Below, in pieces: positions 1-54,113 of a DNA stretch of 54,113 bases (positions within the stretch are counted from its first letter, which is position 1; every line of letters starts with the position of its first letter). The position numbers were made by a program, and so were the translations under genes. The stretch comes from Candidatus Peribacteria bacterium. GTDB lineage: Bacteria > Patescibacteriota > Gracilibacteria > UBA1369 > 2-02-FULL-48-14. The DNA is taken from contig CALRGE010000010.1 of NCBI GenBank assembly GCA_943357175.1, forward strand, positions 1 through 54,113, read 5' to 3'. The notes under the pieces were generated by a model, which was not told the DNA's origin, did not search any database, and saw only the letters and a program-made list of their open reading frames with translations.

Positions 1-39
1 AATGAGAATCCGGTGTCCTAACCGCTAGACGATGGGACC
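1..39 (-). tRNA. tRNA-Glu (CUC), 5' part only
   Basis: Reading the minus strand from 39 down gives acceptor GGTCCCA, a four-pair D stem GTCT/GGAC, and anticodon arm CCGGA with loop TTCTCAT. Counting from position 1 puts CTC at 34-36, so it decodes GAG. The 3' half lies beyond the left edge of the window. A candidate promoter on the same strand is TTGAAA (92-97), a 17-base spacer, and TATCTT (69-74). Confidence 0.9.
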
Positions 40-68
40 GGAATCTAGGGCCGGAATCGACATGCGAT

Positions 69-97
69 AAGATATTTAAGATTGTCTACTCTTTCAA
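69..97 (-). promoter_or_regulatory. Sigma70-type promoter of tRNA-Glu
   Basis: On the minus strand TTGAAA (97-92), a 17-base spacer and TATCTT (74-69) precede the tRNA 5' end at 39. Spacing is ideal; the hexamers match the consensus only in part. Confidence 0.45.
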
Positions 98-124
98 GAT
101 TTTCTTTCGAAATCATGTCCATGC

Positions 125-153
125 TTGACAACTTTTTTTCGCCTATACATTAT
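125..153 (+). promoter_or_regulatory. Possible promoter overlapped by decamer sites
   Basis: A perfect TTGACA at 125-130 is followed after 17 bases by CATTAT at 148-153. The decamer at 140-149 covers the spacer end and first bases of the -10, and the decamer at 158-167 covers the expected transcription start, so a bound protein could block this promoter. The -10 is imperfect. Confidence 0.35.
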
Positions 154-449
154 GAGCCGCCTATACAAACTGTCAAAATTTTGTATAGTCGAATTCCGAT
201 TCCTGTTTTATATAAGCCATTTTCTCCTCCTTGACAAGAGGAACTAGGATTCTTTAATTTCGAATTATTCATGTTTTAGTCCTATGTCAATATACAAATC
301 AGTGATTTTTTTGTGTCAATTTCATCAGATAAAAAGGTATATTTCTACGCCTAGTCGCCTATACACGCAACTCTGATAAGCTTATCAAAATAATTCTGTA
401 TAGTCGAATTGGATTTTTCAGCTTATGAAAGCCATCTTTCGCCTATACA
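140..449. promoter_or_regulatory. Cluster of six TGTATAG(G/T)CG decamers upstream of dnaJ
   Basis: Six exact decamers occur between tRNA-Glu and dnaJ. Four read TGTATAGGCG on the minus strand (140-149, 158-167, 356-365, 440-449) and two read TGTATAGTCG on the plus strand (182-191, 397-406). The GGCG form always points left and the GTCG form always right. Both plus copies extend to TGTATAGTCGAATT and are followed exactly 18 bases later by AAGCC. Six more copies surround and enter the HTH gene at 3097. Likely binding sites for a dedicated regulator; the identity of the binder is inference. Confidence 0.7.
231..258 (+). promoter_or_regulatory. Possible sigma70 promoter in the dnaJ leader
   Basis: TTGACA (231-236) is followed after 16 bases by TTTAAT (253-258). 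The start site would be near 265, leaving a long leader to dnaJ at 551 that carries three of the decamers. No open reading frame of note lies in 265-550. Weak -10, so tentative. Confidence 0.3.
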
Positions 450-550
450 CTTTGTCTAAGATGAATGGCTTGTCTAGCCCTCATAATTATGTTGTTTTAG
501 AACTTGCCATTATTAAGGATTTAAGATAAAACTTCCTTACACTAATAAAT

Positions 551-1687
551 ATGGAAGACTTATATACAACATTAGGGATAAATAAAGGAGCTACAGAGAG
601 CGAAATCAAGAAGGCTTACAGGAAGAAAGCTCAAGAATTTCACCCTGACAAGAATCCGGACAACAAGGATGCTGAAAAGAAATTTAAGGCAGTCCAGGAG
701 GCTTATGAAACGATTTCTGATCCTCAAAAGAGAGCAAACTACGATAGATTTGGATCTACAGGTTCCTCACAGAGTGGTCCACAAGGAGGAGGCTTTGGCT
801 TCAATGGTGCACAAGGTGGATTCAATCCTAATGATTTTGGTGGATTTGCTGATATTTTTGAAAGCTTTTTTGGAGAAAATATGGGAGGAAGACAAGAACA
901 GCCTCAGAAAGCAGGCCCTATGCGTGGCAATGACATTCAAGTACAGGTTGATATTAAGTTTGAGGAGGCGATTTTTGGAACAGATAAATACCTTGAGATA
1001 AGTAAACCTGAAACTTGCCAGAAATGTACAGGCAAGGGGAATGAACCTGGTACTGCTATTAAGAAGTGTGGCCAATGTAATGGCCAAGGACAAGTTAGAG
1101 TCACAAGACAGACAATTTTGGGGAAAATGAGCAGTGTACATTTGTGTCCAAGCTGTCAAGGTACAGGTGAGATTCCTGAGAAATTGTGCAGTGAGTGTCG
1201 AGGTCAGATGCGAACAAAGCAAACAGAAGAAGTGACTGTTAAAATTCCTAAAGGCATTGAAGATGGCACTTCGATAAAGATCAAAGAAAAAGGCTCTGCA
1301 GGTATAAGAGGTGGAAAACACGGCGACCTATATGTTCATGTTAGAGTTTTTGCACATAAAAATTTCCTTCGAGACGGTGCGAATATTCACTCTGAAGAAA
1401 ATATTCACGTGCTTCAGGCTATTTTGGGAGCAAATGTGAAGGTTGAAACTGTTCACGGCAAGGTTGATCTGAAGATTCCGGCAGGGATTCAGAGTGGAAC
1501 TGAGCTAAGTATTAAGGGCAAGGGAGCACCAAGTATTAGATCAGATAAGATGGGAGATCATATTTTGAGAGTGAACGTTAAGATCCCAGAGAAATTAAAT
1601 AAAAAGGAAAGAGAACTATTTGAGGCATTGGCAAAAGAGAGCAAAGTTAATGTGAAAGCTGAAGGATTTTTTGATGGGATATTCTAG
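551..1687 (+). CDS. dnaJ: Chaperone protein DnaJ (Hsp40)
   Basis: Co-chaperone that delivers unfolded proteins to DnaK and stimulates its ATPase in the cytoplasm. Residues 4-67 form the J domain with the HPD motif; about 68-118 are a Gly/Phe-rich linker (GGGFGFNGAQGGFNPNDFGG); about 140-215 hold the zinc-binding repeats CQKCTGKG, CGQCNGQG, CPSCQGTG and a degenerate fourth, CSECRGQM; the rest is the substrate-binding beta domain. At 378 residues it is full length. No dnaK or grpE is adjacent. The leader of about 490 bases holds six decamer sites, so its control is probably unusual. No Shine-Dalgarno sequence precedes the ATG. Confidence 0.97.
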   Translation: MEDLYTTLGINKGATESEIKKAYRKKAQEFHPDKNPDNKDAEKKFKAVQEAYETISDPQKRANYDRFGSTGSSQSGPQGGGFGFNGAQGGFNPNDFGGFADIFESFFGENMGGRQEQPQKAGPMRGNDIQVQVDIKFEEAIFGTDKYLEISKPETCQKCTGKGNEPGTAIKKCGQCNGQGQVRVTRQTILGKMSSVHLCPSCQGTGEIPEKLCSECRGQMRTKQTEEVTVKIPKGIEDGTSIKIKEKGSAGIRGGKHGDLYVHVRVFAHKNFLRDGANIHSEENIHVLQAILGANVKVETVHGKVDLKIPAGIQSGTELSIKGKGAPSIRSDKMGDHILRVNVKIPEKLNKKERELFEALAKESKVNVKAEGFFDGIF

Positions 1688-1689
1688 GA

Positions 1690-1704
1690 CTCGCTTTTGG
1701 CGAG
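1690..1704 (+). terminator. Short hairpin after dnaJ
   Basis: CTCGCT TTT GGCGAG, a six-pair stem with a three-base loop (one G-U pair), begins two bases after the dnaJ stop. No T tract follows. It resembles the three-base-loop hairpins found after tRNA-Lys, ftsE and tRNA-Ser in this window. Confidence 0.35.
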
Positions 1705-1706
1705 CA

Positions 1707-1843
1707 TTGTGCAAAACTTCTTACAAATTTAAGCTATGTGCATAAGTATTTTTTAATCTGTTATTGTGCAAAACTTTAAACGTCGAAGATGACATTGGAC
1801 ATTGTCTAGAAATGTTGAAAAGTCTGCAAAAGTTGTGCAAAAG
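1707..1843 (+). repeat. Three copies of TTGTGCAAAA
   Basis: TTGTGCAAAA occurs at 1707-1716, 1764-1773 and 1833-1842, each followed by C or G. The stretch 1705-1886 has no plausible gene. The copies may be protein-binding sites; function unknown. Confidence 0.4.
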
Positions 1844-1886
1844 TCAAAATCGGCGACTCATAGACGACACGACTGGTGTCATTTTC

Positions 1887-1975
1887 CTTATTGTAACAAT
1901 GTTGCAATAACAACCTGATAGATTTTTAAGAACTCAAAATTTCTTCCCTGGTTAACGCAGCTTTGTTGCAATAAG
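1887..1975. repeat. 89-nt structured element, copy 1
   Basis: Starts CTTATTGTAAC and ends GTTGCAATAAG. It contains two local hairpins (10-base arms, three-base loops) separated by a linker with CAACCTGAT and AAAATTTCTTC. A second copy of the same length lies at 33282-33370 with about 75% identity; arm differences are compensatory. The first arm can pair with its local partner or with the far 3' end, so two folds are possible. Homology stops near both ends and flanking genes differ, which suggests a stand-alone RNA or a mobile hairpin repeat rather than a leader of a particular gene. Confidence 0.65.
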
Positions 1976-2046
1976 AGAATCACCCAATTCTGGTCTATAT
2001 ACAAAGAGCAGATTCATAAGAAAATGATGAGCTTGCGCGGCGCTCG

Positions 2047-2100
2047 TAACCCAAACAGCTCACCTTCGGTGAGTACCCAAACAGGCTGCACTGCGTGCAG
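2047..2100 (-). repeat. Tandem hairpin units after tRNA-Lys
   Basis: Two tandem units, each made of ACCCAAACAG plus a 6-3-6 hairpin on the plus strand: CTCACC TTC GGTGAG (2059-2073) and CTGCAC TGC GTGCAG (2086-2100). Linkers are nearly identical, while the hairpin sequences differ with pairing kept. The second starts two bases after the tRNA CCA end on the minus strand, so these may end or process the tRNA transcript. Confidence 0.5.
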
Positions 2101-2102
2101 TA

Positions 2103-2178
2103 TGGTGGGTCGGCCGGGAATCGAACCCGGGACCATCAGCTTAAAAGGCTGTTGCTCTACCAACTGAGCTACCGACCC
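2103..2178 (-). tRNA. tRNA-Lys (UUU)
   Basis: Minus strand: acceptor GGGTCGG pairs with CCGACCC, D arm GCTC/GAGC, anticodon loop CTTTTAA with anticodon TTT, T arm with GTTCGATTC, and an encoded CCA end at 2105-2103. The top base pair of the anticodon stem is an A-A mismatch. Confidence 0.96.
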
Positions 2179-2191
2179 AAAATGTGGCTGT

Positions 2192-2220
2192 ATTTTATTG
2201 GCAAGATGCAATTAAGGCAA
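2192..2220 (-). promoter_or_regulatory. Promoter of tRNA-Lys
   Basis: On the minus strand TTGCCT (2220-2215), a 17-base spacer and TAAAAT (2197-2192) precede the tRNA 5' end at 2178. A clear sigma70-type promoter that also overlaps the end of the next minus-strand gene's neighbourhood. Confidence 0.6.
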
Positions 2221-2224
2221 GACA

Positions 2225-2836
2225 TTATGCAGGAGGCGATTGTCTTGGCTCAAAAAAACTGATCATTACAACGGCAATTGCAGGTAAGGCGAACCAAATA
2301 TTATAGTTATCTATCATCAGTTTCACGAACTGTGATTCCTGGTATAAATTCGTATTTGCAACAACATTCACAGAGCCTGTAACAAAAGAAGCACCTGAAA
2401 TGTATACAAGAATTGTGCTCACAATAAGACCGGCATTAAGGAAACCGAAACTTAATGTGGCTAAGAGTCGAGTAACTAAAGAGCGTTCGAACATAATATC
2501 CACATAAAAACCGCCTTTTATGGCGATTAGAACGATTCCTAAAACGAAAACGAATATCTTAAGGAAGATTAAAGCTGTATCTGCTTCAGTGCCCTGAAGG
2601 CTTGGCATTGCTGGAAATACATATTGCTTGAAAATATTACCTAAGCCGTCTGCGGCTAGAATTGCCATGTAGCAGGCGATTATTACTTTAAGGGTCTGAT
2701 TACGCCCAATAATAAAGCTGTACGCGATTACGATCCCGAAGAATACTAATACGAAGAGGTCCCAAGAAAGTCTGATGTCCACGATTGCAAAAATAAAGAT
2801 CAAAAAAATCCTAGCAACTCGCCGACAAGTATGCAA
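2225..2836 (-). CDS. Multi-spanning membrane protein, possibly CvpA-like
   Basis: A hydrophobic protein of about 200 residues with roughly four or five membrane segments, for example around residues 25-45 (LFVLVFFGIVIAYSFIIG), 50-65, 90-108 and 128-150, plus a final segment near 180-195. The size and spacing recall the CvpA (colicin V production) family, but no decisive motif was seen. The start is uncertain: the 203-residue reading begins with TTG, and the first 20 residues contain an extra hydrophobic stretch. The gene stands alone between tRNA-Lys and the divergent decamer cluster. Function unknown. Confidence 0.6.
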   Translation of the reverse strand: MHTCRRVARIFLIFIFAIVDIRLSWDLFVLVFFGIVIAYSFIIGRNQTLKVIIACYMAILAADGLGNIFKQYVFPAMPSLQGTEADTALIFLKIFVFVLGIVLIAIKGGFYVDIMFERSLVTRLLATLSFGFLNAGLIVSTILVYISGASFVTGSVNVVANTNLYQESQFVKLMIDNYNIWFALPAIAVVMISFFEPRQSPPA

Positions 2837-2899
2837 TCTAAATAAGTGAGAAGATATATTCTGACAGCTTTTGAAAAATGTTCTGTCAACTATTCAACA

Positions 2900-3016
2900 T
2901 GTATAGGCGGTTTTATGTTTTAGTACAGAGAAGCTTGTCGATTTGTATAGTCGATTTTGAAAAAGTGTATAGGCGAATTATACAACATTTTGAGCCTTGA
3001 CGATTTTGTATAGTCG
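2900..3016 (+). promoter_or_regulatory. Four plus-strand decamers upstream of the HTH gene
   Basis: TGTATAGGCG (2900-2909), TGTATAGTCG (2944-2953), TGTATAGGCG (2966-2975) and TGTATAGTCG (3007-3016) all point toward the HTH gene. Starts are 44, 22 and 41 bases apart, close to whole multiples of two helical turns, so bound proteins would lie on one face of the DNA. The last copy is followed by 18 bases and AAGCC, with TAGAAT at 3033-3038 as a possible -10, exactly as in two copies upstream of dnaJ. Confidence 0.7.
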
Positions 3017-3060
3017 AATCGAAAATTTCGTGTAGAATAAGCCGTGAATCGAGTGTCGAT

Positions 3061-3089
3061 TTGATACAAAGATTGAATTATATTATAGT
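3061..3089 (+). promoter_or_regulatory. Sigma70 promoter for a leaderless HTH mRNA
   Basis: TTGATA (3061-3066), a 17-base spacer and TATAGT (3084-3089) end seven bases before the ATG at 3097, so the transcript would start at or next to the start codon. It lies just downstream of the decamer cluster. Confidence 0.55.
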
Positions 3090-3096
3090 ATAATTT

Positions 3097-3591
3097 ATGG
3101 ATGGAAAATCATATTTAAGTCTACAAGAAGCCTCAATGATTATGGATAAATCCATACAAACTTTGAGGAGACTTATTAAGAAAGGAGATCTGAGTGCGAG
3201 AAGGGTTAGGACCCCACAGGGATATCAATATGTAGTGAGCCCTGAATTATTAGTACATATGGGATACAGTTTACCGCAAAGACCTATGTTTTCTAATTCG
3301 CCTATACAAACCGAGATTATCCCGCAAGAGGAAGCCGTAGAAGACGTGGCACCTTATCAAGCTGAAAATCTGTATAGTCGAACCGTGTTTGAACCGCAGC
3401 AGGAAAACGATTTTTACGTTCTTGACATACAAGAGGAAAAAATATTGCCGAATACTAAAGATTACGAAGAGAAAATGTTTTTGTTTTCATTGATCGAGAA
3501 ATTGCAGTCTGAAGTAAATGAGAGGCGGAAAAGTATATTTGTAAGAGGGTTTGAGTGGCTGCGCAATCGCATTATGCTTGCGGGAAAATAG
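3097..3591 (+). CDS. HTH DNA-binding protein (MerR/excisionase-type), candidate reader of the decamer
   Basis: 164 residues. Residues 5-55 form a winged helix-turn-helix of the MerR/excisionase class (YLSLQEASMIMDKSIQTLRR, then GYQYVVSPELL). Residues 60-110 are a flexible, acidic linker; about 120-164 form a charged helix ending in a basic amphipathic tail (FVRGFEWLRNRIMLAGK) that may mediate dimerisation. No ligand domain is evident. Four decamers lie upstream and two inside its own coding sequence, which points to autoregulation. The next gene starts 32 bases after its stop, so it probably leads an operon with the aminotransferase and GDH. Family assignment is from the visible sequence; target assignment is inference. 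Confidence 0.8.
   Translation: MDGKSYLSLQEASMIMDKSIQTLRRLIKKGDLSARRVRTPQGYQYVVSPELLVHMGYSLPQRPMFSNSPIQTEIIPQEEAVEDVAPYQAENLYSRTVFEPQQENDFYVLDIQEEKILPNTKDYEEKMFLFSLIEKLQSEVNERRKSIFVRGFEWLRNRIMLAGK
3299..3380. promoter_or_regulatory. Two decamers inside the HTH coding sequence
   Basis: CGCCTATACA at 3299-3308 (decamer on the minus strand) and TGTATAGTCG at 3371-3380 (plus strand) lie in the linker region of the HTH gene, encoding parts of SPIQ and LYSR. They face each other, as the pair 158-167 / 182-191 does. They may act as intragenic operators. Confidence 0.55.
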
Positions 3592-3623
3592 CATTCATCA
3601 TAGACTCTTTTCACCAAAAACTT

Positions 3624-5141
3624 ATGAAACTCTACGACAACAAATGGGGATTCTCGATTGAAAACAACAATCCTTTTAAGATTTTTAGATTACTTCAGGA
3701 TGTTGCAAAAGAGCATGTTGGGGCGGGAGCGATGATTGATCTATCAAGAGGTGACCCGGGCTATGGTTTTGCACCGGGAATTCGCGGTAGAGAATTTCTT
3801 TCATTTCTTTTGTTTTTAGACACGAAACTTAATAATAATGGGCGCAGGTTCGTTGAAACAAAAAAAGAGCGTGAGGGGAAGATTTTGGAAGAAATCGCTG
3901 GATTTGCCCGGTCAAATTATGTTCCGGCAGTGGCTGAGAGATATTTGGAAGATTTGAGCGAGTTTATTCAGAGGTCTGTGCAAATTTGTGGAGAGCAGGG
4001 ATTGGCGATGAGCCCTTACGATGTGCTTTATGAAATTTTCAAATATTCTACTGTGAGCGGTGGGACTTATCACGATCCACAAGGTGAGAAGTTGGTTAGG
4101 GCAATTGTGGCGTGGTGGCATAAAAAAACTATCGAGACGAATTTCAATTATGAAGATATTATTTTTACGAGCGGTGCCTCGCATGCGATTGGGACAATTT
4201 TCAAATTGCTTGGGCAGGAAGGAATGCAATATTTAAACCCTGGAGATAAAGTTTTGATTTTCTCCCCTGCCTATTCACCTTATAATGATATTTTGGATCA
4301 TCTAGGCTTGGAGGCTGTAAGTTTGGCAATGGATCCAGTAACAGGAGAAATTACGAATGCGGAAATGCTGAAAGGGTTGAAGAAAATTAAATTGGTGATT
4401 GTGATTGATCCGAATAATCCTACTGGAGTTTCTGTTTCAGAGGAGAATTTGAAGATGCTGGCTGACTTTGCAGTGGAGCAAGATGCCGTTGTTGTAACTG
4501 ATGAAGTTTATAGTTCATTCTTCCCAGAAAAAAAGACTATGATCGATTTCTGTCCTGAGAGAACTTTGCGAATTCAGGCGAGATCAAAAATCGAAAGAAG
4601 CACAGGATTACGATTTGGAGATGTTCTAATTACAAAAGAAGGAAACGAATATTTAACTAAGAAGTTTAAGGATTTATTGACTGGCGGAGTAGATTTCAAA
4701 ACTTCCTTTATTTTTGCGAAGGGTCCAAGTGGAGCCGGAGAATTACAGCACACGACTTTTGTACCAGGTCCGGTACAATATTTGGGAGCGGCTCATATTT
4801 TATTGGGTAGTGATGAAAGAAGCGAATATCGAGGTGTTGTGAAAAAGAATCATGAAATTTTTAATGGAATTTTGGGGCTGAAAAATAAGAACAACCTATA
4901 TTACGTGATGTTTGATATGGACGAAATTGAAGGCGCGAATAAGCAAGATATTCCGGCTGAAGAGAAATTGTGTGAATTAGCAAAGCGCGGCGTGATTTAT
5001 ATTCCAGCGAATTTATTTTTCTCTGCGGAGGATAGAAAAGTTAAATCTAGATTGAACTCGGTGCGTGCTTCACTCGTGAATGCGAGCCCTGAGAAAATTA
5101 AGGAAGCCGCTCAAATCACTTTAGATTATTTAACTGAATAG
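3624..5141 (+). CDS. PLP-dependent aminotransferase, class I/II (AspD-like)
   Basis: About 505 residues. Transfers an amino group using pyridoxal phosphate, most likely with aspartate or alanine and 2-oxoglutarate. Visible motifs are TSGASHAIG for the phosphate site, DPNNPTG, TDEVYSSF with the PLP-ring Asp/Tyr, and SKIERSTGLRFGD with the Schiff-base lysine and the Arg-containing turn. The long N-terminal region with RGREFLSFLLFL is like the aspartate aminotransferase / aspartate 4-decarboxylase (AspD) group, longer than usual 390-residue enzymes. I chose the ATG at 3624; an earlier non-ATG start would overlap the HTH gene. gdhA follows three bases after the stop, so the two probably share glutamate as product and substrate. 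Confidence 0.88.
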   Translation: MKLYDNKWGFSIENNNPFKIFRLLQDVAKEHVGAGAMIDLSRGDPGYGFAPGIRGREFLSFLLFLDTKLNNNGRRFVETKKEREGKILEEIAGFARSNYVPAVAERYLEDLSEFIQRSVQICGEQGLAMSPYDVLYEIFKYSTVSGGTYHDPQGEKLVRAIVAWWHKKTIETNFNYEDIIFTSGASHAIGTIFKLLGQEGMQYLNPGDKVLIFSPAYSPYNDILDHLGLEAVSLAMDPVTGEITNAEMLKGLKKIKLVIVIDPNNPTGVSVSEENLKMLADFAVEQDAVVVTDEVYSSFFPEKKTMIDFCPERTLRIQARSKIERSTGLRFGDVLITKEGNEYLTKKFKDLLTGGVDFKTSFIFAKGPSGAGELQHTTFVPGPVQYLGAAHILLGSDERSEYRGVVKKNHEIFNGILGLKNKNNLYYVMFDMDEIEGANKQDIPAEEKLCELAKRGVIYIPANLFFSAEDRKVKSRLNSVRASLVNASPEKIKEAAQITLDYLTE

Positions 5142-5144
5142 TTT

Positions 5145-6395
5145 ATGTCACTTTTTGAAAACACGCTTACGCAGATTCAGAAGGCAGCAAAGTTGATGAA
5201 GTTGGACCCAAATGTAGAAACTGTTTTAAGTAATCCGGACAGGATTTTGGAGGTTAGCGTACCGGTCAAAATGGACAATGGTGCCATTAGAATTTTCAGG
5301 GGATTTCGTGTCCAGCATAATAACGTTAGAGGGCCTTATAAAGGAGGAATTCGTTATCACCCGCAAGTGGACATGGATGAAGTTAAGGCGCTCGCGACTT
5401 GGATGACTATCAAATGTGCAGTTGTGAATATTCCACTTGGTGGAGGAAAGGGTGGAGTGATTGTTGATCCGAAAGAGCTTTCTTTACGAGAATTAGAGAG
5501 GATGACAAGACGATACACAATGGCGATTTCAAATTTTATAGGTCCGGATATTGATGTTCCTGCTCCTGACGTTTACACAAATCCACAGATTATGGCATGG
5601 ATTGTTGATGAATATTCGAAAATTCACGGGAAAAATATTCCAGGAGTTGTGACAGGAAAATCGATTGCGATTGGTGGTTCACAGGGGCGAGAAGATGCAA
5701 CAAGTCAGGGTGGTGTTTATGTTTTAGAAGAGGTGTTGAAGCAGTATGGCAAGAAAGATGTGAAAGATACGCGCGTAATTATTCAGGGTTTTGGGAATGC
5801 TGGATCTCATGTTGCGCGAATGTTACATGCGAAGGGCTTCAAAATTATTGGCGTTTCAGATTCGAAGGGCGCGCTTTATTGTAAAGATGGACTGAATCCG
5901 GCGGATGCGATGACCTGCAAAATTGAGGGTGGAAGCGTGGGTGAATGTTATGGAAGTGGTGAGGCATGTGAAATGATGACGAACGAGCAAATTTTGGTGG
6001 CGGATTGTGATATTTTGATTCTGTCGGCGCTTGAGAATCAGATTACTGCGGCGAATGCGGCGCAAGTGAAGGCGGGGATTATTTTGGAACTCGCTAACGG
6101 ACCTGTTAATCCTGAAGCAGACGAGATTTTGGAGGGAATGGGAGTTAAAGTTATACCTGATATTTTGGCGAATGCGGGTGGAGTAACTGTGAGTTATTTT
6201 GAACTTGTGCAAAATAATATGAACTATTATTGGACTGCGGAAGAGGTTCAGACAAAATTGAAAACAATTATGGTTGCCGCTTGGCAATCTGTACATGACA
6301 ATTCTTTGAAATTCGATACCAGTTTCAGGGCGGCCGCGTACATTAGCGCGATGCGTCGATTGGAGGAAGCGATAAAGATGAGGGGTGGGTATTGA
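5145..6395 (+). CDS. gdhA: Glutamate dehydrogenase
   Basis: Interconverts glutamate and 2-oxoglutarate plus ammonia with NAD(P). The 416-residue length fits the hexameric family. Seen are the substrate-binding GGIRYHP and PLGGGKGG (catalytic lysine region), PAPDVYT, VTGKSIAIGGSQGREDATSQGG region and a Rossmann motif GFGNAGSHVA. The ATG lies three bases after the aminotransferase stop with no Shine-Dalgarno sequence, so translation is likely coupled. The pair can move nitrogen between aspartate, glutamate and ammonia. Cofactor choice (NAD or NADP) cannot be read safely from the sequence. Confidence 0.97.
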   Translation: MSLFENTLTQIQKAAKLMKLDPNVETVLSNPDRILEVSVPVKMDNGAIRIFRGFRVQHNNVRGPYKGGIRYHPQVDMDEVKALATWMTIKCAVVNIPLGGGKGGVIVDPKELSLRELERMTRRYTMAISNFIGPDIDVPAPDVYTNPQIMAWIVDEYSKIHGKNIPGVVTGKSIAIGGSQGREDATSQGGVYVLEEVLKQYGKKDVKDTRVIIQGFGNAGSHVARMLHAKGFKIIGVSDSKGALYCKDGLNPADAMTCKIEGGSVGECYGSGEACEMMTNEQILVADCDILILSALENQITAANAAQVKAGIILELANGPVNPEADEILEGMGVKVIPDILANAGGVTVSYFELVQNNMNYYWTAEEVQTKLKTIMVAAWQSVHDNSLKFDTSFRAAAYISAMRRLEEAIKMRGGY

Positions 6396-6402
6396 TGAAA
6401 AG

Positions 6403-6420
6403 TGCACCCGGGTGCAGTTT
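6403..6420 (+). terminator. Palindrome after gdhA
   Basis: TGCACCCGGGTGCA (6403-6416) is a perfect palindrome that can form a five-pair stem with a CCGG loop, followed by GTTT. It begins seven bases after the gdhA stop. A weak terminator or a dyad binding site. Confidence 0.35.
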
Positions 6421-6511
6421 CTAACCTGTAAAATCTACGATCCGCACATGGGATTGACATGTTTCAAGAAATAAGGTATTTTGGCGTCTTAATTGTATAT
6501 TTTATATAAAA

Positions 6512-7219
6512 ATGACTTCAAATACAGAGAAAGCAGTAGGTTTCGGAACGCTGGCACTGACAATTGGCTGTTTGACCGCTGTTGGCGTGAATAAATATGA
6601 AGAAATAAAAGATGCAGAAGAACAGAGAATTCAAGATGAAATAAGTAGTAAGGTGAAACAAACACTTGGTAAGACGAAAAACTTTATTTTGTGCTCTAAA
6701 ACATTTAAACCAGTTGGACCAACAAACAAAGAGATTTCGGAAGAGAATCTTACTAGAAAACCATCTGGATATTACACATATAGTGGAGAAGAAAGCCGCG
6801 ATGCTATAAAGACCGGTGTTGGTCTAATGCGTAATAATCGAGTTAATTATTATGATGCACCTAAGTATGTTGGAGGCCTCCCACATAATTTATCTGGGAA
6901 AGAAGTTTATATTCAAACAGCCATAAATACTGATTACAAAGTATATGCTGCTCACTTATTAGATACGTATGGATCTGAGGTGGAAAACAGCACCATAAAG
7001 ATTGGAGATGATATCATCATGGATCGTGTGGTTATTTCAGGAGTTTTTGGATATGCAATAGACGCATTTCGTGACAGTGAAGGTGCAAATTTCGACTCTC
7101 GATGGGGTGCCGCAGATATTTATATAAAACCTGCAAACTTTGAAGGAAATTGTAGAACTCTTATTAGTGAAACTACATCAACGATAGGTAGCGAGGTAAG
7201 AAGCCAAGAGAAAAAGTAG
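6512..7219 (+). CDS. Secreted or membrane-anchored protein of unknown function
   Basis: 235 residues. A hydrophobic segment at about residues 9-27 (VGFGTLALTIGCLTAVGV) acts as a signal or anchor; a Cys at residue 20 follows TIG, a possible but imperfect lipobox. A charged helix with EEIKDAEEQRIQDEISSK follows, then a mixed alpha/beta region with no recognisable motif. Upstream, TATATT at 6496-6501 is AT-rich and close to the ATG, so the leader is very short. The gene stands alone between gdhA and ppdK. I do not recognise the family. Confidence 0.7.
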   Translation: MTSNTEKAVGFGTLALTIGCLTAVGVNKYEEIKDAEEQRIQDEISSKVKQTLGKTKNFILCSKTFKPVGPTNKEISEENLTRKPSGYYTYSGEESRDAIKTGVGLMRNNRVNYYDAPKYVGGLPHNLSGKEVYIQTAINTDYKVYAAHLLDTYGSEVENSTIKIGDDIIMDRVVISGVFGYAIDAFRDSEGANFDSRWGAADIYIKPANFEGNCRTLISETTSTIGSEVRSQEKK

Positions 7220-7271
7220 AGATGGTTTCGGCGAATTAGAAATAATTGGCTTCAATTTCGGGTGCGTATAA

Positions 7272-7311
7272 CAAATAGTCATACAAATGTCATATATTTG
7301 ATAGCTATTTG
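7272..7311. promoter_or_regulatory. Nested inverted repeats upstream of ppdK
   Basis: CAAATAG (7272-7278) and CTATTTG (7305-7311) form an outer inverted repeat; between them CAAAT and ATTTG form an inner one around GTCATAT. The stretch lies about 90 bases before the ppdK ATG and overlaps AT-rich promoter-like sequence (TATACA at 7313-7318). Likely an operator or a leader fold; the regulator is unknown. Confidence 0.35.
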
Positions 7312-7400
7312 CTATACACCAGCAATTTCCCTTCAAAAAGTCGTGGGGTTTTCGTGGAAAAGCGTTGCCAGAAATTGCGATTTGCTGTAAAAAACATCCA

Positions 7401-9989
7401 ATGAAATACATCTACTCGTTCTCAGAAGGAAATCAGAAGATGAAAGATTTGCTTGGTGGCAAGGGTGCCAACTTAGCTGAAATGACGAATTTGGGCTTGC
7501 CGGTTCCCCCGGGATTCACAATTACAACAGAAGTTTGTAATTATTTTTTGGAGAAAAATGAATATCCTGCGGGTTTTGAACACGATTTAAATGAGAAATT
7601 GGACGAGCTAGAGCATGCTATTAAAAAAACTTTCGGATCGAAGACTAATCCACTTTTGGTTTCGGTTAGATCAGGTTCTAAGTTTTCGATGCCTGGAATG
7701 ATGGATACGATTTTGAACCTTGGTTTGAATGATGACACCGTTGCGGCGATGATAGAAAAAACCGGGAATGACAGGTTCTGTTACGATTCATACCGACGAT
7801 TTGTGACAATGTTTGCGAACGTGGTTATGGGTGTTGGACATGATCATTTTGAAGAGGCACTCGATGCCGCGAAGAAAGATAAAGGTGTTGAGTTGGACAC
7901 AGAAATGGGAGCAGAAGATTGGAAGAAATTGGTTGGAATTTATAAGGAGATTGTGAAGACACATGCGGGTAGAGAGTTCCCGGAAGAACCACGAGAACAA
8001 TTGCGAATGGCGATTGAAGCTGTTTTCAGTTCATGGAATAACAAGCGAGCGGTTACCTACAGAAATATGCATGGTTACGCGCATAATTTGGGAACTGCGG
8101 TGAATGTGCAGTCGATGGTTTTCGGGAACATGGGTGAACAGTCTGGAACAGGTGTGGCTTTCACTAGAAATCCTTCAACCGGAGAGCATTATTTCTTTGG
8201 AGAATTTTTGTTGAATGCACAGGGTGAAGATGTGGTGGCTGGAATTAGAACTCCAGAGAAAATTGATATGCTAAAGGAAAAAATTCCTGCAGCTTATGAG
8301 AAACTTTTTGAAATTCAGTTGAAGCTTGAGTCGCATTATCGCGATATGCAGGACATCGAATTTACTATCGAAGAGGGAAAACTTTACATGCTTCAGACTC
8401 GAAATGGTAAAAGAGCTGCTGCAGCGGCGATTAAGGTTGCGATAGATATGGTTTCGGAAGGTTTGATTACAAAGCACGAGGCCTTAAAGAGGATAGATCC
8501 AAATCAACTACAACAGCTTTTACATCCGTCGATAGATTCTAAAGCGAAACTTGAGATTTTGGCGAAGGGTTTGCCGGCTTCTCCTGGAGCTGCGGCTGGT
8601 AAAATTGTGTTCAATGCAGATACTGCATACGACATGGCAGAGACCGGAGAAAAAGTGATTTTAGTTCGAAAAGAAACGTCTCCGGAAGACATTCATGGAA
8701 TGCACGCGGCACAGGGAATTTTAACTTCAACAGGAGGAATGACAAGTCACGCGGCGGTTGTTGCACGTGGAATGGGAAAGTGCTGTATTGCTGGCTGTAA
8801 AGATGCACAAGTTGATGAAGCGAGTAAAACCTTGAGGATTGGTGGAGAAGTTTTTGGTGAAGGCGATGTAATTACTTTAAATGGAAGCACAGGTGAGGTG
8901 ATTCGAGGCTTGGCTCCGATGCGAGAACCTGAATTGACTGAAGATTTTGAGACATTGATGGCATGGGCTGATGAGGTTCGTGAGATGAAAATTAGAACGA
9001 ATGCCGATACTCCTTTTGACGCGGAAGTTGGACGAAAATTTGGGGCGGAGGGAATTGGATTGTGTCGAACGGAGCACATGTTTTTTGACACAGACAGGAT
9101 CAATTTGGTGAGACAAATGATTCTTTCTAAAGATGCTGCAGACCGAGCGGCACCGTTGAAAATGTTGCAAGCAATGCAACGAGAAGACTTCAAAGGTATC
9201 TTCAGAGTTATGAATGATTTGCCTGTGACAATTCGATTGTTAGATCCGCCTTTGCACGAATTCCTACCTGATACAGATGCGAAAATTAAAGCGCTGGCGC
9301 AAGATATGGGAGTTGAGTTTGAAGCGCTTCGAAAAGTTGCGAGTTCACTTCATGAAATTAACCCAATGCTTGGTCACAGAGGTTGCAGGCTTGGAATAAC
9401 TTCTCCTGAAATTTACGAAATGCAGGTGCGAGCGATTTTTGAAGCTGGAAAAGCTGTCGTATTAGATGGAGTGAAGCCGCTGATTGAAATTGAAGTTCCA
9501 CTTGTTGGAGATGTTACAGAGTTGAAGAGAATTCGAACTATGATCTTCGAAGTTGCGGCAGAAATGGAGCCGCTGAATTTCAGCTGGAAAGTTGGAACAA
9601 TGATTGAGCTTCCACGCGCTTGTGTGACTGCTGATCAAATCGCAAAAGAGGCCGATTTCTTCAGTTTTGGGACCAATGATCTCACTCAGATGACATTTGG
9701 TATGAGTCGTGATGATGCAGGCTCATTCCTCCCCTTCTACACTGAACAAGGGCTTTATAAAAATGACCCTACGGAGACTATCGATCAAGAAGGTGTTGGA
9801 CAGTTGATGAGGATTGCCGTGAAGTTGGGGCGAAGCACAAAGCACGATTTGGAGATTGGAATCTGTGGAGAGCACGGCGGAGAACCAAAATCAGTTATGT
9901 TCTGCCAGGAAATTGGCTTGAATTATGTAAGTTGTTCACCTTACCGAGTGCCGGTTGCCAGATTGGCGGCGGCGCAGGCGTGTATTTAA
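7401..9989 (+). CDS. ppdK: Pyruvate, phosphate dikinase
   Basis: Interconverts pyruvate, ATP and phosphate with PEP, AMP and pyrophosphate, allowing reversible PPi-linked glycolysis. 862 residues from ATG 7401. Order: N-terminal ATP-grasp part beginning GNQKMKDLLGGKGANLAEM; nucleotide-binding part ending YMLQTRNGKR; the swivelling domain with catalytic histidine in GGMTSHAAVVARG; the C-terminal PEP/pyruvate barrel with LCRTEHMFF, GTMIELPRA, FGTNDLTQM and GICGEHGG. An upstream non-ATG start is possible but would add 12 residues not typical of the family. It is a single gene with a long leader and no Shine-Dalgarno sequence. All key motifs are intact. Confidence 0.97.
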   Translation: MKYIYSFSEGNQKMKDLLGGKGANLAEMTNLGLPVPPGFTITTEVCNYFLEKNEYPAGFEHDLNEKLDELEHAIKKTFGSKTNPLLVSVRSGSKFSMPGMMDTILNLGLNDDTVAAMIEKTGNDRFCYDSYRRFVTMFANVVMGVGHDHFEEALDAAKKDKGVELDTEMGAEDWKKLVGIYKEIVKTHAGREFPEEPREQLRMAIEAVFSSWNNKRAVTYRNMHGYAHNLGTAVNVQSMVFGNMGEQSGTGVAFTRNPSTGEHYFFGEFLLNAQGEDVVAGIRTPEKIDMLKEKIPAAYEKLFEIQLKLESHYRDMQDIEFTIEEGKLYMLQTRNGKRAAAAAIKVAIDMVSEGLITKHEALKRIDPNQLQQLLHPSIDSKAKLEILAKGLPASPGAAAGKIVFNADTAYDMAETGEKVILVRKETSPEDIHGMHAAQGILTSTGGMTSHAAVVARGMGKCCIAGCKDAQVDEASKTLRIGGEVFGEGDVITLNGSTGEVIRGLAPMREPELTEDFETLMAWADEVREMKIRTNADTPFDAEVGRKFGAEGIGLCRTEHMFFDTDRINLVRQMILSKDAADRAAPLKMLQAMQREDFKGIFRVMNDLPVTIRLLDPPLHEFLPDTDAKIKALAQDMGVEFEALRKVASSLHEINPMLGHRGCRLGITSPEIYEMQVRAIFEAGKAVVLDGVKPLIEIEVPLVGDVTELKRIRTMIFEVAAEMEPLNFSWKVGTMIELPRACVTADQIAKEADFFSFGTNDLTQMTFGMSRDDAGSFLPFYTEQGLYKNDPTETIDQEGVGQLMRIAVKLGRSTKHDLEIGICGEHGGEPKSVMFCQEIGLNYVSCSPYRVPVARLAAAQACI

Positions 9990-10000
9990 ATTGTATATAT

Positions 10001-10177
10001 ATGCTTAAAGAGCTACCAAATTCAGACGGTGATAAGGGTTGTCCACGTAGAAATGAAGGGTCAGAAGTGCAATCTGAGTTAGTTTTACATGTACTACGAA
10101 ATCTTGCGGCTGCGGCATCCGAGGCACTTCGCAAACCAGTTGATCCTACTGATAAGATACGGACCTTAAAAGTTTGA
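10001..10177 (+). CDS. Small hypothetical protein
   Basis: 58 residues starting MLKELPNSDGDKGCPRRNEG and containing a probable helix SELVLHVLRNLAAAASEALRK. It lies 11 bases after ppdK on the same strand behind TA-rich sequence, and a GC-rich palindrome with a T tract follows at 10204-10222, so it is in a transcribed position. No family is recognised. A longer frame opens inside ppdK at 9932, but the ATG at 10001 avoids that overlap. Confidence 0.45.
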   Translation: MLKELPNSDGDKGCPRRNEGSEVQSELVLHVLRNLAAAASEALRKPVDPTDKIRTLKV

Positions 10178-10203
10178 TCCACGCAAATTTTATTGTCTAA
10201 TAT

Positions 10204-10222
10204 GCCGCCGGCGGCAGTTTTT
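10204..10222 (+). terminator. Intrinsic terminator after the ppdK unit
   Basis: GCCGCCGGCGGC (10204-10215) is a perfect palindrome followed by AG and TTTTT. It sits 26 bases after the small gene and six bases before the stop of the convergent methyltransferase. Confidence 0.6.
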
Positions 10223-10227
10223 GTAGA

Positions 10228-10914
10228 TTAGAAAGTGTTCCCAGGAACACTTTTATTAAACATACAAATGAGGGGATTCCGCACGACTGATACAGTCTTG
10301 GATTTTTTAAGTTTTAAATTGTTAGCGCCGAAATACTTCTGTATTCCTAATTTTCCGAAATGATAATGTTTGCTTAGACTGGATTTTGCAAAATATTTGA
10401 GTAGGAGATGAAACTTAGAAAGGAAAATTACAGGTGAAAAATGGTTAACAAAGTCGCAAATTAGAATCCCGTCAGGCTTGAGAATTTTAGACACGAGCGG
10501 GACTACATCTTTGTAACTTGCGGCGGAAGCAAAACAGGTAGATATAATAATTGACTGACTATTTTCAGTATAAAATTTATCAAGAGCATATGCATCAAGA
10601 GTACTAAATGAAATGTTATTTCCATGTTTAATTGTTGCAAGCTCTTCTTTTGCACGATCAATACATTCCGGAAGCAAATCTGTTAATTGATAAGTAAATT
10701 CAATATTATTGTGCTGAAATTCATCAATAATAATTTTCGCGACATAGCCATTCCCACAGCCTATTTCTAAGATTTCATACTTGCGCAGATTCAAACTTAG
10801 AAGCCATTTTAAAATTATTTTCGCTTCTTTTTTTTGGATTTTTCTATGATGCGGAGTATCCCAAATTTTATCTCTTTGAAGAGTTAATTGCCATTTTTTT
10901 ATATCTCCCTTCAT
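10228..10914 (-). CDS. Class I SAM-dependent methyltransferase
   Basis: 228 residues. The SAM-binding motif I is ILEIGCGNGYVAK near residues 48-60, with an acidic motif II (YQLTDLLPECIDRA) and motif IV/V around DGILICDFVNHF. This is a Rossmann-type methyltransferase of unknown substrate; the C-terminal half is hydrophobic-basic and may bind a lipid or a large substrate. It starts nine bases after the NAD kinase stop, so the two form one operon. No Shine-Dalgarno sequence precedes the ATG. Confidence 0.85.
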   Translation of the reverse strand: MKGDIKKWQLTLQRDKIWDTPHHRKIQKKEAKIILKWLLSLNLRKYEILEIGCGNGYVAKIIIDEFQHNNIEFTYQLTDLLPECIDRAKEELATIKHGNNISFSTLDAYALDKFYTENSQSIIISTCFASAASYKDVVPLVSKILKPDGILICDFVNHFSPVIFLSKFHLLLKYFAKSSLSKHYHFGKLGIQKYFGANNLKLKKSKTVSVVRNPLICMFNKSVPGNTF

Positions 10915-10923
10915 AGATTTATA

Positions 10924-11829
10924 TTAAACTCCCCAACTCAATTTCTCGCGTAGTAGCTTGTAATAATTTCCGGCGATTGCTGAGGCGCGGATTAGGCGCA
11001 TTTTGCGGGAGGATTTACGGATTTTTACCATGTCACCGTATTGAATTGGAATTACGATTTGACCGTCGATTGTGAGACCGATTGTGTTGTCTTGATAGCG
11101 ACGTTCTGTTTCAACATAAATTGTGAGCTGGCGATTTGATGGTATTACAATTGGACGAACTGAGAGTACTGAGGGACAAATTGGAGTGAAGATAATGCTG
11201 TCGACACGTGGGTGGACAATTGGACCGCCTGCAGACAAAGAGTGTCCAGTTGAACCTGTTGGAGTGGCAACAATCACGCCATCCGCCTTAAAATCGAGCA
11301 TTTTTCTCTGATCTATTTCAGAGCGAAGAGAAATAAGTCTGGCAAAATTTCCTTGGTTAATCACGGCTTCATTGAGTGCAAGATGTGTATCGATTTTTTT
11401 CCCGCCACGGTAAAGAGTCACGCGCAGAAGAAGCCTTTCGTCGACGCTAAAATCACCACTTAGAATATCATCTAAGTATGCGAAAGTTTTTTCTGAAGTT
11501 TTGACTTCCGTGTTAAAGCCAACATTGCCGAGGTTTACGCCAAGTACGTAGAGATTATTTCGTTTTGGAAGATCACGGACAATTTTAAGAATTGTGCCGT
11601 CTCCACCGAGGCTGATTACTAGATCGGCCTGCTTAAGAAGAGTTGCGCGAGCATGTTCATTTTTGTTTCCGAGATACGGTGTTAGGTGCTCGTCCCACAG
11701 GAGTTGGCGCTTTTGCTTGAGGATATGCTTCTGAAGTTTCTCGATAAAAGGCTTGTGCTCCTCGAGTTTCATACGCCCAATAAGCGCAATTACCTGGAAA
11801 TTTGCCGGAATTTTTGCTTTTATACTCAC
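10924..11829 (-). CDS. nadK: NAD kinase (ATP-NAD kinase)
   Basis: Phosphorylates NAD to NADP. About 301 residues. Shows the family motifs SLGGDGTILK, LGVNLGNVGFNTE, the ALNEAVINQG loop, ATPTGSTGHSLSAGGPI and ICPSVLSVRPIVI. I place the start at GTG 11829: on the minus strand TAAGCT lies exactly six bases upstream, matching the leaderless pattern of other genes here. An in-frame TTG at 11835 would add two residues. The neighbouring glycosyltransferase starts at 11830 on the other strand, so the two genes begin back to back with no gap. Confidence 0.95.
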   Translation of the reverse strand: MSIKAKIPANFQVIALIGRMKLEEHKPFIEKLQKHILKQKRQLLWDEHLTPYLGNKNEHARATLLKQADLVISLGGDGTILKIVRDLPKRNNLYVLGVNLGNVGFNTEVKTSEKTFAYLDDILSGDFSVDERLLLRVTLYRGGKKIDTHLALNEAVINQGNFARLISLRSEIDQRKMLDFKADGVIVATPTGSTGHSLSAGGPIVHPRVDSIIFTPICPSVLSVRPIVIPSNRQLTIYVETERRYQDNTIGLTIDGQIVIPIQYGDMVKIRKSSRKMRLIRASAIAGNYYKLLREKLSWGV

Positions 11830-12927
11830 ATGCAAAGCTTAGCGAAATCACGGATACTTGTCACACGATTTCCTTATGAGTCGCGATTTGGCGGCGAGGA
11901 AGTGCATACTTTGAACCTTATGGAAGGCCTGAGAGAAAAAGGTTTTAGTGTGACTTTTATGGGAAGTTGTCCGGTTTTGTTGGAAGAATTTGCAAGGCGA
12001 GATTTTGAAGTTAAGCGAGTTTGGTTTGCGAAACCGCCTGTGACTTTGGTGTGGCTCTTGTTGTTTACTTTGATGTCGCCGGGGCTATTTATTTGGGCGG
12101 GAATTTTGATGCGACGTGAAAAATTTGATATTTTATATTGCTTGAGTTTTGGCGAAAAATTATTGATGAGTCCATGGGCAATTTTGATGAAGAAAAAAGT
12201 GATTTGGTTGGAACATGCACGAATTGGAAAGTGGCTGACTCGGAATCCTTGGCGAGTTGTATATTCGATTTTGTCACGATATGTGAAAGTTATTGTGACT
12301 TCACGAGCAATGAAAAAATTTCTGCCATTTGCAAAGAATGTTGAGTCAATTTCTTGCGGAGTTTCTTTGGAAAAAAGTTGGGCTTTGCCGGCGGAGGTGG
12401 AGAAGTTTTTGCACAGTGGTTTTTGTGTCGTGATTGTCTGCCGGCTTACACGCGATAAGGGTGTGGACATGATGGACAGGATTGTCCACTCTCAACCTGA
12501 TGTGAAGCTAATTGTCGTGGGTGAAGGTGACTATAAATTTCGAGCGAATGAGAGGCTATTAGTGTTGCCAAATTTGAAGCGCGGACAGTTGTCGACTTTG
12601 TACAAAAGTGTGGATTTATTTGTACTTCCATCAACCGAATTTGACCCATTCGGAATGGTGGCCGCGGAGGCTATGATGGCTGGAACGGCAACGCTAGTTT
12701 CAGAAAAATGTGGCATTAGTTATGATGTTAGAAATGAACGTGAAGCATTTGTTACTCCGGCAACTTTTAAAGAATTCGACCGAACAATAAAGAAGTTGAA
12801 AAAGAATCCTGCTCTGCTTGCGAAAGTTGGAAAGGCCGGTGAAATTTTTGCGAAAAAGCATTATACGTTGAAACGTATGGTGGATGAGTTTGAGTATTTA
12901 TTGAGTCCGGTTGATCTTAAATATTAA
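11830..12927 (+). CDS. Glycosyltransferase, GT4 family
   Basis: 365 residues. GT-B fold: N-terminal domain begins SRILVTRFPYESRFGGEEVH with a GGEE acceptor-side loop; the C-terminal domain has VIVCRLTRDKGVDMM, LIVVGEGD, VDLFVLPSTEFDPFGMVAAEAMMAG (the E-x7-E type motif) that binds the sugar nucleotide. A hydrophobic stretch near residues 75-100 could touch the membrane. It probably adds a sugar to an envelope glycan or lipid. The ATG at 11830 abuts the nadK start. Its end overlaps the convergent glycosyltransferase by 11 bases. Confidence 0.92.
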   Translation: MQSLAKSRILVTRFPYESRFGGEEVHTLNLMEGLREKGFSVTFMGSCPVLLEEFARRDFEVKRVWFAKPPVTLVWLLLFTLMSPGLFIWAGILMRREKFDILYCLSFGEKLLMSPWAILMKKKVIWLEHARIGKWLTRNPWRVVYSILSRYVKVIVTSRAMKKFLPFAKNVESISCGVSLEKSWALPAEVEKFLHSGFCVVIVCRLTRDKGVDMMDRIVHSQPDVKLIVVGEGDYKFRANERLLVLPNLKRGQLSTLYKSVDLFVLPSTEFDPFGMVAAEAMMAGTATLVSEKCGISYDVRNEREAFVTPATFKEFDRTIKKLKKNPALLAKVGKAGEIFAKKHYTLKRMVDEFEYLLSPVDLKY

Positions 12928-13975
12928 TAAGTATCTCCTTCGCGGACTTTTCCCAGCTGAAAAGTTTTGCGCGTTCGAGGCCTTTTGTGCGATAAGTTTC
13001 AGGATTTTTGAGGAGCTCTTCGATTCCTGTTTCGATTTCGGAAATGTTGAGAGGGTTTACTAGATAAGCGGCGTCACCCACAACTTCGGGGAGAGATGAG
13101 ATGTTGGATGTGAGAACTGGTGTGCCACATGCCATTGCTTCAAGTGGTGGGATTCCGAAGCCTTCGTATAAAGAAGGGTAGGCGAAAATGGTGGCGCGAG
13201 AATAAAGTTCGGCTAGTTTTGAGTAGTCAACGTAACCGAGAAAGTGGATTCGAGTAGTGAGTTTTTCTGGAACTGCATTTTTTATTCCGGAAGTTTTCCA
13301 GCCAATTCCTCCGGCGATGCAAAGATGTAAATCGGGATGTTTTTCTGCAATGTTTTCAAAGGCTTTCATGAGTGATGGAATATTTTTTCGCGGTTCAAGT
13401 GTGCCAACTGTAAGAATGAATTTTTCTGGAAGCTCGAGTGTTTTATTTTCCGTGTTGATGAAATTTTCGCTTACTGCGGGAGGAGCGAAAACTACTTTTT
13501 TTGCGGCAGCGGCAGGTTTAAGTCGAGTGAGATCGTTCCACGTGCTTTGTGAAATTGTTGTGATGAATGCGGTTTTTTTTATTGCGAGGCCGAGAGTGAG
13601 TCTTTCTACAAGCACTGGAAACCAGTGGTGATTTTTTGGGTGAAGAAAGGCAACAAGATCATGCACGACAATGCCGAGTTTTTGAGTGCGCGGTGCGATC
13701 GCGGGATAAATAAAACTTGTGGATGAGAAATAAAAATCGACGGGATTTTTGAGTAAGTGGCGGCGAACTGCAAAGTGCCACATCAAGCCACGGGCTGGAA
13801 GGCTGACTTGCATTTCAGCGGGAAATTTTTCGTTTGGCTCCGAATTGAATAGGTAGAATTTTGTATCTGGAGCAGCCTTTATCATGGCTCTGGTTATTTC
13901 TTCAGTATAGCGGCCCTTGCCCGTTGGATTGCCGGCTGTTTCACGAATGTCGATTCCAATGCTTTTTGTTGCCAT
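12917..13975 (-). CDS. Glycosyltransferase, GT4 family
   Basis: 352 residues from ATG 13975 ([12 protein letters not shown]). N-terminal domain with [20 protein letters not shown], typical of GT4 enzymes; [12 protein letters not shown]-terminal nucleotide-sugar domain with [29 protein letters not shown] and [20 protein letters not shown] with the E-x7-E pattern. Similar to mannosyl- or galactosyltransferases of polysaccharide assembly, but the sugar cannot be named. An earlier ATG at 14005 is in frame and would share the ACATGT palindrome with the divergent gene's start; I prefer 13975 because it starts at the usual family N-terminus. Confidence 0.92.
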
Positions 13976-13997
13976 ATTCGGCGGGCTTTGATAGATT
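13969..13997 (+). promoter_or_regulatory. Promoter of a leaderless transcript (14004 gene)
   Basis: TTGCCA (13969-13974), a 17-base spacer and TAGATT (13992-13997) end exactly six bases before ATG 14004. Transcription would begin at the start codon. The -35 lies inside the start of the divergent glycosyltransferase gene. Confidence 0.6.
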
Positions 13998-14003
13998 TTA
14001 AAC

Positions 14004-14690
14004 ATGTCACTTACGCAACGAATCAAACAAGGTTATCTGAGACTTCCCGGCGCCGAGAAAGCAATTTTTATCGGTAGCGGGCTTATTATGCTCAGCCCTC
14101 TTTTGCCTTGGTATGATAGCATGAAAGGTTATGTTATCGAGACAATTATGGGTGTTTCAGGACCACTTTTTCTACTTGGAATTTTGACTATGGCTTTTGG
14201 CGGACTCACATTTTTTCACATGTTCATGCCTTTTCTTGGTAGTTCATTCTTTAAAAACTCAGAGTTAAGTAAGCTGGCTAATTTTTGTGGATTTGAAGCG
14301 TTGTTGATGCTAGTTATTTCAAATTCTATATTTTTTAGTACTGATTTTGGGGGCGCGGTTACTCATAAAGGAACTAGATTTGGTATGATGGTGGCCTTTG
14401 CCGGTATTGCACTTACAGTTGGTGGCGCATATTTCGCTAAGGGAAAATCGAGAAATGTGGTAGAAGTTAAAGAGAACTTTTATTCGACTCCTGTCCAGAT
14501 GCCCGTTGAACCTGTTGCAAATCCATTAAGGACAAGCAGCGAAGAGATGGACGCCCGCGAAAAATATAGAGCAATGAGCTCACAAGCGAGGCAAAACTTA
14601 TGGCAGCGCAGAGGTGATTCTCCATTTTCAAAACTGGATGCGATCGAAAAAAATGTTACAGATAATATGAAAATAAGAACAGATTTATAA
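14004..14690 (+). CDS. Four-helix membrane protein of unknown function
   Basis: 228 residues with hydrophobic segments at about 18-38 (AIFIGSGLIMLSPLLPWY), 50-72, 88-108 and 128-148, then a polar cytoplasmic tail rich in Arg, Glu and Gln. No family is recognised. It has a near-perfect promoter placed for a leaderless mRNA. Its stop TAA overlaps the ATG of the zinc-ribbon gene by one base (TAATG), and that gene overlaps purM, so three genes form one translationally coupled operon. Confidence 0.75.
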   Translation: MSLTQRIKQGYLRLPGAEKAIFIGSGLIMLSPLLPWYDSMKGYVIETIMGVSGPLFLLGILTMAFGGLTFFHMFMPFLGSSFFKNSELSKLANFCGFEALLMLVISNSIFFSTDFGGAVTHKGTRFGMMVAFAGIALTVGGAYFAKGKSRNVVEVKENFYSTPVQMPVEPVANPLRTSSEEMDAREKYRAMSSQARQNLWQRRGDSPFSKLDAIEKNVTDNMKIRTDL

Positions 14691-14893
14691 TGGCTGACGA
14701 AATTCTATTTTACTGCAGAGATTGCGACAAAGTCGTTTTGAATCCCAAGAAAAAGGGTGATAAATACGAATATACTTGTCCACTTTGTTCAGGTGATCGA
14801 GTTGCTTTTGGAACAAAACATGCAATTTGTGATTTCTTTAATATAAAAGATGCTATGTTGGCGAAAATGCTTGTTAACCCTGTTAAAGAATGA
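14690..14893 (+). CDS. Small zinc-ribbon protein
   Basis: 67 residues. Cys9-x2-Cys12 (CRDC) and Cys30-x2-Cys33 (CPLC) can bind one zinc; the C-terminal half is a short helix region (HAICDFFNIKDAMLAKMLV). Could be a nucleic-acid- or protein-binding module. It begins in the stop codon of the membrane protein and overlaps purM by four bases (ATGA). Function unknown. Confidence 0.8.
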   Translation: MADEILFYCRDCDKVVLNPKKKGDKYEYTCPLCSGDRVAFGTKHAICDFFNIKDAMLAKMLVNPVKE

Positions 14894-15900
14894 CAACTTA
14901 TTCGGATTCAGGAGTGGATATCGAGAAAGGTGATGAGTGTTCAGCGCTTGCTTATGCGGCGGCGAAGGCAACTTTTGCTGGTCGTGCTGGGAGAATGGGC
15001 CAGCCTTTTGCAATTGAGGGTGGATTCAGTGGAGCATTAGATATGGGAGATTTTTTGCTTGTCCAGAATGATGATGGAGTTGGTTCAAAGATGATGGTTG
15101 CCAGCGCGCTTGGACGTTTTAATACTGTCGGGCAGGATTTGGTGGCCATGGTTGCAGACGATGCAATTTGTCTTGGAGCGGAGGTTATGACAGTTTCGAA
15201 TACTATCGATATTGAAAAGGTTGATTCTAAAGTGATTGGAGCAATGATGGAGGGATTGAAGGCTGCGTGCGTGGCAGAGAAAATTGTTGTACCAGGAGGG
15301 GAAATTGCTGAGTTACCTGGGCAAGTTCACGGTGTAATTTGGAATGCGACTGCAGTTGGAATTGTGGAAAAATCGAAGTTTATTGATGGTTCTAAGGTGC
15401 GAGAAGGCGATTCAATTTTGGGACTTCGGTCTGCAGGTTTTCGATCGAACGGATTTAGTTTAGTTAGGAAGATTCTTAGCGATAAATTCGGGGCTGATTG
15501 GGCGCATGCGGATTACGGCGATGGGCGAACTTGGGGTGAAGTGGTTTTGACTCCTTCAATTATTTATCACAGGGCACTTTTGGGAATTTTGGGCGGATAC
15601 GGCGAGCCTCGAAAAATAGATGTGCATGCTTTGGCACATGTGACTGGTGGTGGATTGGAGGCGAATGTGGAGAGAGTTGTGAAGGGAGGCTTAAGGGCGG
15701 AGTTCGATAATTTATGGGAGCCGCATGAGATGATGAGCAAGTTGATTGAGATGGGATCTGTGCCGATAGAAGATGCGAAGGCGACTTGGAATATGGGAAC
15801 AGGAATGGTGCTTGTTGTGTCGCCTGAAGATGAAGCGGCTGTGATTGCGGCTTTGCCGACATTTAAAATTCAGAGAATTGGAAGAGTAGTAAAGACTTAA
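14890..15900 (+). CDS. purM: Phosphoribosylformylglycinamidine cyclo-ligase (AIR synthetase)
   Basis: Closes the imidazole ring: FGAM plus ATP to AIR in de novo purine synthesis. 336 residues. Seen are TTYSDSGVDIEKGDE at the N-terminus, the ATP-grasp-like PurM-fold motifs QNDDGVGSKMMVA and GQDLVAMVADDAICLGA, LGLRSAGFRSNGFSLVR, and HALAHVTGGGLEANVERV in the C-terminal domain. ATGA overlap with the zinc-ribbon gene couples their translation. The purL-purQ genes lie 14-17 kb away on the other strand. Confidence 0.96.
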   Translation: MTTYSDSGVDIEKGDECSALAYAAAKATFAGRAGRMGQPFAIEGGFSGALDMGDFLLVQNDDGVGSKMMVASALGRFNTVGQDLVAMVADDAICLGAEVMTVSNTIDIEKVDSKVIGAMMEGLKAACVAEKIVVPGGEIAELPGQVHGVIWNATAVGIVEKSKFIDGSKVREGDSILGLRSAGFRSNGFSLVRKILSDKFGADWAHADYGDGRTWGEVVLTPSIIYHRALLGILGGYGEPRKIDVHALAHVTGGGLEANVERVVKGGLRAEFDNLWEPHEMMSKLIEMGSVPIEDAKATWNMGTGMVLVVSPEDEAAVIAALPTFKIQRIGRVVKT

Positions 15901-15948
15901 CAGGCCGTAGATGCCCCAGAGTGTATTTGCGCGTGCAGAGATTTATGG

Positions 15949-15967
15949 TATAGTCCCGGCTTATAAT
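15949..15967 (+). promoter_or_regulatory. Promoter-like -10 elements before the 15973 gene
   Basis: TATAGT (15949-15954) has TTGCGC (15927-15932) 16 bases upstream, and a perfect TATAAT (15962-15967) ends five bases before ATG 15973. Either gives a very short or absent leader. Confidence 0.45.
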
Positions 15968-15972
15968 AAAAT

Positions 15973-17388
15973 ATGAGCAATATTGACGGGCCAAAACTTC
16001 CGGAAGCTGAGCTAAGAATGATGAAATTGCCGGGTTTTGAACGTGCGGAAGAAATTTATCTACCTGCGGCAACTGTTGAGTCTATAGATAAATATGGCAT
16101 GGAGATTATTGAAAGCATCGATAAGAATGGGATGAAGTTTTTGTTGACGCCTGTGACAATAAACCGAAATGACCCGCATCTTTACCCGGAATGTTTATTT
16201 TATGTTTTGAAGGATGGCGTTTTGCTTCCTAGGCTCGCTTATAGATCGAAATCGACAATGAAATGGCGAGTTTGTCCTAAAAGAGAAGATAATGGAGAGG
16301 GGCAAATGATATATGGGAAGGGGAAGTACTCATATACAACTGAGACAATTCCATTTCACGAACTCAACTTAAAATTGGAGAAACTCTTGGAGGAAGGTGC
16401 TAAATTTACAGAAGAAGGAATAGTAATAGAAAATGACCCAGAAATAGATACTTATGATAATGAAGTGGAGCCGGATACTCTTCCTGAATCTTTAAAGCAC
16501 TTGGTTAATTATGAACATAATACTGCGGTGCTGTGCACAAAAGAAGAATATGATTATTTTTCTAATGCTCTTCTGCCTGAAAATACGCCGGATTCTTTTG
16601 TTCCTGATTTTACAAAGCCGTGTCTTTCAAGTGAGAAGCGCTATGCTCAGTTATTTGGAAATTTCGAGGTAGAAAAATATCGAGTGAATTATGAAGGAAT
16701 TGATTTCGATTTTTATATGGCTTTTGACAAATTTATGGGGAGAATTTGGATTGATAAATTGGAAAGGGCTGATGATGATGGCAAGTTGGTGAATAGCTAT
16801 GGAATCAGTAAAAAAGTAAATGGATTTAAGGCTCATTGCTTGAAGCCACTAGATTATCTTGAGCAATGTTCTGCACTGAATTCAAATATGGAGTGTACGG
16901 ACAAAGATGGTAAAATAATTTTACACTCGGATGAGACAAAAGCATTTGAAGCATTTGCCATGCCTCAAAGTGGATATGCTGACATAAGTGAGTTTCTTGA
17001 GAAAAATAAAATTATTCAGAGATACAGGGAGGTAAAAAATATTAGAAGAAAAAGTTATGAAGAAGTGAAAAATGAAAGAATGAATGAGATAAAAAAACGC
17101 TCGCAGCTTGATGCGGCGAGAAAAATCTTTAAGGGCCTGCTGATTGGCATCCCTTTGGCTGGTTTGGCTTTTTATCTATTAAATAATGAGGAGGAATTTG
17201 AGATGGGCGGGTGGACAAAATCGAGCGAAGAAAGTTCAGCCGTAACATTTTTTGTCGTATGTAAAGATGGTTCTGTGAATGCGGCTTTAGGAGAGATTAG
17301 TGAGAAAGTCACTCCTAGTCCTGATGACTTATGTGAGCATGTGATTGATGGATTGTGGGAGTATCCAAAGATTGACAAAATAAAATAA
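15973..17388 (+). CDS. Large protein of unknown function with a C-terminal membrane anchor
   Basis: 471 residues. The first 370 are soluble, acidic, with no recognised motif; a charged helix near 340-375 (YREVKNIRRKSYEEVKNERM) precedes one membrane segment at about 382-400 (FKGLLIGIPLAGLAFYLL). A short tail with two Cys residues follows. The N-terminus lacks a signal peptide, so the bulk should be cytoplasmic if the anchor is single-pass with N-in topology. Two imperfect repeats ESIDKNGM / ESIDKYGM occur near residues 38-57. No homolog known to me. Confidence 0.7.
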   Translation: MSNIDGPKLPEAELRMMKLPGFERAEEIYLPAATVESIDKYGMEIIESIDKNGMKFLLTPVTINRNDPHLYPECLFYVLKDGVLLPRLAYRSKSTMKWRVCPKREDNGEGQMIYGKGKYSYTTETIPFHELNLKLEKLLEEGAKFTEEGIVIENDPEIDTYDNEVEPDTLPESLKHLVNYEHNTAVLCTKEEYDYFSNALLPENTPDSFVPDFTKPCLSSEKRYAQLFGNFEVEKYRVNYEGIDFDFYMAFDKFMGRIWIDKLERADDDGKLVNSYGISKKVNGFKAHCLKPLDYLEQCSALNSNMECTDKDGKIILHSDETKAFEAFAMPQSGYADISEFLEKNKIIQRYREVKNIRRKSYEEVKNERMNEIKKRSQLDAARKIFKGLLIGIPLAGLAFYLLNNEEEFEMGGWTKSSEESSAVTFFVVCKDGSVNAALGEISEKVTPSPDDLCEHVIDGLWEYPKIDKIK

Positions 17389-17416
17389 ACAGGTGCAATC
17401 GACTCTTAATTTACAT

Positions 17417-18283
17417 ATGGAAATAACCGGAAAACATATTACAGGTGGACTTGCTCTTGGAGCAGTTATTTTGGGCCTAGCTGACTGTGATGAGGAAAAG
17501 ATCGTTGAAAAAAAATTGCCAGCACCAATTGTTCAGAAAAGAGAAGATTTTGGAGATGACCTAAGGAGTATTATCGAAGAGATGACTGAAAATGGAGAGG
17601 AAGCTGCGGCTGAATTTACTGTTGATGTACCTATTGGGGAGGACGGAAATATTCCTAAGGATTTTGATTTTCCTGCAGCAGTACGTGATTGCATTGAATC
17701 AAGTGGCGAGCTGCAGTGTATGACTCGCAAAAATGGTACACAAAAATGTTATGGCATAGATAAATATGATTCACGGGCGCCCTTCTCAGTACTAGTCGGG
17801 TACAATACGAAAAGAGACTCCCAAGTGCAGGCACCAATGTTTATTTTAGCGTATGGAAATAGTTTTGCTGAAGCAGAAACCTATTTGTATGACTCTTTTA
17901 AGCCAGATGAGAGCCAGAATATGCTAAATTCAATATGTAACGACGCCATTACAGAGTACCAGGAGTCTGAAAAATTAGATTTTAATGCTAATAATTTAGA
18001 TTGGTTCGAAAAACATTATGATTTATTTGATCTTAGTGATGATTTTTTCACTTTAGCAACTGAGTCTGGCTTGGATGTTAAAGATGAAGGTGGAACAAAA
18101 CATACTATGATTATTGATGGGCTTGAAGTTGAAGTTATGTATTTGGTGGACTATAGCCGTAGTGTACCGGTTAAAGATGATTTTATGCAGACATGGGTCA
18201 CATTGGAGCTTGGAAATGATGGCTATAATTATAACTTTTCTACGGCCGACGAGGCATTGGAGTTTTTGCAGGAAATAGAATAG
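17417..18283 (+). CDS. Secreted surface protein of unknown family, paralog 1
   Basis: 288 residues from ATG 17417 (MEITGKHITGGLALGAVILG), a signal-like hydrophobic start with a Cys after LAD that is not a canonical lipobox. The rest is acidic. It shares with the next gene the sequence pattern EREDFGDD / EREDVKLK, a motif of the form R-(D/E)-C-(I/V)-E-(S/D)-S-G-E-(L/Y)-(Q/N)-C, another with F-(K/E)-P-(D/N), and a C-terminal helix (ADEALEFLQEIE / DPQLVVDYLDEM). The two therefore form a tandem duplication. Cysteines near the RDC motif could form a disulfide. Function unknown. Confidence 0.7.
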   Translation: MEITGKHITGGLALGAVILGLADCDEEKIVEKKLPAPIVQKREDFGDDLRSIIEEMTENGEEAAAEFTVDVPIGEDGNIPKDFDFPAAVRDCIESSGELQCMTRKNGTQKCYGIDKYDSRAPFSVLVGYNTKRDSQVQAPMFILAYGNSFAEAETYLYDSFKPDESQNMLNSICNDAITEYQESEKLDFNANNLDWFEKHYDLFDLSDDFFTLATESGLDVKDEGGTKHTMIIDGLEVEVMYLVDYSRSVPVKDDFMQTWVTLELGNDGYNYNFSTADEALEFLQEIE

Positions 18284-18312
18284 TTGATATTTCCGTGCAC
18301 GAATGTTTTAAT
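18284..18312 (+). promoter_or_regulatory. Promoter of paralog 2
   Basis: TTGATA (18284-18289), a 17-base spacer and TTTAAT (18307-18312) end eight bases before ATG 18321, giving a leaderless or nearly leaderless mRNA. Confidence 0.5.
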
Positions 18313-18320
18313 GTTTTCTT

Positions 18321-19152
18321 ATGAATAAAAACTTAAGAAATACTTTGGGTGGAGGAGCGGCAATGGGCGTGATTGCATTGCTTGCTGAGAGTTGCCCGGA
18401 TAGGAAGGATCCTGAGAAGTTTTTTGAAGATGAAAGCGAAGAAATTGTGCAAGAGCGAGAAGATGTGAAATTGAAGTTGAAAGGACTGATTGAGATTGAT
18501 TTGAGCAGAGAAGCAGTGGAGCCAAGTGTTGATGTTGTGAATGAGATTCGTGAATGCGTGGAGGATTCTGGAGAATATAATTGTATTTCCAGTCCCTTTT
18601 CTTCTACAAGGTGCTATTCAGGAACAGGAAATTTCCCCGTGACAGTTTCTAGTCCTGGGCTTGTTTATGACGCCGATGGAAATATGGTTGAAAATGGAGT
18701 TATGGTGAGTGTTGGTCCGTCTGCATTTAGTGAAGTTTTTGAACCTAATAAAGAGGCAGATGATGCATGTGATTATGCTCTTGATTTACTCGATCAAGAT
18801 ATATATATATATACATGATTTAGATAGAGATTTTTACTCTGATAGAGCTTTTGGATTTTGGGAGAATGCCCCAACACTTATGCCGAGTTTAAAGATTCAG
18901 AATTATAAATTATTCAATGATTTAAGTGGGACTTATGATATCTCAGATAAGGGAGGCGACGTTTTTGCCGTGGACATGGGTGACTGGGAAACTGTGATTT
19001 ATTCAGATATAAGTGGCAGCCGTGATGAATTTTTGGACGATACTTATTCCACAAAATTTCATGTGAGGAATCCTCGTGGAATGTATAAAGTTTTTGATGA
19101 TCCTCAGCTTGTTGTAGATTATTTAGACGAAATGAGCGGATTGCAGGAATAA
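18321..19152 (+). pseudogene. Secreted surface protein, paralog 2, out of frame at an AT tract (possible phase OFF)
   Basis: The frame from ATG 18321 encodes 165 residues with an N-terminal hydrophobic segment (LGGGAAMGVIALLAESC) and stops at 18818. Sequence similar to the C-terminal half of paralog 1 continues in the next frame to 19152 (from about 18816). The switch falls at (AT)7 at 18799-18812. Adding one AT unit, or losing two, restores one frame of about 277 residues with DQDIYIYIHDLDRD across the junction. So the gene may be phase-variable rather than dead; a sequencing or assembly error in the tract is also possible. Confidence 0.6.
18799..18813 (+). repeat. (AT)7 microsatellite inside a coding sequence
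   Basis: Seven AT units plus A interrupt the reading frame of paralog 2. A change of +1 or -2 units joins the two frames. Dinucleotide tracts of this kind drive phase variation in surface genes of host-associated bacteria. Confidence 0.7.
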
Positions 19153-19190
19153 TTCAGGACTTTGTCAGCTTTTGGGTTTATTTTGAGTGT

Positions 19191-20039
19191 ATGGAAATCA
19201 AATCACTCACATTTAGCGACGCGAAATATCCCGAAATACTGCGGCAAATTTATGACCCGCCGTCAGAGATTTTTTATTGCGGGAATCTAGAGGTTCTTGA
19301 GCGAAAGATAGTTGCGATTGTGGGAACGCGAATGGCAAGTGCGCATGGGGCGGCAAGTGCATTTACGATTGCAAAAGAGATGAGTGAGCGTGGAATTTGC
19401 GTGGTGAGTGGCCTGGCGTTCGGAATAGACGCGGCGGCGCACCGCGGAGCACTCGAAGGTGTCGGCGGAACAATCGCCGTTATTGCGCAAGATTTAGAGC
19501 ATTTAATGCCCAGCTCACATTACGGTTTGGCAATGGAGATTGTGAAGAAAGGCGGACTATTGATTTCTGAAAAAGGCGCGCCTGGTGAAACTTTTAAACA
19601 TGAATATTTAAAGAGAAATCGAATTATTTCTGCATTGTCTGAAGCAGTTTTGGTTGTGGAAGCGGCATTTAAATCTGGTGCACTTAACACCGCTCGTCAT
19701 GCAATTGAACAAGGAAAAGGATTGATGATGCTACCGGGAAGAATCACCGATGAGCAAAGTCGTGGCACGAATAAAATGGGAAAAGAATTGGATTGTTTCG
19801 TTTGTGACATGAATGAGATTTGGGAGAAATTGGGAATGGATAAAATAGATGCGAGAGTGAAGCTAAGTGGTATTGAAAAAAAGATTTTTAAAAGTTTAAA
19901 AGATCGGCCACAAAGTATTTCAGAACTTTGTGAGTTTTTTAATGCGGCGGAGGTTTACGCGGCTGTGTCTGTTTTGGAAATTTCAGGACTAGTGAGCACT
20001 TCTGGTTCAGGTGTGATTTCTATTTTGGATTCTTCATGA
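19191..20039 (+). CDS. dprA: DNA-processing protein DprA (Smf)
   Basis: 282 residues. Loads RecA onto incoming single-stranded DNA during natural transformation. The Rossmann-like core has AIVGTRMASAHGAASA, VSGLAFGIDAAAHRGAL, GLLISEKGAPGE, FKHEYLKRNRIIS and ALNTARHAIEQGK. The C-terminal part is a winged-helix-like region (IEKKIFKSLKDRPQSISEL). TATTTT lies six bases before the ATG. Its last 85 bases overlap the convergent pilB-type gene. DprA, the pilus ATPase and RecA in one neighbourhood suggest DNA uptake. Confidence 0.95.
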   Translation: MEIKSLTFSDAKYPEILRQIYDPPSEIFYCGNLEVLERKIVAIVGTRMASAHGAASAFTIAKEMSERGICVVSGLAFGIDAAAHRGALEGVGGTIAVIAQDLEHLMPSSHYGLAMEIVKKGGLLISEKGAPGETFKHEYLKRNRIISALSEAVLVVEAAFKSGALNTARHAIEQGKGLMMLPGRITDEQSRGTNKMGKELDCFVCDMNEIWEKLGMDKIDARVKLSGIEKKIFKSLKDRPQSISELCEFFNAAEVYAAVSVLEISGLVSTSGSGVISILDSS

Positions 20040-21787
20040 GGATCTAGATTTTTTCCATTATCAGTGAGAATTTTTGCCTTTGTGACTGCGGCTGAAATGT
20101 CTGTTACTCTCTCGACTTCATCTAGGGTTGTGAGACCACGTAAAACTTTTACGACACCGTCTTCACCCATTGTGAGCATGCCGGTTGTACGAAGATAATG
20201 GAAGAGCTCTCCGGTTGAAGCGCCGGCAAGAATTTTTTCTTTCAAATTATCGTCGTTCACAAACATTTCTGAAAGCGACATTTGCCCAAGATAACCCGTG
20301 TTGCTACATTTTTCACAACCCGGAGCATGCGGCAAAGTTACTGGTAAGCTGAGTTTTAAATCTGGTGAAACTTTCTGAATTTCCTCAATCGCAACTTCAA
20401 GAATTTTTCTTTCAGTATCTTTGAGCGGGTTTTGTTGAACGCAGAAAGAACAAACTTTTCTCACAAGTCGCTGGGCAATTACTGTGTTTAGCGAAGGCGC
20501 AATCATGAAAGGTTTCAAGCCCATGTTTAGGAGTCGAGGAACCGTTTCAATGGCGCTGTTTGTGTGCAAAGTGGAAAGCATGATGTGACCGGTCAAAGAG
20601 GCCTGAGAGGCCGTTTCAGCCGTTTCAAAGTCACGAATTTCTCCGATCATCACGATGTCGGGATCTTGACGGAGAATTGCTCGAAGGCCGGCTCCGAAAT
20701 TATATCCACGTTTTTCATTTATCTGGCTTTGAGTAATATTTGTGAGGTGATATTCGATAGGATCTTCAAGTGTAATAATTTTGTTTTCCGGCGAATTGAA
20801 TTTATTTAGCAGCGCGTAAAGAGTGGTTGTTTTACCTGAACCGGTTGGCCCAGTAACAAGAATCATTCCGTTTGGAATTTCAAGCGATGCATTAAGAATC
20901 GCGAGATTACGTCCTTCAAAACCCATCTGTGTGAATTCGAGATTTTTCTTGTCTGAATCGAGAAGTCGACAAACGAAGCTTTCTCCGTATTCTGTTGGAA
21001 TGGAAGAAACACGAACATCAATCTTACGCTGATTTACCTTGAAGAAATATCTTCCGTCTTGAGGAATATTTGTTACGTTCAATCGCATTCCTGATTTATA
21101 TTTGAGCTGATTTGAAATATAACCGTAAGTATTTAGATCAAGTTCGAGCACGAATTGAAGAACACCGTCGATACGAAAACGTACAATCACGCGTTTTTCT
21201 TCAGGTTGATAGTGAATATCTGAGGCGTGTGTTTTTGTTGCACCAACGTTTATGAAATTCAAAGCTTCTTCAGCTGTAACAGTTGTAATTTTTTCTTTCA
21301 ATTGGCCCATGCTCTCGATTTCTTTCTGGTAACTTTCAATTTCAGAATCTTCAATAATATTTTCGGTTGTGATTGGAGTCACAACTTGTTGAGCATCGTA
21401 AGCTAAGAGTGAAGCCTCCATACCAATTTGAGACGCAAGATTCACATTCACTGCATATCCGTCGAGTTTTAATTTTCGAATAATTTCCTGAGTTTCAGGA
21501 CTGGTTGGATGGACAATCGCGAGTCGGACTTTTTTTCCAACTTTGAAGAACGGAATAATCATTCCCTTTCTTGCATCTTCAACAGGTAGAACTTTTAGGT
21601 AATCCGGATTTATTCGAACTTTCTCAATGTCGATATAACTCATACCCATTTTCTGGGCCTTTTCCTGAGTTGCGCGTTCCTCAAAATCTCGGTTGATGGA
21701 AGCCATCGGTGAAGTACCAGTTGCAGCCGCCATTTGCAGGTGGGCATCTGTCTTTACTTGGGTTGTTATAAAGTCTTTGTCCGGCAT
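19955..21787 (-). CDS. pilB: Type IV pilus / type II secretion assembly ATPase (PilB/GspE family)
   Basis: 610 residues. Cytoplasmic hexameric ATPase that powers pilus polymerisation. N-terminal MshE/GspE-N domain about 30-140; then the ATPase core with ASDIHYQPEEKRVIVRFRID, Walker A GPTGSGKTTT, Asp box EDPIEYH, Walker B ILRQDPDIVMIGEIRD, His box STLHTNSA, and a zinc site CSFC...CEKC followed by TGYLGQM. The C-terminal about 70 residues are unusual and acidic, with PEPEVL, and end inside dprA on the opposite strand. No pilC, pilT or pilin genes are nearby. Confidence 0.93.
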   Translation of the reverse strand: MPDKDFITTQVKTDAHLQMAAATGTSPMASINRDFEERATQEKAQKMGMSYIDIEKVRINPDYLKVLPVEDARKGMIIPFFKVGKKVRLAIVHPTSPETQEIIRKLKLDGYAVNVNLASQIGMEASLLAYDAQQVVTPITTENIIEDSEIESYQKEIESMGQLKEKITTVTAEEALNFINVGATKTHASDIHYQPEEKRVIVRFRIDGVLQFVLELDLNTYGYISNQLKYKSGMRLNVTNIPQDGRYFFKVNQRKIDVRVSSIPTEYGESFVCRLLDSDKKNLEFTQMGFEGRNLAILNASLEIPNGMILVTGPTGSGKTTTLYALLNKFNSPENKIITLEDPIEYHLTNITQSQINEKRGYNFGAGLRAILRQDPDIVMIGEIRDFETAETASQASLTGHIMLSTLHTNSAIETVPRLLNMGLKPFMIAPSLNTVIAQRLVRKVCSFCVQQNPLKDTERKILEVAIEEIQKVSPDLKLSLPVTLPHAPGCEKCSNTGYLGQMSLSEMFVNDDNLKEKILAGASTGELFHYLRTTGMLTMGEDGVVKVLRGLTTLDEVERVTDISAAVTKAKILTDNGKNLDPHEESKIEITPEPEVLTSPEISKTDTAA

Positions 21788-21835
21788 AGATAAAAATTAT
21801 CTAATTATTATACCAGATTCAGAGTAAAATTACTA

Positions 21836-22399
21836 CTAGTTTTCAGATGTAAAATCGACTTTCGCAATCTTTAGAACATTTGAGTCGCCACTTAGGTATC
21901 CGAAGTTTACAAAAACTGCCTTTAATAGGCTAGCATCATCTGCAAGTATTGGCTTAACGTAGACCTCAACACGAATATCTTCGCTATTAGCAGGAACTTG
22001 GATATTTAGACCATTGAATTTTGGTGCCGATGCGCTCCATTTAACTTTTGAATATGCAGAGAGGTCTTTTGGTTGGTATTTATCTGAAGAAAACTTTAAA
22101 TACATCGCTGAAACTTTGCTTGCGATTTCCGCGTTATCAACTAAATCAATCTGAAGATTATTTATTTGCACATCTTCATCAGATTTAATAATGAATCTTG
22201 CAAGTAAAATTGAATCATCTGGGCCAGTGACTTCACCAGAAAGTGCCTCCTCGCTGACCTCAAAAGTTGTTCCTGAAGTTTGGAATACTTTTTGAAAATC
22301 ACCCTGAAGTTTATCCGTTCCATAATAATTTACCGCTCCAGCAGCAAACAAAAGTGAAATTACAACGTAGAGAATTATTGAATTTTTTTTGTGGTGCAT
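21836..22399 (-). CDS. Secreted protein with N-terminal LQGDF motif
   Basis: 187 residues. A basic start MHHKK and hydrophobic segment (SIILYVVISLLFAAGAV) form a signal or anchor, followed by YYGTDKLQGDFQKV. The rest alternates beta-strand-like segments and ends acidic; it may be an Ig-like or pilus-associated domain. Genes at 33474 and 34193 carry the same LQG-x-F motif just after their signal sequences. It lies 48 bases upstream of the pilB-type gene on the same strand, so a role at the cell surface or pilus is possible. Family unknown. Confidence 0.7.
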   Translation of the reverse strand: MHHKKNSIILYVVISLLFAAGAVNYYGTDKLQGDFQKVFQTSGTTFEVSEEALSGEVTGPDDSILLARFIIKSDEDVQINNLQIDLVDNAEIASKVSAMYLKFSSDKYQPKDLSAYSKVKWSASAPKFNGLNIQVPANSEDIRVEVYVKPILADDASLLKAVFVNFGYLSGDSNVLKIAKVDFTSEN

Positions 22400-22437
22400 G
22401 CTTATAACTTAGCAAATTTAAAGCGGAATTCAAATGC

Positions 22438-23712
22438 TTATTTCGCCTTTTTTACAGCATCAACAATCTCTTTTGCTTCGTCTGCACTGATTCCTTCAAC
22501 AGACATGAAATCTTTCACGCTCAAACCTTTAAGCTGTTCAAGCTGTTCAAGATTTACAGCGGCAAGTTTTTCAACAATTTCTTCTGAAAGTCCAAGGCCT
22601 GTAACCATTATTACTTCAGGTTTTGATTCTGCTGCAGCCGCCGCTTTTTGCTGTGGAGTTGCTTTTACAACTGTCACCGGAGCGTCTACCGCATCAAGAA
22701 TATCTATTTCCCAAGCTGTTAAAATTGAAGCAAGTCTAACGTTTTGCCCACCTTTACCGATTGCAAGAGCTCGCTGATCTTGATTAACATAAACCTTTGC
22801 TCGTTTTTCAGTTTCATTGATGTCGATTCCAGAAATTTTTGCAGGTTTTAGAGATTCAACAATGAAATCTTTTGGATTCGCACTCCAAGGAATAATGTCG
22901 ATTCTTTCTCCTGAAAGTTCGTGTGTTACTGCCTGAACACGTACACCATTTTGTCCGACACAAGCTCCGATTGGATCAACCTGTTCATCTTTTGAAGCAA
23001 CAGCAACTTTACAACGAACACCAGGTTCACGAGCGACACCTTTGATTTCAACTGTTCCTGCTTTTACTTCAGGAATTTCAAGCTCCATTAATTTACCAAC
23101 CAATTTTGGATGAGTTCTTGAAATCAAAAGTTGAGGTCCTTTTGTAGTTTTAATTACACGATCTAGATAAAGTTTAATTCTCTGACCGCCGTAATATCTC
23201 TCTGTTGGAATTTGCTCATTTGCAGGAAGAATCGCAGTAACTCCACCCAACTCAACGTATACTGTATTATTTTCAACTCTGTGAACCAAAGCATTCACAA
23301 GTTCATTTTCACGATCTTTGAACATTTCATACATTGTGTCACGTTCCGCCTCCTGAATTCTCTGAATAATTACTTGTTTTGCAGATTGCGCAGCGATTCT
23401 TCCGTATGAAAGAGGTGTAACATCCATTCGAACTTCTTCTCCTAATTTTATATCTTTGCTAAGTTTTTTTGCGTCTTCCAAAGTTATTTCTCCATCTTCA
23501 TCTTCAATTACATCGACAACTTTTCTCACAAGAAAAATCGAAACTGCTTCTGTTTTTGGCTCAATAATTACATCAAGATTTTGTTCGTTATTTCCGTAAT
23601 CTTTTCTGTAAGCGGTTCGAAGTGCGGCTTTCACAATATCTAAAACTATTTCTTCTGGAAGCTTCTTTTCGTCACAAAGCTGTTTCACAGCGGAGTAAAA
23701 ATGATCAAACAT
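22438..23712 (-). CDS. nusA: Transcription termination/antitermination protein NusA
   Basis: 424 residues. Binds RNA polymerase and RNA, modulating pausing, termination and antitermination. N-terminal domain (FYSAVKQLCDEKKLPEEIV), S1 domain about 135-200 (GGVTAILPANEQIPTERY), KH1 and KH2 with GVREPGVR-like AREPGVRCKVAVAS, DPIGACVGQNGVRVQAV and ALAIGKGGQNVRLAS. A C-terminal helix-hairpin-helix region (LEQLKGLSVKDFMSVEGISA) follows an Ala-rich linker. The other nus-operon genes (rimP, infB, rbfA) are not adjacent. Upstream, CAGCATT and AATGCTG form an inverted repeat at 23732-23752. Confidence 0.96.
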   Translation of the reverse strand: MFDHFYSAVKQLCDEKKLPEEIVLDIVKAALRTAYRKDYGNNEQNLDVIIEPKTEAVSIFLVRKVVDVIEDEDGEITLEDAKKLSKDIKLGEEVRMDVTPLSYGRIAAQSAKQVIIQRIQEAERDTMYEMFKDRENELVNALVHRVENNTVYVELGGVTAILPANEQIPTERYYGGQRIKLYLDRVIKTTKGPQLLISRTHPKLVGKLMELEIPEVKAGTVEIKGVAREPGVRCKVAVASKDEQVDPIGACVGQNGVRVQAVTHELSGERIDIIPWSANPKDFIVESLKPAKISGIDINETEKRAKVYVNQDQRALAIGKGGQNVRLASILTAWEIDILDAVDAPVTVVKATPQQKAAAAAESKPEVIMVTGLGLSEEIVEKLAAVNLEQLEQLKGLSVKDFMSVEGISADEAKEIVDAVKKAK

Positions 23713-23799
23713 AAAACGGTGTTTAAGAATACCAGCATTTTAATTTAATGCTGTTTTATGAAGTGATTTTATACAAATAAGTTGAGCTTGGCAAGATTA

Positions 23800-23827
23800 T
23801 TTACAAAATAAAAAGTTCGGTTATAAT
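23800..23827 (+). promoter_or_regulatory. Promoter for a leaderless PP2C mRNA
   Basis: TTTACA (23800-23805), a 16-base spacer and a perfect TATAAT (23822-23827) end six bases before ATG 23834. One of the clearest leaderless promoters in the window. Confidence 0.65.
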
Positions 23828-23833
23828 TCAGGT

Positions 23834-24709
23834 ATGGAAATCGAGGCGCCGATTGTCACACCTTTAAATAAATACTATCCAACTGCATTGCTTGATGAAA
23901 GTGGGAACGTGATTTCATTGGCTAAGTTAATTCCGAATGGCGAAATGCTTGTCGATAATGAACGAAAATTATTAATGCTTCGTCAGGCAAAAATCACCAA
24001 AGATCTTCCAAACTGCCAAGATTATGGATTAATGAGTGCGGGAGCTGATGGCTCGAGAAAAGTGGTGATTGCAGACGGCGTTAGCAACACAATTGCAGGG
24101 CAAAGTGTGGCGAATTTAATTGCGCATAAAACTATGCGAGAGCTAAATGAAATGGACGGCAGAGCAATTGACACTGATGCTGTTATAGCAATTTTAGAAG
24201 ATAGTAGTGTGTTAGTTGCGTGTAGGTTTTTCGGAGAAAAATTCATGCAAGAATGGGGTGAATGTGTTTCACGAAATTTGCACAAAGAAAATGTTATAAA
24301 AAATGCAGAAAATGGGTCTTACGGATCTAGTACATTGAGTTTTATGCGACTTCAAGGAGATACTTTGGATATATGCCAATACGGCACAGGCGGATATTTA
24401 GTTTTTAGAAATAACGTAATCATTGCAAGTCATGGCAATAAGGATAAACAGCCCGCTCAAATTGCCGTTAATCGTGAACTAGATTTTCCTGAGATTCACC
24501 TAAAATCAATGAAGGTTGAAAAAGGAGATATCGCGGTTTCATTTACTGATGGCTTATTTGGAAGAGGTATTTCAGTGATAGAAGAATTTACTTCAAGAAT
24601 AAAGAAATATTTGGAAACCGGAGAGACAATCTATGTTGCTGTTTTTAAAGCTTTTGATGAGGTAATTGCCTACGACGACAAGACCTTATCTCTCTTCGAA
24701 GTGACTTAA
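23834..24709 (+). CDS. PP2C-family serine/threonine phosphatase-like protein
   Basis: 291 residues. Metal-dependent phosphatase fold: KVVIADGVSNTIAGQ with the metal-binding DG, YGSSTLSFMRL, YGTGGYLVFRN, GDIAVSFTDGLFGRG with the second DG, and DDKTLSLFEV near the end. The set matches PP2C motifs 2, 5, 6, 8 and 11, though the N-terminal motif 1 Asp is not clear. It probably reverses phosphorylation of a regulator or kinase target in the cytoplasm. No partner kinase is seen nearby. It ends 24 bases inside the convergent recX. Confidence 0.82.
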   Translation: MEIEAPIVTPLNKYYPTALLDESGNVISLAKLIPNGEMLVDNERKLLMLRQAKITKDLPNCQDYGLMSAGADGSRKVVIADGVSNTIAGQSVANLIAHKTMRELNEMDGRAIDTDAVIAILEDSSVLVACRFFGEKFMQEWGECVSRNLHKENVIKNAENGSYGSSTLSFMRLQGDTLDICQYGTGGYLVFRNNVIIASHGNKDKQPAQIAVNRELDFPEIHLKSMKVEKGDIAVSFTDGLFGRGISVIEEFTSRIKKYLETGETIYVAVFKAFDEVIAYDDKTLSLFEVT

Positions 24710-25153
24710 GAGTTTATAGATTGTATCTGAGGAGAAACCACGTGAGGCTAGGTATCCGGCTTGGCGAGAATAGCGCTTTTGTGCCGGAATTTTCTCTAGT
24801 TTTTTCTGGATTTTGGCGAGCGCGTTGCGGGCGATTTCCGTTTCATCTACTCCTGTTTCTTTCCAATGCTTCTTTGTTTCATCCATTGGGATACCTTTCA
24901 ACTTTAGCTTGAAGGCAGTTTTAAGATAGCCTTCATGGCGAGAATGTTGTGCGTTTTCAATGTGTCTTTTAAGGAATGCCTCATCATCAATTAATTTCAA
25001 CTCACCGAGGCGATTTAAAATTAGGTCTTCCAGCTCCTTTGAGTGATGAGGCCGTTTTCGTAATTTCTCCCGAAGCTCCATGGATGTATGCATACGGCGT
25101 GCCAGCGCGCGGAAAGCATAATCCATGAGACTTCTATATTTGGGATCTTCCAT
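24686..25153 (-). CDS. recX: RecA regulatory protein RecX
   Basis: 155 residues. Small helical-repeat protein that binds RecA filaments and limits their growth. Shows the family pattern YAFRALARRMHTSMELREKL, LGELKLIDDEAFLKRHIEN and RHEGYLKTAFKLKLKGI, then a third repeat ending YKLLSHFEER. It lies 30 bases after recA on the same strand, the usual arrangement. The last 24 bases overlap the PP2C gene on the opposite strand. Confidence 0.9.
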   Translation of the reverse strand: MEDPKYRSLMDYAFRALARRMHTSMELREKLRKRPHHSKELEDLILNRLGELKLIDDEAFLKRHIENAQHSRHEGYLKTAFKLKLKGIPMDETKKHWKETGVDETEIARNALAKIQKKLEKIPAQKRYSRQAGYLASRGFSSDTIYKLLSHFEER

Positions 25154-25183
25154 ATTTCTAACTTAGCGCATTAAGATGCGTGG

Positions 25184-26239
25184 TTATTGAAGGGAAACTA
25201 CTTTTTCTCTGATCATTTTGTCTAATTCAGCGGTGATTTTCTTGTTATCTTTAAGGAAGGCTTTGCTATTTTCACGACCCTGCCCCATTTTGACTTCACC
25301 GTAGCTATAGAATGCGCCGGATTTTCTGACGAATTCATATTTTGCAGCGAGATCGAGAATGTCACCTTCTTTTGAGATACCTTCGTTGAAGAGAATGTCG
25401 AATTCTGCTGTTTTGAAAGGAGGCGCAACTTTGTTTTTCACGACTTTCACACGAACACGATTTCCTACTGAAGTTTTTTCTTCGGCAGTGCTGTCTTCAA
25501 TTCCACCGATTCTTCTAATTTCCATTCTAACTGATGCGTAGAATTTAAGAGCTTGCCCTCCTGTTGTTGTTTCAGGATTGCCAAACATCACGCCAATTTT
25601 CATACGCAATTGGTTCAGGAAAATTACTGTACAGTGAGATTTGCTTATTGCTGCTGTTAGCTTTCTAAGAGCCTGGCTCATAAGACGAGCCTGCAATCCC
25701 ATTTGAGGGTCACCCATGTCGCCTTCAATTTCAGCTCTAGGAACAAGTGCGGCAACAGAGTCGATGACGATTATGTCTACCGCGTTTGAACGGATAAGTG
25801 TTTCAGTAATCTCGAGAGCTTGTTCACCCGTATCAGGTTGAGACAGTAGAAGATTGTCGATGTCGACACCGATTCTTTTTGCATATGCTGGATCGAGCGC
25901 GTGCTCGGCATCAATGAAAGCGGCTTGACCTCCGGCCTTTTGAATCTCAGAAATAATGTGAAGAGTTAGTGTTGTTTTTCCTGAACTTTCAGGACCGTAA
26001 ATCTCAACGATTCTACCTTTTGGAATTCCTCCTCCAAGTGCTAAATCTAGTGAAATTGAGCCTGTTGGAGTTGTTGCAATGTCCATATGCTTGGATTCAC
26101 CAAGTCTCATAATTGAGCCTGTTCCAAAATTCTTTTCAACTTGCGACATAGCAAGTTCGAGGGCTTTTTTTCGCTCCTCATTTACTGGTGTAGCCGTAGC
26201 TTTCGCTTTCGGCTCTTTGACTTCTTTTACATCGGTCAT
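25184..26239 (-). CDS. recA: Recombinase RecA
   Basis: 351 residues. Forms ATP-dependent filaments on single-stranded DNA for homologous recombination. Walker [14 protein letters not shown]-like [13 protein letters not shown], Walker [17 protein letters not shown], loop L1 [21 protein letters not shown]2 [20 protein letters not shown], and [12 protein letters not shown]. The N-terminus has a short Lys/Ala/Thr-rich extension ([19 protein letters not shown]). No intein. A perfect 18-base palindrome lies 43 bases upstream. RecX follows in the same operon. Confidence 0.99.
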
Positions 26240-26281
26240 ATATAGTGTGGCTAAGGAATAGATTGATGTGACTGCATTTTA

Positions 26282-26299
26282 GGTGAGTGCGCACTCACC
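26282..26299. promoter_or_regulatory. Perfect 18-bp palindrome upstream of recA
   Basis: GGTGAGTGCGCACTCACC, nine-base arms with no spacer, is 42 bases from the recA start. It does not match the E. coli (CTGT-N8-ACAG) or Bacillus (GAAC-N4-GTTC) LexA boxes. It could be an operator for a different damage regulator or a hairpin ending an upstream transcript. Confidence 0.45.
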
Positions 26300-26423
26300 G
26301 TCAATACCATTTTTCAAAATCACGCTTTACATATAAACTTTTTTGCGGTGAAAGTCCTGAATTATTCCTGAATTTTTGCAAAAAGACTTGCGCGTGGAAT
26401 ACGATTATTTCTTTATAAACACT

Positions 26424-27911
26424 TTAAGCCTTAGGCTTAATCAACATGGTGAGAGGAGTTTTCTTGAAATCTACTGTTCTTAAAGTTCCTGATTTACCTG
26501 CACCTGTGCAATTCGCCACGTTTGCAATCAAGTTTTCTTTATCTATCCAATTTAAGAAAAGAACGCTGTGATCGTCGTATTTATCGATTCCATTCTTGTT
26601 GTAAATAAAAAGCCAATCTCCCGGTTGCATTGTTTTAACCTGAGGTGGATTTTTACATTCACCTGGATTATTTTTATCAAAATTACTCTTTCTATATTTT
26701 GAATGACGATAAGCAACAGTTCCACGCTGAGCACCTGCATTTTTGTAAACTTGATCAATCCAATTCCAACAAAATTTCCCCTTTGTTCCATTTCTAAGTA
26801 ATTCCATAGCAGATTGAACAATATTTTTTCGAACGCCACTTGCTTCAATTTTACTTTCCACAGCCTGAAGTTCTGATGATGTATAGACTTTACCTACACG
26901 AACACCTTTGGATTCCATTGTTTTAATGAGTTTTGTTTCTTCTGCGCCAAAATCGGCTTCGTATTTTTTGTAATCGAGTTTACCTGTTGGATCTCTATAT
27001 TTTTTTTCAAAATTTAGGTCGATTCCTGTGTCAGTTTTTGATTCTTTTTGAAGGCCACCAACAATAATTTCATCTGATGTATAAACAGGAATGTATCCAT
27101 CTGCATCAAAAAATCCATTCCCTCTTTTGTTTTGGCCTTTTAAGCCAAGTCTTTTAGTACTTGTGCGGGCGAGATTTTCATTTCCATCTTGTAAAATTGT
27201 GATTCTGCGAATGGATGGTGGACAAAGATCTGCCGCGCCAAGCTGCTTTTCCGCATCAGGATTCCCTCTAAAATTTACTTTAAATCGAGTTCCCGGTGTA
27301 GGATTTTTGTAAAAACTTTCGAAATTTGCTAGATCGATTTTTTTCGAATCATCGGCGAAATCAGTGAATGCATAGAGCAGAATTCCTTCATGTTCATCTT
27401 CAAGTTTCATTAGTAGATCAACAGGAATTTCACGTAAATCAGCTACGGTCTCTACTCCTTCGATTTTCTTTTCTTTTGCAATCTTGTCGAATTCATTTTT
27501 GGCTGCGCTTCTTCGAGCTGTTGATTCAGAAGAATCTTGTTTATCTGCAATGTCAGTTCTTGTGCCCGGCACCGAAATTGGAGCTGAATCTAAAATTGAC
27601 TCCAAATATTGTGAAATGTCTTCAATGTCAGTTTGCGTTAACTTCTTATCAAGAGTTCTGAGTACAATGCGACTTTTTGTATTATCTAGAAGCACATCGA
27701 GTTCTTTTTGTGTACTTCTCGTGATTGTTTCTTTGTCTAAATCATGTTTTTCATCAAGCGCTTTTTTCATTTTTTTCAGATTACCTTTCTCTTTTCCTGA
27801 AAGTTTTGGGTCGTTGTCTGCTTCTGCCCAAGCTTTATCAAGAAACTTGCTCAGTGTGAGTGAAACTGGTTGTTCTGCCTGTGGATTTTCTTTAGGCTTA
27901 TCGTCTGGCAT
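26424..27911 (-). CDS. Large protein with C-terminal NlpC/P60- or CHAP-like cysteine peptidase domain
   Basis: 495 residues. The first half is charged and helical (SGKEKGNLKKMKKALDEKHD); there is no signal peptide. The C-terminal 130 residues include GTKGKFCWNWIDQVYKNAG with a candidate catalytic Cys, PGDWLFIYNKNG and DDHSVLFLNWID with a candidate His, the order found in papain-like peptidoglycan peptidases. It would cleave peptidoglycan or a peptide link if exported. It lies upstream of recA on the same strand with a 184-base gap. Function is inferred from the domain only. Confidence 0.6.
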   Translation of the reverse strand: MPDDKPKENPQAEQPVSLTLSKFLDKAWAEADNDPKLSGKEKGNLKKMKKALDEKHDLDKETITRSTQKELDVLLDNTKSRIVLRTLDKKLTQTDIEDISQYLESILDSAPISVPGTRTDIADKQDSSESTARRSAAKNEFDKIAKEKKIEGVETVADLREIPVDLLMKLEDEHEGILLYAFTDFADDSKKIDLANFESFYKNPTPGTRFKVNFRGNPDAEKQLGAADLCPPSIRRITILQDGNENLARTSTKRLGLKGQNKRGNGFFDADGYIPVYTSDEIIVGGLQKESKTDTGIDLNFEKKYRDPTGKLDYKKYEADFGAEETKLIKTMESKGVRVGKVYTSSELQAVESKIEASGVRKNIVQSAMELLRNGTKGKFCWNWIDQVYKNAGAQRGTVAYRHSKYRKSNFDKNNPGECKNPPQVKTMQPGDWLFIYNKNGIDKYDDHSVLFLNWIDKENLIANVANCTGAGKSGTLRTVDFKKTPLTMLIKPKA

Positions 27912-27966
27912 TGTTTACAGATAAAATAATCTATTTATTGTAGCACAAAAGACTGTGAAATGGAAG

Positions 27967-29196
27967 CTAAAGCTTCAGCAAAATCTGAGCGTGGTGGTTT
28001 GCAAATATGTTCGTTGCGAGGATTTCATTTATATCGGCTTCTGTTTCAATCTGCCAAACGGTTCCCTGAGAGATTTTGAGTGATGGATCGCTTAGGTGAT
28101 GTTGAAGTTTTGCCGTTTTGGATGCGCCGGAGCTATCTTCAATGTCACGCACGAGGAATGAGTTGCTTGCAGTTGGTGGAGTGCTTACTGCGAGTTCCTT
28201 GTTCGAGTTCCAAAGTTCGCCGGATTTTGAGAGTTCTTCGAAGAGGTTTGGTAGAGTTGATGCGATTTCGTAGTGGATGAATCTGCTTAATTTTACATTG
28301 AAGCCTTTGTGAGCAAGGGCGTTTTGAAGAGTTTGAGCTTCGTTGTCGGTGATTTTTAAGGAGACGAAGATTTGTAAAGCGTTGGCTGGCGCGGCGTAAG
28401 TTTCGATAGCTGGTTTGTTGTCGGTGAAGTCGAGGGTGAAGTTTTTAGGAGTCGGATTCTCCATGTATTGGCGCATCGAAGAAAAGATTTTCGGCATTGG
28501 AATTCTGAAAGCTCGTTCAGGGTGAGGCATGATTGCCATCACATTTCCGGCAGGATTACAGATTGCCGCGGCATTGTCGATTGCTCCGTTTGGGTTAACT
28601 GGAAAGTCTGTGTCGATTTTGCCGGACTCGTCACAATATCGGAAAACGATTTGTGAGTTTTCACGTAGTTTTTCAAGGAGGCCGGGAATGCTTGTTGTGA
28701 AGCGACCTTCCCCATGTGCTGCTGGCACTTTTTCAGGTGAGTCTTCTGTGTAGTCGAGTGTGAATGCTGTGCGACCTTGTGCTTCGCACTTGATGTAAAC
28801 ATTTTCATTGTAAAAACCTGTGCCGAGAAGTTCACCATTTTTGACTCGTTTGTTGCGAGCAAGAGACATCAGGAGCGGATTGCCAGGCGCGCCCGGAATC
28901 AGTCCAGTTTCAACTAAAATTTGGGCGCCGTTACAGATTCCAAGAACTGGCTTGCCTTTCGCTGCTTGAACTCGTATTTCTGTCATGATCGGATCCATTG
29001 AGGCGATCACTCCGCTGCGTCCGCGATCTTCATAAGAGAAGCCGCCGTTGATCACTATACCGTCGAAGGAGTCAAGTTCTGCTGGGTTTTGATTCCATCT
29101 GAAAAATTGCCCGTCCATGCCTGCTTCACAAACCGCACGACGCGCTTCGTACTCTGAGTTTGTTCCCGGAAATTCGATAACAGCTACTTTTTTCAT
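27967..29196 (-). CDS. purQ: PurQ with an apparent C-terminal PurS-like domain (FGAM synthetase glutaminase)
   Basis: 409 residues; PurQ alone is usually about 220-260. The first 265 residues are a class I glutamine amidotransferase: KKVAVIEFPGTNSEYE, INGGFSYEDRGRSG, catalytic Cys in LGICNGAQI, and the His/Glu pair in MPHPERAF. Residues about 285-409 begin LQIFVSLKITDNEAQTLQN and VKLSRFIHYEI, which look like PurS, the small structural subunit that normally is a separate gene. The final ILATNIFANHHAQILLKL also resembles a PurS C-terminus, so this may be a doubled PurS. The ATG overlaps the preceding lipoprotein stop by four bases. Confidence 0.88.
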   Translation of the reverse strand: MKKVAVIEFPGTNSEYEARRAVCEAGMDGQFFRWNQNPAELDSFDGIVINGGFSYEDRGRSGVIASMDPIMTEIRVQAAKGKPVLGICNGAQILVETGLIPGAPGNPLLMSLARNKRVKNGELLGTGFYNENVYIKCEAQGRTAFTLDYTEDSPEKVPAAHGEGRFTTSIPGLLEKLRENSQIVFRYCDESGKIDTDFPVNPNGAIDNAAAICNPAGNVMAIMPHPERAFRIPMPKIFSSMRQYMENPTPKNFTLDFTDNKPAIETYAAPANALQIFVSLKITDNEAQTLQNALAHKGFNVKLSRFIHYEIASTLPNLFEELSKSGELWNSNKELAVSTPPTASNSFLVRDIEDSSGASKTAKLQHHLSDPSLKISQGTVWQIETEADINEILATNIFANHHAQILLKL

Positions 29197-29936
29197 ATAC
29201 CGATTACTTTATTAAGAATGTTTTGAGCGGCTCCGTCTTGAGTTTTTAGAGCGCGAATGAGAATGAACTTTTCATCTGAAATTTTGCCTTTGTAAGTTAC
29301 GTATTCGATGTTGTTTTCGATCGTGCGGAGGACTTCATAAACAGATTCGTTGAAGGTTATTTCTTTGTAGTATTTTACTTCACCTTTTGCGTTAGTATTT
29401 AATTTTGTGACGTCGCTCGTCATTGAAACTGTGAGTTGAGGATCTGATTTCATAGGGGCAGAAACTTCTTTTTCAAGATTGTCTCCGTCGTCTTTTGTGA
29501 ATGTGAGATTGTCGCCTTCGAGATACCAATCAAGAGTTTTTGGGCGTTTGAATTCATAGCCCTCCCAAGACATTGTGGAATTTTTGAAAGTTGAAAGTAA
29601 TTCGCTGACCGTTTCAAAATTCACTTTTGAACCTGTTACTAGAAGATCATTTGATTGCCAGTTTGTTGTTAGAATTACCGGTTCAGTTTTTGAAATGAGT
29701 TTGTAATTTTGATCTGCTATGTTGATTTTTTCGAAGTCTGTGTAAGTGTCCGCGTTGTCTATTATTTCGATTGTTACTCCTCCAACTCCACCCGCGAGGG
29801 TAAGTTTGTTTGCTTCGGCTGATTGCAAAGTCCAAGTCTCACTTTCAGAAAAAGTCAGTCCGTTCCAAGAAATTAAATCAACAGGGTTGCGCGCGCATGA
29901 AATTAGCAAAAGTGAAAGTAGAAGAAGTTTTTTCAT
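29193..29936 (-). CDS. Lipoprotein inside the purL-purQ operon
   Basis: 247 residues. Signal peptide MKKLLLLSLLLISC with an LISC lipobox, so it is expected to be lipid-anchored outside the membrane. Two similar segments, ISWNGLTFSESETWTL at about residues 22-38 and MSWEGYEFKRPKTLDW at about 128-144, suggest an internal duplication. It overlaps purL by four bases upstream and purQ by four bases downstream, so it is translated with them, which is odd for an exported protein among cytosolic purine enzymes. Function unknown. Confidence 0.8.
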   Translation of the reverse strand: MKKLLLLSLLLISCARNPVDLISWNGLTFSESETWTLQSAEANKLTLAGGVGGVTIEIIDNADTYTDFEKINIADQNYKLISKTEPVILTTNWQSNDLLVTGSKVNFETVSELLSTFKNSTMSWEGYEFKRPKTLDWYLEGDNLTFTKDDGDNLEKEVSAPMKSDPQLTVSMTSDVTKLNTNAKGEVKYYKEITFNESVYEVLRTIENNIEYVTYKGKISDEKFILIRALKTQDGAAQNILNKVIGI

Positions 29937-32284
29937 GAGTTCATTGTGTTACGCAGACCGTTTAGCCATAAGTCGCGGAGTTCGCTCATTCCTGTTTTTA
30001 TTAATGAGTCGCCGTCTTTGATTTCGAAGGTGTCATTCCATCCTGTTGTCGCTCCAATTTCGTAAATCGGTAAATCGCCTGCGAGTTTTTTAAGGGAGTC
30101 TATGTCGTCGCTGACTTCAATCAAAAATCCTCCAGTTTCGCTGAAGAGTTTTTTATCTGTACGAAGATTACCGAGTGCGCTGAGATCAACTTTCGCTCCG
30201 ACTTTTCCTTTTCCACGACCGCCAAAACACATTTCTGCGAGGCAAACTGCGAGGCCGCCATCTGAAATATCGTGAGCGGAGAGAATTAGACCTGCATTTA
30301 TTCCACGAGTGATGAAGCTGAGTTCACGTCGAACTTCTTTGAAATCTGGTTTTGGAACATTTGCACCGAGATGTCCGAGTAGACGGTAATATTCGCTTCC
30401 ACCGAGTTCATCTTTTCTTTCACCGACCAGATAGATTTTCGAGCCAGGCAATTTAAATTCTAGAGTTATGGCTTTTCGCGCGTCTTCAAGTCTACCGAGC
30501 ATTCCGATTACCGGAGAAGGCGCAACGCTACCGTTTTTTGATTCATTATAAAGTGAAACATTTCCTGAAATTATTGCGAGTGGACCTTCAAAATCAAGAT
30601 GACCAACTCCTTCAAGCGCATCTTTAATTCCACGAATTCCTTCCACCAATTCCCACATTTGCTCAGGTTTCTCAGGGTTGCCGTAATTCAAACAGTCTGT
30701 CGCAGTCCAAGGAGTTGCACCCACTGCCGCTACGTTTCTCATACTTTCCACAACGGCATTTGCGCCACACCAATAAGGCGAAATTTTTCCGTAACGAGGG
30801 TTGGCATCGACTGATAGCGCCGCGCCAATGTTGTGAAGTTCCGGAATTTCTTCATGGTTTTTAAAAGGAGCAATTACACCTGCATCCGCCATTCCTGTTT
30901 CAATAATTGCGAGGCCTTGAACAACTTTATCGTAACCTTCAAAAACAGGAAGTCTGCTTGAGATGTTTGCAGAAGCTAGCATTTTTTTGAGAGTTTCGAG
31001 AAGGTCGGGTTGTGTGAATTCGGGCTCTGTGAATTTTCGCTGTGGATCTGTAAATGCACGTTCGTATTGAAGACCACGAGTTACATCTGAAGGATTTGCA
31101 TCAACTAAAACTTGATCGCCAAATTTCAAAACGTAATTTCCTTTTTTTACTTTTCCTACTAGCGAAGCACGCGCGCCAACTGAAACTCCAGGCAAATCCC
31201 ATTCTTTATTATAGTGATCTAGAATCATTTGAGTTAATGATGGGTCGCAAGTCCAGCATAATCTTTCTTGAGTCTCCGCACATGCAACAACTGAAGGATG
31301 AAGACCTTCCATCGCAGTGTGAACTTTTGCGAGATCGACTTCTGCACCGAATCCGCCGGCTTCAACCAATTCAACAGTCGCGCAAACATTTCCACCGGCA
31401 CCCATATCTTTGAAGGCGACTTTGTCCATATTTCCGCCGGCTTTCAATTTTCTGAAAAGATTATAAGTACTTTCAAGAATGTGTCTTTCAAGAAAAGGAT
31501 TTGGTTCTTGAACTGCGCCTTTGTTCGCCTCTTTATCTTTTTCGTCGAGTTGAAGTGAAGCGAAGGCCGCACCGCCCATTCCTGAATTATCTGTCGGTTT
31601 TCCAATTATAATTATGTCATAACCTTCTGCGTTTGCTGGCACACGCGAGTGGATAATTTCATCTTCACAAATTTCACCAAGGCAAAGTACATTCACTAAA
31701 CAATTGTCATTGAATGACTCGTCAAAGTAGACATCACCTGCAATATTTGGAACGCCGAGCGGATTTCCGTAACCTGCAATTCCGGCAAAAACGTCTGAGG
31801 CAATTAGTCGAGAAAGAGTTCGATCGGATGCGCCAAATCGAAGCGGATCAGCAGTTGCAATCACTCGCCCACCCATACAAAGCACATCGCGCACAATTCC
31901 GCCAACTCCTGTTCCTGAACCTTCAAAAGGGACAACTTGCGAAGGATGATTGTGAGATTCGTGAGCCATAATTATTCCCCATTTTTTTCCTTTTGCATCT
32001 GTTGCGAATTCGGCAATTCCAGAATCTTCACCAACACCAAGCATCACGTTTGGTGCCTTTGTTGGAAGTGTTTTTAAGAATGGACGAGAAGATCTATACG
32101 AGCAATGTTCACTTCCTTGAATTCCCCAAATTATCAATTCTGTGAGGGATGGAGCGCGGCCCAAAATTTCCTGAACTTTTTTGGCTTCGTCTAGTTTTAA
32201 GTCGATTTTATTCGCACGTAAAAACGACAAAATTTCGTCGTCTGTCATTTTTGAGAGATCGACGCTTTCTGATATCGGAGTCAT
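29933..32284 (-). CDS. purL: Phosphoribosylformylglycinamidine synthase, large subunit (FGAM synthase II)
   Basis: 783 residues. ATP-dependent amidation of FGAR to FGAM in purine synthesis, using ammonia from PurQ. The N-terminal helical linker has LTELIIWGIQGSEHCSYRSS; HESHNHPSQVVPFEGSGTGVGG is the catalytic His and ATP site; then MGGRVIATADPLRFG and FKDMGAGGNVCATVE; the second PurM-like half includes TDCLNYGNPEKPEQMW and SAHDISDGGLAVCLAEM. The size matches small PurL enzymes, which need separate PurQ and PurS. The lipoprotein and purQ follow with four-base overlaps. Confidence 0.97.
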   Translation of the reverse strand: MTPISESVDLSKMTDDEILSFLRANKIDLKLDEAKKVQEILGRAPSLTELIIWGIQGSEHCSYRSSRPFLKTLPTKAPNVMLGVGEDSGIAEFATDAKGKKWGIIMAHESHNHPSQVVPFEGSGTGVGGIVRDVLCMGGRVIATADPLRFGASDRTLSRLIASDVFAGIAGYGNPLGVPNIAGDVYFDESFNDNCLVNVLCLGEICEDEIIHSRVPANAEGYDIIIIGKPTDNSGMGGAAFASLQLDEKDKEANKGAVQEPNPFLERHILESTYNLFRKLKAGGNMDKVAFKDMGAGGNVCATVELVEAGGFGAEVDLAKVHTAMEGLHPSVVACAETQERLCWTCDPSLTQMILDHYNKEWDLPGVSVGARASLVGKVKKGNYVLKFGDQVLVDANPSDVTRGLQYERAFTDPQRKFTEPEFTQPDLLETLKKMLASANISSRLPVFEGYDKVVQGLAIIETGMADAGVIAPFKNHEEIPELHNIGAALSVDANPRYGKISPYWCGANAVVESMRNVAAVGATPWTATDCLNYGNPEKPEQMWELVEGIRGIKDALEGVGHLDFEGPLAIISGNVSLYNESKNGSVAPSPVIGMLGRLEDARKAITLEFKLPGSKIYLVGERKDELGGSEYYRLLGHLGANVPKPDFKEVRRELSFITRGINAGLILSAHDISDGGLAVCLAEMCFGGRGKGKVGAKVDLSALGNLRTDKKLFSETGGFLIEVSDDIDSLKKLAGDLPIYEIGATTGWNDTFEIKDGDSLIKTGMSELRDLWLNGLRNTMNS

Positions 32285-32374
32285 TTGGTTTTGGGGATTA
32301 CATTTGCATAATAAAGTTTTGTTTTAAAAAGTAAAGAGTACTGAGCTCCTGCGGGTTTGGTGGAAATTTAATGT

Positions 32375-33196
32375 TTATGCCTTTGCCCGAAACAAACGAC
32401 GGATGCCATAATCTGGATGGGGGTACCAGATCTCACCTGTGTCGGCGACTCTACGGCCATCAGGATAGAAGTGCACACAACTAGCAGAATGCATATAACC
32501 ACCTGGGCCAGAGTCAAACCAAACAGTTACTCTACCACCGCTCTCAGATCTCACGAATGGTTCTCCGGTAAATATCTCAAATCTAGACATTTCATTCAAT
32601 GATGGTGATGGTGCTCGAAAAGCAAATCTTCGATCATCGTAATTCGGTGTCAAAATTTCGTAGCCTTGCATTATCACGGTCTCCCTTGTCTCAGAGTATG
32701 TATCTGCTATGTAAACTGGTTCAACTCCTCCATCCGCAACCAACAGGTTTCTTTTCTTATCAAGACCCAAAAGTATTCCTCCCAAACGAAGGGATACTGC
32801 TTTTGCAAGGTTTTCACCCGTCAGAAGTCTGTCCTCCACAAAGTTCCATTTTGCTCTTTTTTTCTCTTCAGGCTGCCAGTTCTCATACATGAATCTATAT
32901 GAAGGTTGGCAGATGTCTACCAATTTGATCTCCTTTGCCAGACCTTTGAATTTGTCATCGTCTTTCTTTCCCTCAGTGAAAAAATCCATCATCACACTAA
33001 CACCGTCAAAATCTGTTCCATGTCGTATTCCTTGAAATAATTTGTCCAAAAGAACCTTCATTGTTAATGCATACGGAGTGTTAACTACCTGCATTGCCCA
33101 CTTACTTACTAGCTCCTGTTGAGACAAAAGGGCGTATGGTATTTCATTGGGAGGATTTTCTACATCTTCAAGTTCTTGCCTTTCAAATTCGGACAT
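32375..33196 (-). CDS. Hypothetical protein
   Basis: 273 residues, no signal peptide, soluble. N-terminal acidic region, helical middle (VSKWAMQVVNTPYALTMKVL, VEDRLLTGENLAKAVSLRLG) and a C-terminal half rich in Gly, aromatic and Arg residues (FDSGPGGYMHSASCVHFYPD) that looks like beta structure. No family recognised. It stands alone; the 89-nt element copy 2 lies 85 bases beyond its start on the far side. Confidence 0.6.
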   Translation of the reverse strand: MSEFERQELEDVENPPNEIPYALLSQQELVSKWAMQVVNTPYALTMKVLLDKLFQGIRHGTDFDGVSVMMDFFTEGKKDDDKFKGLAKEIKLVDICQPSYRFMYENWQPEEKKRAKWNFVEDRLLTGENLAKAVSLRLGGILLGLDKKRNLLVADGGVEPVYIADTYSETRETVIMQGYEILTPNYDDRRFAFRAPSPSLNEMSRFEIFTGEPFVRSESGGRVTVWFDSGPGGYMHSASCVHFYPDGRRVADTGEIWYPHPDYGIRRLFRAKA

Positions 33197-33281
33197 GTTT
33201 TTTAGATAAGGTTGAGATTATACATTAGATTTATGGCTTGTCTATGTGCGGAGTTAGTTGATAAGTAGATCAGTCAAATCC

Positions 33282-33370
33282 CTTATCGTGACTGTGTCAC
33301 GATAACAACCTGATGAGAATTTAAAAGCTGAAAATTTCTTCTCTGGTTAACGTGACTGTGTCGCGATAAG
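33282..33370. repeat. 89-nt structured element, copy 2
   Basis: CTTATCGTGAC ... GTCGCGATAAG. The first hairpin TTATCGTGAC TGT GTCACGATAA is perfect; the second TTAACGTGAC TGT GTCGCGATAA has one mismatch. Compared with copy 1 (1887-1975), length is equal, the linker words CAACCTGAT, AAAATTTCTTC and CTGGTTAACG are conserved, and stem changes T-A to C-G and A-T to G-C keep pairing. It lies 104 bases before the gene at 33474. Confidence 0.65.
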
Positions 33371-33473
33371 AGATTCATGCACAAGAGACAATGAAAAGTA
33401 GCCGTATAGAAAAGCTTGTCACAATTCATACTGTCATTATAATCAAGGCAACAATTTTTAACCCGCCTAAAAG

Positions 33474-34157
33474 ATGTCAAAGAAAACCGGATTCGCAATT
33501 TTAATTGTTCTGACGATTGTTTTGGGCGCTGGTTTTTATTTCAATAGTTCAAAGAATTTGCAGGGAAGTTTTAGTGCCGTGAATAAAGAAGTCAGCAAAA
33601 CAGAGCCGGTTACAACGGGTGCGAAAAGTACTGATGAGCTTTTGATGAGCATTGATACTGCCGGGAGTGGATCTGTGACATTAACAAAAGGTAGTACAGA
33701 AAAAGCCGTGCTAGGAAAATGGAAAGTGAGCTATAAAAATGATGCCGGGGTTTGCAATGTTTCATTCGGCCTTTCAGATAACGGCGAGATTAAAGATTTA
33801 TATAGTTCCGCTAAGCAAACAGAGAAATATTTAGACGACACGCAATTAGCAGTTTTGGTTGATGATGCGGCTAGTACTTTTACACCGAATGATACGGCAC
33901 TTTCATTATTTACACCTGCTTTTTCGCCTGAATCCGGAAAAAGTTATACGTTTTATTTATATGGGTATGCACCTTCTGATGCTTCAAATTTAAGCAATGG
34001 TATTGCATATATGACTACTGCTTGCGCGCGACCTTCAACTGGAGGATATGACAAATGGGACGCAGAAGATTCAAATGGTCAAAATGGCTTTTTCAGTGTT
34101 GATACTGATGATACAGGCTTTGGAATTCCTGGAGGAACAAAAATTACTATTCAATAA
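33474..34157 (+). CDS. Secreted protein with LQGSF motif
   Basis: 227 residues. N-terminal anchor (TGFAILIVLTIVLGAGFYFN), then SSKNLQGSFSAV. The rest is low in Cys and rich in Ser, Thr, Asp and Gly and probably beta-sandwich. The end (TTACARPSTGGYDKWDAEDS ... GGTKITIQ) resembles the end of the next protein (SRMCAEKDG ... GGWTMIQD), so the two are related tandem copies. Function unknown; likely surface-exposed. Confidence 0.7.
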   Translation: MSKKTGFAILIVLTIVLGAGFYFNSSKNLQGSFSAVNKEVSKTEPVTTGAKSTDELLMSIDTAGSGSVTLTKGSTEKAVLGKWKVSYKNDAGVCNVSFGLSDNGEIKDLYSSAKQTEKYLDDTQLAVLVDDAASTFTPNDTALSLFTPAFSPESGKSYTFYLYGYAPSDASNLSNGIAYMTTACARPSTGGYDKWDAEDSNGQNGFFSVDTDDTGFGIPGGTKITIQ

Positions 34158-34192
34158 TCCTTAACAATATTCTTTAAAATAAAAAGGCATTA

Positions 34193-34963
34193 ATGGCGGT
34201 CTTAATTTCGTCCGCTATGTTATTGGCTGCTTGCGACAGCAGCAATTTACAGGGAAAGTTTAGTACTACCGCAGGTAAGTCTACCCCGGCAGCTTCCAGT
34301 TCTACAACTAAAGCTACGCCTGGGTCAAAAGTTAAAGTTGCCACTGGAAGCAGTTCTAGCTCAAGCTCGAGCGAAAGTTCAAGTTCAAGCTCTAGTTCAA
34401 CGACAACTACAACAAGTACTCCAACTTTGTTGACAATCACACCATCAACAAATTCTTATAATACAATTTCATTGAGCACATATGATGCTGCAGATGAAGA
34501 TTCTCAATGGTATGCAATTGGAAAATATACCTATGCTTATTCTTCTGATGCAACAATTTGTAGTGATATTAATTTAATGTTAAATGACGGCTCGACATCT
34601 TTCCAATATCAAAGTTGGTTTGATGATGTTTTCCCTGATACAAGACTTCAATTTAGAGATTCAAGTAATACTTTTATTCAATACGTGTATCCAAAGACTA
34701 CTGGGAATGGATATTTCACAGTTAGTGGCTTAGGCCTTCCGACAACAGGTTACTTCTATGTTGAGGCAAGATCACCTGAAACAATTGATAGCAGATATAA
34801 GGATAAAAAACTGTATGTATATTTGAGCAGAATGTGTGCTGAAAAAGACGGGGAAACTTATTTATGGATGAATGATAACGGAAATAGTGAAAATGCATAT
34901 TTCAGCGCAACGGCTGATGCAGTTACAGGAATCACTGGTGGTTGGACTATGATTCAGGACTAA
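34193..34963 (+). CDS. Lipoprotein with Ser-rich linker
   Basis: 256 residues. Start MAVLISSAMLLAACDSSNLQGKF contains a good lipobox LAAC; the usual basic N-terminus is missing, so the true start may differ. After the LQG-x-F motif, a linker about residues 26-80 is almost all Ser, Thr and Ala, with a serine run near 50-65 encoded mainly by AGC and TCA/TCT codons. The folded C-terminal domain is like that of the preceding protein. A textbook terminator follows. Probably a surface lipoprotein on a flexible stalk. Confidence 0.78.
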   Translation: MAVLISSAMLLAACDSSNLQGKFSTTAGKSTPAASSSTTKATPGSKVKVATGSSSSSSSSESSSSSSSSTTTTTSTPTLLTITPSTNSYNTISLSTYDAADEDSQWYAIGKYTYAYSSDATICSDINLMLNDGSTSFQYQSWFDDVFPDTRLQFRDSSNTFIQYVYPKTTGNGYFTVSGLGLPTTGYFYVEARSPETIDSRYKDKKLYVYLSRMCAEKDGETYLWMNDNGNSENAYFSATADAVTGITGGWTMIQD

Positions 34964-34979
34964 TATTTGAGCTTTGAAG

Positions 34980-35002
34980 GCCCTCAGAAATGGGGGCTTT
35001 TT
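34980..35002 (+). terminator. Intrinsic terminator after the lipoprotein gene
   Basis: GCCCTCA (34980-34986), GAAA loop, TGGGGGC (34991-34997), then five T residues. Seven-pair stem with a stable tetraloop, 17 bases after the stop codon. Confidence 0.85.
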
Positions 35003-35027
35003 AAATTTGCAACATTGCGCTAATTGC

Positions 35028-35062
35028 GGGCTTTCGCCCTGATGCTCAAACCTTCGGTTTGA
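35028..35062 (-). terminator. Two hairpins directly after ftsE
   Basis: On the minus strand TCAAACC GAA GGTTTGA (35062-35046) begins immediately after the ftsE stop codon, and GGGC GAAA GCCC (35039-35028) follows. No long T tract, but the arrangement repeats that of other genes here. Confidence 0.5.
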
Positions 35063-35734
35063 CTAGTAAGCACCCTCATTTTCATCTCTGAAAACTTGGC
35101 CGTCGCGAATTTCTACGACTCGTTTGTGAAGTCGATTTACAAGATGTTTATTGTGAGTGGCGAAAATTATCGTTACGCCATTGATGTTTAGTTTTTCGAA
35201 AATATTTACAATTTCGTTGGCTGTTTCAGGGTCAAGATTTCCTGTTGGCTCATCTGCAATAATAAGGCGCGGCTCATGAATCAAGGCACGGGCAATTGCG
35301 ACTCTTTGTTTTTCACCTCCGGAAAGCATATACGGAAAGTGGTGCTTTGCTGTTGTGAGCTCAACCATTTCTAAAACTTCCGGTACACGTTTTTCAATTT
35401 GTGCATCTGTGTAGCCACAAACTTCCATCGCAAAAGCAATATTTTCATATGCGGTTTTTTTTGGCAGAAGCTTGTAATCCTGAAAAACTATTCCGATTTT
35501 TCTGCGGTACTCTTGAAGTGCCATCGCATTGAATTTTGTGATGTTGTAACCGTCCACAAAAATTTCGCCGTCGGTCAAACGGCTAGCTCCAATTAAGGAA
35601 TGTATTAGTGTTGTTTTACCTGCACCTGATGGCCCAATTAGTGAAAGCCATTCACCACCATTTATTTGCAGGTTTATATTATTTATAACAACATGATTTC
35701 CGAATTTTTTCGTGACGTTTTTGAACTCGATCAT
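35063..35734 (-). CDS. ftsE: Cell-division ATP-binding protein FtsE
   Basis: 223 residues from ATG 35734 (MIEFKNVTKKFGNH). ABC ATPase that, with FtsX, controls peptidoglycan hydrolases during division. Walker A GPSGAGKTTL, Q-loop IVFQDYKLLPKKT (FtsE-type), signature LSGGEKQRVAIARAL, Walker B RLIIADEPTGNLD, H-loop FATHNKHL. A longer frame upstream is unlikely because it would cross the divergent promoter. The normal partner ftsX is absent on either side; hairpins end the transcript just after the stop. The start is divergent to the SLH gene. Confidence 0.93.
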   Translation of the reverse strand: MIEFKNVTKKFGNHVVINNINLQINGGEWLSLIGPSGAGKTTLIHSLIGASRLTDGEIFVDGYNITKFNAMALQEYRRKIGIVFQDYKLLPKKTAYENIAFAMEVCGYTDAQIEKRVPEVLEMVELTTAKHHFPYMLSGGEKQRVAIARALIHEPRLIIADEPTGNLDPETANEIVNIFEKLNINGVTIIFATHNKHLVNRLHKRVVEIRDGQVFRDENEGAY

Positions 35735-35756
35735 AAGCCTAGTGTATAATAGGCAC
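35721..35756. promoter_or_regulatory. Divergent promoter between ftsE and the SLH gene
   Basis: Plus strand: TTGAAC (35721-35726), 18-base spacer, TATAAT (35745-35750), six bases, ATG 35757. On the minus strand the overlapping TATTAT (35751-35746) lies 11 bases before the ftsE ATG. One near-symmetric -10 may serve both genes. Confidence 0.55.
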
Positions 35757-37436
35757 ATGAGATTTTCCATGCGGATATTTGCGGCAATGATTATGGTGAG
35801 TTTTTTTAGTGTAGCCACCGCATTCGCGGTGGTGGACGTAGACTCAAATGAACTTCAAAGTGCAATTTCAATAATATTTCCAGATACAGATTTAATTCCG
35901 CAACCGAGCGGATATGAAAAATTTACTCTGCAATCAAAAGGTGGAAGTGAGAACGGTATTTATGCAATTTATGAGGCTAAACTTTCTTCGAATTTCGCAA
36001 TAAAAGATGAATTGCCAAGATTAAAATTGAGCGCTTATTCTTATGCAAATCAAGATGCGGCTTTGGCGGCATTTAAATCGATTAGAAATTATGGATCATT
36101 TGTAAACGGTCAAAAAAATATTGTTTTAGAAGATGATAGAAATATTTTTTATCAGAGTATACCTGGCCCTGGTGCTGATATTTTTGGTGGGATTCTTACG
36201 GAAGATAATTCCATTCACATGCTGCACATGAACGGAAATATTTTGTTTCATGCCAGTATTTACAGAAACAGTGGAGAATATTATCGCCCGAATGTTGACG
36301 CGTTTTTTTCTTTAGAAAGTGATACTGAACAAATTAAAGAAATCTTCGATAAAAGTTTTGCTTTTATGAAATTGGGTTTAGGCGTTTTATATCAACCTAG
36401 CAGCAGTGATTACTCTGCAATTAGTGAAAAAAGCTCTGTGAATTTAAGTGAATTTTATTCGATTCCAAAAAATGGTGCGCTCAATTTTGAGATGTATATA
36501 AATGATCCAAGTTCTGCTGTTGGAACAGTTTTTGATTCTTCCGGAATTTCTACTGCTACTGAAGGTGATATATATTTATATGTAAATAAAGACGGAAATT
36601 TAATGGCCGGTATTTATGCTCCAAATTTTGATTCAGGCTGCGAAATGGAAGCAGGCTGGTATAGAATTACAAGTTCAGAAACCTTGAGTCCTTACGAGTG
36701 GAATAGTATTTCTCTTCACTATGGTGTGCTTGGATTTTCTGTTTCTATAAATGGAAGAGTTAGTGCTTCTTGTGATGTTTCTCAAGGAAGATCTTCAAAT
36801 AATTTATACTTTGGAGACTTTCCTGATGACACGATTTACGAGTCGATGAGCGGCTACATTCAGAACCTAAAAATGAATACAGATAAAATTGAGGATGGAA
36901 CAAGTTGGGATGACGTTCTTAGTAATCAAATTTTTCTTGATCTCTCAAATAATGATCCTGATGTGGATATTTTTCAGTACCTCAAATCCAATGGCATTAT
37001 GAATGGTAGCGAAGGTAATTTACGACCAGATGAATTTTTGAACCGTGCGGAAATGGTGAAGATTTTGTTAAAGGCATATGGTCACACAGCTGAAGATGGG
37101 GAGTTCCCGTTTGTGGATACAGCACAGGACGCCTGGTATGCAAAATATTTAGCGACCGCCTATAAAATTGGAATTATTAAGGGCAATCAATACGGTCAAT
37201 TTTTACCTGGACATGAAATAAATCGTGCCGAATTTTTCACAATTTTATATAGAATTAGCGGCGGGAGAAAAATTAATTATGGCGGAGAATATTCTGATGT
37301 TAATGATAAAGATTGGTATGTGACGGCAGCAGCTTTTGCGGCTTCAAATAAGCTTGTCACGAGCACTGCTTTTGATGCTTCAGCAACCGTTTCACGCAGA
37401 GATGCAGCGAGAGCAATTTACGCACTCATAAAATGA
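35757..37436 (+). CDS. S-layer homology (SLH) surface protein with a LamG-like middle domain
   Basis: 559 residues from ATG 35757, chosen because TATAAT is six bases upstream and the protein then starts with a good signal peptide (MRFSMRIFAAMIMVSFFSVATAFA). Residues about 30-215 are an N-terminal domain without known family; about 225-380 have strand patterns like a concanavalin/LamG fold (WNSISLHYGVLGFSVSINGR). Three SLH repeats follow at about 400-445 (YLKSNGIMNGSEGNLRPDEF), 450-505 (AYKIGIIKGNQYGQFLPGHE) and 510-559. It likely attaches to a secondary cell-wall polymer. Its stop overlaps the recombinase start by four bases. Confidence 0.88.
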   Translation: MRFSMRIFAAMIMVSFFSVATAFAVVDVDSNELQSAISIIFPDTDLIPQPSGYEKFTLQSKGGSENGIYAIYEAKLSSNFAIKDELPRLKLSAYSYANQDAALAAFKSIRNYGSFVNGQKNIVLEDDRNIFYQSIPGPGADIFGGILTEDNSIHMLHMNGNILFHASIYRNSGEYYRPNVDAFFSLESDTEQIKEIFDKSFAFMKLGLGVLYQPSSSDYSAISEKSSVNLSEFYSIPKNGALNFEMYINDPSSAVGTVFDSSGISTATEGDIYLYVNKDGNLMAGIYAPNFDSGCEMEAGWYRITSSETLSPYEWNSISLHYGVLGFSVSINGRVSASCDVSQGRSSNNLYFGDFPDDTIYESMSGYIQNLKMNTDKIEDGTSWDDVLSNQIFLDLSNNDPDVDIFQYLKSNGIMNGSEGNLRPDEFLNRAEMVKILLKAYGHTAEDGEFPFVDTAQDAWYAKYLATAYKIGIIKGNQYGQFLPGHEINRAEFFTILYRISGGRKINYGGEYSDVNDKDWYVTAAAFAASNKLVTSTAFDASATVSRRDAARAIYALIK

Positions 37437-38368
37437 TTTCTGAAACTCAAAAATTGATCTCGAAATTTCTTGAACATGTTGAGATTTCAAAAAATCAGTC
37501 GCGGAAAACTGTAGAAAACTATCATCATTATTTGCAAAGATTTATCGAGTTTGTCGGCGATAAAAAAATGGACGAATTGAGCGTTGATGACGTGCATTCT
37601 TTTCAGGTTTTTCTGAATCGATACAAAGATTTACATGGACATAATCTCAGCCCAAAAACTCAGAATTTTCACTTGATTGCGTTGCGCGCTTTTTTGAAAT
37701 TTTTGGTTCGACAAGATGTGCCCTGCCTAGCACCCGAGAAAATCGATCTGAAAAAAATCGGTGAAAGAATTATTGATTTTATCACACGAGAAGAAGTTGA
37801 AAGATTGTTCGCCGCCATCGATATTTCTAAGCGTGTTGGCTTGCGCGATCGTGCGATTTTAGAGACTTTATATTCGACGGGACTTCGAGTTAGTGAGCTA
37901 GTTAGTTTGAATCGTGCACAGGTTGATTTGGAGCGCCGTGAGTTCACAATTCGTGGAAAAGGCCAGAAGCCTCGAATCGTTTTTTTGTCGGAACGATGCG
38001 TGAAATGGATTCGATTATATTTGGCGGATCGTGCTGATAATTGGGAGCCGCTTTTTGTGAGTACGGGGCGAAGTCGTGATTCGGATGAGCTTGGGCTAGG
38101 TACTAGCGGTGCGCTGGGAGAAAAGAGAAGACTTACCGCCTACACAATTCAAGAAAATGTACGTCGTGCCGCGCGCATGGCCGGAATCGGGAAAAAAGTT
38201 ACACCTCACGTGATTCGACATTCATTCGCGACTGACTTACTTCACAACGGCGCCGACATTCGCGCTGTTCAAGAAATGCTCGGCCACGCTTCAATCACGA
38301 CAACACAAATTTACACACACAGCACTAATGCGAGGCTGCGAGAAGTGCATGAGAGGTTTCATAAGTAG
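37433..38368 (+). CDS. Tyrosine recombinase of the XerC/XerD type
   Basis: 311 residues. N-terminal SAM-like core-binding domain (FLEHVEISKNQSRKTVENYH) and C-terminal catalytic domain with Arg in YSTGLRVSELVSL, Lys in GKGQKPRIVF, HVIRHSFATDLL (His-x2-Arg), LGHASITTTQIYTH with His and the nucleophilic Tyr. All six catalytic positions are present. Probably resolves chromosome dimers at dif, or acts as an integrase. ATGA overlap with the SLH gene is odd and implies co-translation. Its only linkage to mobile DNA here is the HNH gene 0.4 kb downstream. Confidence 0.9.
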   Translation: MISETQKLISKFLEHVEISKNQSRKTVENYHHYLQRFIEFVGDKKMDELSVDDVHSFQVFLNRYKDLHGHNLSPKTQNFHLIALRAFLKFLVRQDVPCLAPEKIDLKKIGERIIDFITREEVERLFAAIDISKRVGLRDRAILETLYSTGLRVSELVSLNRAQVDLERREFTIRGKGQKPRIVFLSERCVKWIRLYLADRADNWEPLFVSTGRSRDSDELGLGTSGALGEKRRLTAYTIQENVRRAARMAGIGKKVTPHVIRHSFATDLLHNGADIRAVQEMLGHASITTTQIYTHSTNARLREVHERFHK

Positions 38369-38427
38369 GATAGCTAAGTAAGGCACAAGTCTGTATTTTA
38401 TTACTGACTAACATTTAAAAAAGAAAA

Positions 38428-38694
38428 ATGGATAAAATTCTTATACTCATACAAGCAGCGATTACTCTGTATTTTGTAGTTCATGCTTGTTTTGTTTACT
38501 ATAAAATTTACGTCCAGAAGAAAGTGGAACTTAGTAAGTATGAAAAAGTTGTCAAATTCGTCGGTCCTATCCTAGCAGTATTGGCTGCCTTAAATTACTA
38601 TCAGGGTTATAAGAGTCAGGAAGATGCAGATCTTTATGACCAAATCTTATACGAAGAACAGAGCAATTATGAAGATCAAAATTACGACTACTAA
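38428..38694 (+). CDS. Small membrane protein
   Basis: 88 residues with two membrane segments, about 4-26 (ILILIQAAITLYFVVHACFV) and 43-60 (VVKFVGPILAVLAALNYY), a short basic loop between them and an acidic, Tyr-rich tail (EEQSNYEDQNYDY). No family recognised. It lies 59 bases after the recombinase gene on the same strand. Confidence 0.6.
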   Translation: MDKILILIQAAITLYFVVHACFVYYKIYVQKKVELSKYEKVVKFVGPILAVLAALNYYQGYKSQEDADLYDQILYEEQSNYEDQNYDY

Positions 38695-38776
38695 TTGTAA
38701 TCTGGCAATAGCACAGACAATTCAGGAAAATGTTCTCCACCAACATGGCCGGAAGCGGAAAAAAATCATGCTCCAT

Positions 38777-39565
38777 TTACCTTTGAAATCTTTTCTCCCT
38801 CACCTTCAAGTTAATCGCATGAGCAATCTCGTGGTGTTCTCTGCAGAGTGGTGCAAGGTAATTCGGGTCGTGCTTGTGGGAAAGCGCGAATGTTTGGGTG
38901 TGATGAATTACTTCAGATGGTTTAAAACAGGTGGAAATTGAGCATTTCGTTCCATACTCCTTCTCCATCAGTCTTTCTGTTTTCACCGGAACAGCGCGTG
39001 AACTTGCAGGTCCAACCGGCATTGCTTTCTCTTCTGCAATTTCAAGTTCGCGTTTGTTAAGCGCTGCTAGAATAATCTCGTTGATATTAATTCCTTTTTC
39101 TTGAAGCTCTGCAAGTCTAAGTTTTACTTCATCATTCAAGTGCACGTGCACGGATTTAGCTTCAATTTCTGGCTTATCTGAGCCATTCTGCTTTTCATCT
39201 CTAACGAAAGTTTCGATAGCTCTGTTACTTAAAATCCTAGCAGCATTCACAAGTTTCTCTTCATTTTCAGGTGTTGCAATTGCCGCAATTCTAAGTAGTT
39301 TATTAATACTAACTTCTCCTGTTACAAGTGCCGCGTGAAGGCTTGGTAATTCTTCAAACTTCTTGTCTAAATTGAGAGCTCTACGAACTTGTTCTTCAGA
39401 TAATCCGCCGAATTTAAAAGCAAACTCGAAGATTGAGCTACAGTTTTTCTTCTCGTACAACTTTCTACGATTCACTTCAGGCAAAAGCCCAATGAAAAGT
39501 TGCCTCCAATGCATTGCACTTTTACCAAATAAAACTGCTTTTTCCAATAGTTCTTTATCATTCAT
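38777..39565 (-). CDS. HNH endonuclease-domain protein
   Basis: 262 residues. N-terminal and central regions are helical (GGLSEEQVRRALNLDKKFEE, EVKLRLAELQEKGININEI), similar in layout to DUF222-type HNH proteins. The C-terminal 50 residues form the nuclease: CSISTC, EVIHHTQTFALSHKHDP, LAPLCREHHEIAH, with zinc cysteines and HNH histidines. May be a nicking or restriction-like enzyme or part of a mobile unit; no intron or intein context is visible. Single gene. Confidence 0.85.
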   Translation of the reverse strand: MNDKELLEKAVLFGKSAMHWRQLFIGLLPEVNRRKLYEKKNCSSIFEFAFKFGGLSEEQVRRALNLDKKFEELPSLHAALVTGEVSINKLLRIAAIATPENEEKLVNAARILSNRAIETFVRDEKQNGSDKPEIEAKSVHVHLNDEVKLRLAELQEKGININEIILAALNKRELEIAEEKAMPVGPASSRAVPVKTERLMEKEYGTKCSISTCFKPSEVIHHTQTFALSHKHDPNYLAPLCREHHEIAHAINLKVREKRFQR

Positions 39566-39600
39566 ATTTAGTGAGTTAAGGTTTATTTATACTAACAAAA

Positions 39601-39654
39601 ACCCACGCATTTAACAGATCAAAATGCCAATTTCAGCTGGACATTTGCGTGGGT
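39601..39654. repeat. Long stem-loop between the HNH gene and dgt
   Basis: ACCCACGCA (39601-39609) pairs with TGCGTGGGT (39646-39654); inside, AAATG-CC pairs with GG-A-CATTT with one bulged A. A two-part stem of about 15 pairs with a 10-base loop. May be a terminator for the minus-strand neighbours, a small RNA or a recombination site. Confidence 0.5.
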
Positions 39655-39698
39655 GAGTATGTACTAAATTTTCTGGCGAAATTACCACAGAATCGTAG

Positions 39699-39726
39699 TT
39701 GCTCGTTTGTAAAAATCTGGTAGGAT
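39699..39726 (+). promoter_or_regulatory. Promoter for a leaderless dgt mRNA
   Basis: TTGCTC (39699-39704), 16-base spacer, TAGGAT (39721-39726), then six bases to ATG 39733. Confidence 0.5.
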
Positions 39727-39732
39727 TCGATC

Positions 39733-40872
39733 ATGATCCTCTCAAAAACTCAGCTGGAGATAAACGAGATGAAGGTGCTTGCGCCGTACGCTGTGCACAA
39801 ATCGAAAGGACGAAAACATCCTGACCATGATGACCAGCAGCGACTTCCATTTCAGAAAGATCGAGATAGAATTATTCATTCGCGTGCGTTCCGAAGATTG
39901 AAAGATAAAACACAGGTTTTTGTCGCACATCATGGAGATCACGTTAGAAATAGACTCACACATTCGCTTGAAGTTGCACAGATTTCGAAGGGCATTGCTA
40001 GGTCACTCGGGCTGAATGAAGATTTGGCTGAATCGATTGCATTGGCGCACGACTTGGGACATCCACCTTTTGGGCATGCGGGCGAGTTTGCATTGCATGA
40101 GGTTTTAACTGAGTATGGATTTGAATTTGAACACAATGATCAGAGCGTAAGAACTGTTGAGGAACTTGAAAAAGTGTACCCGAATTTTGTGGGGCTGAAC
40201 CTGAGTATTGAGGTGATTGAAGGTATGATGAAACACCACACAAGTTGGGATAATCCGAAACATGCCGGAGCGGTGAGGCCGAGTTTGGAGGCACAGGTTG
40301 TGAATATGGGTGATGAAATTGCGTATCAAAATCATGATGTTGATGACGGACTGCGGTCGGGAATTTTTACAGAGGAAGATTTGGCTGAACTCGCGTTATG
40401 GAAGATGGCGGCGGAACTAACAGAAAAGCAGTATGGAGTGATTGAAGATGCGAAAATTCGATGGGCTCGAACTATCAGCAAAATGATTGGAATAATGGTG
40501 ACTGACATTTTGGTTGAGACTAGCGAGCGACTTGCCGAGAAGAAAATTACTACTCTGGCTGACGTTTATGCGTGCGGAGAAAGTTTAGTTGGATTCTCAG
40601 TCGAATTGAAAGAAGCAAACCGCGCATTGAAGGAATTTTTGATGGCGAGGTTTTATAATAATCCGGACATTGTTGCTCCAATGCAAAAGGGCCAAGATAT
40701 TATAAAGAGGCTTTTCAAGCATTACATGGAAAAACCTGAAGATTTACCTAGGCTTCAGGCGGAGAAAAGTCAGGCCTTGGCAGAGAAGGAGCGGGTGCTG
40801 TTTTTACGGGACTACTTGGCTGGGATGACGGACCGCTTTGCTGAGTTGGCGTCTGAGCTACTGCCAAACTAG
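39733..40872 (+). CDS. dgt: Deoxyguanosinetriphosphate triphosphohydrolase-like protein (dGTPase)
   Basis: 379 residues. HD-domain enzyme releasing triphosphate from dNTPs, balancing the dNTP pool. HD motifs: HSRAFRRLKDKTQVF, RNRLTHSLEVAQISKGIARSL with the first His, ALAHDLGHPPFGHAGE with the HD pair, and YQNHDVDDGLRSG with the final Asp. The C-terminal dGTPase inhibition-like domain completes it. The end overlaps the convergent prsW-like gene by 125 bases. NrdR lies just beyond, so two nucleotide-pool regulators are close together. Confidence 0.94.
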   Translation: MILSKTQLEINEMKVLAPYAVHKSKGRKHPDHDDQQRLPFQKDRDRIIHSRAFRRLKDKTQVFVAHHGDHVRNRLTHSLEVAQISKGIARSLGLNEDLAESIALAHDLGHPPFGHAGEFALHEVLTEYGFEFEHNDQSVRTVEELEKVYPNFVGLNLSIEVIEGMMKHHTSWDNPKHAGAVRPSLEAQVVNMGDEIAYQNHDVDDGLRSGIFTEEDLAELALWKMAAELTEKQYGVIEDAKIRWARTISKMIGIMVTDILVETSERLAEKKITTLADVYACGESLVGFSVELKEANRALKEFLMARFYNNPDIVAPMQKGQDIIKRLFKHYMEKPEDLPRLQAEKSQALAEKERVLFLRDYLAGMTDRFAELASELLPN

Positions 40873-41998
40873 GTTTTTTTTCATTAAGCATGTCCATAAG
40901 GATTTTTTGGCGAACTAGGTTTCTGAGAGTTTTGTCATTTTTCTTGTCGTCGTCTGATTTGAAAATTGAACCGAAGGAATCTTCAAGTTTTGAAAGCTTA
41001 GTGCTATCCATAGCTTTTGCCTGGAAAAGTTGAACGACTTTGTTGTCCGGATCACGCATCAAAAGGCGTTGGCAAATGTCGATAACATCTTGATATCGGC
41101 CTTCATTTGTCCACATTCCCAAAAGTTCAATCACAACATCTTCATCTTTTTTATTCATTGAAGATGCTCTCTCCATTCCAGAAAATGCAATCGCTCCGGC
41201 TTTGTGCGCCATCAAATATAAAAGGAAGGCGAGCCCGGCAAAAACTATTCCTATAACCGGCGCTAAAACTGAAAATTCTAGGAAGAAGTCGTATGCCGCG
41301 TGACCGACCATTACGATCAAAAGTCCTTTGAACATTGTTAACTCTTTATATGTGTCTGCTTCATTTAAACCAAGAATTTTAGACATAAAACTCACGAATG
41401 GCGCCTTCTCACCCAACCATAATTTTTGTTGCAAAATTGGATTTGCAAATTTGGCGATACCAAAATAGTAACCATAAATTCCTGAGAAAATCATGTGCGC
41501 GGCAACGGTAAAAATTGATCTAAAAACGAGTGGGAAAAGTAGACCTACGAAGCCGCTGGACTGCCAGATAAAATAAAAATAGAAAATATTTTCTGTGAAG
41601 GCGAATCCGAGACCGGCGAGAATTGAATATTTTAGTGCGTCTCCAACAGTGTGAATTCCGATTTTGGTTTTATCAATAATTCTCACAACTCCGCTCTTTG
41701 CCACTTCTTCAACAATTCCAACAACAAGCAGAGTTAAAATAGCCACCGTATGAACTTGTGAGAAGTTTTTATTGATTACCGAATATATGTCGTATTGTGG
41801 ATAAATCGCCCAAATATAATCGAGAAACATAATCGGAGTCACCGTGAGCGTCCCCAAAAAGAAGGCTAAGAAAAGTGTCCAAAAAGAAGTCCTACGACCC
41901 TTAAAAATGATTACAGACCAAATTATAGCGGGAAGTGCCGCTAAAAAAATTACTATTACGAGTTGGCGGATCTGGTCATTGCTTAAATTTTCGAACAT
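40748..41998 (-). CDS. prsW: PrsW-family intramembrane protease
   Basis: 416 residues, about eight membrane helices. Glutamic-type membrane protease motifs: GIVEEVAKSGVV (EExxK), GFAFTENIFYF (FxxxE), AAHMIFSGIYGY and VGHAAYDFFLEF (His and Asp). PrsW enzymes cut anti-sigma factors or other membrane proteins. A soluble C-terminal region of about 130 residues has TPR-like helices (YQDVIDICQRLLMRDPDNK) and a Pro/Ser-rich tail that is coded across dgt on the other strand. Divergent to nrdR. Confidence 0.88.
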   Translation of the reverse strand: MFENLSNDQIRQLVIVIFLAALPAIIWSVIIFKGRRTSFWTLFLAFFLGTLTVTPIMFLDYIWAIYPQYDIYSVINKNFSQVHTVAILTLLVVGIVEEVAKSGVVRIIDKTKIGIHTVGDALKYSILAGLGFAFTENIFYFYFIWQSSGFVGLLFPLVFRSIFTVAAHMIFSGIYGYYFGIAKFANPILQQKLWLGEKAPFVSFMSKILGLNEADTYKELTMFKGLLIVMVGHAAYDFFLEFSVLAPVIGIVFAGLAFLLYLMAHKAGAIAFSGMERASSMNKKDEDVVIELLGMWTNEGRYQDVIDICQRLLMRDPDNKVVQLFQAKAMDSTKLSKLEDSFGSIFKSDDDKKNDKTLRNLVRQKILMDMLNEKKPSLAVAQTPTQQSGPSSQPSSPVKTAPAPSLPRPDFSPPEA

Positions 41999-42030
41999 CT
42001 TTATTATTGGTGTGTCCCCTTTAGATTAGA

Positions 42031-42480
42031 ATGATTTGTTCAAAATGTAAACATGACGATACGCGTGTTGTTGATTCGAGAGAATCGGCGGACGGTCGTT
42101 CAATACGTCGACGCCGTGAATGTGAAAAATGCAATTTCCGTTTCACGACTTTTGAAACTATGGAAACCACGAATTTTGTTGTGGTTAAAAAAGATGGTTC
42201 ACGTGAAACATATGACCGTAGTAAAGTTGAACGTGGAATTTGGCGCGCATGTGAAAAAAGACCGGTTTCTCAAAAACAAGTCGATGAAATTTTAAGCAAA
42301 CTAGAAGAAGTTTGGAGCGGTGTTGGTAAAGAAGTTGCGGGTGAAGTGATTGGCCGTGACGTTATGCATTCCCTAAAAGTTCTCGATGAAGTTGCATACA
42401 TCAGATTTGCGAGCGTTTACCGCCAGTTTAAAGATGTTGAAAGCTTCAAAGAGGAGCTTCAGAAACTTTTGGAGAAGTAG
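42031..42480 (+). CDS. nrdR: Transcriptional repressor NrdR
   Basis: 149 residues. Represses ribonucleotide reductase genes in response to ATP/dATP. Zinc ribbon Cys3/Cys6 and Cys31/Cys34 (MICSKC ... CEKC) with RVVDSRESADGRSIRRRR, then an ATP-cone domain (VVKKDGSRETYDRSKVERGI). Complete length. TAGATT lies three to four bases before the ATG. Its last 35 bases overlap the convergent sigma-factor gene. Confidence 0.96.
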   Translation: MICSKCKHDDTRVVDSRESADGRSIRRRRECEKCNFRFTTFETMETTNFVVVKKDGSRETYDRSKVERGIWRACEKRPVSQKQVDEILSKLEEVWSGVGKEVAGEVIGRDVMHSLKVLDEVAYIRFASVYRQFKDVESFKEELQKLLEK

Positions 42481-43552
42481 GCTTATTCCTGAGAAATGCG
42501 GAGGCATGATAGATCTCGTAATATATTTCACGCATTTTTTTTATAGTACCGGACTTCAGTTGTAAATTCTTTTGGCCATATGAACTTTTGATTCGTTCAA
42601 AATCCTCATCTGAAATTTGCTCCAGTATTCTATCAAGATTTTGAATGAAAAGTTCTACATTCATTCTCATTGGATAGTGATTACAAACATGCGAATACAA
42701 GTTGCCTTTCTCTTTAATCTGTTCTGATCTAGTTTGAGGCTTAGGTACAATTTCAAAGGGTTCATCTGCCCGCCTAACTTCTTCGAATTGACCAGCTTTA
42801 AAGTATTTTTTTAGTTTGAGCATTGCAACACGATAAATGTTATTTATGCTTGTTTTAGAAAGATCAAGTTCTGCTTGCAATTTTTTAACGTCGCCATTCT
42901 CTTTTGAGATTAATGTTTCAACAATAATTTGCTCTCTATCATCAAGGCAGCCTTTCGCTTCCTTTAATTTATCATACCAATAATCTTTTAGTTCATCAGG
43001 CATGCTTGCGGAGTCATCAGGAAGCACATCTTTTAATGTACTCGAACCATCCTCATTAATTGATTGATCTAAAGAATTAACGTAATCCGTCGCCGACAAT
43101 GCCTGTTGGATTCTCTCTTGTGTGATTTCTAAAAACGCTGCTACTTCTGCAAGTGTGGCCTCTCTTGTTAGTTTTGCTCTTAAATATTCTCTTGTTTGTA
43201 GTACATCAACTGAGCTTGCCTTAAGCCTTGCTGATGTCTTTACTGGACTACGATTTTTGCTTACATAGGTCTTCAATAATAATTCGATAATTTTATAGGC
43301 CCAACCTGAAAAGTTATCGTTTTCCTCCGGATTGAAGCTCTGAACTGCATAAATTAGCGCAAGATTCCCTTCTTGTGCCAAATCATCCACATCAAGCCCA
43401 GATCTTCTGTTGGCTTTATGCGCAAGTTTATAAACCAAATTTTGGTGATCAAGAACAATTGTGTTCATGGCATTATTGTCGCCAGCTTGCGCGAGCGCAA
43501 CTAAATCTAATTTCTCATCCTTTTCTAGATATTTTTTCTCGTTTGCTGGCAT
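42446..43552 (-). CDS. Sigma70-family sigma factor with an extra C-terminal region
   Basis: 368 residues. Region 2 is clear: LVYKLAHKANRRSGLDVDDL, then AQEGNLALIYAVQSF and FSGWAYKIIELLLKTYV. Region 3 is about 100-165 (SARLKASSVD ... ATLAEVAAFLEITQERIQQA); region 4 about 195-245 (LDDREQIIVETLI, KKLQAELDLSKTSINNIYRV). The region 1.1 of primary sigma factors is missing, so this is an alternative factor. About 110 residues after region 4 (from EIVPKPQTRSEQIKE) are not typical and match nothing I know. Possible reader of the unusual promoters near dnaJ; this is speculation. Confidence 0.82.
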   Translation of the reverse strand: MPANEKKYLEKDEKLDLVALAQAGDNNAMNTIVLDHQNLVYKLAHKANRRSGLDVDDLAQEGNLALIYAVQSFNPEENDNFSGWAYKIIELLLKTYVSKNRSPVKTSARLKASSVDVLQTREYLRAKLTREATLAEVAAFLEITQERIQQALSATDYVNSLDQSINEDGSSTLKDVLPDDSASMPDELKDYWYDKLKEAKGCLDDREQIIVETLISKENGDVKKLQAELDLSKTSINNIYRVAMLKLKKYFKAGQFEEVRRADEPFEIVPKPQTRSEQIKEKGNLYSHVCNHYPMRMNVELFIQNLDRILEQISDEDFERIKSSYGQKNLQLKSGTIKKMREIYYEIYHASAFLRNKPTSPKVSEAPL

Positions 43553-43593
43553 AAAAGTCTATTGATTAAGACGCTATTTAAGCACATTATGTT

Positions 43594-43622
43594 TTGACTT
43601 ACTATCTGTTTTTTGTTATAAT
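43594..43622 (+). promoter_or_regulatory. Consensus sigma70 promoter of the L,D-transpeptidase gene
   Basis: TTGACT (43594-43599), 17-base spacer, TATAAT (43617-43622). The start site would be near 43629, leaving a leader of about 17 bases before ATG 43646. Confidence 0.75.
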
Positions 43623-43645
43623 CATTCGATAAATACAAAAACGAA

Positions 43646-44770
43646 ATGTCAAAGAAACCAATTTTAACGGCAATATTTACAGCCCTAACCATAATTTCCG
43701 GAATGGGACTTGTGGACACTCAACACATGCAAGTTTCACTTTTTGGAGCTAGCATTATGCCAATTGATGGAATTATTTTGACTAAAAGTGTAAGAGTTGA
43801 TCCAAAGGTTTTTCTATCTGAATCAACAGAAGCATTGAGCGAAGGTGAAGATTCTTTAATAGGGAAAATTGGTCAGTGGTCTTATTGTGATTATACATTG
43901 CCGGAAGCTCCGACCTATTCAGTAGAAATGATTTCCGCCGAACTTGATGAAAATATTCAAGCAGGACAGGTTTTCATGGGTACAATGACTTTCAAAAACA
44001 CAGGTAATACACGTTTGTTCTCAAGCAAGAGCGGATGTGAGAATGTTCCTGTTTTCAATGTTGGTACTCAAATGGCCACAGATCGAGCAAGTATTTTTGG
44101 TTTAAGCTCAGTTGCAATGAGCGGATGGACAAGTTCAAACAGAATCAAAATGTCTAATGAATATGTTGATCCGGAACAAGATTTCACAGTAATTTTTCAA
44201 AGTATTGCGCCAGAAGGTGACAATATTTATAAAGAATATTTTCAGCCGGTAGTTGAGAATATAAGTTGGATTGGAAGTCCGTTTGCTATGGATATTACAG
44301 TTGGCACTCCAACTGAAGAAATGGTGAAAAATATGTCATTTGTCAAAGATCCGATAACAATCGCTGCCGCTGATTTAACTGGCAAAGCGAAGAGTTTGAA
44401 TATTGATCTTTCAGATCAATCAATGAGTATCAAAATGGGAGATATTACAATTTGGAAATTCTTGATTTCAAGTGGAGCATATGACACTCCAACTCCGACT
44501 GGAACTTTCCCTATTATTTCGAAGCAGGAATTAAGAATCGGTGGCGCTTGGCCACATTATCGAATGCCTTATTTTATGATGTGGAGAAAAGATGGCTATG
44601 GTATTCACGCCCTTCCGTATTTAGCTACAGATGGTGGAACATTCTGGAATGAAGCCAGAGATCATATTGGAAAACCTGTGAGTCATGGCTGTATTCGTTC
44701 GCTTCCTGAAGATGCTACAATCATGTATGCCTTTTCAGAAATTGGGACGCCTGTGATTATTCAACAATGA
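43646..44770 (+). CDS. L,D-transpeptidase (YkuD domain)
   Basis: 374 residues. N-terminal anchor (KKPILTAIFTALTIISGMGL), a middle region of about 180 residues with no known family but beta-rich (VFMGTMTFKNTGNTRLFSSK, an Ig-like pattern), and a C-terminal YkuD domain about 245-374: PTPTGTFPI, GIHALPYL and the active site GKPVSHGCIRSLPEDA with catalytic Cys. Forms 3-3 peptidoglycan cross-links or anchors proteins to the wall. Overlaps the convergent CBS-domain gene by 10 bases. Confidence 0.92.
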   Translation: MSKKPILTAIFTALTIISGMGLVDTQHMQVSLFGASIMPIDGIILTKSVRVDPKVFLSESTEALSEGEDSLIGKIGQWSYCDYTLPEAPTYSVEMISAELDENIQAGQVFMGTMTFKNTGNTRLFSSKSGCENVPVFNVGTQMATDRASIFGLSSVAMSGWTSSNRIKMSNEYVDPEQDFTVIFQSIAPEGDNIYKEYFQPVVENISWIGSPFAMDITVGTPTEEMVKNMSFVKDPITIAAADLTGKAKSLNIDLSDQSMSIKMGDITIWKFLISSGAYDTPTPTGTFPIISKQELRIGGAWPHYRMPYFMMWRKDGYGIHALPYLATDGGTFWNEARDHIGKPVSHGCIRSLPEDATIMYAFSEIGTPVIIQQ

Positions 44771-46062
44771 GATTTCTTTATGTTAACTTTAAGGATGGTG
44801 TTTTTGTAGAGTTGTTTTAAAGTGAATTCCCAATTTTCTATATAGAATTTTTGGTTTTTCATTGGGTGCTTTCCAAGTTTTTCGAAGGTTAGGAAAGCGA
44901 GGGTTTTATATTCCGGATACTCAAGCTCAATGCCTGTGATTTCCGCCAATTGATCAAGGTGAATTCTTCCGCTGACTTCATATTCAGTCTCGGAAATTTT
45001 ACGAATTTCTTCTTCTGGCAAATCACTTTCATCCACAATTTCACCAACTATTTCTTCAATCAAATCTTCCATAGTCACGATTCCGGCCATCTTTGCATTG
45101 TCATCAAAAACAATTGCCATTTGAGTTTGTTTTTTATTGAAAAGTTTAAAGAGTGAATGCACATGCATTGCTGTAGAAATTTTTAGCGCAGGGCGAAGAT
45201 CAAGCTGGCGGAGCGAAGTGTGCGGATCAAATTCACCGTGAAATTCCGCGAGCAATTCTTTGTAAGTTACAATTCCAACAATGTTATCTATTGTGTCTCG
45301 GTAAACTGGAACGCGAGTGTGACTGTGATTTAGCATAAATTCTGTTGCTTCAGCAAGATTGTAATCTTCAGGCAGGGCATCGATATTGATTCGCGGAGTC
45401 ATAATTTCTTTAACTTGAATGTCATTAAATTCTAGTACATTTTCAATAATTTCCTTCTCATTTTCTTGCAGTGAGCCCTCTTCTTGTCCGATAGAAATCA
45501 TTGCAATTAATTCTTCATCAGAAACAAGATTTTGTTTTTTTATTTTGAAGATTTTGAAGAAGATTTTTACGAAAATTTCGAAAACCCAAATTACCGGGGT
45601 TATAAGAATCCCAATAAAATAAATCGGTGCGGCAAGAAATAGTCCAACCGTCGCAGCGTGACTTGTTGAATAAGATTTTGGTAGAACTTCTCCGAAAAGC
45701 AAAAGTACGAAAGTAAGCACACCGGCCACAATTCCTAGCACTGCATCTCCCAAAAGATTTTCGAAAAAAATTGTACTGTAAACGGAAAGTAAAACGTTCG
45801 TGAAAGTATTACAAACAAGAATGACTATGAGAGTTTGATCTTGTTTGTCTTTTAATTTCTTAAGATAAAGTGATCCGGGTTTTTTAGCTTCATGTAGGCT
45901 TCTAACTTTTGCCGGCGAAATTGAAATCAGCGCCGACTCAGCGGCAGATGACAAAACAATTATTACAATCAGCGCGAGAATGAGTCCGAGTCCAAACAGA
46001 AAAGTCTTTTTTAAATCGAGAGAAAGATACAGGAGATTTGTGGGGAGGACAAGTGTTGTCAA
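44761..46062 (-). CDS. CNNM/HlyC-type membrane protein with CBS domains
   Basis: 433 residues. DUF21 (CNNM) transmembrane domain about 15-175 with four helices (AESALISISPAKVRSL, FGEVLPKSYSTSHA), a CBS pair about 200-330 (VKEIMTPRINIDALPED, HTRVPVYRDTIDNIVGIV, MAIVFDDNAKMAGIVTMEDL) and a C-terminal CorC/HlyC domain. Probably a magnesium or other cation transporter. The only suitable start is TTG at 46062, which lies inside a perfect dyad. It ends 10 bases inside the transpeptidase gene. Confidence 0.9.
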   Translation of the reverse strand: MTTLVLPTNLLYLSLDLKKTFLFGLGLILALIVIIVLSSAAESALISISPAKVRSLHEAKKPGSLYLKKLKDKQDQTLIVILVCNTFTNVLLSVYSTIFFENLLGDAVLGIVAGVLTFVLLLFGEVLPKSYSTSHAATVGLFLAAPIYFIGILITPVIWVFEIFVKIFFKIFKIKKQNLVSDEELIAMISIGQEEGSLQENEKEIIENVLEFNDIQVKEIMTPRINIDALPEDYNLAEATEFMLNHSHTRVPVYRDTIDNIVGIVTYKELLAEFHGEFDPHTSLRQLDLRPALKISTAMHVHSLFKLFNKKQTQMAIVFDDNAKMAGIVTMEDLIEEIVGEIVDESDLPEEEIRKISETEYEVSGRIHLDQLAEITGIELEYPEYKTLAFLTFEKLGKHPMKNQKFYIENWEFTLKQLYKNTILKVNIKKSHC

Positions 46063-46074
46063 TGCACTGACAAC
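46055..46074. promoter_or_regulatory. Dyad covering the start codon of the CNNM gene
   Basis: GTTGTCA (46055-46061), six bases, TGACAAC (46068-46074). The TTG start codon on the minus strand is at 46062-46060, inside the dyad. On the plus strand AGG and TTTTT follow, so it could alternatively be a plus-strand terminator. Confidence 0.4.
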
Positions 46075-46119
46075 AGGTTTTTAAACTGTAATCATGAAAA
46101 CTTAGTGGATAAGTAAGGA

Positions 46120-46148
46120 TTGCCTCATTAATATGTATAGTGTATAAT
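46120..46148 (+). promoter_or_regulatory. Promoter of the toxin-antitoxin operon
   Basis: TTGCCT (46120-46125), 17-base spacer, TATAAT (46143-46148), four bases before ATG 46153. Confidence 0.6.
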
Positions 46149-46152
46149 TTTA

Positions 46153-46419
46153 ATGAAATTTATGAATTTAACTAATTTAATGAAATTACATACTTTGAAG
46201 ATGTTCAATAGCGGACAGATTACTTTGCCAAAATCTTGGCGTGAAAAATTTGCCACAAAATCATTTCTGGCAGAGGAGTCTGCGGAGGGATTATTGATAA
46301 AACCACTGAATTTCAATGAAGTTATGGAGTATGAGAATGAAAAAGAATTCGGTTTATTCTTTCCTAAAGGAATAGATCCCAAAGTTTTGATGGATAAAAT
46401 AAAAGAAATCGATGGATAG
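46153..46419 (+). CDS. AbrB/MazE-type (SpoVT-AbrB) antitoxin
   Basis: 88 residues. The swapped-hairpin DNA-binding domain is residues 17-50 (FNSGQITLPKSWREKF, FLAEESAEGLLIKPL). The C-terminal about 35 residues (YENEKEFGLFFPKGID) would wrap the toxin. The N-terminal 15 residues are unusual, and ATG 46162 or 46180 could be the true start. It overlaps the RelE-type toxin gene by eight bases. Such antitoxins usually repress their own promoter, which lies directly before the start here. Confidence 0.82.
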   Translation: MKFMNLTNLMKLHTLKMFNSGQITLPKSWREKFATKSFLAEESAEGLLIKPLNFNEVMEYENEKEFGLFFPKGIDPKVLMDKIKEIDG

Positions 46420-46660
46420 AATTTCAAAATTTTTAGATAAGTTAAATAAGAAGCAAAGAATGCATATTCTTTTAGATATTTTACCTAAAATTGGTGAGTT
46501 GAATTTTGAAGGACTTGATATAAAACCCTTAAAAAATTATAAAAATTATTTTCGCGTAAGGTACGGCAACATAAGAATAATTTTCTATCGAGATGAAAAG
46601 AAAGGTATTGGCATAATTTCAAATATTGCCTTAAGAAAAGATGCCTACAAAGATATTTAG
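46412..46660 (+). CDS. RelE/ParE-superfamily toxin
   Basis: 82 residues. Pattern LKNYKNYFRVRYGNIRIIFY with basic residues and a C-terminal IISNIALRKDAYKD fits RelE-type mRNA interferases, which cut mRNA in the ribosome. It is eight bases inside the antitoxin gene's end, in another frame, so the two are co-translated. Pairing with an AbrB-type antitoxin rather than a RelB type is less common. Confidence 0.8.
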   Translation: MDRISKFLDKLNKKQRMHILLDILPKIGELNFEGLDIKPLKNYKNYFRVRYGNIRIIFYRDEKKGIGIISNIALRKDAYKDI

Positions 46661-46663
46661 TGT

Positions 46664-46669
46664 TAGAAT
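46664..46669 (+). promoter_or_regulatory. -10 element for a leaderless argS mRNA
   Basis: TAGAAT ends exactly six bases before ATG 46676. No convincing -35 hexamer; it overlaps the end of the toxin gene region. Confidence 0.5.
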
Positions 46670-46675
46670 GCGCGC

Positions 46676-48385
46676 ATGAAAATTTTGTCTCGAGAATTGG
46701 GTAAATTATTTGAAGCGGCGGCGGCGGTGGCATTCCCTGAGCTTTCCCCTGATCAGATTGTGAAATTTGTGACTTTGGAAAAACCAGCAGATACTGCACA
46801 TGGCGATTATGCTTGTCCGGCGCCACTTCGACTTAGTAAAATTCTTGGGAAAAATCCGCAAGATATTGCGATGGCGATAATTGAAAAAATGCCGAAAGAT
46901 TATCGTTATGAATCTGTAGAATTTGCGCGGCCCGGCTTTATAAATTTGAAACTTAGTAAAGATTTTTTGGAGGAAGAGTTGAAAATTTTGGAGGGTGGAT
47001 TTTCGGTTGAGGGGCATGTGAGCGACAAGCCTGTGATTATTGAATACAGCGGTACAAATGCGGCGAAGGCGATGCAGGTTCACCATTTGATTACGACAAT
47101 TTTGGGGCAGTCACTTTCAGATTTATATGAATTTATGGGTTATGAAGTGATTCGAATAAATCATTTGGGCGATTGGGGAACACATTTTGGAAAATTGATT
47201 TACGCAGTGGAAACTTGGGGAGATAGAAGTGAAATTGAGAGGAATCCAAATTCGGAATTTTTGCGACTTTATGTGATGTTTAATACTGAGGCGGAAAAAA
47301 ATCCTGACCTTGAAAATGAGGCTAGGAAGATTTTTAAGGCACTTGAAGATGGCGATGAGCTAAGACTTGCGATGTGGAACTGGATGGTGAAGGAAAGCCT
47401 TAAAGATTTGGAGAAAATATTTGTCAGACTGGGCGTCCATTTTGACCACATTATGGGTGAAAGTTTTTACTTGAAAATGGCGGATGAAATTTTGGCGGAT
47501 GGAAAAAACCGTGACATGTTTGTGGAAGGTGAAGGCGGCTCACTGATCTTTAATATGGGCGAAGATAAAACTCCCGCACTAATACAAAAAAGTGATGGTA
47601 CGACTTTATATTTAACTCGCGACATTGCCACAGTGAAGTATAGAGTGGACACATGGCATCCGGCTTCGATTTTGTATGTTGTGGATGTTGCGCAGAGCCT
47701 GCATTTTGAACAGGATTTTGCAATTTCAAAGGCGCTCGGCTATGCAGAGGAGTCGAAACTTGAGCACATATCTTTTGGGCGAATGAGTTTTGCAGATGGC
47801 GCAATGAGTAGCCGAAAAGGGAATGTGATTTTAGTTGAAGATTTGCTTGAAGAAGCTGTTAAAAGAGCCGGCGAGTTGGCGGCAAAAAAGGCCGGGGAAA
47901 TGCCTAGAGAAGAGCTGGCGCGTATTAAAGAAATTGTAGGTATTGCCTCCATAAAATATGGAATTCTTTCACAAGATCGTGTGAAAAATTTGATTTTTGA
48001 CTGGGACAAGATGATAACGCTTGAAGGAAATTCCGCACCTTATCTTTTGTATTCTTATGCTCGGGCAAATTCGATTCTTGAAAAAGGCAGAATGGAATTA
48101 ACCGGCATGCCAAGGTTGAATGATCCGCTTGAAATCGATTTAGTTAGACAAATGCTAAAATTTCCTGAAGTTTTGGAGGGAGCTTTGAATGAAAGAAAGC
48201 CACATATTATAGCGACTTTCCTCTACGAACTTTGCCAAAATTTCAATCACTTTTACGGTAAACTCAGAGTATTAGATGCGAGCGAATCCGAAAAACGCAC
48301 TCGCTTAGGGCTGTTGCGTTCATTCATGCATGAACTGAAAACCGGCCTAACTATTCTTGGGATTCCGGTGCTCGAGAAGATGTGA
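46676..48385 (+). CDS. argS: Arginyl-tRNA synthetase
   Basis: 569 residues. Charges tRNA-Arg. N-terminal Add-1 domain (ELGKLFEAAAAVAFPELSP, HGDYACPAPLRLSK), class I Rossmann core with INHLGDWGTHFGKL, ILYVVDVAQSLHFEQDF, and SRKGNVILVEDLL as the KMSKS-equivalent region, then the DALR anticodon-binding domain (FLYELCQNFNHFY). The HIGH signature is altered: normal HVGH is read here as QVHH in NAAKAMQVHHLI. A TAGAAT -10 is six bases upstream of the ATG. Its end overlaps the next convergent gene by 35 bases. Confidence 0.95.
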   Translation: MKILSRELGKLFEAAAAVAFPELSPDQIVKFVTLEKPADTAHGDYACPAPLRLSKILGKNPQDIAMAIIEKMPKDYRYESVEFARPGFINLKLSKDFLEEELKILEGGFSVEGHVSDKPVIIEYSGTNAAKAMQVHHLITTILGQSLSDLYEFMGYEVIRINHLGDWGTHFGKLIYAVETWGDRSEIERNPNSEFLRLYVMFNTEAEKNPDLENEARKIFKALEDGDELRLAMWNWMVKESLKDLEKIFVRLGVHFDHIMGESFYLKMADEILADGKNRDMFVEGEGGSLIFNMGEDKTPALIQKSDGTTLYLTRDIATVKYRVDTWHPASILYVVDVAQSLHFEQDFAISKALGYAEESKLEHISFGRMSFADGAMSSRKGNVILVEDLLEEAVKRAGELAAKKAGEMPREELARIKEIVGIASIKYGILSQDRVKNLIFDWDKMITLEGNSAPYLLYSYARANSILEKGRMELTGMPRLNDPLEIDLVRQMLKFPEVLEGALNERKPHIIATFLYELCQNFNHFYGKLRVLDASESEKRTRLGLLRSFMHELKTGLTILGIPVLEKM

Positions 48386-48857
48386 TCTGTTCTATGATTT
48401 GATCTTGAATGTTTCTTCTAAGATCAACAACAGCTTTGAATGTGTGTAAAAAATCGCCAGCAAGTGCGCCTATGCTTTTTATAATTTCTTCAGGCGCACC
48501 AACAAGTTCTGTTTGACGAATTTGTTCAGCCCATTTTTCATCACTAACTTCATCATTCGGATGAGTCAATCTTAAATTCGATACAATAGTGATGTCGTTT
48601 CCCTTGTCGTTTGTCTTTATTCCTATATCACTTGTAGTGCCATCTTTTAATTGGCATGTCCCTCTCATCACAACATTACCTTCAGATATAAACTTTCGAA
48701 TTTGTGGACCATAAATACATAAAGTGCGTCCATCCATTAAAGTTGTTGCATAAATAATTTCATTCGATCGGTCATTTAAATCTGATACTTTTGCAAGTGT
48801 GTCATGAGCCACATGCTGATCGACAGAGTCCTCCCTTCTACAAAGATTTTGATGCAT
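48351..48857 (-). CDS. Hypothetical protein
   Basis: 168 residues, soluble, acidic, without a signal peptide. A beta-like central part (IIYATTLMDGRTLCIYGPQI, VVMRGTCQLKDGTTSDIGIK) is followed by a C-terminal helix (SIGALAGDFLHTFKAVVDLR). No family recognised. Its last 35 bases lie in argS on the opposite strand; the C-terminal tail (ITSSRAPESQE) is coded there. Confidence 0.55.
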   Translation of the reverse strand: MHQNLCRREDSVDQHVAHDTLAKVSDLNDRSNEIIYATTLMDGRTLCIYGPQIRKFISEGNVVMRGTCQLKDGTTSDIGIKTNDKGNDITIVSNLRLTHPNDEVSDEKWAEQIRQTELVGAPEEIIKSIGALAGDFLHTFKAVVDLRRNIQDQIIEQITSSRAPESQE

Positions 48858-48923
48858 AAATTTTTATTATGAGTCGAGATTTTAAACTCTTTTGATTAAT
48901 CTGTCAATGTGAAACTCTGTGGC

Positions 48924-49961
48924 TCAATTATTCATCAATTTATTTTTTAAAAACTGATTACCGCCTCCCCCAAAACCGGCCGAATCTTCCTCAATCAGCC
49001 CGTCATACTTGAGCATATTTGCTTCGGAGCTATAGTCTTTCTTCCAAATTTCAACGACCTCCGCGAGGCCGGTCCAAACAATTCTCTCATCTTTTTTAAA
49101 CTTCTGAATTTGAGTACGGAATTCTTCAATGAATGTTGAATCAAGTTCCCTTTGATGCCCCATAACGCCCAAAGTGTATATTTTTCCTGGTTTTAAATCT
49201 TGTTCAAGTAAATAATCCAGCGCATCCCAACCACTCTTATATCTACCTACATTGATCAGCCCGGCATTGTCATCGTTTACAGTCGTCTGTTCGTCACTTT
49301 TCGGTCGCCAAATTCCTGAATACCATAACTCTTCTTCATCAACGTGATTAGCGGTTCCACCACCCCAAAGTATTTCTGCCTGCCAAGTATATTTGTATAT
49401 TCTGCCTTTTACCGGTTCCCATAAGTATTCAAGTTTTGACCTATTGGCTGGAGAAGCAATGTAACCACCGGCCGTATTTGAAGGTTCCACTCCAAGTTCA
49501 TTAATCAAATAAGCAACATCGGCATAACTGTATTCGCTTTCATGTGCGTGCGGATCAATTTCAAAGCCTAAATCTTCCTTCAAATATCTTAGAAAATTTT
49601 TCCCGTTTGTAGACTCATCACCTTTGTCAAATTTTGTGGCCGCTAACAAAAAAGTCCAATCTGATTGATAGTTATATTTTACTCCTTCTTCATGGAGCAT
49701 TTCAGCAAAGTTCACGACATTTTTTCTTGCCGACCAAAAAGCATCTTCATCATTCACGTAGTCCGGCTCGGAACCGGTTTTTTTGTATTCCTCGCTATGT
49801 GTTATAACTGAAACGTGAACTCGCACTTCATCTGGAACTTTGTTTGTAGACGAGGTCACAATTTCGTCTTGAGCTTCAAGATCTTCAATAGAACTATTTT
49901 CGATCGGAGCAGAAGAACATGAGACAAGAAAGAAGAATGCTAGAAAGATGGATTTTTTCAT
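48924..49961 (-). CDS. Lipoprotein, possible polysaccharide-deacetylase-like enzyme
   Basis: 345 residues. Signal peptide MKKSIFLAFFFLVSC with lipobox LVSC, a short Ser/Glu-rich linker, then a globular domain. VRVHVSVITHSEEY, FEIDPHAHESEYSYADVAYL with three His/Asp residues, GGYIASPANRSK and YTLGVMGHQREL are arranged like a NodB-type barrel, but not all canonical metal residues are clear. It may trim an envelope polysaccharide. The TrmB-type regulator gene starts upstream with its stop 15 bases away, so they probably form one operon. Confidence 0.65.
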   Translation of the reverse strand: MKKSIFLAFFFLVSCSSAPIENSSIEDLEAQDEIVTSSTNKVPDEVRVHVSVITHSEEYKKTGSEPDYVNDEDAFWSARKNVVNFAEMLHEEGVKYNYQSDWTFLLAATKFDKGDESTNGKNFLRYLKEDLGFEIDPHAHESEYSYADVAYLINELGVEPSNTAGGYIASPANRSKLEYLWEPVKGRIYKYTWQAEILWGGGTANHVDEEELWYSGIWRPKSDEQTTVNDDNAGLINVGRYKSGWDALDYLLEQDLKPGKIYTLGVMGHQRELDSTFIEEFRTQIQKFKKDERIVWTGLAEVVEIWKKDYSSEANMLKYDGLIEEDSAGFGGGGNQFLKNKLMNN

Positions 49962-49976
49962 ATTGAAGTTTTTTTA

Positions 49977-50708
49977 TTAATTTGTAAAATCCCAAACCAT
50001 TCCGTGAATAGTTTTCAAAGTTTCTGCGACTTCTTTATTTTGAATTAGAATCGCAAAGGCATCTTGATAAAGATTTAAGAGAAGAATTTTATCTTCGAAA
50101 ATGTCTATTGAAGAATAAAGGCCGCCAAGATCAGGTGAAAAAAGATGAAGTTTGCGGGCTTGTTTTTTGTCGAGTTTTTTGAAATCTTTGTGAGTTTTGG
50201 ATTCGTGGCAAATTGCCTTCATAAAGACTTTCCTTCGTACCCTTTCCTTAACGAAATTTGCCATAAAATCTTCGCCCATTTTTGTTAAATCGTTGTGCGC
50301 GGCAAACTCTAAAACTTCAGATTTACTCTCTAAAATTGTTGAATATGCTTTCCGGCAGCCGTCAATTCCTTCAAAAAAAGTGACTTTGGGTTGTGATGTA
50401 AAAGGATTTTTGAATTCTGCGAGAAGAGGAATTGTTTCTGCAAAAGTTTTTCTGTCTTCTGCGAGTTGTCGCGCCTTTATTTCTTCAAAGTCTTTTAAGT
50501 CTACAAAGAAATATTGAACACGCCCGCGCTGAGATTTTCTGATATAGCCTTTTTTCAGAAGCGCGTCGAAAAGGAATAAAACTGTGGGTCTTTGTAAGCC
50601 TGTTTTTCTGGCGATCACCGAAGCCGGCTGCGTCCCAAATTCGAGAAGTGCCAAGTAGACAGCTGCCTCTTTTTCCGTGAATCCAAGTTTTTGAAGTTTA
50701 TCGCGCAT
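49977..50708 (-). CDS. TrmB-family transcriptional regulator
   Basis: 243 residues. N-terminal winged helix (LQKLGFTEKEAAVYLALLEF, ASVIARKTGLQRPTVLFLFD) as in TrmB sugar-responsive regulators, and a C-terminal ligand-like domain (FFEGIDGCRKAYSTILESKS, FVKERVRRKVFMKAICHES). TrmB proteins are mostly archaeal but common in CPR genomes. It is directly upstream of the lipoprotein gene on the same strand, a likely target. Confidence 0.85.
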   Translation of the reverse strand: MRDKLQKLGFTEKEAAVYLALLEFGTQPASVIARKTGLQRPTVLFLFDALLKKGYIRKSQRGRVQYFFVDLKDFEEIKARQLAEDRKTFAETIPLLAEFKNPFTSQPKVTFFEGIDGCRKAYSTILESKSEVLEFAAHNDLTKMGEDFMANFVKERVRRKVFMKAICHESKTHKDFKKLDKKQARKLHLFSPDLGGLYSSIDIFEDKILLLNLYQDAFAILIQNKEVAETLKTIHGMVWDFTN

Positions 50709-50810
50709 TTGATGTCAGTAACTGCTAACAGACAATACTGTACAACATCTTGCGAGCGGAGTAAATAGTTCCTGAGCGCTCAATCAAATTTAATTATTAA
50801 CCATATAAAT

Positions 50811-51524
50811 ATGTTTAAAGACATGTACCCTAAAGACCTAATAGATTTAAGTGAAAAATTGTTTGTAACAACTGACACTGAAGTCTCTAAAGTTGTTCAA
50901 GAGTCTAGTCATGAAGAAGTGAAAAGAATTCTTGAAGAAGGCCCTTGTGACTTGGCTGAAAGATTTCGCAGCCGTTTTAATGAAGTAATGTCAGATGTAA
51001 ATTCCTTTGGCAAAGCTCGAATTAATTTAATGACTAATCGCGTAGGCTCAGCGAAAGTAGATTTTGAAAAATCTATCAGCGAGGGTTTTCAGGTTGGTGA
51101 TAGCTATAATAGCTTAGGATTAATCGCTGGAGCGCATGGCGATTTCAATAAAGCCATGGAATATCAAAAACTTTCTGCTGAAAATGGTTTTTATCCTGCA
51201 AGGATTAATCTGGCAAACACATACTTTATGCTTGGAGAATATGATTTAGCTAAAGCTCAACTTGAAAAAGTATTTAGCTTAGGAGAGGAAGGCTTAGTTG
51301 TGCTTTTCTCCTGTGCCGAGCAAATGGAAAAATCGAGGAACCTAGATCTCTCCATCTTTATTTTCGAATTCTTAGCTAAGAAGGATGTACTTGATGCCAT
51401 GATTTCATTATGTAATATGTATTATCGCCTTCGTGATAGAAAAAATTTCCAAAAATATAAGCGGGAATTATATGAATGTGGGTTTGATGTACTAATTTCT
51501 ACACAAGGTAACGAAATTAACTAA
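50811..51524 (+). CDS. Tetratricopeptide-repeat protein
   Basis: 237 residues. Central TPR helices: GDSYNSLGLIAGAHGDFNKA, NLANTYFMLGEYDLAKAQLE, and a last YRLRDRKNFQKYKRELYE. The N-terminal 80 residues are charged and helical. No signal peptide. Probably a protein-protein scaffold. Its stop overlaps the LysE gene start by one base (TAATG). Confidence 0.8.
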   Translation: MFKDMYPKDLIDLSEKLFVTTDTEVSKVVQESSHEEVKRILEEGPCDLAERFRSRFNEVMSDVNSFGKARINLMTNRVGSAKVDFEKSISEGFQVGDSYNSLGLIAGAHGDFNKAMEYQKLSAENGFYPARINLANTYFMLGEYDLAKAQLEKVFSLGEEGLVVLFSCAEQMEKSRNLDLSIFIFEFLAKKDVLDAMISLCNMYYRLRDRKNFQKYKRELYECGFDVLISTQGNEIN

Positions 51525-52150
51525 TGCAAAACTTAACTCTAATCAGCACAGTTACATTAATTCATTTACTTGCGGTGATTAGTCCGGGGCCGGACTTCAT
51601 TATGGCGGTGCGAAATTCCCTTACTTATTCGAGACGAACGGGAATGTGGACCGCTGTTGGGTTCGGCCTTGGAATCTCTGTGCATATTTTTTACTGCCTC
51701 GCAGGCTTGGCCTTAATAATTTCAAAATCGATTTTGCTCTTCAGTATTATTAAATATTTTGGCGCGGCATACTTGGTTTATGTTGGAGTGAAATGTCTAC
51801 TGTCTAAATCTTCGACGATTGATGTGGGAGAAAATGTTAAGACGGCTGATATTTCTCCGACGGCCGCAGTTAGAATGGGCTTTCTCACAAACGTTTTGAA
51901 CCCGAAAGCGACATTGTTATTTCTGAGTTTGTTTACTTTGGTTATCACGCCCGGAACGCCGGGTTTGGTTTTGGGAATTGTGAGTGTGATAATGGTTGTG
52001 AACACGATTTTGTGGTTCACCCTTGTATCAATTTTCTTAACACAGAAAAGAATTCGAAGCGTTTTTGAAAGATTTCAAAATAAATTCAACAAATTCTTTG
52101 GCGCATTGCTTGTTGCGATTGGTGTGAAAGTGGCTTGTTCAGAACTTTGA
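51524..52150 (+). CDS. LysE/RhtB-family amino-acid exporter
   Basis: 208 residues, six membrane helices. Family motif LLAVISPGPDFIMAVRNSLT near the N-terminus, GRRTGMWTAVGFGLG-like loop (YSRRTGMWTAVGFGLGISVH), FGAAYLVYVGVK, and GFLTNVLNPKATLLFLSLF. Exports basic or neutral amino acids, or homoserine lactone-type compounds; substrate unknown. Co-translated with the TPR gene. Confidence 0.93.
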   Translation: MQNLTLISTVTLIHLLAVISPGPDFIMAVRNSLTYSRRTGMWTAVGFGLGISVHIFYCLAGLALIISKSILLFSIIKYFGAAYLVYVGVKCLLSKSSTIDVGENVKTADISPTAAVRMGFLTNVLNPKATLLFLSLFTLVITPGTPGLVLGIVSVIMVVNTILWFTLVSIFLTQKRIRSVFERFQNKFNKFFGALLVAIGVKVACSEL

Positions 52151-52185
52151 GTGAGAGTAGGATTCCGCCAAGTTAAGCAAATTTT

Positions 52186-52560
52186 ATGTTAGACGAAGAG
52201 AAGACTACAGAGGCATCAAGTAGCAATGAACAAGTATTTTTTAGAACTCCTGAGCGTGAATATGATCGCAGAATAAAAAAGGCTGTAGACAAACATGCCA
52301 AGGGTTCTGTTGAGAATGTAAGTGCGGCAACTAGAAATGAAATTCTCGAGTTACTATTACACATTGAAGGAGGCGAAATAACTTTTACAAGCGAAGCAGT
52401 GGCGAAAGATGTGAGGCTTTTGTTGTGGGGGAAAGTTGGATCGTTGAATGGACAATTGAAATTAGAGCATCCGGAAACAGGAGTAAGATTTGGAAAGCAC
52501 GGTGGAGTGCCATATAAAAGTGACCAGCCCGTTCATATACACTTTGATCCGAGAGTTTAA
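52186..52560 (+). CDS. Hypothetical protein
   Basis: 124 residues, soluble, polar N-terminus (EEKTTEASSSNEQVFF), then a helical middle (NVSAATRNEILELLLHIEGG) and a C-terminal part with HGGVPYKSDQPVHIHFDPRV, where the His residues could bind metal. No family recognised. It starts 35 bases after the LysE gene. Confidence 0.55.
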   Translation: MLDEEKTTEASSSNEQVFFRTPEREYDRRIKKAVDKHAKGSVENVSAATRNEILELLLHIEGGEITFTSEAVAKDVRLLLWGKVGSLNGQLKLEHPETGVRFGKHGGVPYKSDQPVHIHFDPRV

Positions 52561-52561
52561 C

Positions 52562-52589
52562 TTGCCAATTCAGAAAACTCGTGTATAGT
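52562..52589 (+). promoter_or_regulatory. Promoter of the leader-peptide region
   Basis: TTGCCA (52562-52567), 16-base spacer, TATAGT (52584-52589), seven bases before ATG 52597. Confidence 0.55.
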
Positions 52590-52596
52590 GATGTTT

Positions 52597-52644
52597 ATGG
52601 AAAACATCTCGCAAAAATCTCATCATCATAATCAGCGCGGCTAG
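52597..52644 (+). CDS. Putative His-rich leader peptide
   Basis: A 15-codon frame encodes MENISQKSHHHNQRG, with three consecutive CAT histidine codons. It starts seven bases after a TATAGT -10, so its mRNA would be leaderless. The final Arg and Gly codons (CGCGGC) form segment 1 of a possible attenuator with segments at 52670 and 52683. The size, the His run and the terminator 25 bases later resemble amino-acid operon leader peptides. The start at ATG 52591 (two residues longer) is also possible. Confidence 0.5.
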   Translation: MENISQKSHHHNQRG

Positions 52645-52668
52645 CGTGTGATCTTTCGTGAGTCACCT

Positions 52669-52696
52669 GGCCGCATTTATCAGCGGCTATTTTTTT
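52669..52696 (+). terminator. Terminator / attenuator hairpin
   Basis: GCCGC (52670-52674), eight-base loop, GCGGC (52683-52687), then TA and seven T residues. GCGGC at 52637-52641, in the end of the leader peptide, can pair with the same GCCGC, so 1:2 and 2:3 pairings exclude each other. Confidence 0.7.
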
Positions 52697-52734
52697 ATAT
52701 GTATTTATATTTTACTTTCCATATCGGTCATCGA

Positions 52735-52754
52735 CGCTCGCATGCAGGCGAGTG
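52735..52754 (+). terminator. Second hairpin before the 52779 gene
   Basis: CGCTCGC (52735-52741), ATGCAG, GCGAGTG (52748-52754), then TTTATTAATTTT. Seven pairs with one G-U. It lies only 24 bases before the next ATG and may control it. Confidence 0.4.
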
Positions 52755-52778
52755 TTTATTAATTTTAATTTTTATAAT

Positions 52779-53195
52779 ATGGAAAAACCTAAATATATTT
52801 TTGAAGGCTCAGGAGCACCTGAGGCGAAGTTGAAACCCAGGGATCAATTTGAAGACTTGTTGCTGAAATTTAAAGAAGCCGGTTTGACTGACCGGCTTGT
52901 AATGCAATTTGATATCAGTAATGCAATAAGCGATCCTGCGGTTTTTTGGAAATCCCTCGAAACTGGGCTAAAAATCTTCGGGGAATATAAAGTTTACAGT
53001 CAGATTATTTTGGATTTTAGATCTGATGCTGAAAACTTTGAACTTATCAGAAGGATGATTGAGATGGGCGTTATTCCTCAGCCTATTTTGCTCAAAAAGG
53101 AAGGCCAGTGTGATCTGGTTATTCTGCGTGCGCAGATTGCCGTTGCAATTGAGGCCAGGAAGATAGAAAAGTCTAAGCAGGGTAATCTGAATTAA
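52779..53195 (+). CDS. Hypothetical protein
   Basis: 138 residues from ATG 52779 (MEKPKYIFEGSGAPE); an earlier in-frame ATG at 52752 is less likely because it lies at the hairpin. Soluble, helical, with FEDLLLKFKEAGLTDRLVMQ and NFELIRRMIEMGVIPQ. TATAAT (52773-52778) touches the ATG. No family recognised. It would be the gene controlled by the attenuator if that is real; no link with histidine is visible in it. Confidence 0.55.
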   Translation: MEKPKYIFEGSGAPEAKLKPRDQFEDLLLKFKEAGLTDRLVMQFDISNAISDPAVFWKSLETGLKIFGEYKVYSQIILDFRSDAENFELIRRMIEMGVIPQPILLKKEGQCDLVILRAQIAVAIEARKIEKSKQGNLN

Positions 53196-53198
53196 ACC

Positions 53199-53227
53199 TT
53201 GCATTTAAGCCCCCAAACTCATACTAT
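53199..53227 (+). promoter_or_regulatory. Promoter of tRNA-Ser
   Basis: TTGCAT (53199-53204), 17-base spacer, TACTAT (53222-53227), ten bases before the tRNA 5' end. Confidence 0.65.
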
Positions 53228-53237
53228 TGGCGGGCAC

Positions 53238-53327
53238 GGAGAGGTGGCCGAGTGGCTGAAGGCACCACACTGCTAACGTGGCAGGGGGTTAAACCCCTCG
53301 GGGGTTCGAATCCCCCCCTCTCCGCCA
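53238..53327 (+). tRNA. tRNA-Ser (GCU)
   Basis: Acceptor GGAGAGG pairs with CCTCTCC, anticodon loop CTGCTAA with anticodon GCT, a long variable arm (CAGGGGG ... CCCCTCG) typical of tRNA-Ser, T arm with GTTCGAATC, encoded CCA end. The convergent recombinase reading frame ends inside it, as expected for an attachment site in a tRNA. Confidence 0.96.
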
Positions 53328-54113
53328 AAATTCGGAATCTGCATTTGAACCCGAAATGGGGTCGCGCCGAAGGCGCGACACTAATGCATTCCCCCCAAAA
53401 AATTCTGAATCTGAAAGGATTTTCCACGCTCCGCGTGGCTCAAAAAGTACGGTTCGATCAAAAATTCTAAAGTTCGAACCGACTTTTTTGAACAAATGAG
53501 TATTTTCTTCATTTGTTCGGTCGTTTGCCAATTCCATATTGTATTTCAAAAACTTTTCGGTAAGTTCGAACCGATTATTCGCTTTTTGCTCAAAAGCCGA
53601 TAATTTCTCTTTGAGAAGCTGTTTAGATGCAACCAGCGCGTTCTTGGCATCACGATATTCTTCTAGCGAAAGTGCGCTCTCCAAATACGCGTTCATCAGC
53701 TTCTCTATTTTGGTTTCCAAAAGAGAAATATCGGCTTTTATACTATCTGCAAAAAGCGTACTCGACTGGATTTCGGATGATTGGTCTTTTTTGTTCTCCT
53801 CAATCATCCGAGAAAGGCAATCGAGTGGCAAAGAAACTTTTTTGATTTCCTCTTGAATTTGAGAAGTGATGAGCTCCTCACGAACATATCTCTGCGTACA
53901 AGGATTTTTCCGTTTAGTACATCGCAAATAATTATGACCTTTTTGTTGCTCGGTGGTAATGAAGCAACCACATTCTCCACAACGAAAAAATCCTCTGTAC
54001 AAAAATGGTTTCAGCCCTTTGCTATGCGGTTTAGATTTTCGGCTCATCACTTCTTGAACGGAATCAAAAAGTTTCTTTGAAATAATCGGTTCGTGCTTGC
54101 CCTCAAAAATCTC
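53289..54113 (-). CDS. Large serine recombinase, C-terminal part (runs off the right edge)
   Basis: About 275 codons are visible and the frame stays open to the end of the window, so the catalytic N-terminal domain lies outside. The visible part begins in the recombinase domain (EGKHEPIISKKLFDSVQEVM), then a zinc ribbon (FRCGECGCFITTEQQ, RCTKRKNPC), then a long coiled coil (SLLETKIEKLMNAYLESALS). The last 35 residues lie in palindromic and tRNA-Ser sequence (RRGGDSNPRGV), so the true protein end may be earlier. Large serine integrases insert phages or conjugative elements; the gene points at the tRNA as for an integrase beside its att site. Confidence 0.88.
   Translation of the reverse strand, partial: EIFEGKHEPIISKKLFDSVQEVMSRKSKPHSKGLKPFLYRGFFRCGECGCFITTEQQKGHNYLRCTKRKNPCTQRYVREELITSQIQEEIKKVSLPLDCLSRMIEENKKDQSSEIQSSTLFADSIKADISLLETKIEKLMNAYLESALSLEEYRDAKNALVASKQLLKEKLSAFEQKANNRFELTEKFLKYNMELANDRTNEENTHLFKKVGSNFRIFDRTVLFEPRGAWKILSDSEFFGGNALVSRLRRDPISGSNADSEFWRRGGDSNPRGV
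53361..53438. repeat. Two three-base-loop hairpins by tRNA-Ser
   Basis: GTCGCGCC GAA GGCGCGAC (53361-53379, 8-3-8) and CCACGC TCC GCGTGG (53424-53438, 6-3-6) follow tRNA-Ser and lie within the tail of the recombinase reading frame. They resemble the hairpins after tRNA-Lys, dnaJ and ftsE. Confidence 0.55.

Follow-up and report, generated by a model that had tools for sequence, protein, structure and literature searches.

Genes of the Locus

The window, that is, the whole stretch of 54,113 nucleotides analysed here from a Candidatus Peribacteria bacterium, carries near its start a conserved gene neighbourhood with dnaJ (551..1687, plus strand; TIGR02349 420 bits, PF01556, PF00226). Two features on the minus strand follow: a tRNA-Lys gene (TTT; 2103..2178), whose position is kept in relatives, and a gene for a conserved protein of 203 amino acids (2225..2836) that reads as a membrane protein, has 59-63% identity in family relatives, and gave no match in Pfam or NCBIfam. 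Divergent from the latter lies the helix-turn-helix (HTH) gene (3097..3591, plus strand), which encodes the presumed binder of the sites described below, a protein of 164 amino acids with a predicted winged HTH (residues 2-58), a disordered linker (~60-118) and a C-terminal helix (120-163). Behind it come an aminotransferase gene (3624..5141, plus strand; aspartate aminotransferase / 4-decarboxylase-like, PF00155, with TIGR03801 at 74.5 bits, below its cut-off), the gene for glutamate dehydrogenase (GDH; 5145..6395, plus strand; PF00208, PF02812) and, at the end of the neighbourhood, that for pyruvate phosphate dikinase (PPDK; 7395..9989, plus strand; TIGR01828 1381 bits).

Two Clusters of a Strict Decamer

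The decamer TGTATAGKCG occurs in 12 exact copies in the window, all at the coordinates given in the original prediction, against a mean of 0.04 and a maximum of 1 in shuffled sequences; allowing one mismatch gives 17 matches, hence five besides the exact ones, with an expected mean of 2.3 for all. The dnaJ-side cluster comprises four copies ending in GGCG (140..149, 158..167, 356..365, and the promoter-proximal 440..449) and two ending in GTCG (182..191 and 397..406, the latter 43 bp from the next site). In the HTH-side cluster, the intergenic region that separates the HTH gene from the divergent 203-aa gene holds GGCG copies at 2900..2909 and 2966..2975 and GTCG copies at 2944..2953 and 3007..3016, all on the plus strand and the last of them distal in the HTH promoter module, while two more sites are intragenic and fall in the coding region of the linker: a GGCG copy at 3299..3308 (minus strand, over SPIQ) and a GTCG copy at 3371..3380 (plus strand, over LYSR). 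The orientation is as ordered as had been noticed originally, with 5/5 GTCG copies on the plus strand and 4/4 GGCG copies upstream of dnaJ on the minus strand. Promoter-like sequences accompany both clusters, namely a leftward TTGACA-N16-CATAAT (176-149, minus strand), whose spacer contains the site at 158..167, and a tentative TTGATA-N17-TATAGT (3061..3089, plus strand) directly 5' of the HTH start codon, in a window where the number of such matches is not above chance.

Pattern searches of the whole genome (1,229,420 bp in 20 contigs) returned 14 exact matches. One of them (C4:110960) is the window site at 140 seen twice through a contig overlap at the window start, and the only unique exact copy outside the locus (C1:16865) lies inside an apparent coding sequence, so that 12/13 unique copies are found within 3.24 kb. 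One-mismatch variants number 65 genome-wide, fewer than the 121 matches of the reversed control pattern, and the decamer is therefore strict; its copies are not scattered through the genome.

Two Site Classes of One Grammar

The same clusters are present in three relatives (G001, G003, and G004) and are thinner in G002, G005, and the family f9; no clear named sites were seen before dnaJ in G002 and G005. Family relatives mix decamer copies with a second, palindromic motif, TTGACTAGTCAA, which is nearly confined to the locus: the share of TTGACTAGTC matches found there is 7/7 in G003, 5/5 in G002, 10/11 in G004, and 9/10 in G001. The form TTGACTAGTC has two matches elsewhere in the genome, one of them near hrcA. 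Written out, the site types are TTGTATAGGCGA, TTGTATAGTCGA, TTGACTAGTCAA, and TTGATTAATCAA.

As had been anticipated for the regions upstream of orthologs, copies recur at matching positions in relatives. Slots are conserved within the family both on the dnaJ side (23 paired sites against a random mean of 12.6, maximum 20 of 300) and on the HTH side (56 against a mean of 36.9, maximum 48), and different site types occupy one slot across relatives. On the dnaJ side, slot 1 at 140..149 holds TGTATAGTCG in G003 and G004; slot 2 at 158..167 is TTGACTAGTCGG in G004 and TGTATAGGCG in G003; slot 3 at 182..191 is TGTATAGGCG in G004, with identical 18/24-bp spacing; slot 6 at 356..365 is kept in G003 (GTCG) and G004 (GGCG); the site of slot 7 at 397..406 pairs in the alignment with CCGACTAGTCAA of G003 and with TTGACTAGTCGG of G004; and the promoter-proximal slot 8 at 440..449 is kept in G003 and G004 (GGCA). 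On the HTH side, the slot at 3007..3016 is TTGACTAGTCRR in G003, G004, and G002, the intragenic site at 3299..3308 is identical in G003 and G004, and that at 3371..3380 is aligned with TTGACTAGTCAA / CCGACTAGTCAA in these two genomes. Since the types interchange at conserved slots, the copies, real as they are, do not form the single motif originally described; they divide into a GGCG and a GTCG class under a common grammar, YGNNT|ANNCR, in which two inverted half-sites flank a TA step. Beyond the named classes, this grammar picks out 41 more sites in ten genomes, against 8.9 expected. One possible degenerate site in the window, CGCCTAGTCG (348..357, plus strand), fits only this general form and overlaps the copy at 356..365; with 0.8 such sites expected by chance it is weak alone.

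The arrangement relative to promoters is also shared. Five relatives have their proximal HTH site over the -10 element of TTTAC(A/T)-N17-TATACA and the next site 43 bp upstream, and a pair of sites 43-44 bp apart is found before dnaJ in G000, G003, and G004. The window's own genome has lost the promoter-proximal HTH site, and there the palindromic class has turned into TGTATAGTCG at several slots together, with positions unchanged. Helical phasing of the sites reaches R 0.36-0.38 near 10-10.5 bp, for spacings that are orthologous and thus non-independent. The intragenic GGCG sites all share one reading frame (SPIQ/PPIQ/APIQ), because of which part of their conservation could be at the protein level.

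A Site Tied to the HTH Gene Throughout the Order

A single-protein search of the genome contigs for the HTH gene gave no matches, and the 59 HTH-gene loci come from a search with the alignment. De novo 8-mer counts found no exact-repeat arrays in distant families; this method misses degenerate sites, so a scan of palindromes was needed. An unbiased scan of all 1,024 palindromes, run on the sequence preceding the HTH gene in 54 loci from outside the clade, placed TGATTAATCA (23 against 1.2 expected), TGAGTACTCA (15 against 0.8), and TGACTAGTCA (17 against 1.2) at the head of the ranking. Before dnaJ, GDH, or PPDK in the outside relatives these palindromes are not enriched, with counts of 0-1. 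The site therefore follows the HTH gene and not its neighbours across the order, as expected of the operator of an autoregulated factor; in about one-third of the outside loci, no site at up to two mismatches precedes this gene. Three related families expanded the site into arrays that extend to dnaJ as well, and in the dnaJ tree one branch (96/93) sets these families apart from the remaining 20 rows.

The HTH Protein and Its Known Likenesses

The AlphaFold2 model of the HTH protein has a pLDDT above 90 for residues 11-60; an earlier model built without an alignment (mean pLDDT 40) was useless. The prediction is of a winged HTH of the MerR/BldC/Xis type, followed by a linker without ordered structure and, at the C-terminus, a long helix. 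The DNA-binding domain matches the folds of BldC (Z 8.5; 1.9 Å over 54 residues), Xis (7.3), RdfS (6.8), and the DNA-binding domain of RacA (5.4). HTH_17 (PF12728) is matched below its cut-off by the window protein P0001 (E 0.001) and above it by an f9 ortholog (9.5e-7), and by its predicted fold the protein belongs to the MerR-like / HTH_17 superfamily. P2 Cox is its only PDB sequence match (E 0.0029), and the NCBIfam excisionase domain matches 13/15 orthologs at E up to 0.1. Orthologs carry a conserved tryptophan-rich C-terminal tail, KKxW..W. Their recognition helix is nearly invariant whereas the sites diverge, for which reason no co-evolution of protein and site is visible.

The closest known system in fold is BldC of Streptomyces, which binds several repeated sites cooperatively, as would be the case here; nevertheless, BldC has 68 residues and no coiled coil, and sits head to tail on direct repeats AATTXXXX(C) across a regulon (PMC5859096), whereas the present protein has 164 residues with a long linker and a C-terminal helix, and its presumed sites are inverted half-sites at one locus. 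In these respects it departs from the BldC family. The phage excisionase/Cox proteins (P2 Cox, RdfS, Xis), to which the sequence matches point, oligomerise on DNA and also regulate transcription (PMC11963761), but here the chromosomal neighbourhood is vertically conserved, the inverted sites are strict and no integrase partner was recognised within the neighbourhood examined. With the classical MerR proteins the HTH protein shares the N-terminal winged HTH, a helix suited to dimerisation, and palindromic sites. MerR operators lie between -35 and -10 elements with spacers of 19-20 bp (PMC5859096), in contrast to the 17-bp spacer, the proximal site over the -10 (five relatives), and the many sites found here; moreover, the model contains only the disordered linker and one long helix, with no effector-binding C-terminal domain.

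HspR, too, is a MerR-type regulator that adjoins a chaperone gene, and the original prediction had likened the locus in function to HspR control of chaperones, while noting that the sequence differs from the HAIR box. The likeness is not supported. The HAIR box CTTGAGT-N7-ACTCAAG has three matches at three mismatches (2.6 expected), none of them near dnaJ; the exact sites are practically confined to the locus; and HrcA is encoded elsewhere in the window's genome, so an HspR/HAIR regulon was rejected. HrcA/CIRCE control was likewise discarded, as the CIRCE element TTAGCACTC-N9-GAGTGCTAA has no match at three mismatches in the window. Exact sites being essentially nowhere else, this is not a chaperone regulon: no chaperone operon beyond dnaJ (dnaK or clpB, for instance) has the exact site, and the sole exact copy elsewhere lies in coding sequence.

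Proposed Cooperative Autoregulation and Alternative Readings

The sites are probably operators of the HTH protein (3097-3591), through which it would repress its own gene by cooperative multi-site binding and co-regulate dnaJ. Each site would be a pseudo-palindrome of 10-12 bp, YGNNT|ANNCR, read by the two winged-HTH domains of one dimer; the C-terminal helix probably joins the dimer, and each domain would contact one YpG half-site. Several dimers may fill neighbouring, largely helically phased sites cooperatively, building a complex that would act by repression rather than activation and would extend over the sequence upstream of dnaJ, the promoter region of the HTH gene and the interior of that gene; a DNA loop might bring together the two clusters, which lie 2.5 kb from each other. 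Such a complex would limit expression of the HTH gene and of the aminotransferase and GDH genes behind it. As regards the original prediction, operator function at the HTH gene's own promoter region and at that of dnaJ is very probable, given that the sites are confined, conserved in position, and found order-wide before the HTH gene. Control of the aminotransferase and GDH is plausible, if indirect, because both genes come next on the strand of the HTH gene after short gaps; neither has a site in front of it.

The same architecture could be read differently. The HTH protein might tether the locus to the membrane or a cell pole, as a centromere-like chromosome anchor akin to RacA of Bacillus, with regulation secondary. 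The multi-site array at a single locus, the winged HTH-linker-coiled coil layout with its conserved KKxW..W tail, the RacA domain among the fold matches (Z 5.4), and the absence of a ParB-domain match from 10/13 genomes, the window's included, all agree with this, and YpG, as in RacA, is what varies least in the half-site. Anchoring is nonetheless unlikely: arrays occur in one clade only whereas the HTH gene is order-wide, with one to few sites in promoter-operator-like placement elsewhere, and two of the array-bearing genomes (G004 and G002) do have a ParB-domain match. RacA anchors chromosomes, through sites spread round the replication origin; here the sites are confined to one locus, at promoters, and dnaA is distant from the HTH gene in the one closed relative (855 kb against 294 kb of 998 kb). 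In most relatives the GC skew does not switch sharply at the locus. A more specific form, in which the HTH protein grips the locus through the coiled coil and the tryptophan-rich tail and the array supplies the DNA of a nucleoprotein complex tethered to the membrane, is quite improbable; if true, a single device would combine autoregulation, control of dnaJ, and positioning of the chromosome in a lineage largely without ParB.

It is also improbable that another DNA-binding protein, such as a stress or metabolic regulator encoded elsewhere, owns the sites and that the HTH gene is merely a target. The near-constant recognition helix beside changing sites would fit such an owner, as would the asymmetry and the strictness of the GGCG sites, and the asymmetric TGTATAGGCG could be read by a different protein; yet the genome has no other site locus, which is typical of a local autoregulator, and across the order the site tracks the HTH gene, not dnaJ. 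Upstream of the HTH gene, five relatives have TATACA at 17 bp on the 3' side of TTTAC(A/T), which invites the reading of the decamer as CGCCTATACA, a dedicated -10 element for an alternative sigma factor instead of an operator. This is very unlikely, as copies stand in both orientations, in tandem and within the HTH coding region, are swapped for TTGACTAGTCAA at the same slots, and belong to a window without an excess of promoter-like matches. Short, identical, clustered copies might finally be a passive repeat family, mobile or due to replication slippage, with no regulatory role, a reading rendered scarcely credible by slots that persist while their site types are exchanged, by the restriction to a single locus in several divergent genera, by the strict sequence, and by the order-wide association with the HTH gene.

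Turnover of the Putative Operators

Under the preferred reading of cooperative autoregulation, the ancestral, order-wide state would be control of the HTH gene through one or a few sites, and the array and the capture of dnaJ would have arisen in the clade that includes the window; on this comparison of sequences, control of dnaJ would have been added in this clade to an autoregulatory circuit of greater age. Peregrinibacteria, to which the locus belongs, are uncultured bacteria with small genomes, and little seems to have been written on their transcription regulation; a single search of the literature gave no paper. The locus offers a regulator and its putative operators, whose evolution can be followed in stages, from one or a few palindromes in most of the order, to mixed arrays including dnaJ in one clade, to a rewritten palindromic class in the window's genome. 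Between species the letters of the sites changed while the positions stayed, and such operator turnover under a near-constant recognition helix is directly testable in vitro.

A wider regulon of TTGANTANTCAA was considered and rejected, since the 16 sites of G045 are all inside predicted ORFs; among further checked matches, two in the window's genome also lie within ORFs, and that of G021 is intergenic, before the HTH gene.

Site Distribution and Proposed Control

All 12 copies of the decamer TGTATAGKCG listed by the original prediction (140, 158, 182, 356, 397, 440, 2900, 2944, 2966, 3007, 3299, and 3371) are present around dnaJ (551–1687, forward strand) and the HTH gene (3097–3591, forward strand), against 0.04 in shuffled sequence. 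Genome-wide statements refer to pattern searches in draft genomes; in the 1.23 Mb of this one, 14 matches were found. One is a window site seen again where contigs C4 and C10 overlap, as judged from the identical tRNA-Glu and following bases on both, and another, on contig C1, reads as lying inside a coding sequence. Since one-mismatch versions are rarer in the whole genome than those of the reversed control (65 vs. 121), the decamer sequence is strict.

The most likely function is cooperative autorepression by the HTH protein, extended to dnaJ. Dimers of this protein would bind the sites, possibly with looping, and the aminotransferase and glutamate dehydrogenase (GDH) genes might also be affected. 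HspR-like control, which the original prediction was reminded of, found no support, and an anchoring role is unlikely.

Association with the HTH Gene Across the Order

The named relatives of the HTH protein belong almost exclusively to Candidatus Peregrinibacteria, Peribacteria, and Gracilibacteria. Across much of the order the genes run tRNA-Glu, dnaJ, a ~200-aa protein, tRNA-Lys, HTH gene, GDH, and PPDK, varied in places by inversions and insertions; in the window and in relative G003 the aminotransferase lies between the HTH gene and GDH. The ~200-aa protein beside dnaJ (2225–2836), conserved order-wide, is without Pfam or NCBIfam match and reads as a membrane protein.

At 54 loci from families other than the three that bear arrays, all 1,024 10-bp palindromes were scanned over positions -300 to +30 relative to the HTH gene. 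The top three were TGATTAATCA (23 vs. 1.2), TGAGTACTCA (15 vs. 0.8), and TGACTAGTCA (17 vs. 1.2), mostly at -10 to -85, and before dnaJ, GDH, and PPDK each of the top palindromes of the same scan occurred only 0 or 1 times. No other evidence speaks as strongly as these scans for control of the HTH gene by its own operator, with dnaJ as a later addition. A 96/93 branch in the dnaJ tree sets the three array-bearing families apart as a group from the remaining 20 rows, so a single origin of their arrays is possible.

The AlphaFold2 model (15-row alignment) predicts a winged HTH with confidence (residues 2–58), followed by a linker without ordered structure and then a long helix at the C-terminus. 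Its closest structural matches are BldC (Z 8.5, 1.9 Å), Xis, RdfS, BmrR, Cox, and RacA, in a list dominated by one superfamily and in which Z < 8 is weak by the search tool's own criterion. Orthologs outside the window's family carry a coiled-coil-like stretch and then a conserved tryptophan-rich C-terminal KKxW..W tail (alignment A1).

Site Grammar and Exchange of Site Classes

Every site type is composed of two inverted half-sites NYGNNT with a TA step at the junction (Y 210/212, G 205/212, T 208/212; the sites were picked by pattern, so these counts are descriptive). Independently of this table, YGNNTANNCR occurs beyond the named classes at 41 sites in regions of ten genomes, against 8.9 expected from the remainder of each locus; three of them (ATGGTTAATCAA) overlap HTH gene starts of family f9 and may be coding. 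The YpG of the half-sites fits the arginine contact of RacA and BldC (PMC5859096), which is a consistency and not a test.

At the matching regions of five family relatives, TGTATAGKCG sites number 8 (G003), 7 (G004), 5 (G001), and 1 each (G002, G005), accompanied by a palindrome, TTGACTAGTC[AG][AG]. Matches to its core TTGACTAGTC are concentrated at the locus (7/7 in G003, 5/5 in G002, 10/11 in G004, 9/10 in G001); the pattern search found none at the locus in the window's genome. One of two off-locus matches there (C1:81125), ~550 bp from an hrcA match (C1:81676–82083), is probably due to chance, since G001 and G004 are without such a site near hrcA.

In region alignments, several GTCG copies of the window occupy palindrome slots of the relatives (dnaJ -154, HTH -90, HTH +274), and GGCG and GTCG are swapped at further slots. 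Slot positions match between genomes better than random placement, with 23 paired sites at dnaJ (random mean 12.6, maximum 20 of 300) and 56 at the HTH gene (mean 36.9, maximum 48). GTCG copies would thus include rewritten palindromic sites and GGCG copies an older asymmetric class, an order of events that would in part explain the orientation rule noted originally. Conservation of intragenic GGCG sites may be partly at the protein level because they share one reading frame (SPIQ, PPIQ, APIQ); the frame of TTGACTAGTCAA sites is uninformative, since only one stop-free frame exists for them.

Promoter Layout

The HTH promoter of five relatives has the form TTTAC(A/T)-N17-TATACA, its -10 overlapped by the proximal site, with the next site 43 bp upstream; a 43–44 bp pair also precedes dnaJ in G003, G004, and the window's genome. 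Sites over the -10 suggest repression. The window's genome has lost the proximal HTH site and shows a promoter-like match, TTGATA-N17-TATAGT, directly before the HTH start codon. A near-consensus leftward match (TTGACA-N16-CATAAT, 176–149, 11 of 12), directed towards tRNA-Glu, overlaps two sites, one in its spacer and one abutting the -10; none was recognized by eye in G003 or G004. Neighboring-site spacings bunch near multiples of 10–10.5 bp (R 0.36–0.38, 70 spacings, orthologous ones being non-independent).

Other Observations in Relatives

A ParB_N match is absent from 10 of 13 Peregrinibacteria genomes, the window's included, and DnaA was found in all 13. In the single-contig relative G053, GC skew is negative (about -0.2 to -0.45) in 20/20 sampled 20-kb stretches (L114–L133; 920–998 kb lies outside the sampling), as if one strand were leading over most of the chromosome. 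The 8-mer set GTCAGTAG/AGTAGTCA recurs roughly 10 times in the dnaJ and HTH regions of relative G041 (L080) and may be a tandem repeat. In a distant relative (L155), the words TTTTTGAT / CACTATCA recur before dnaJ or the HTH gene and possibly represent a different operator family.
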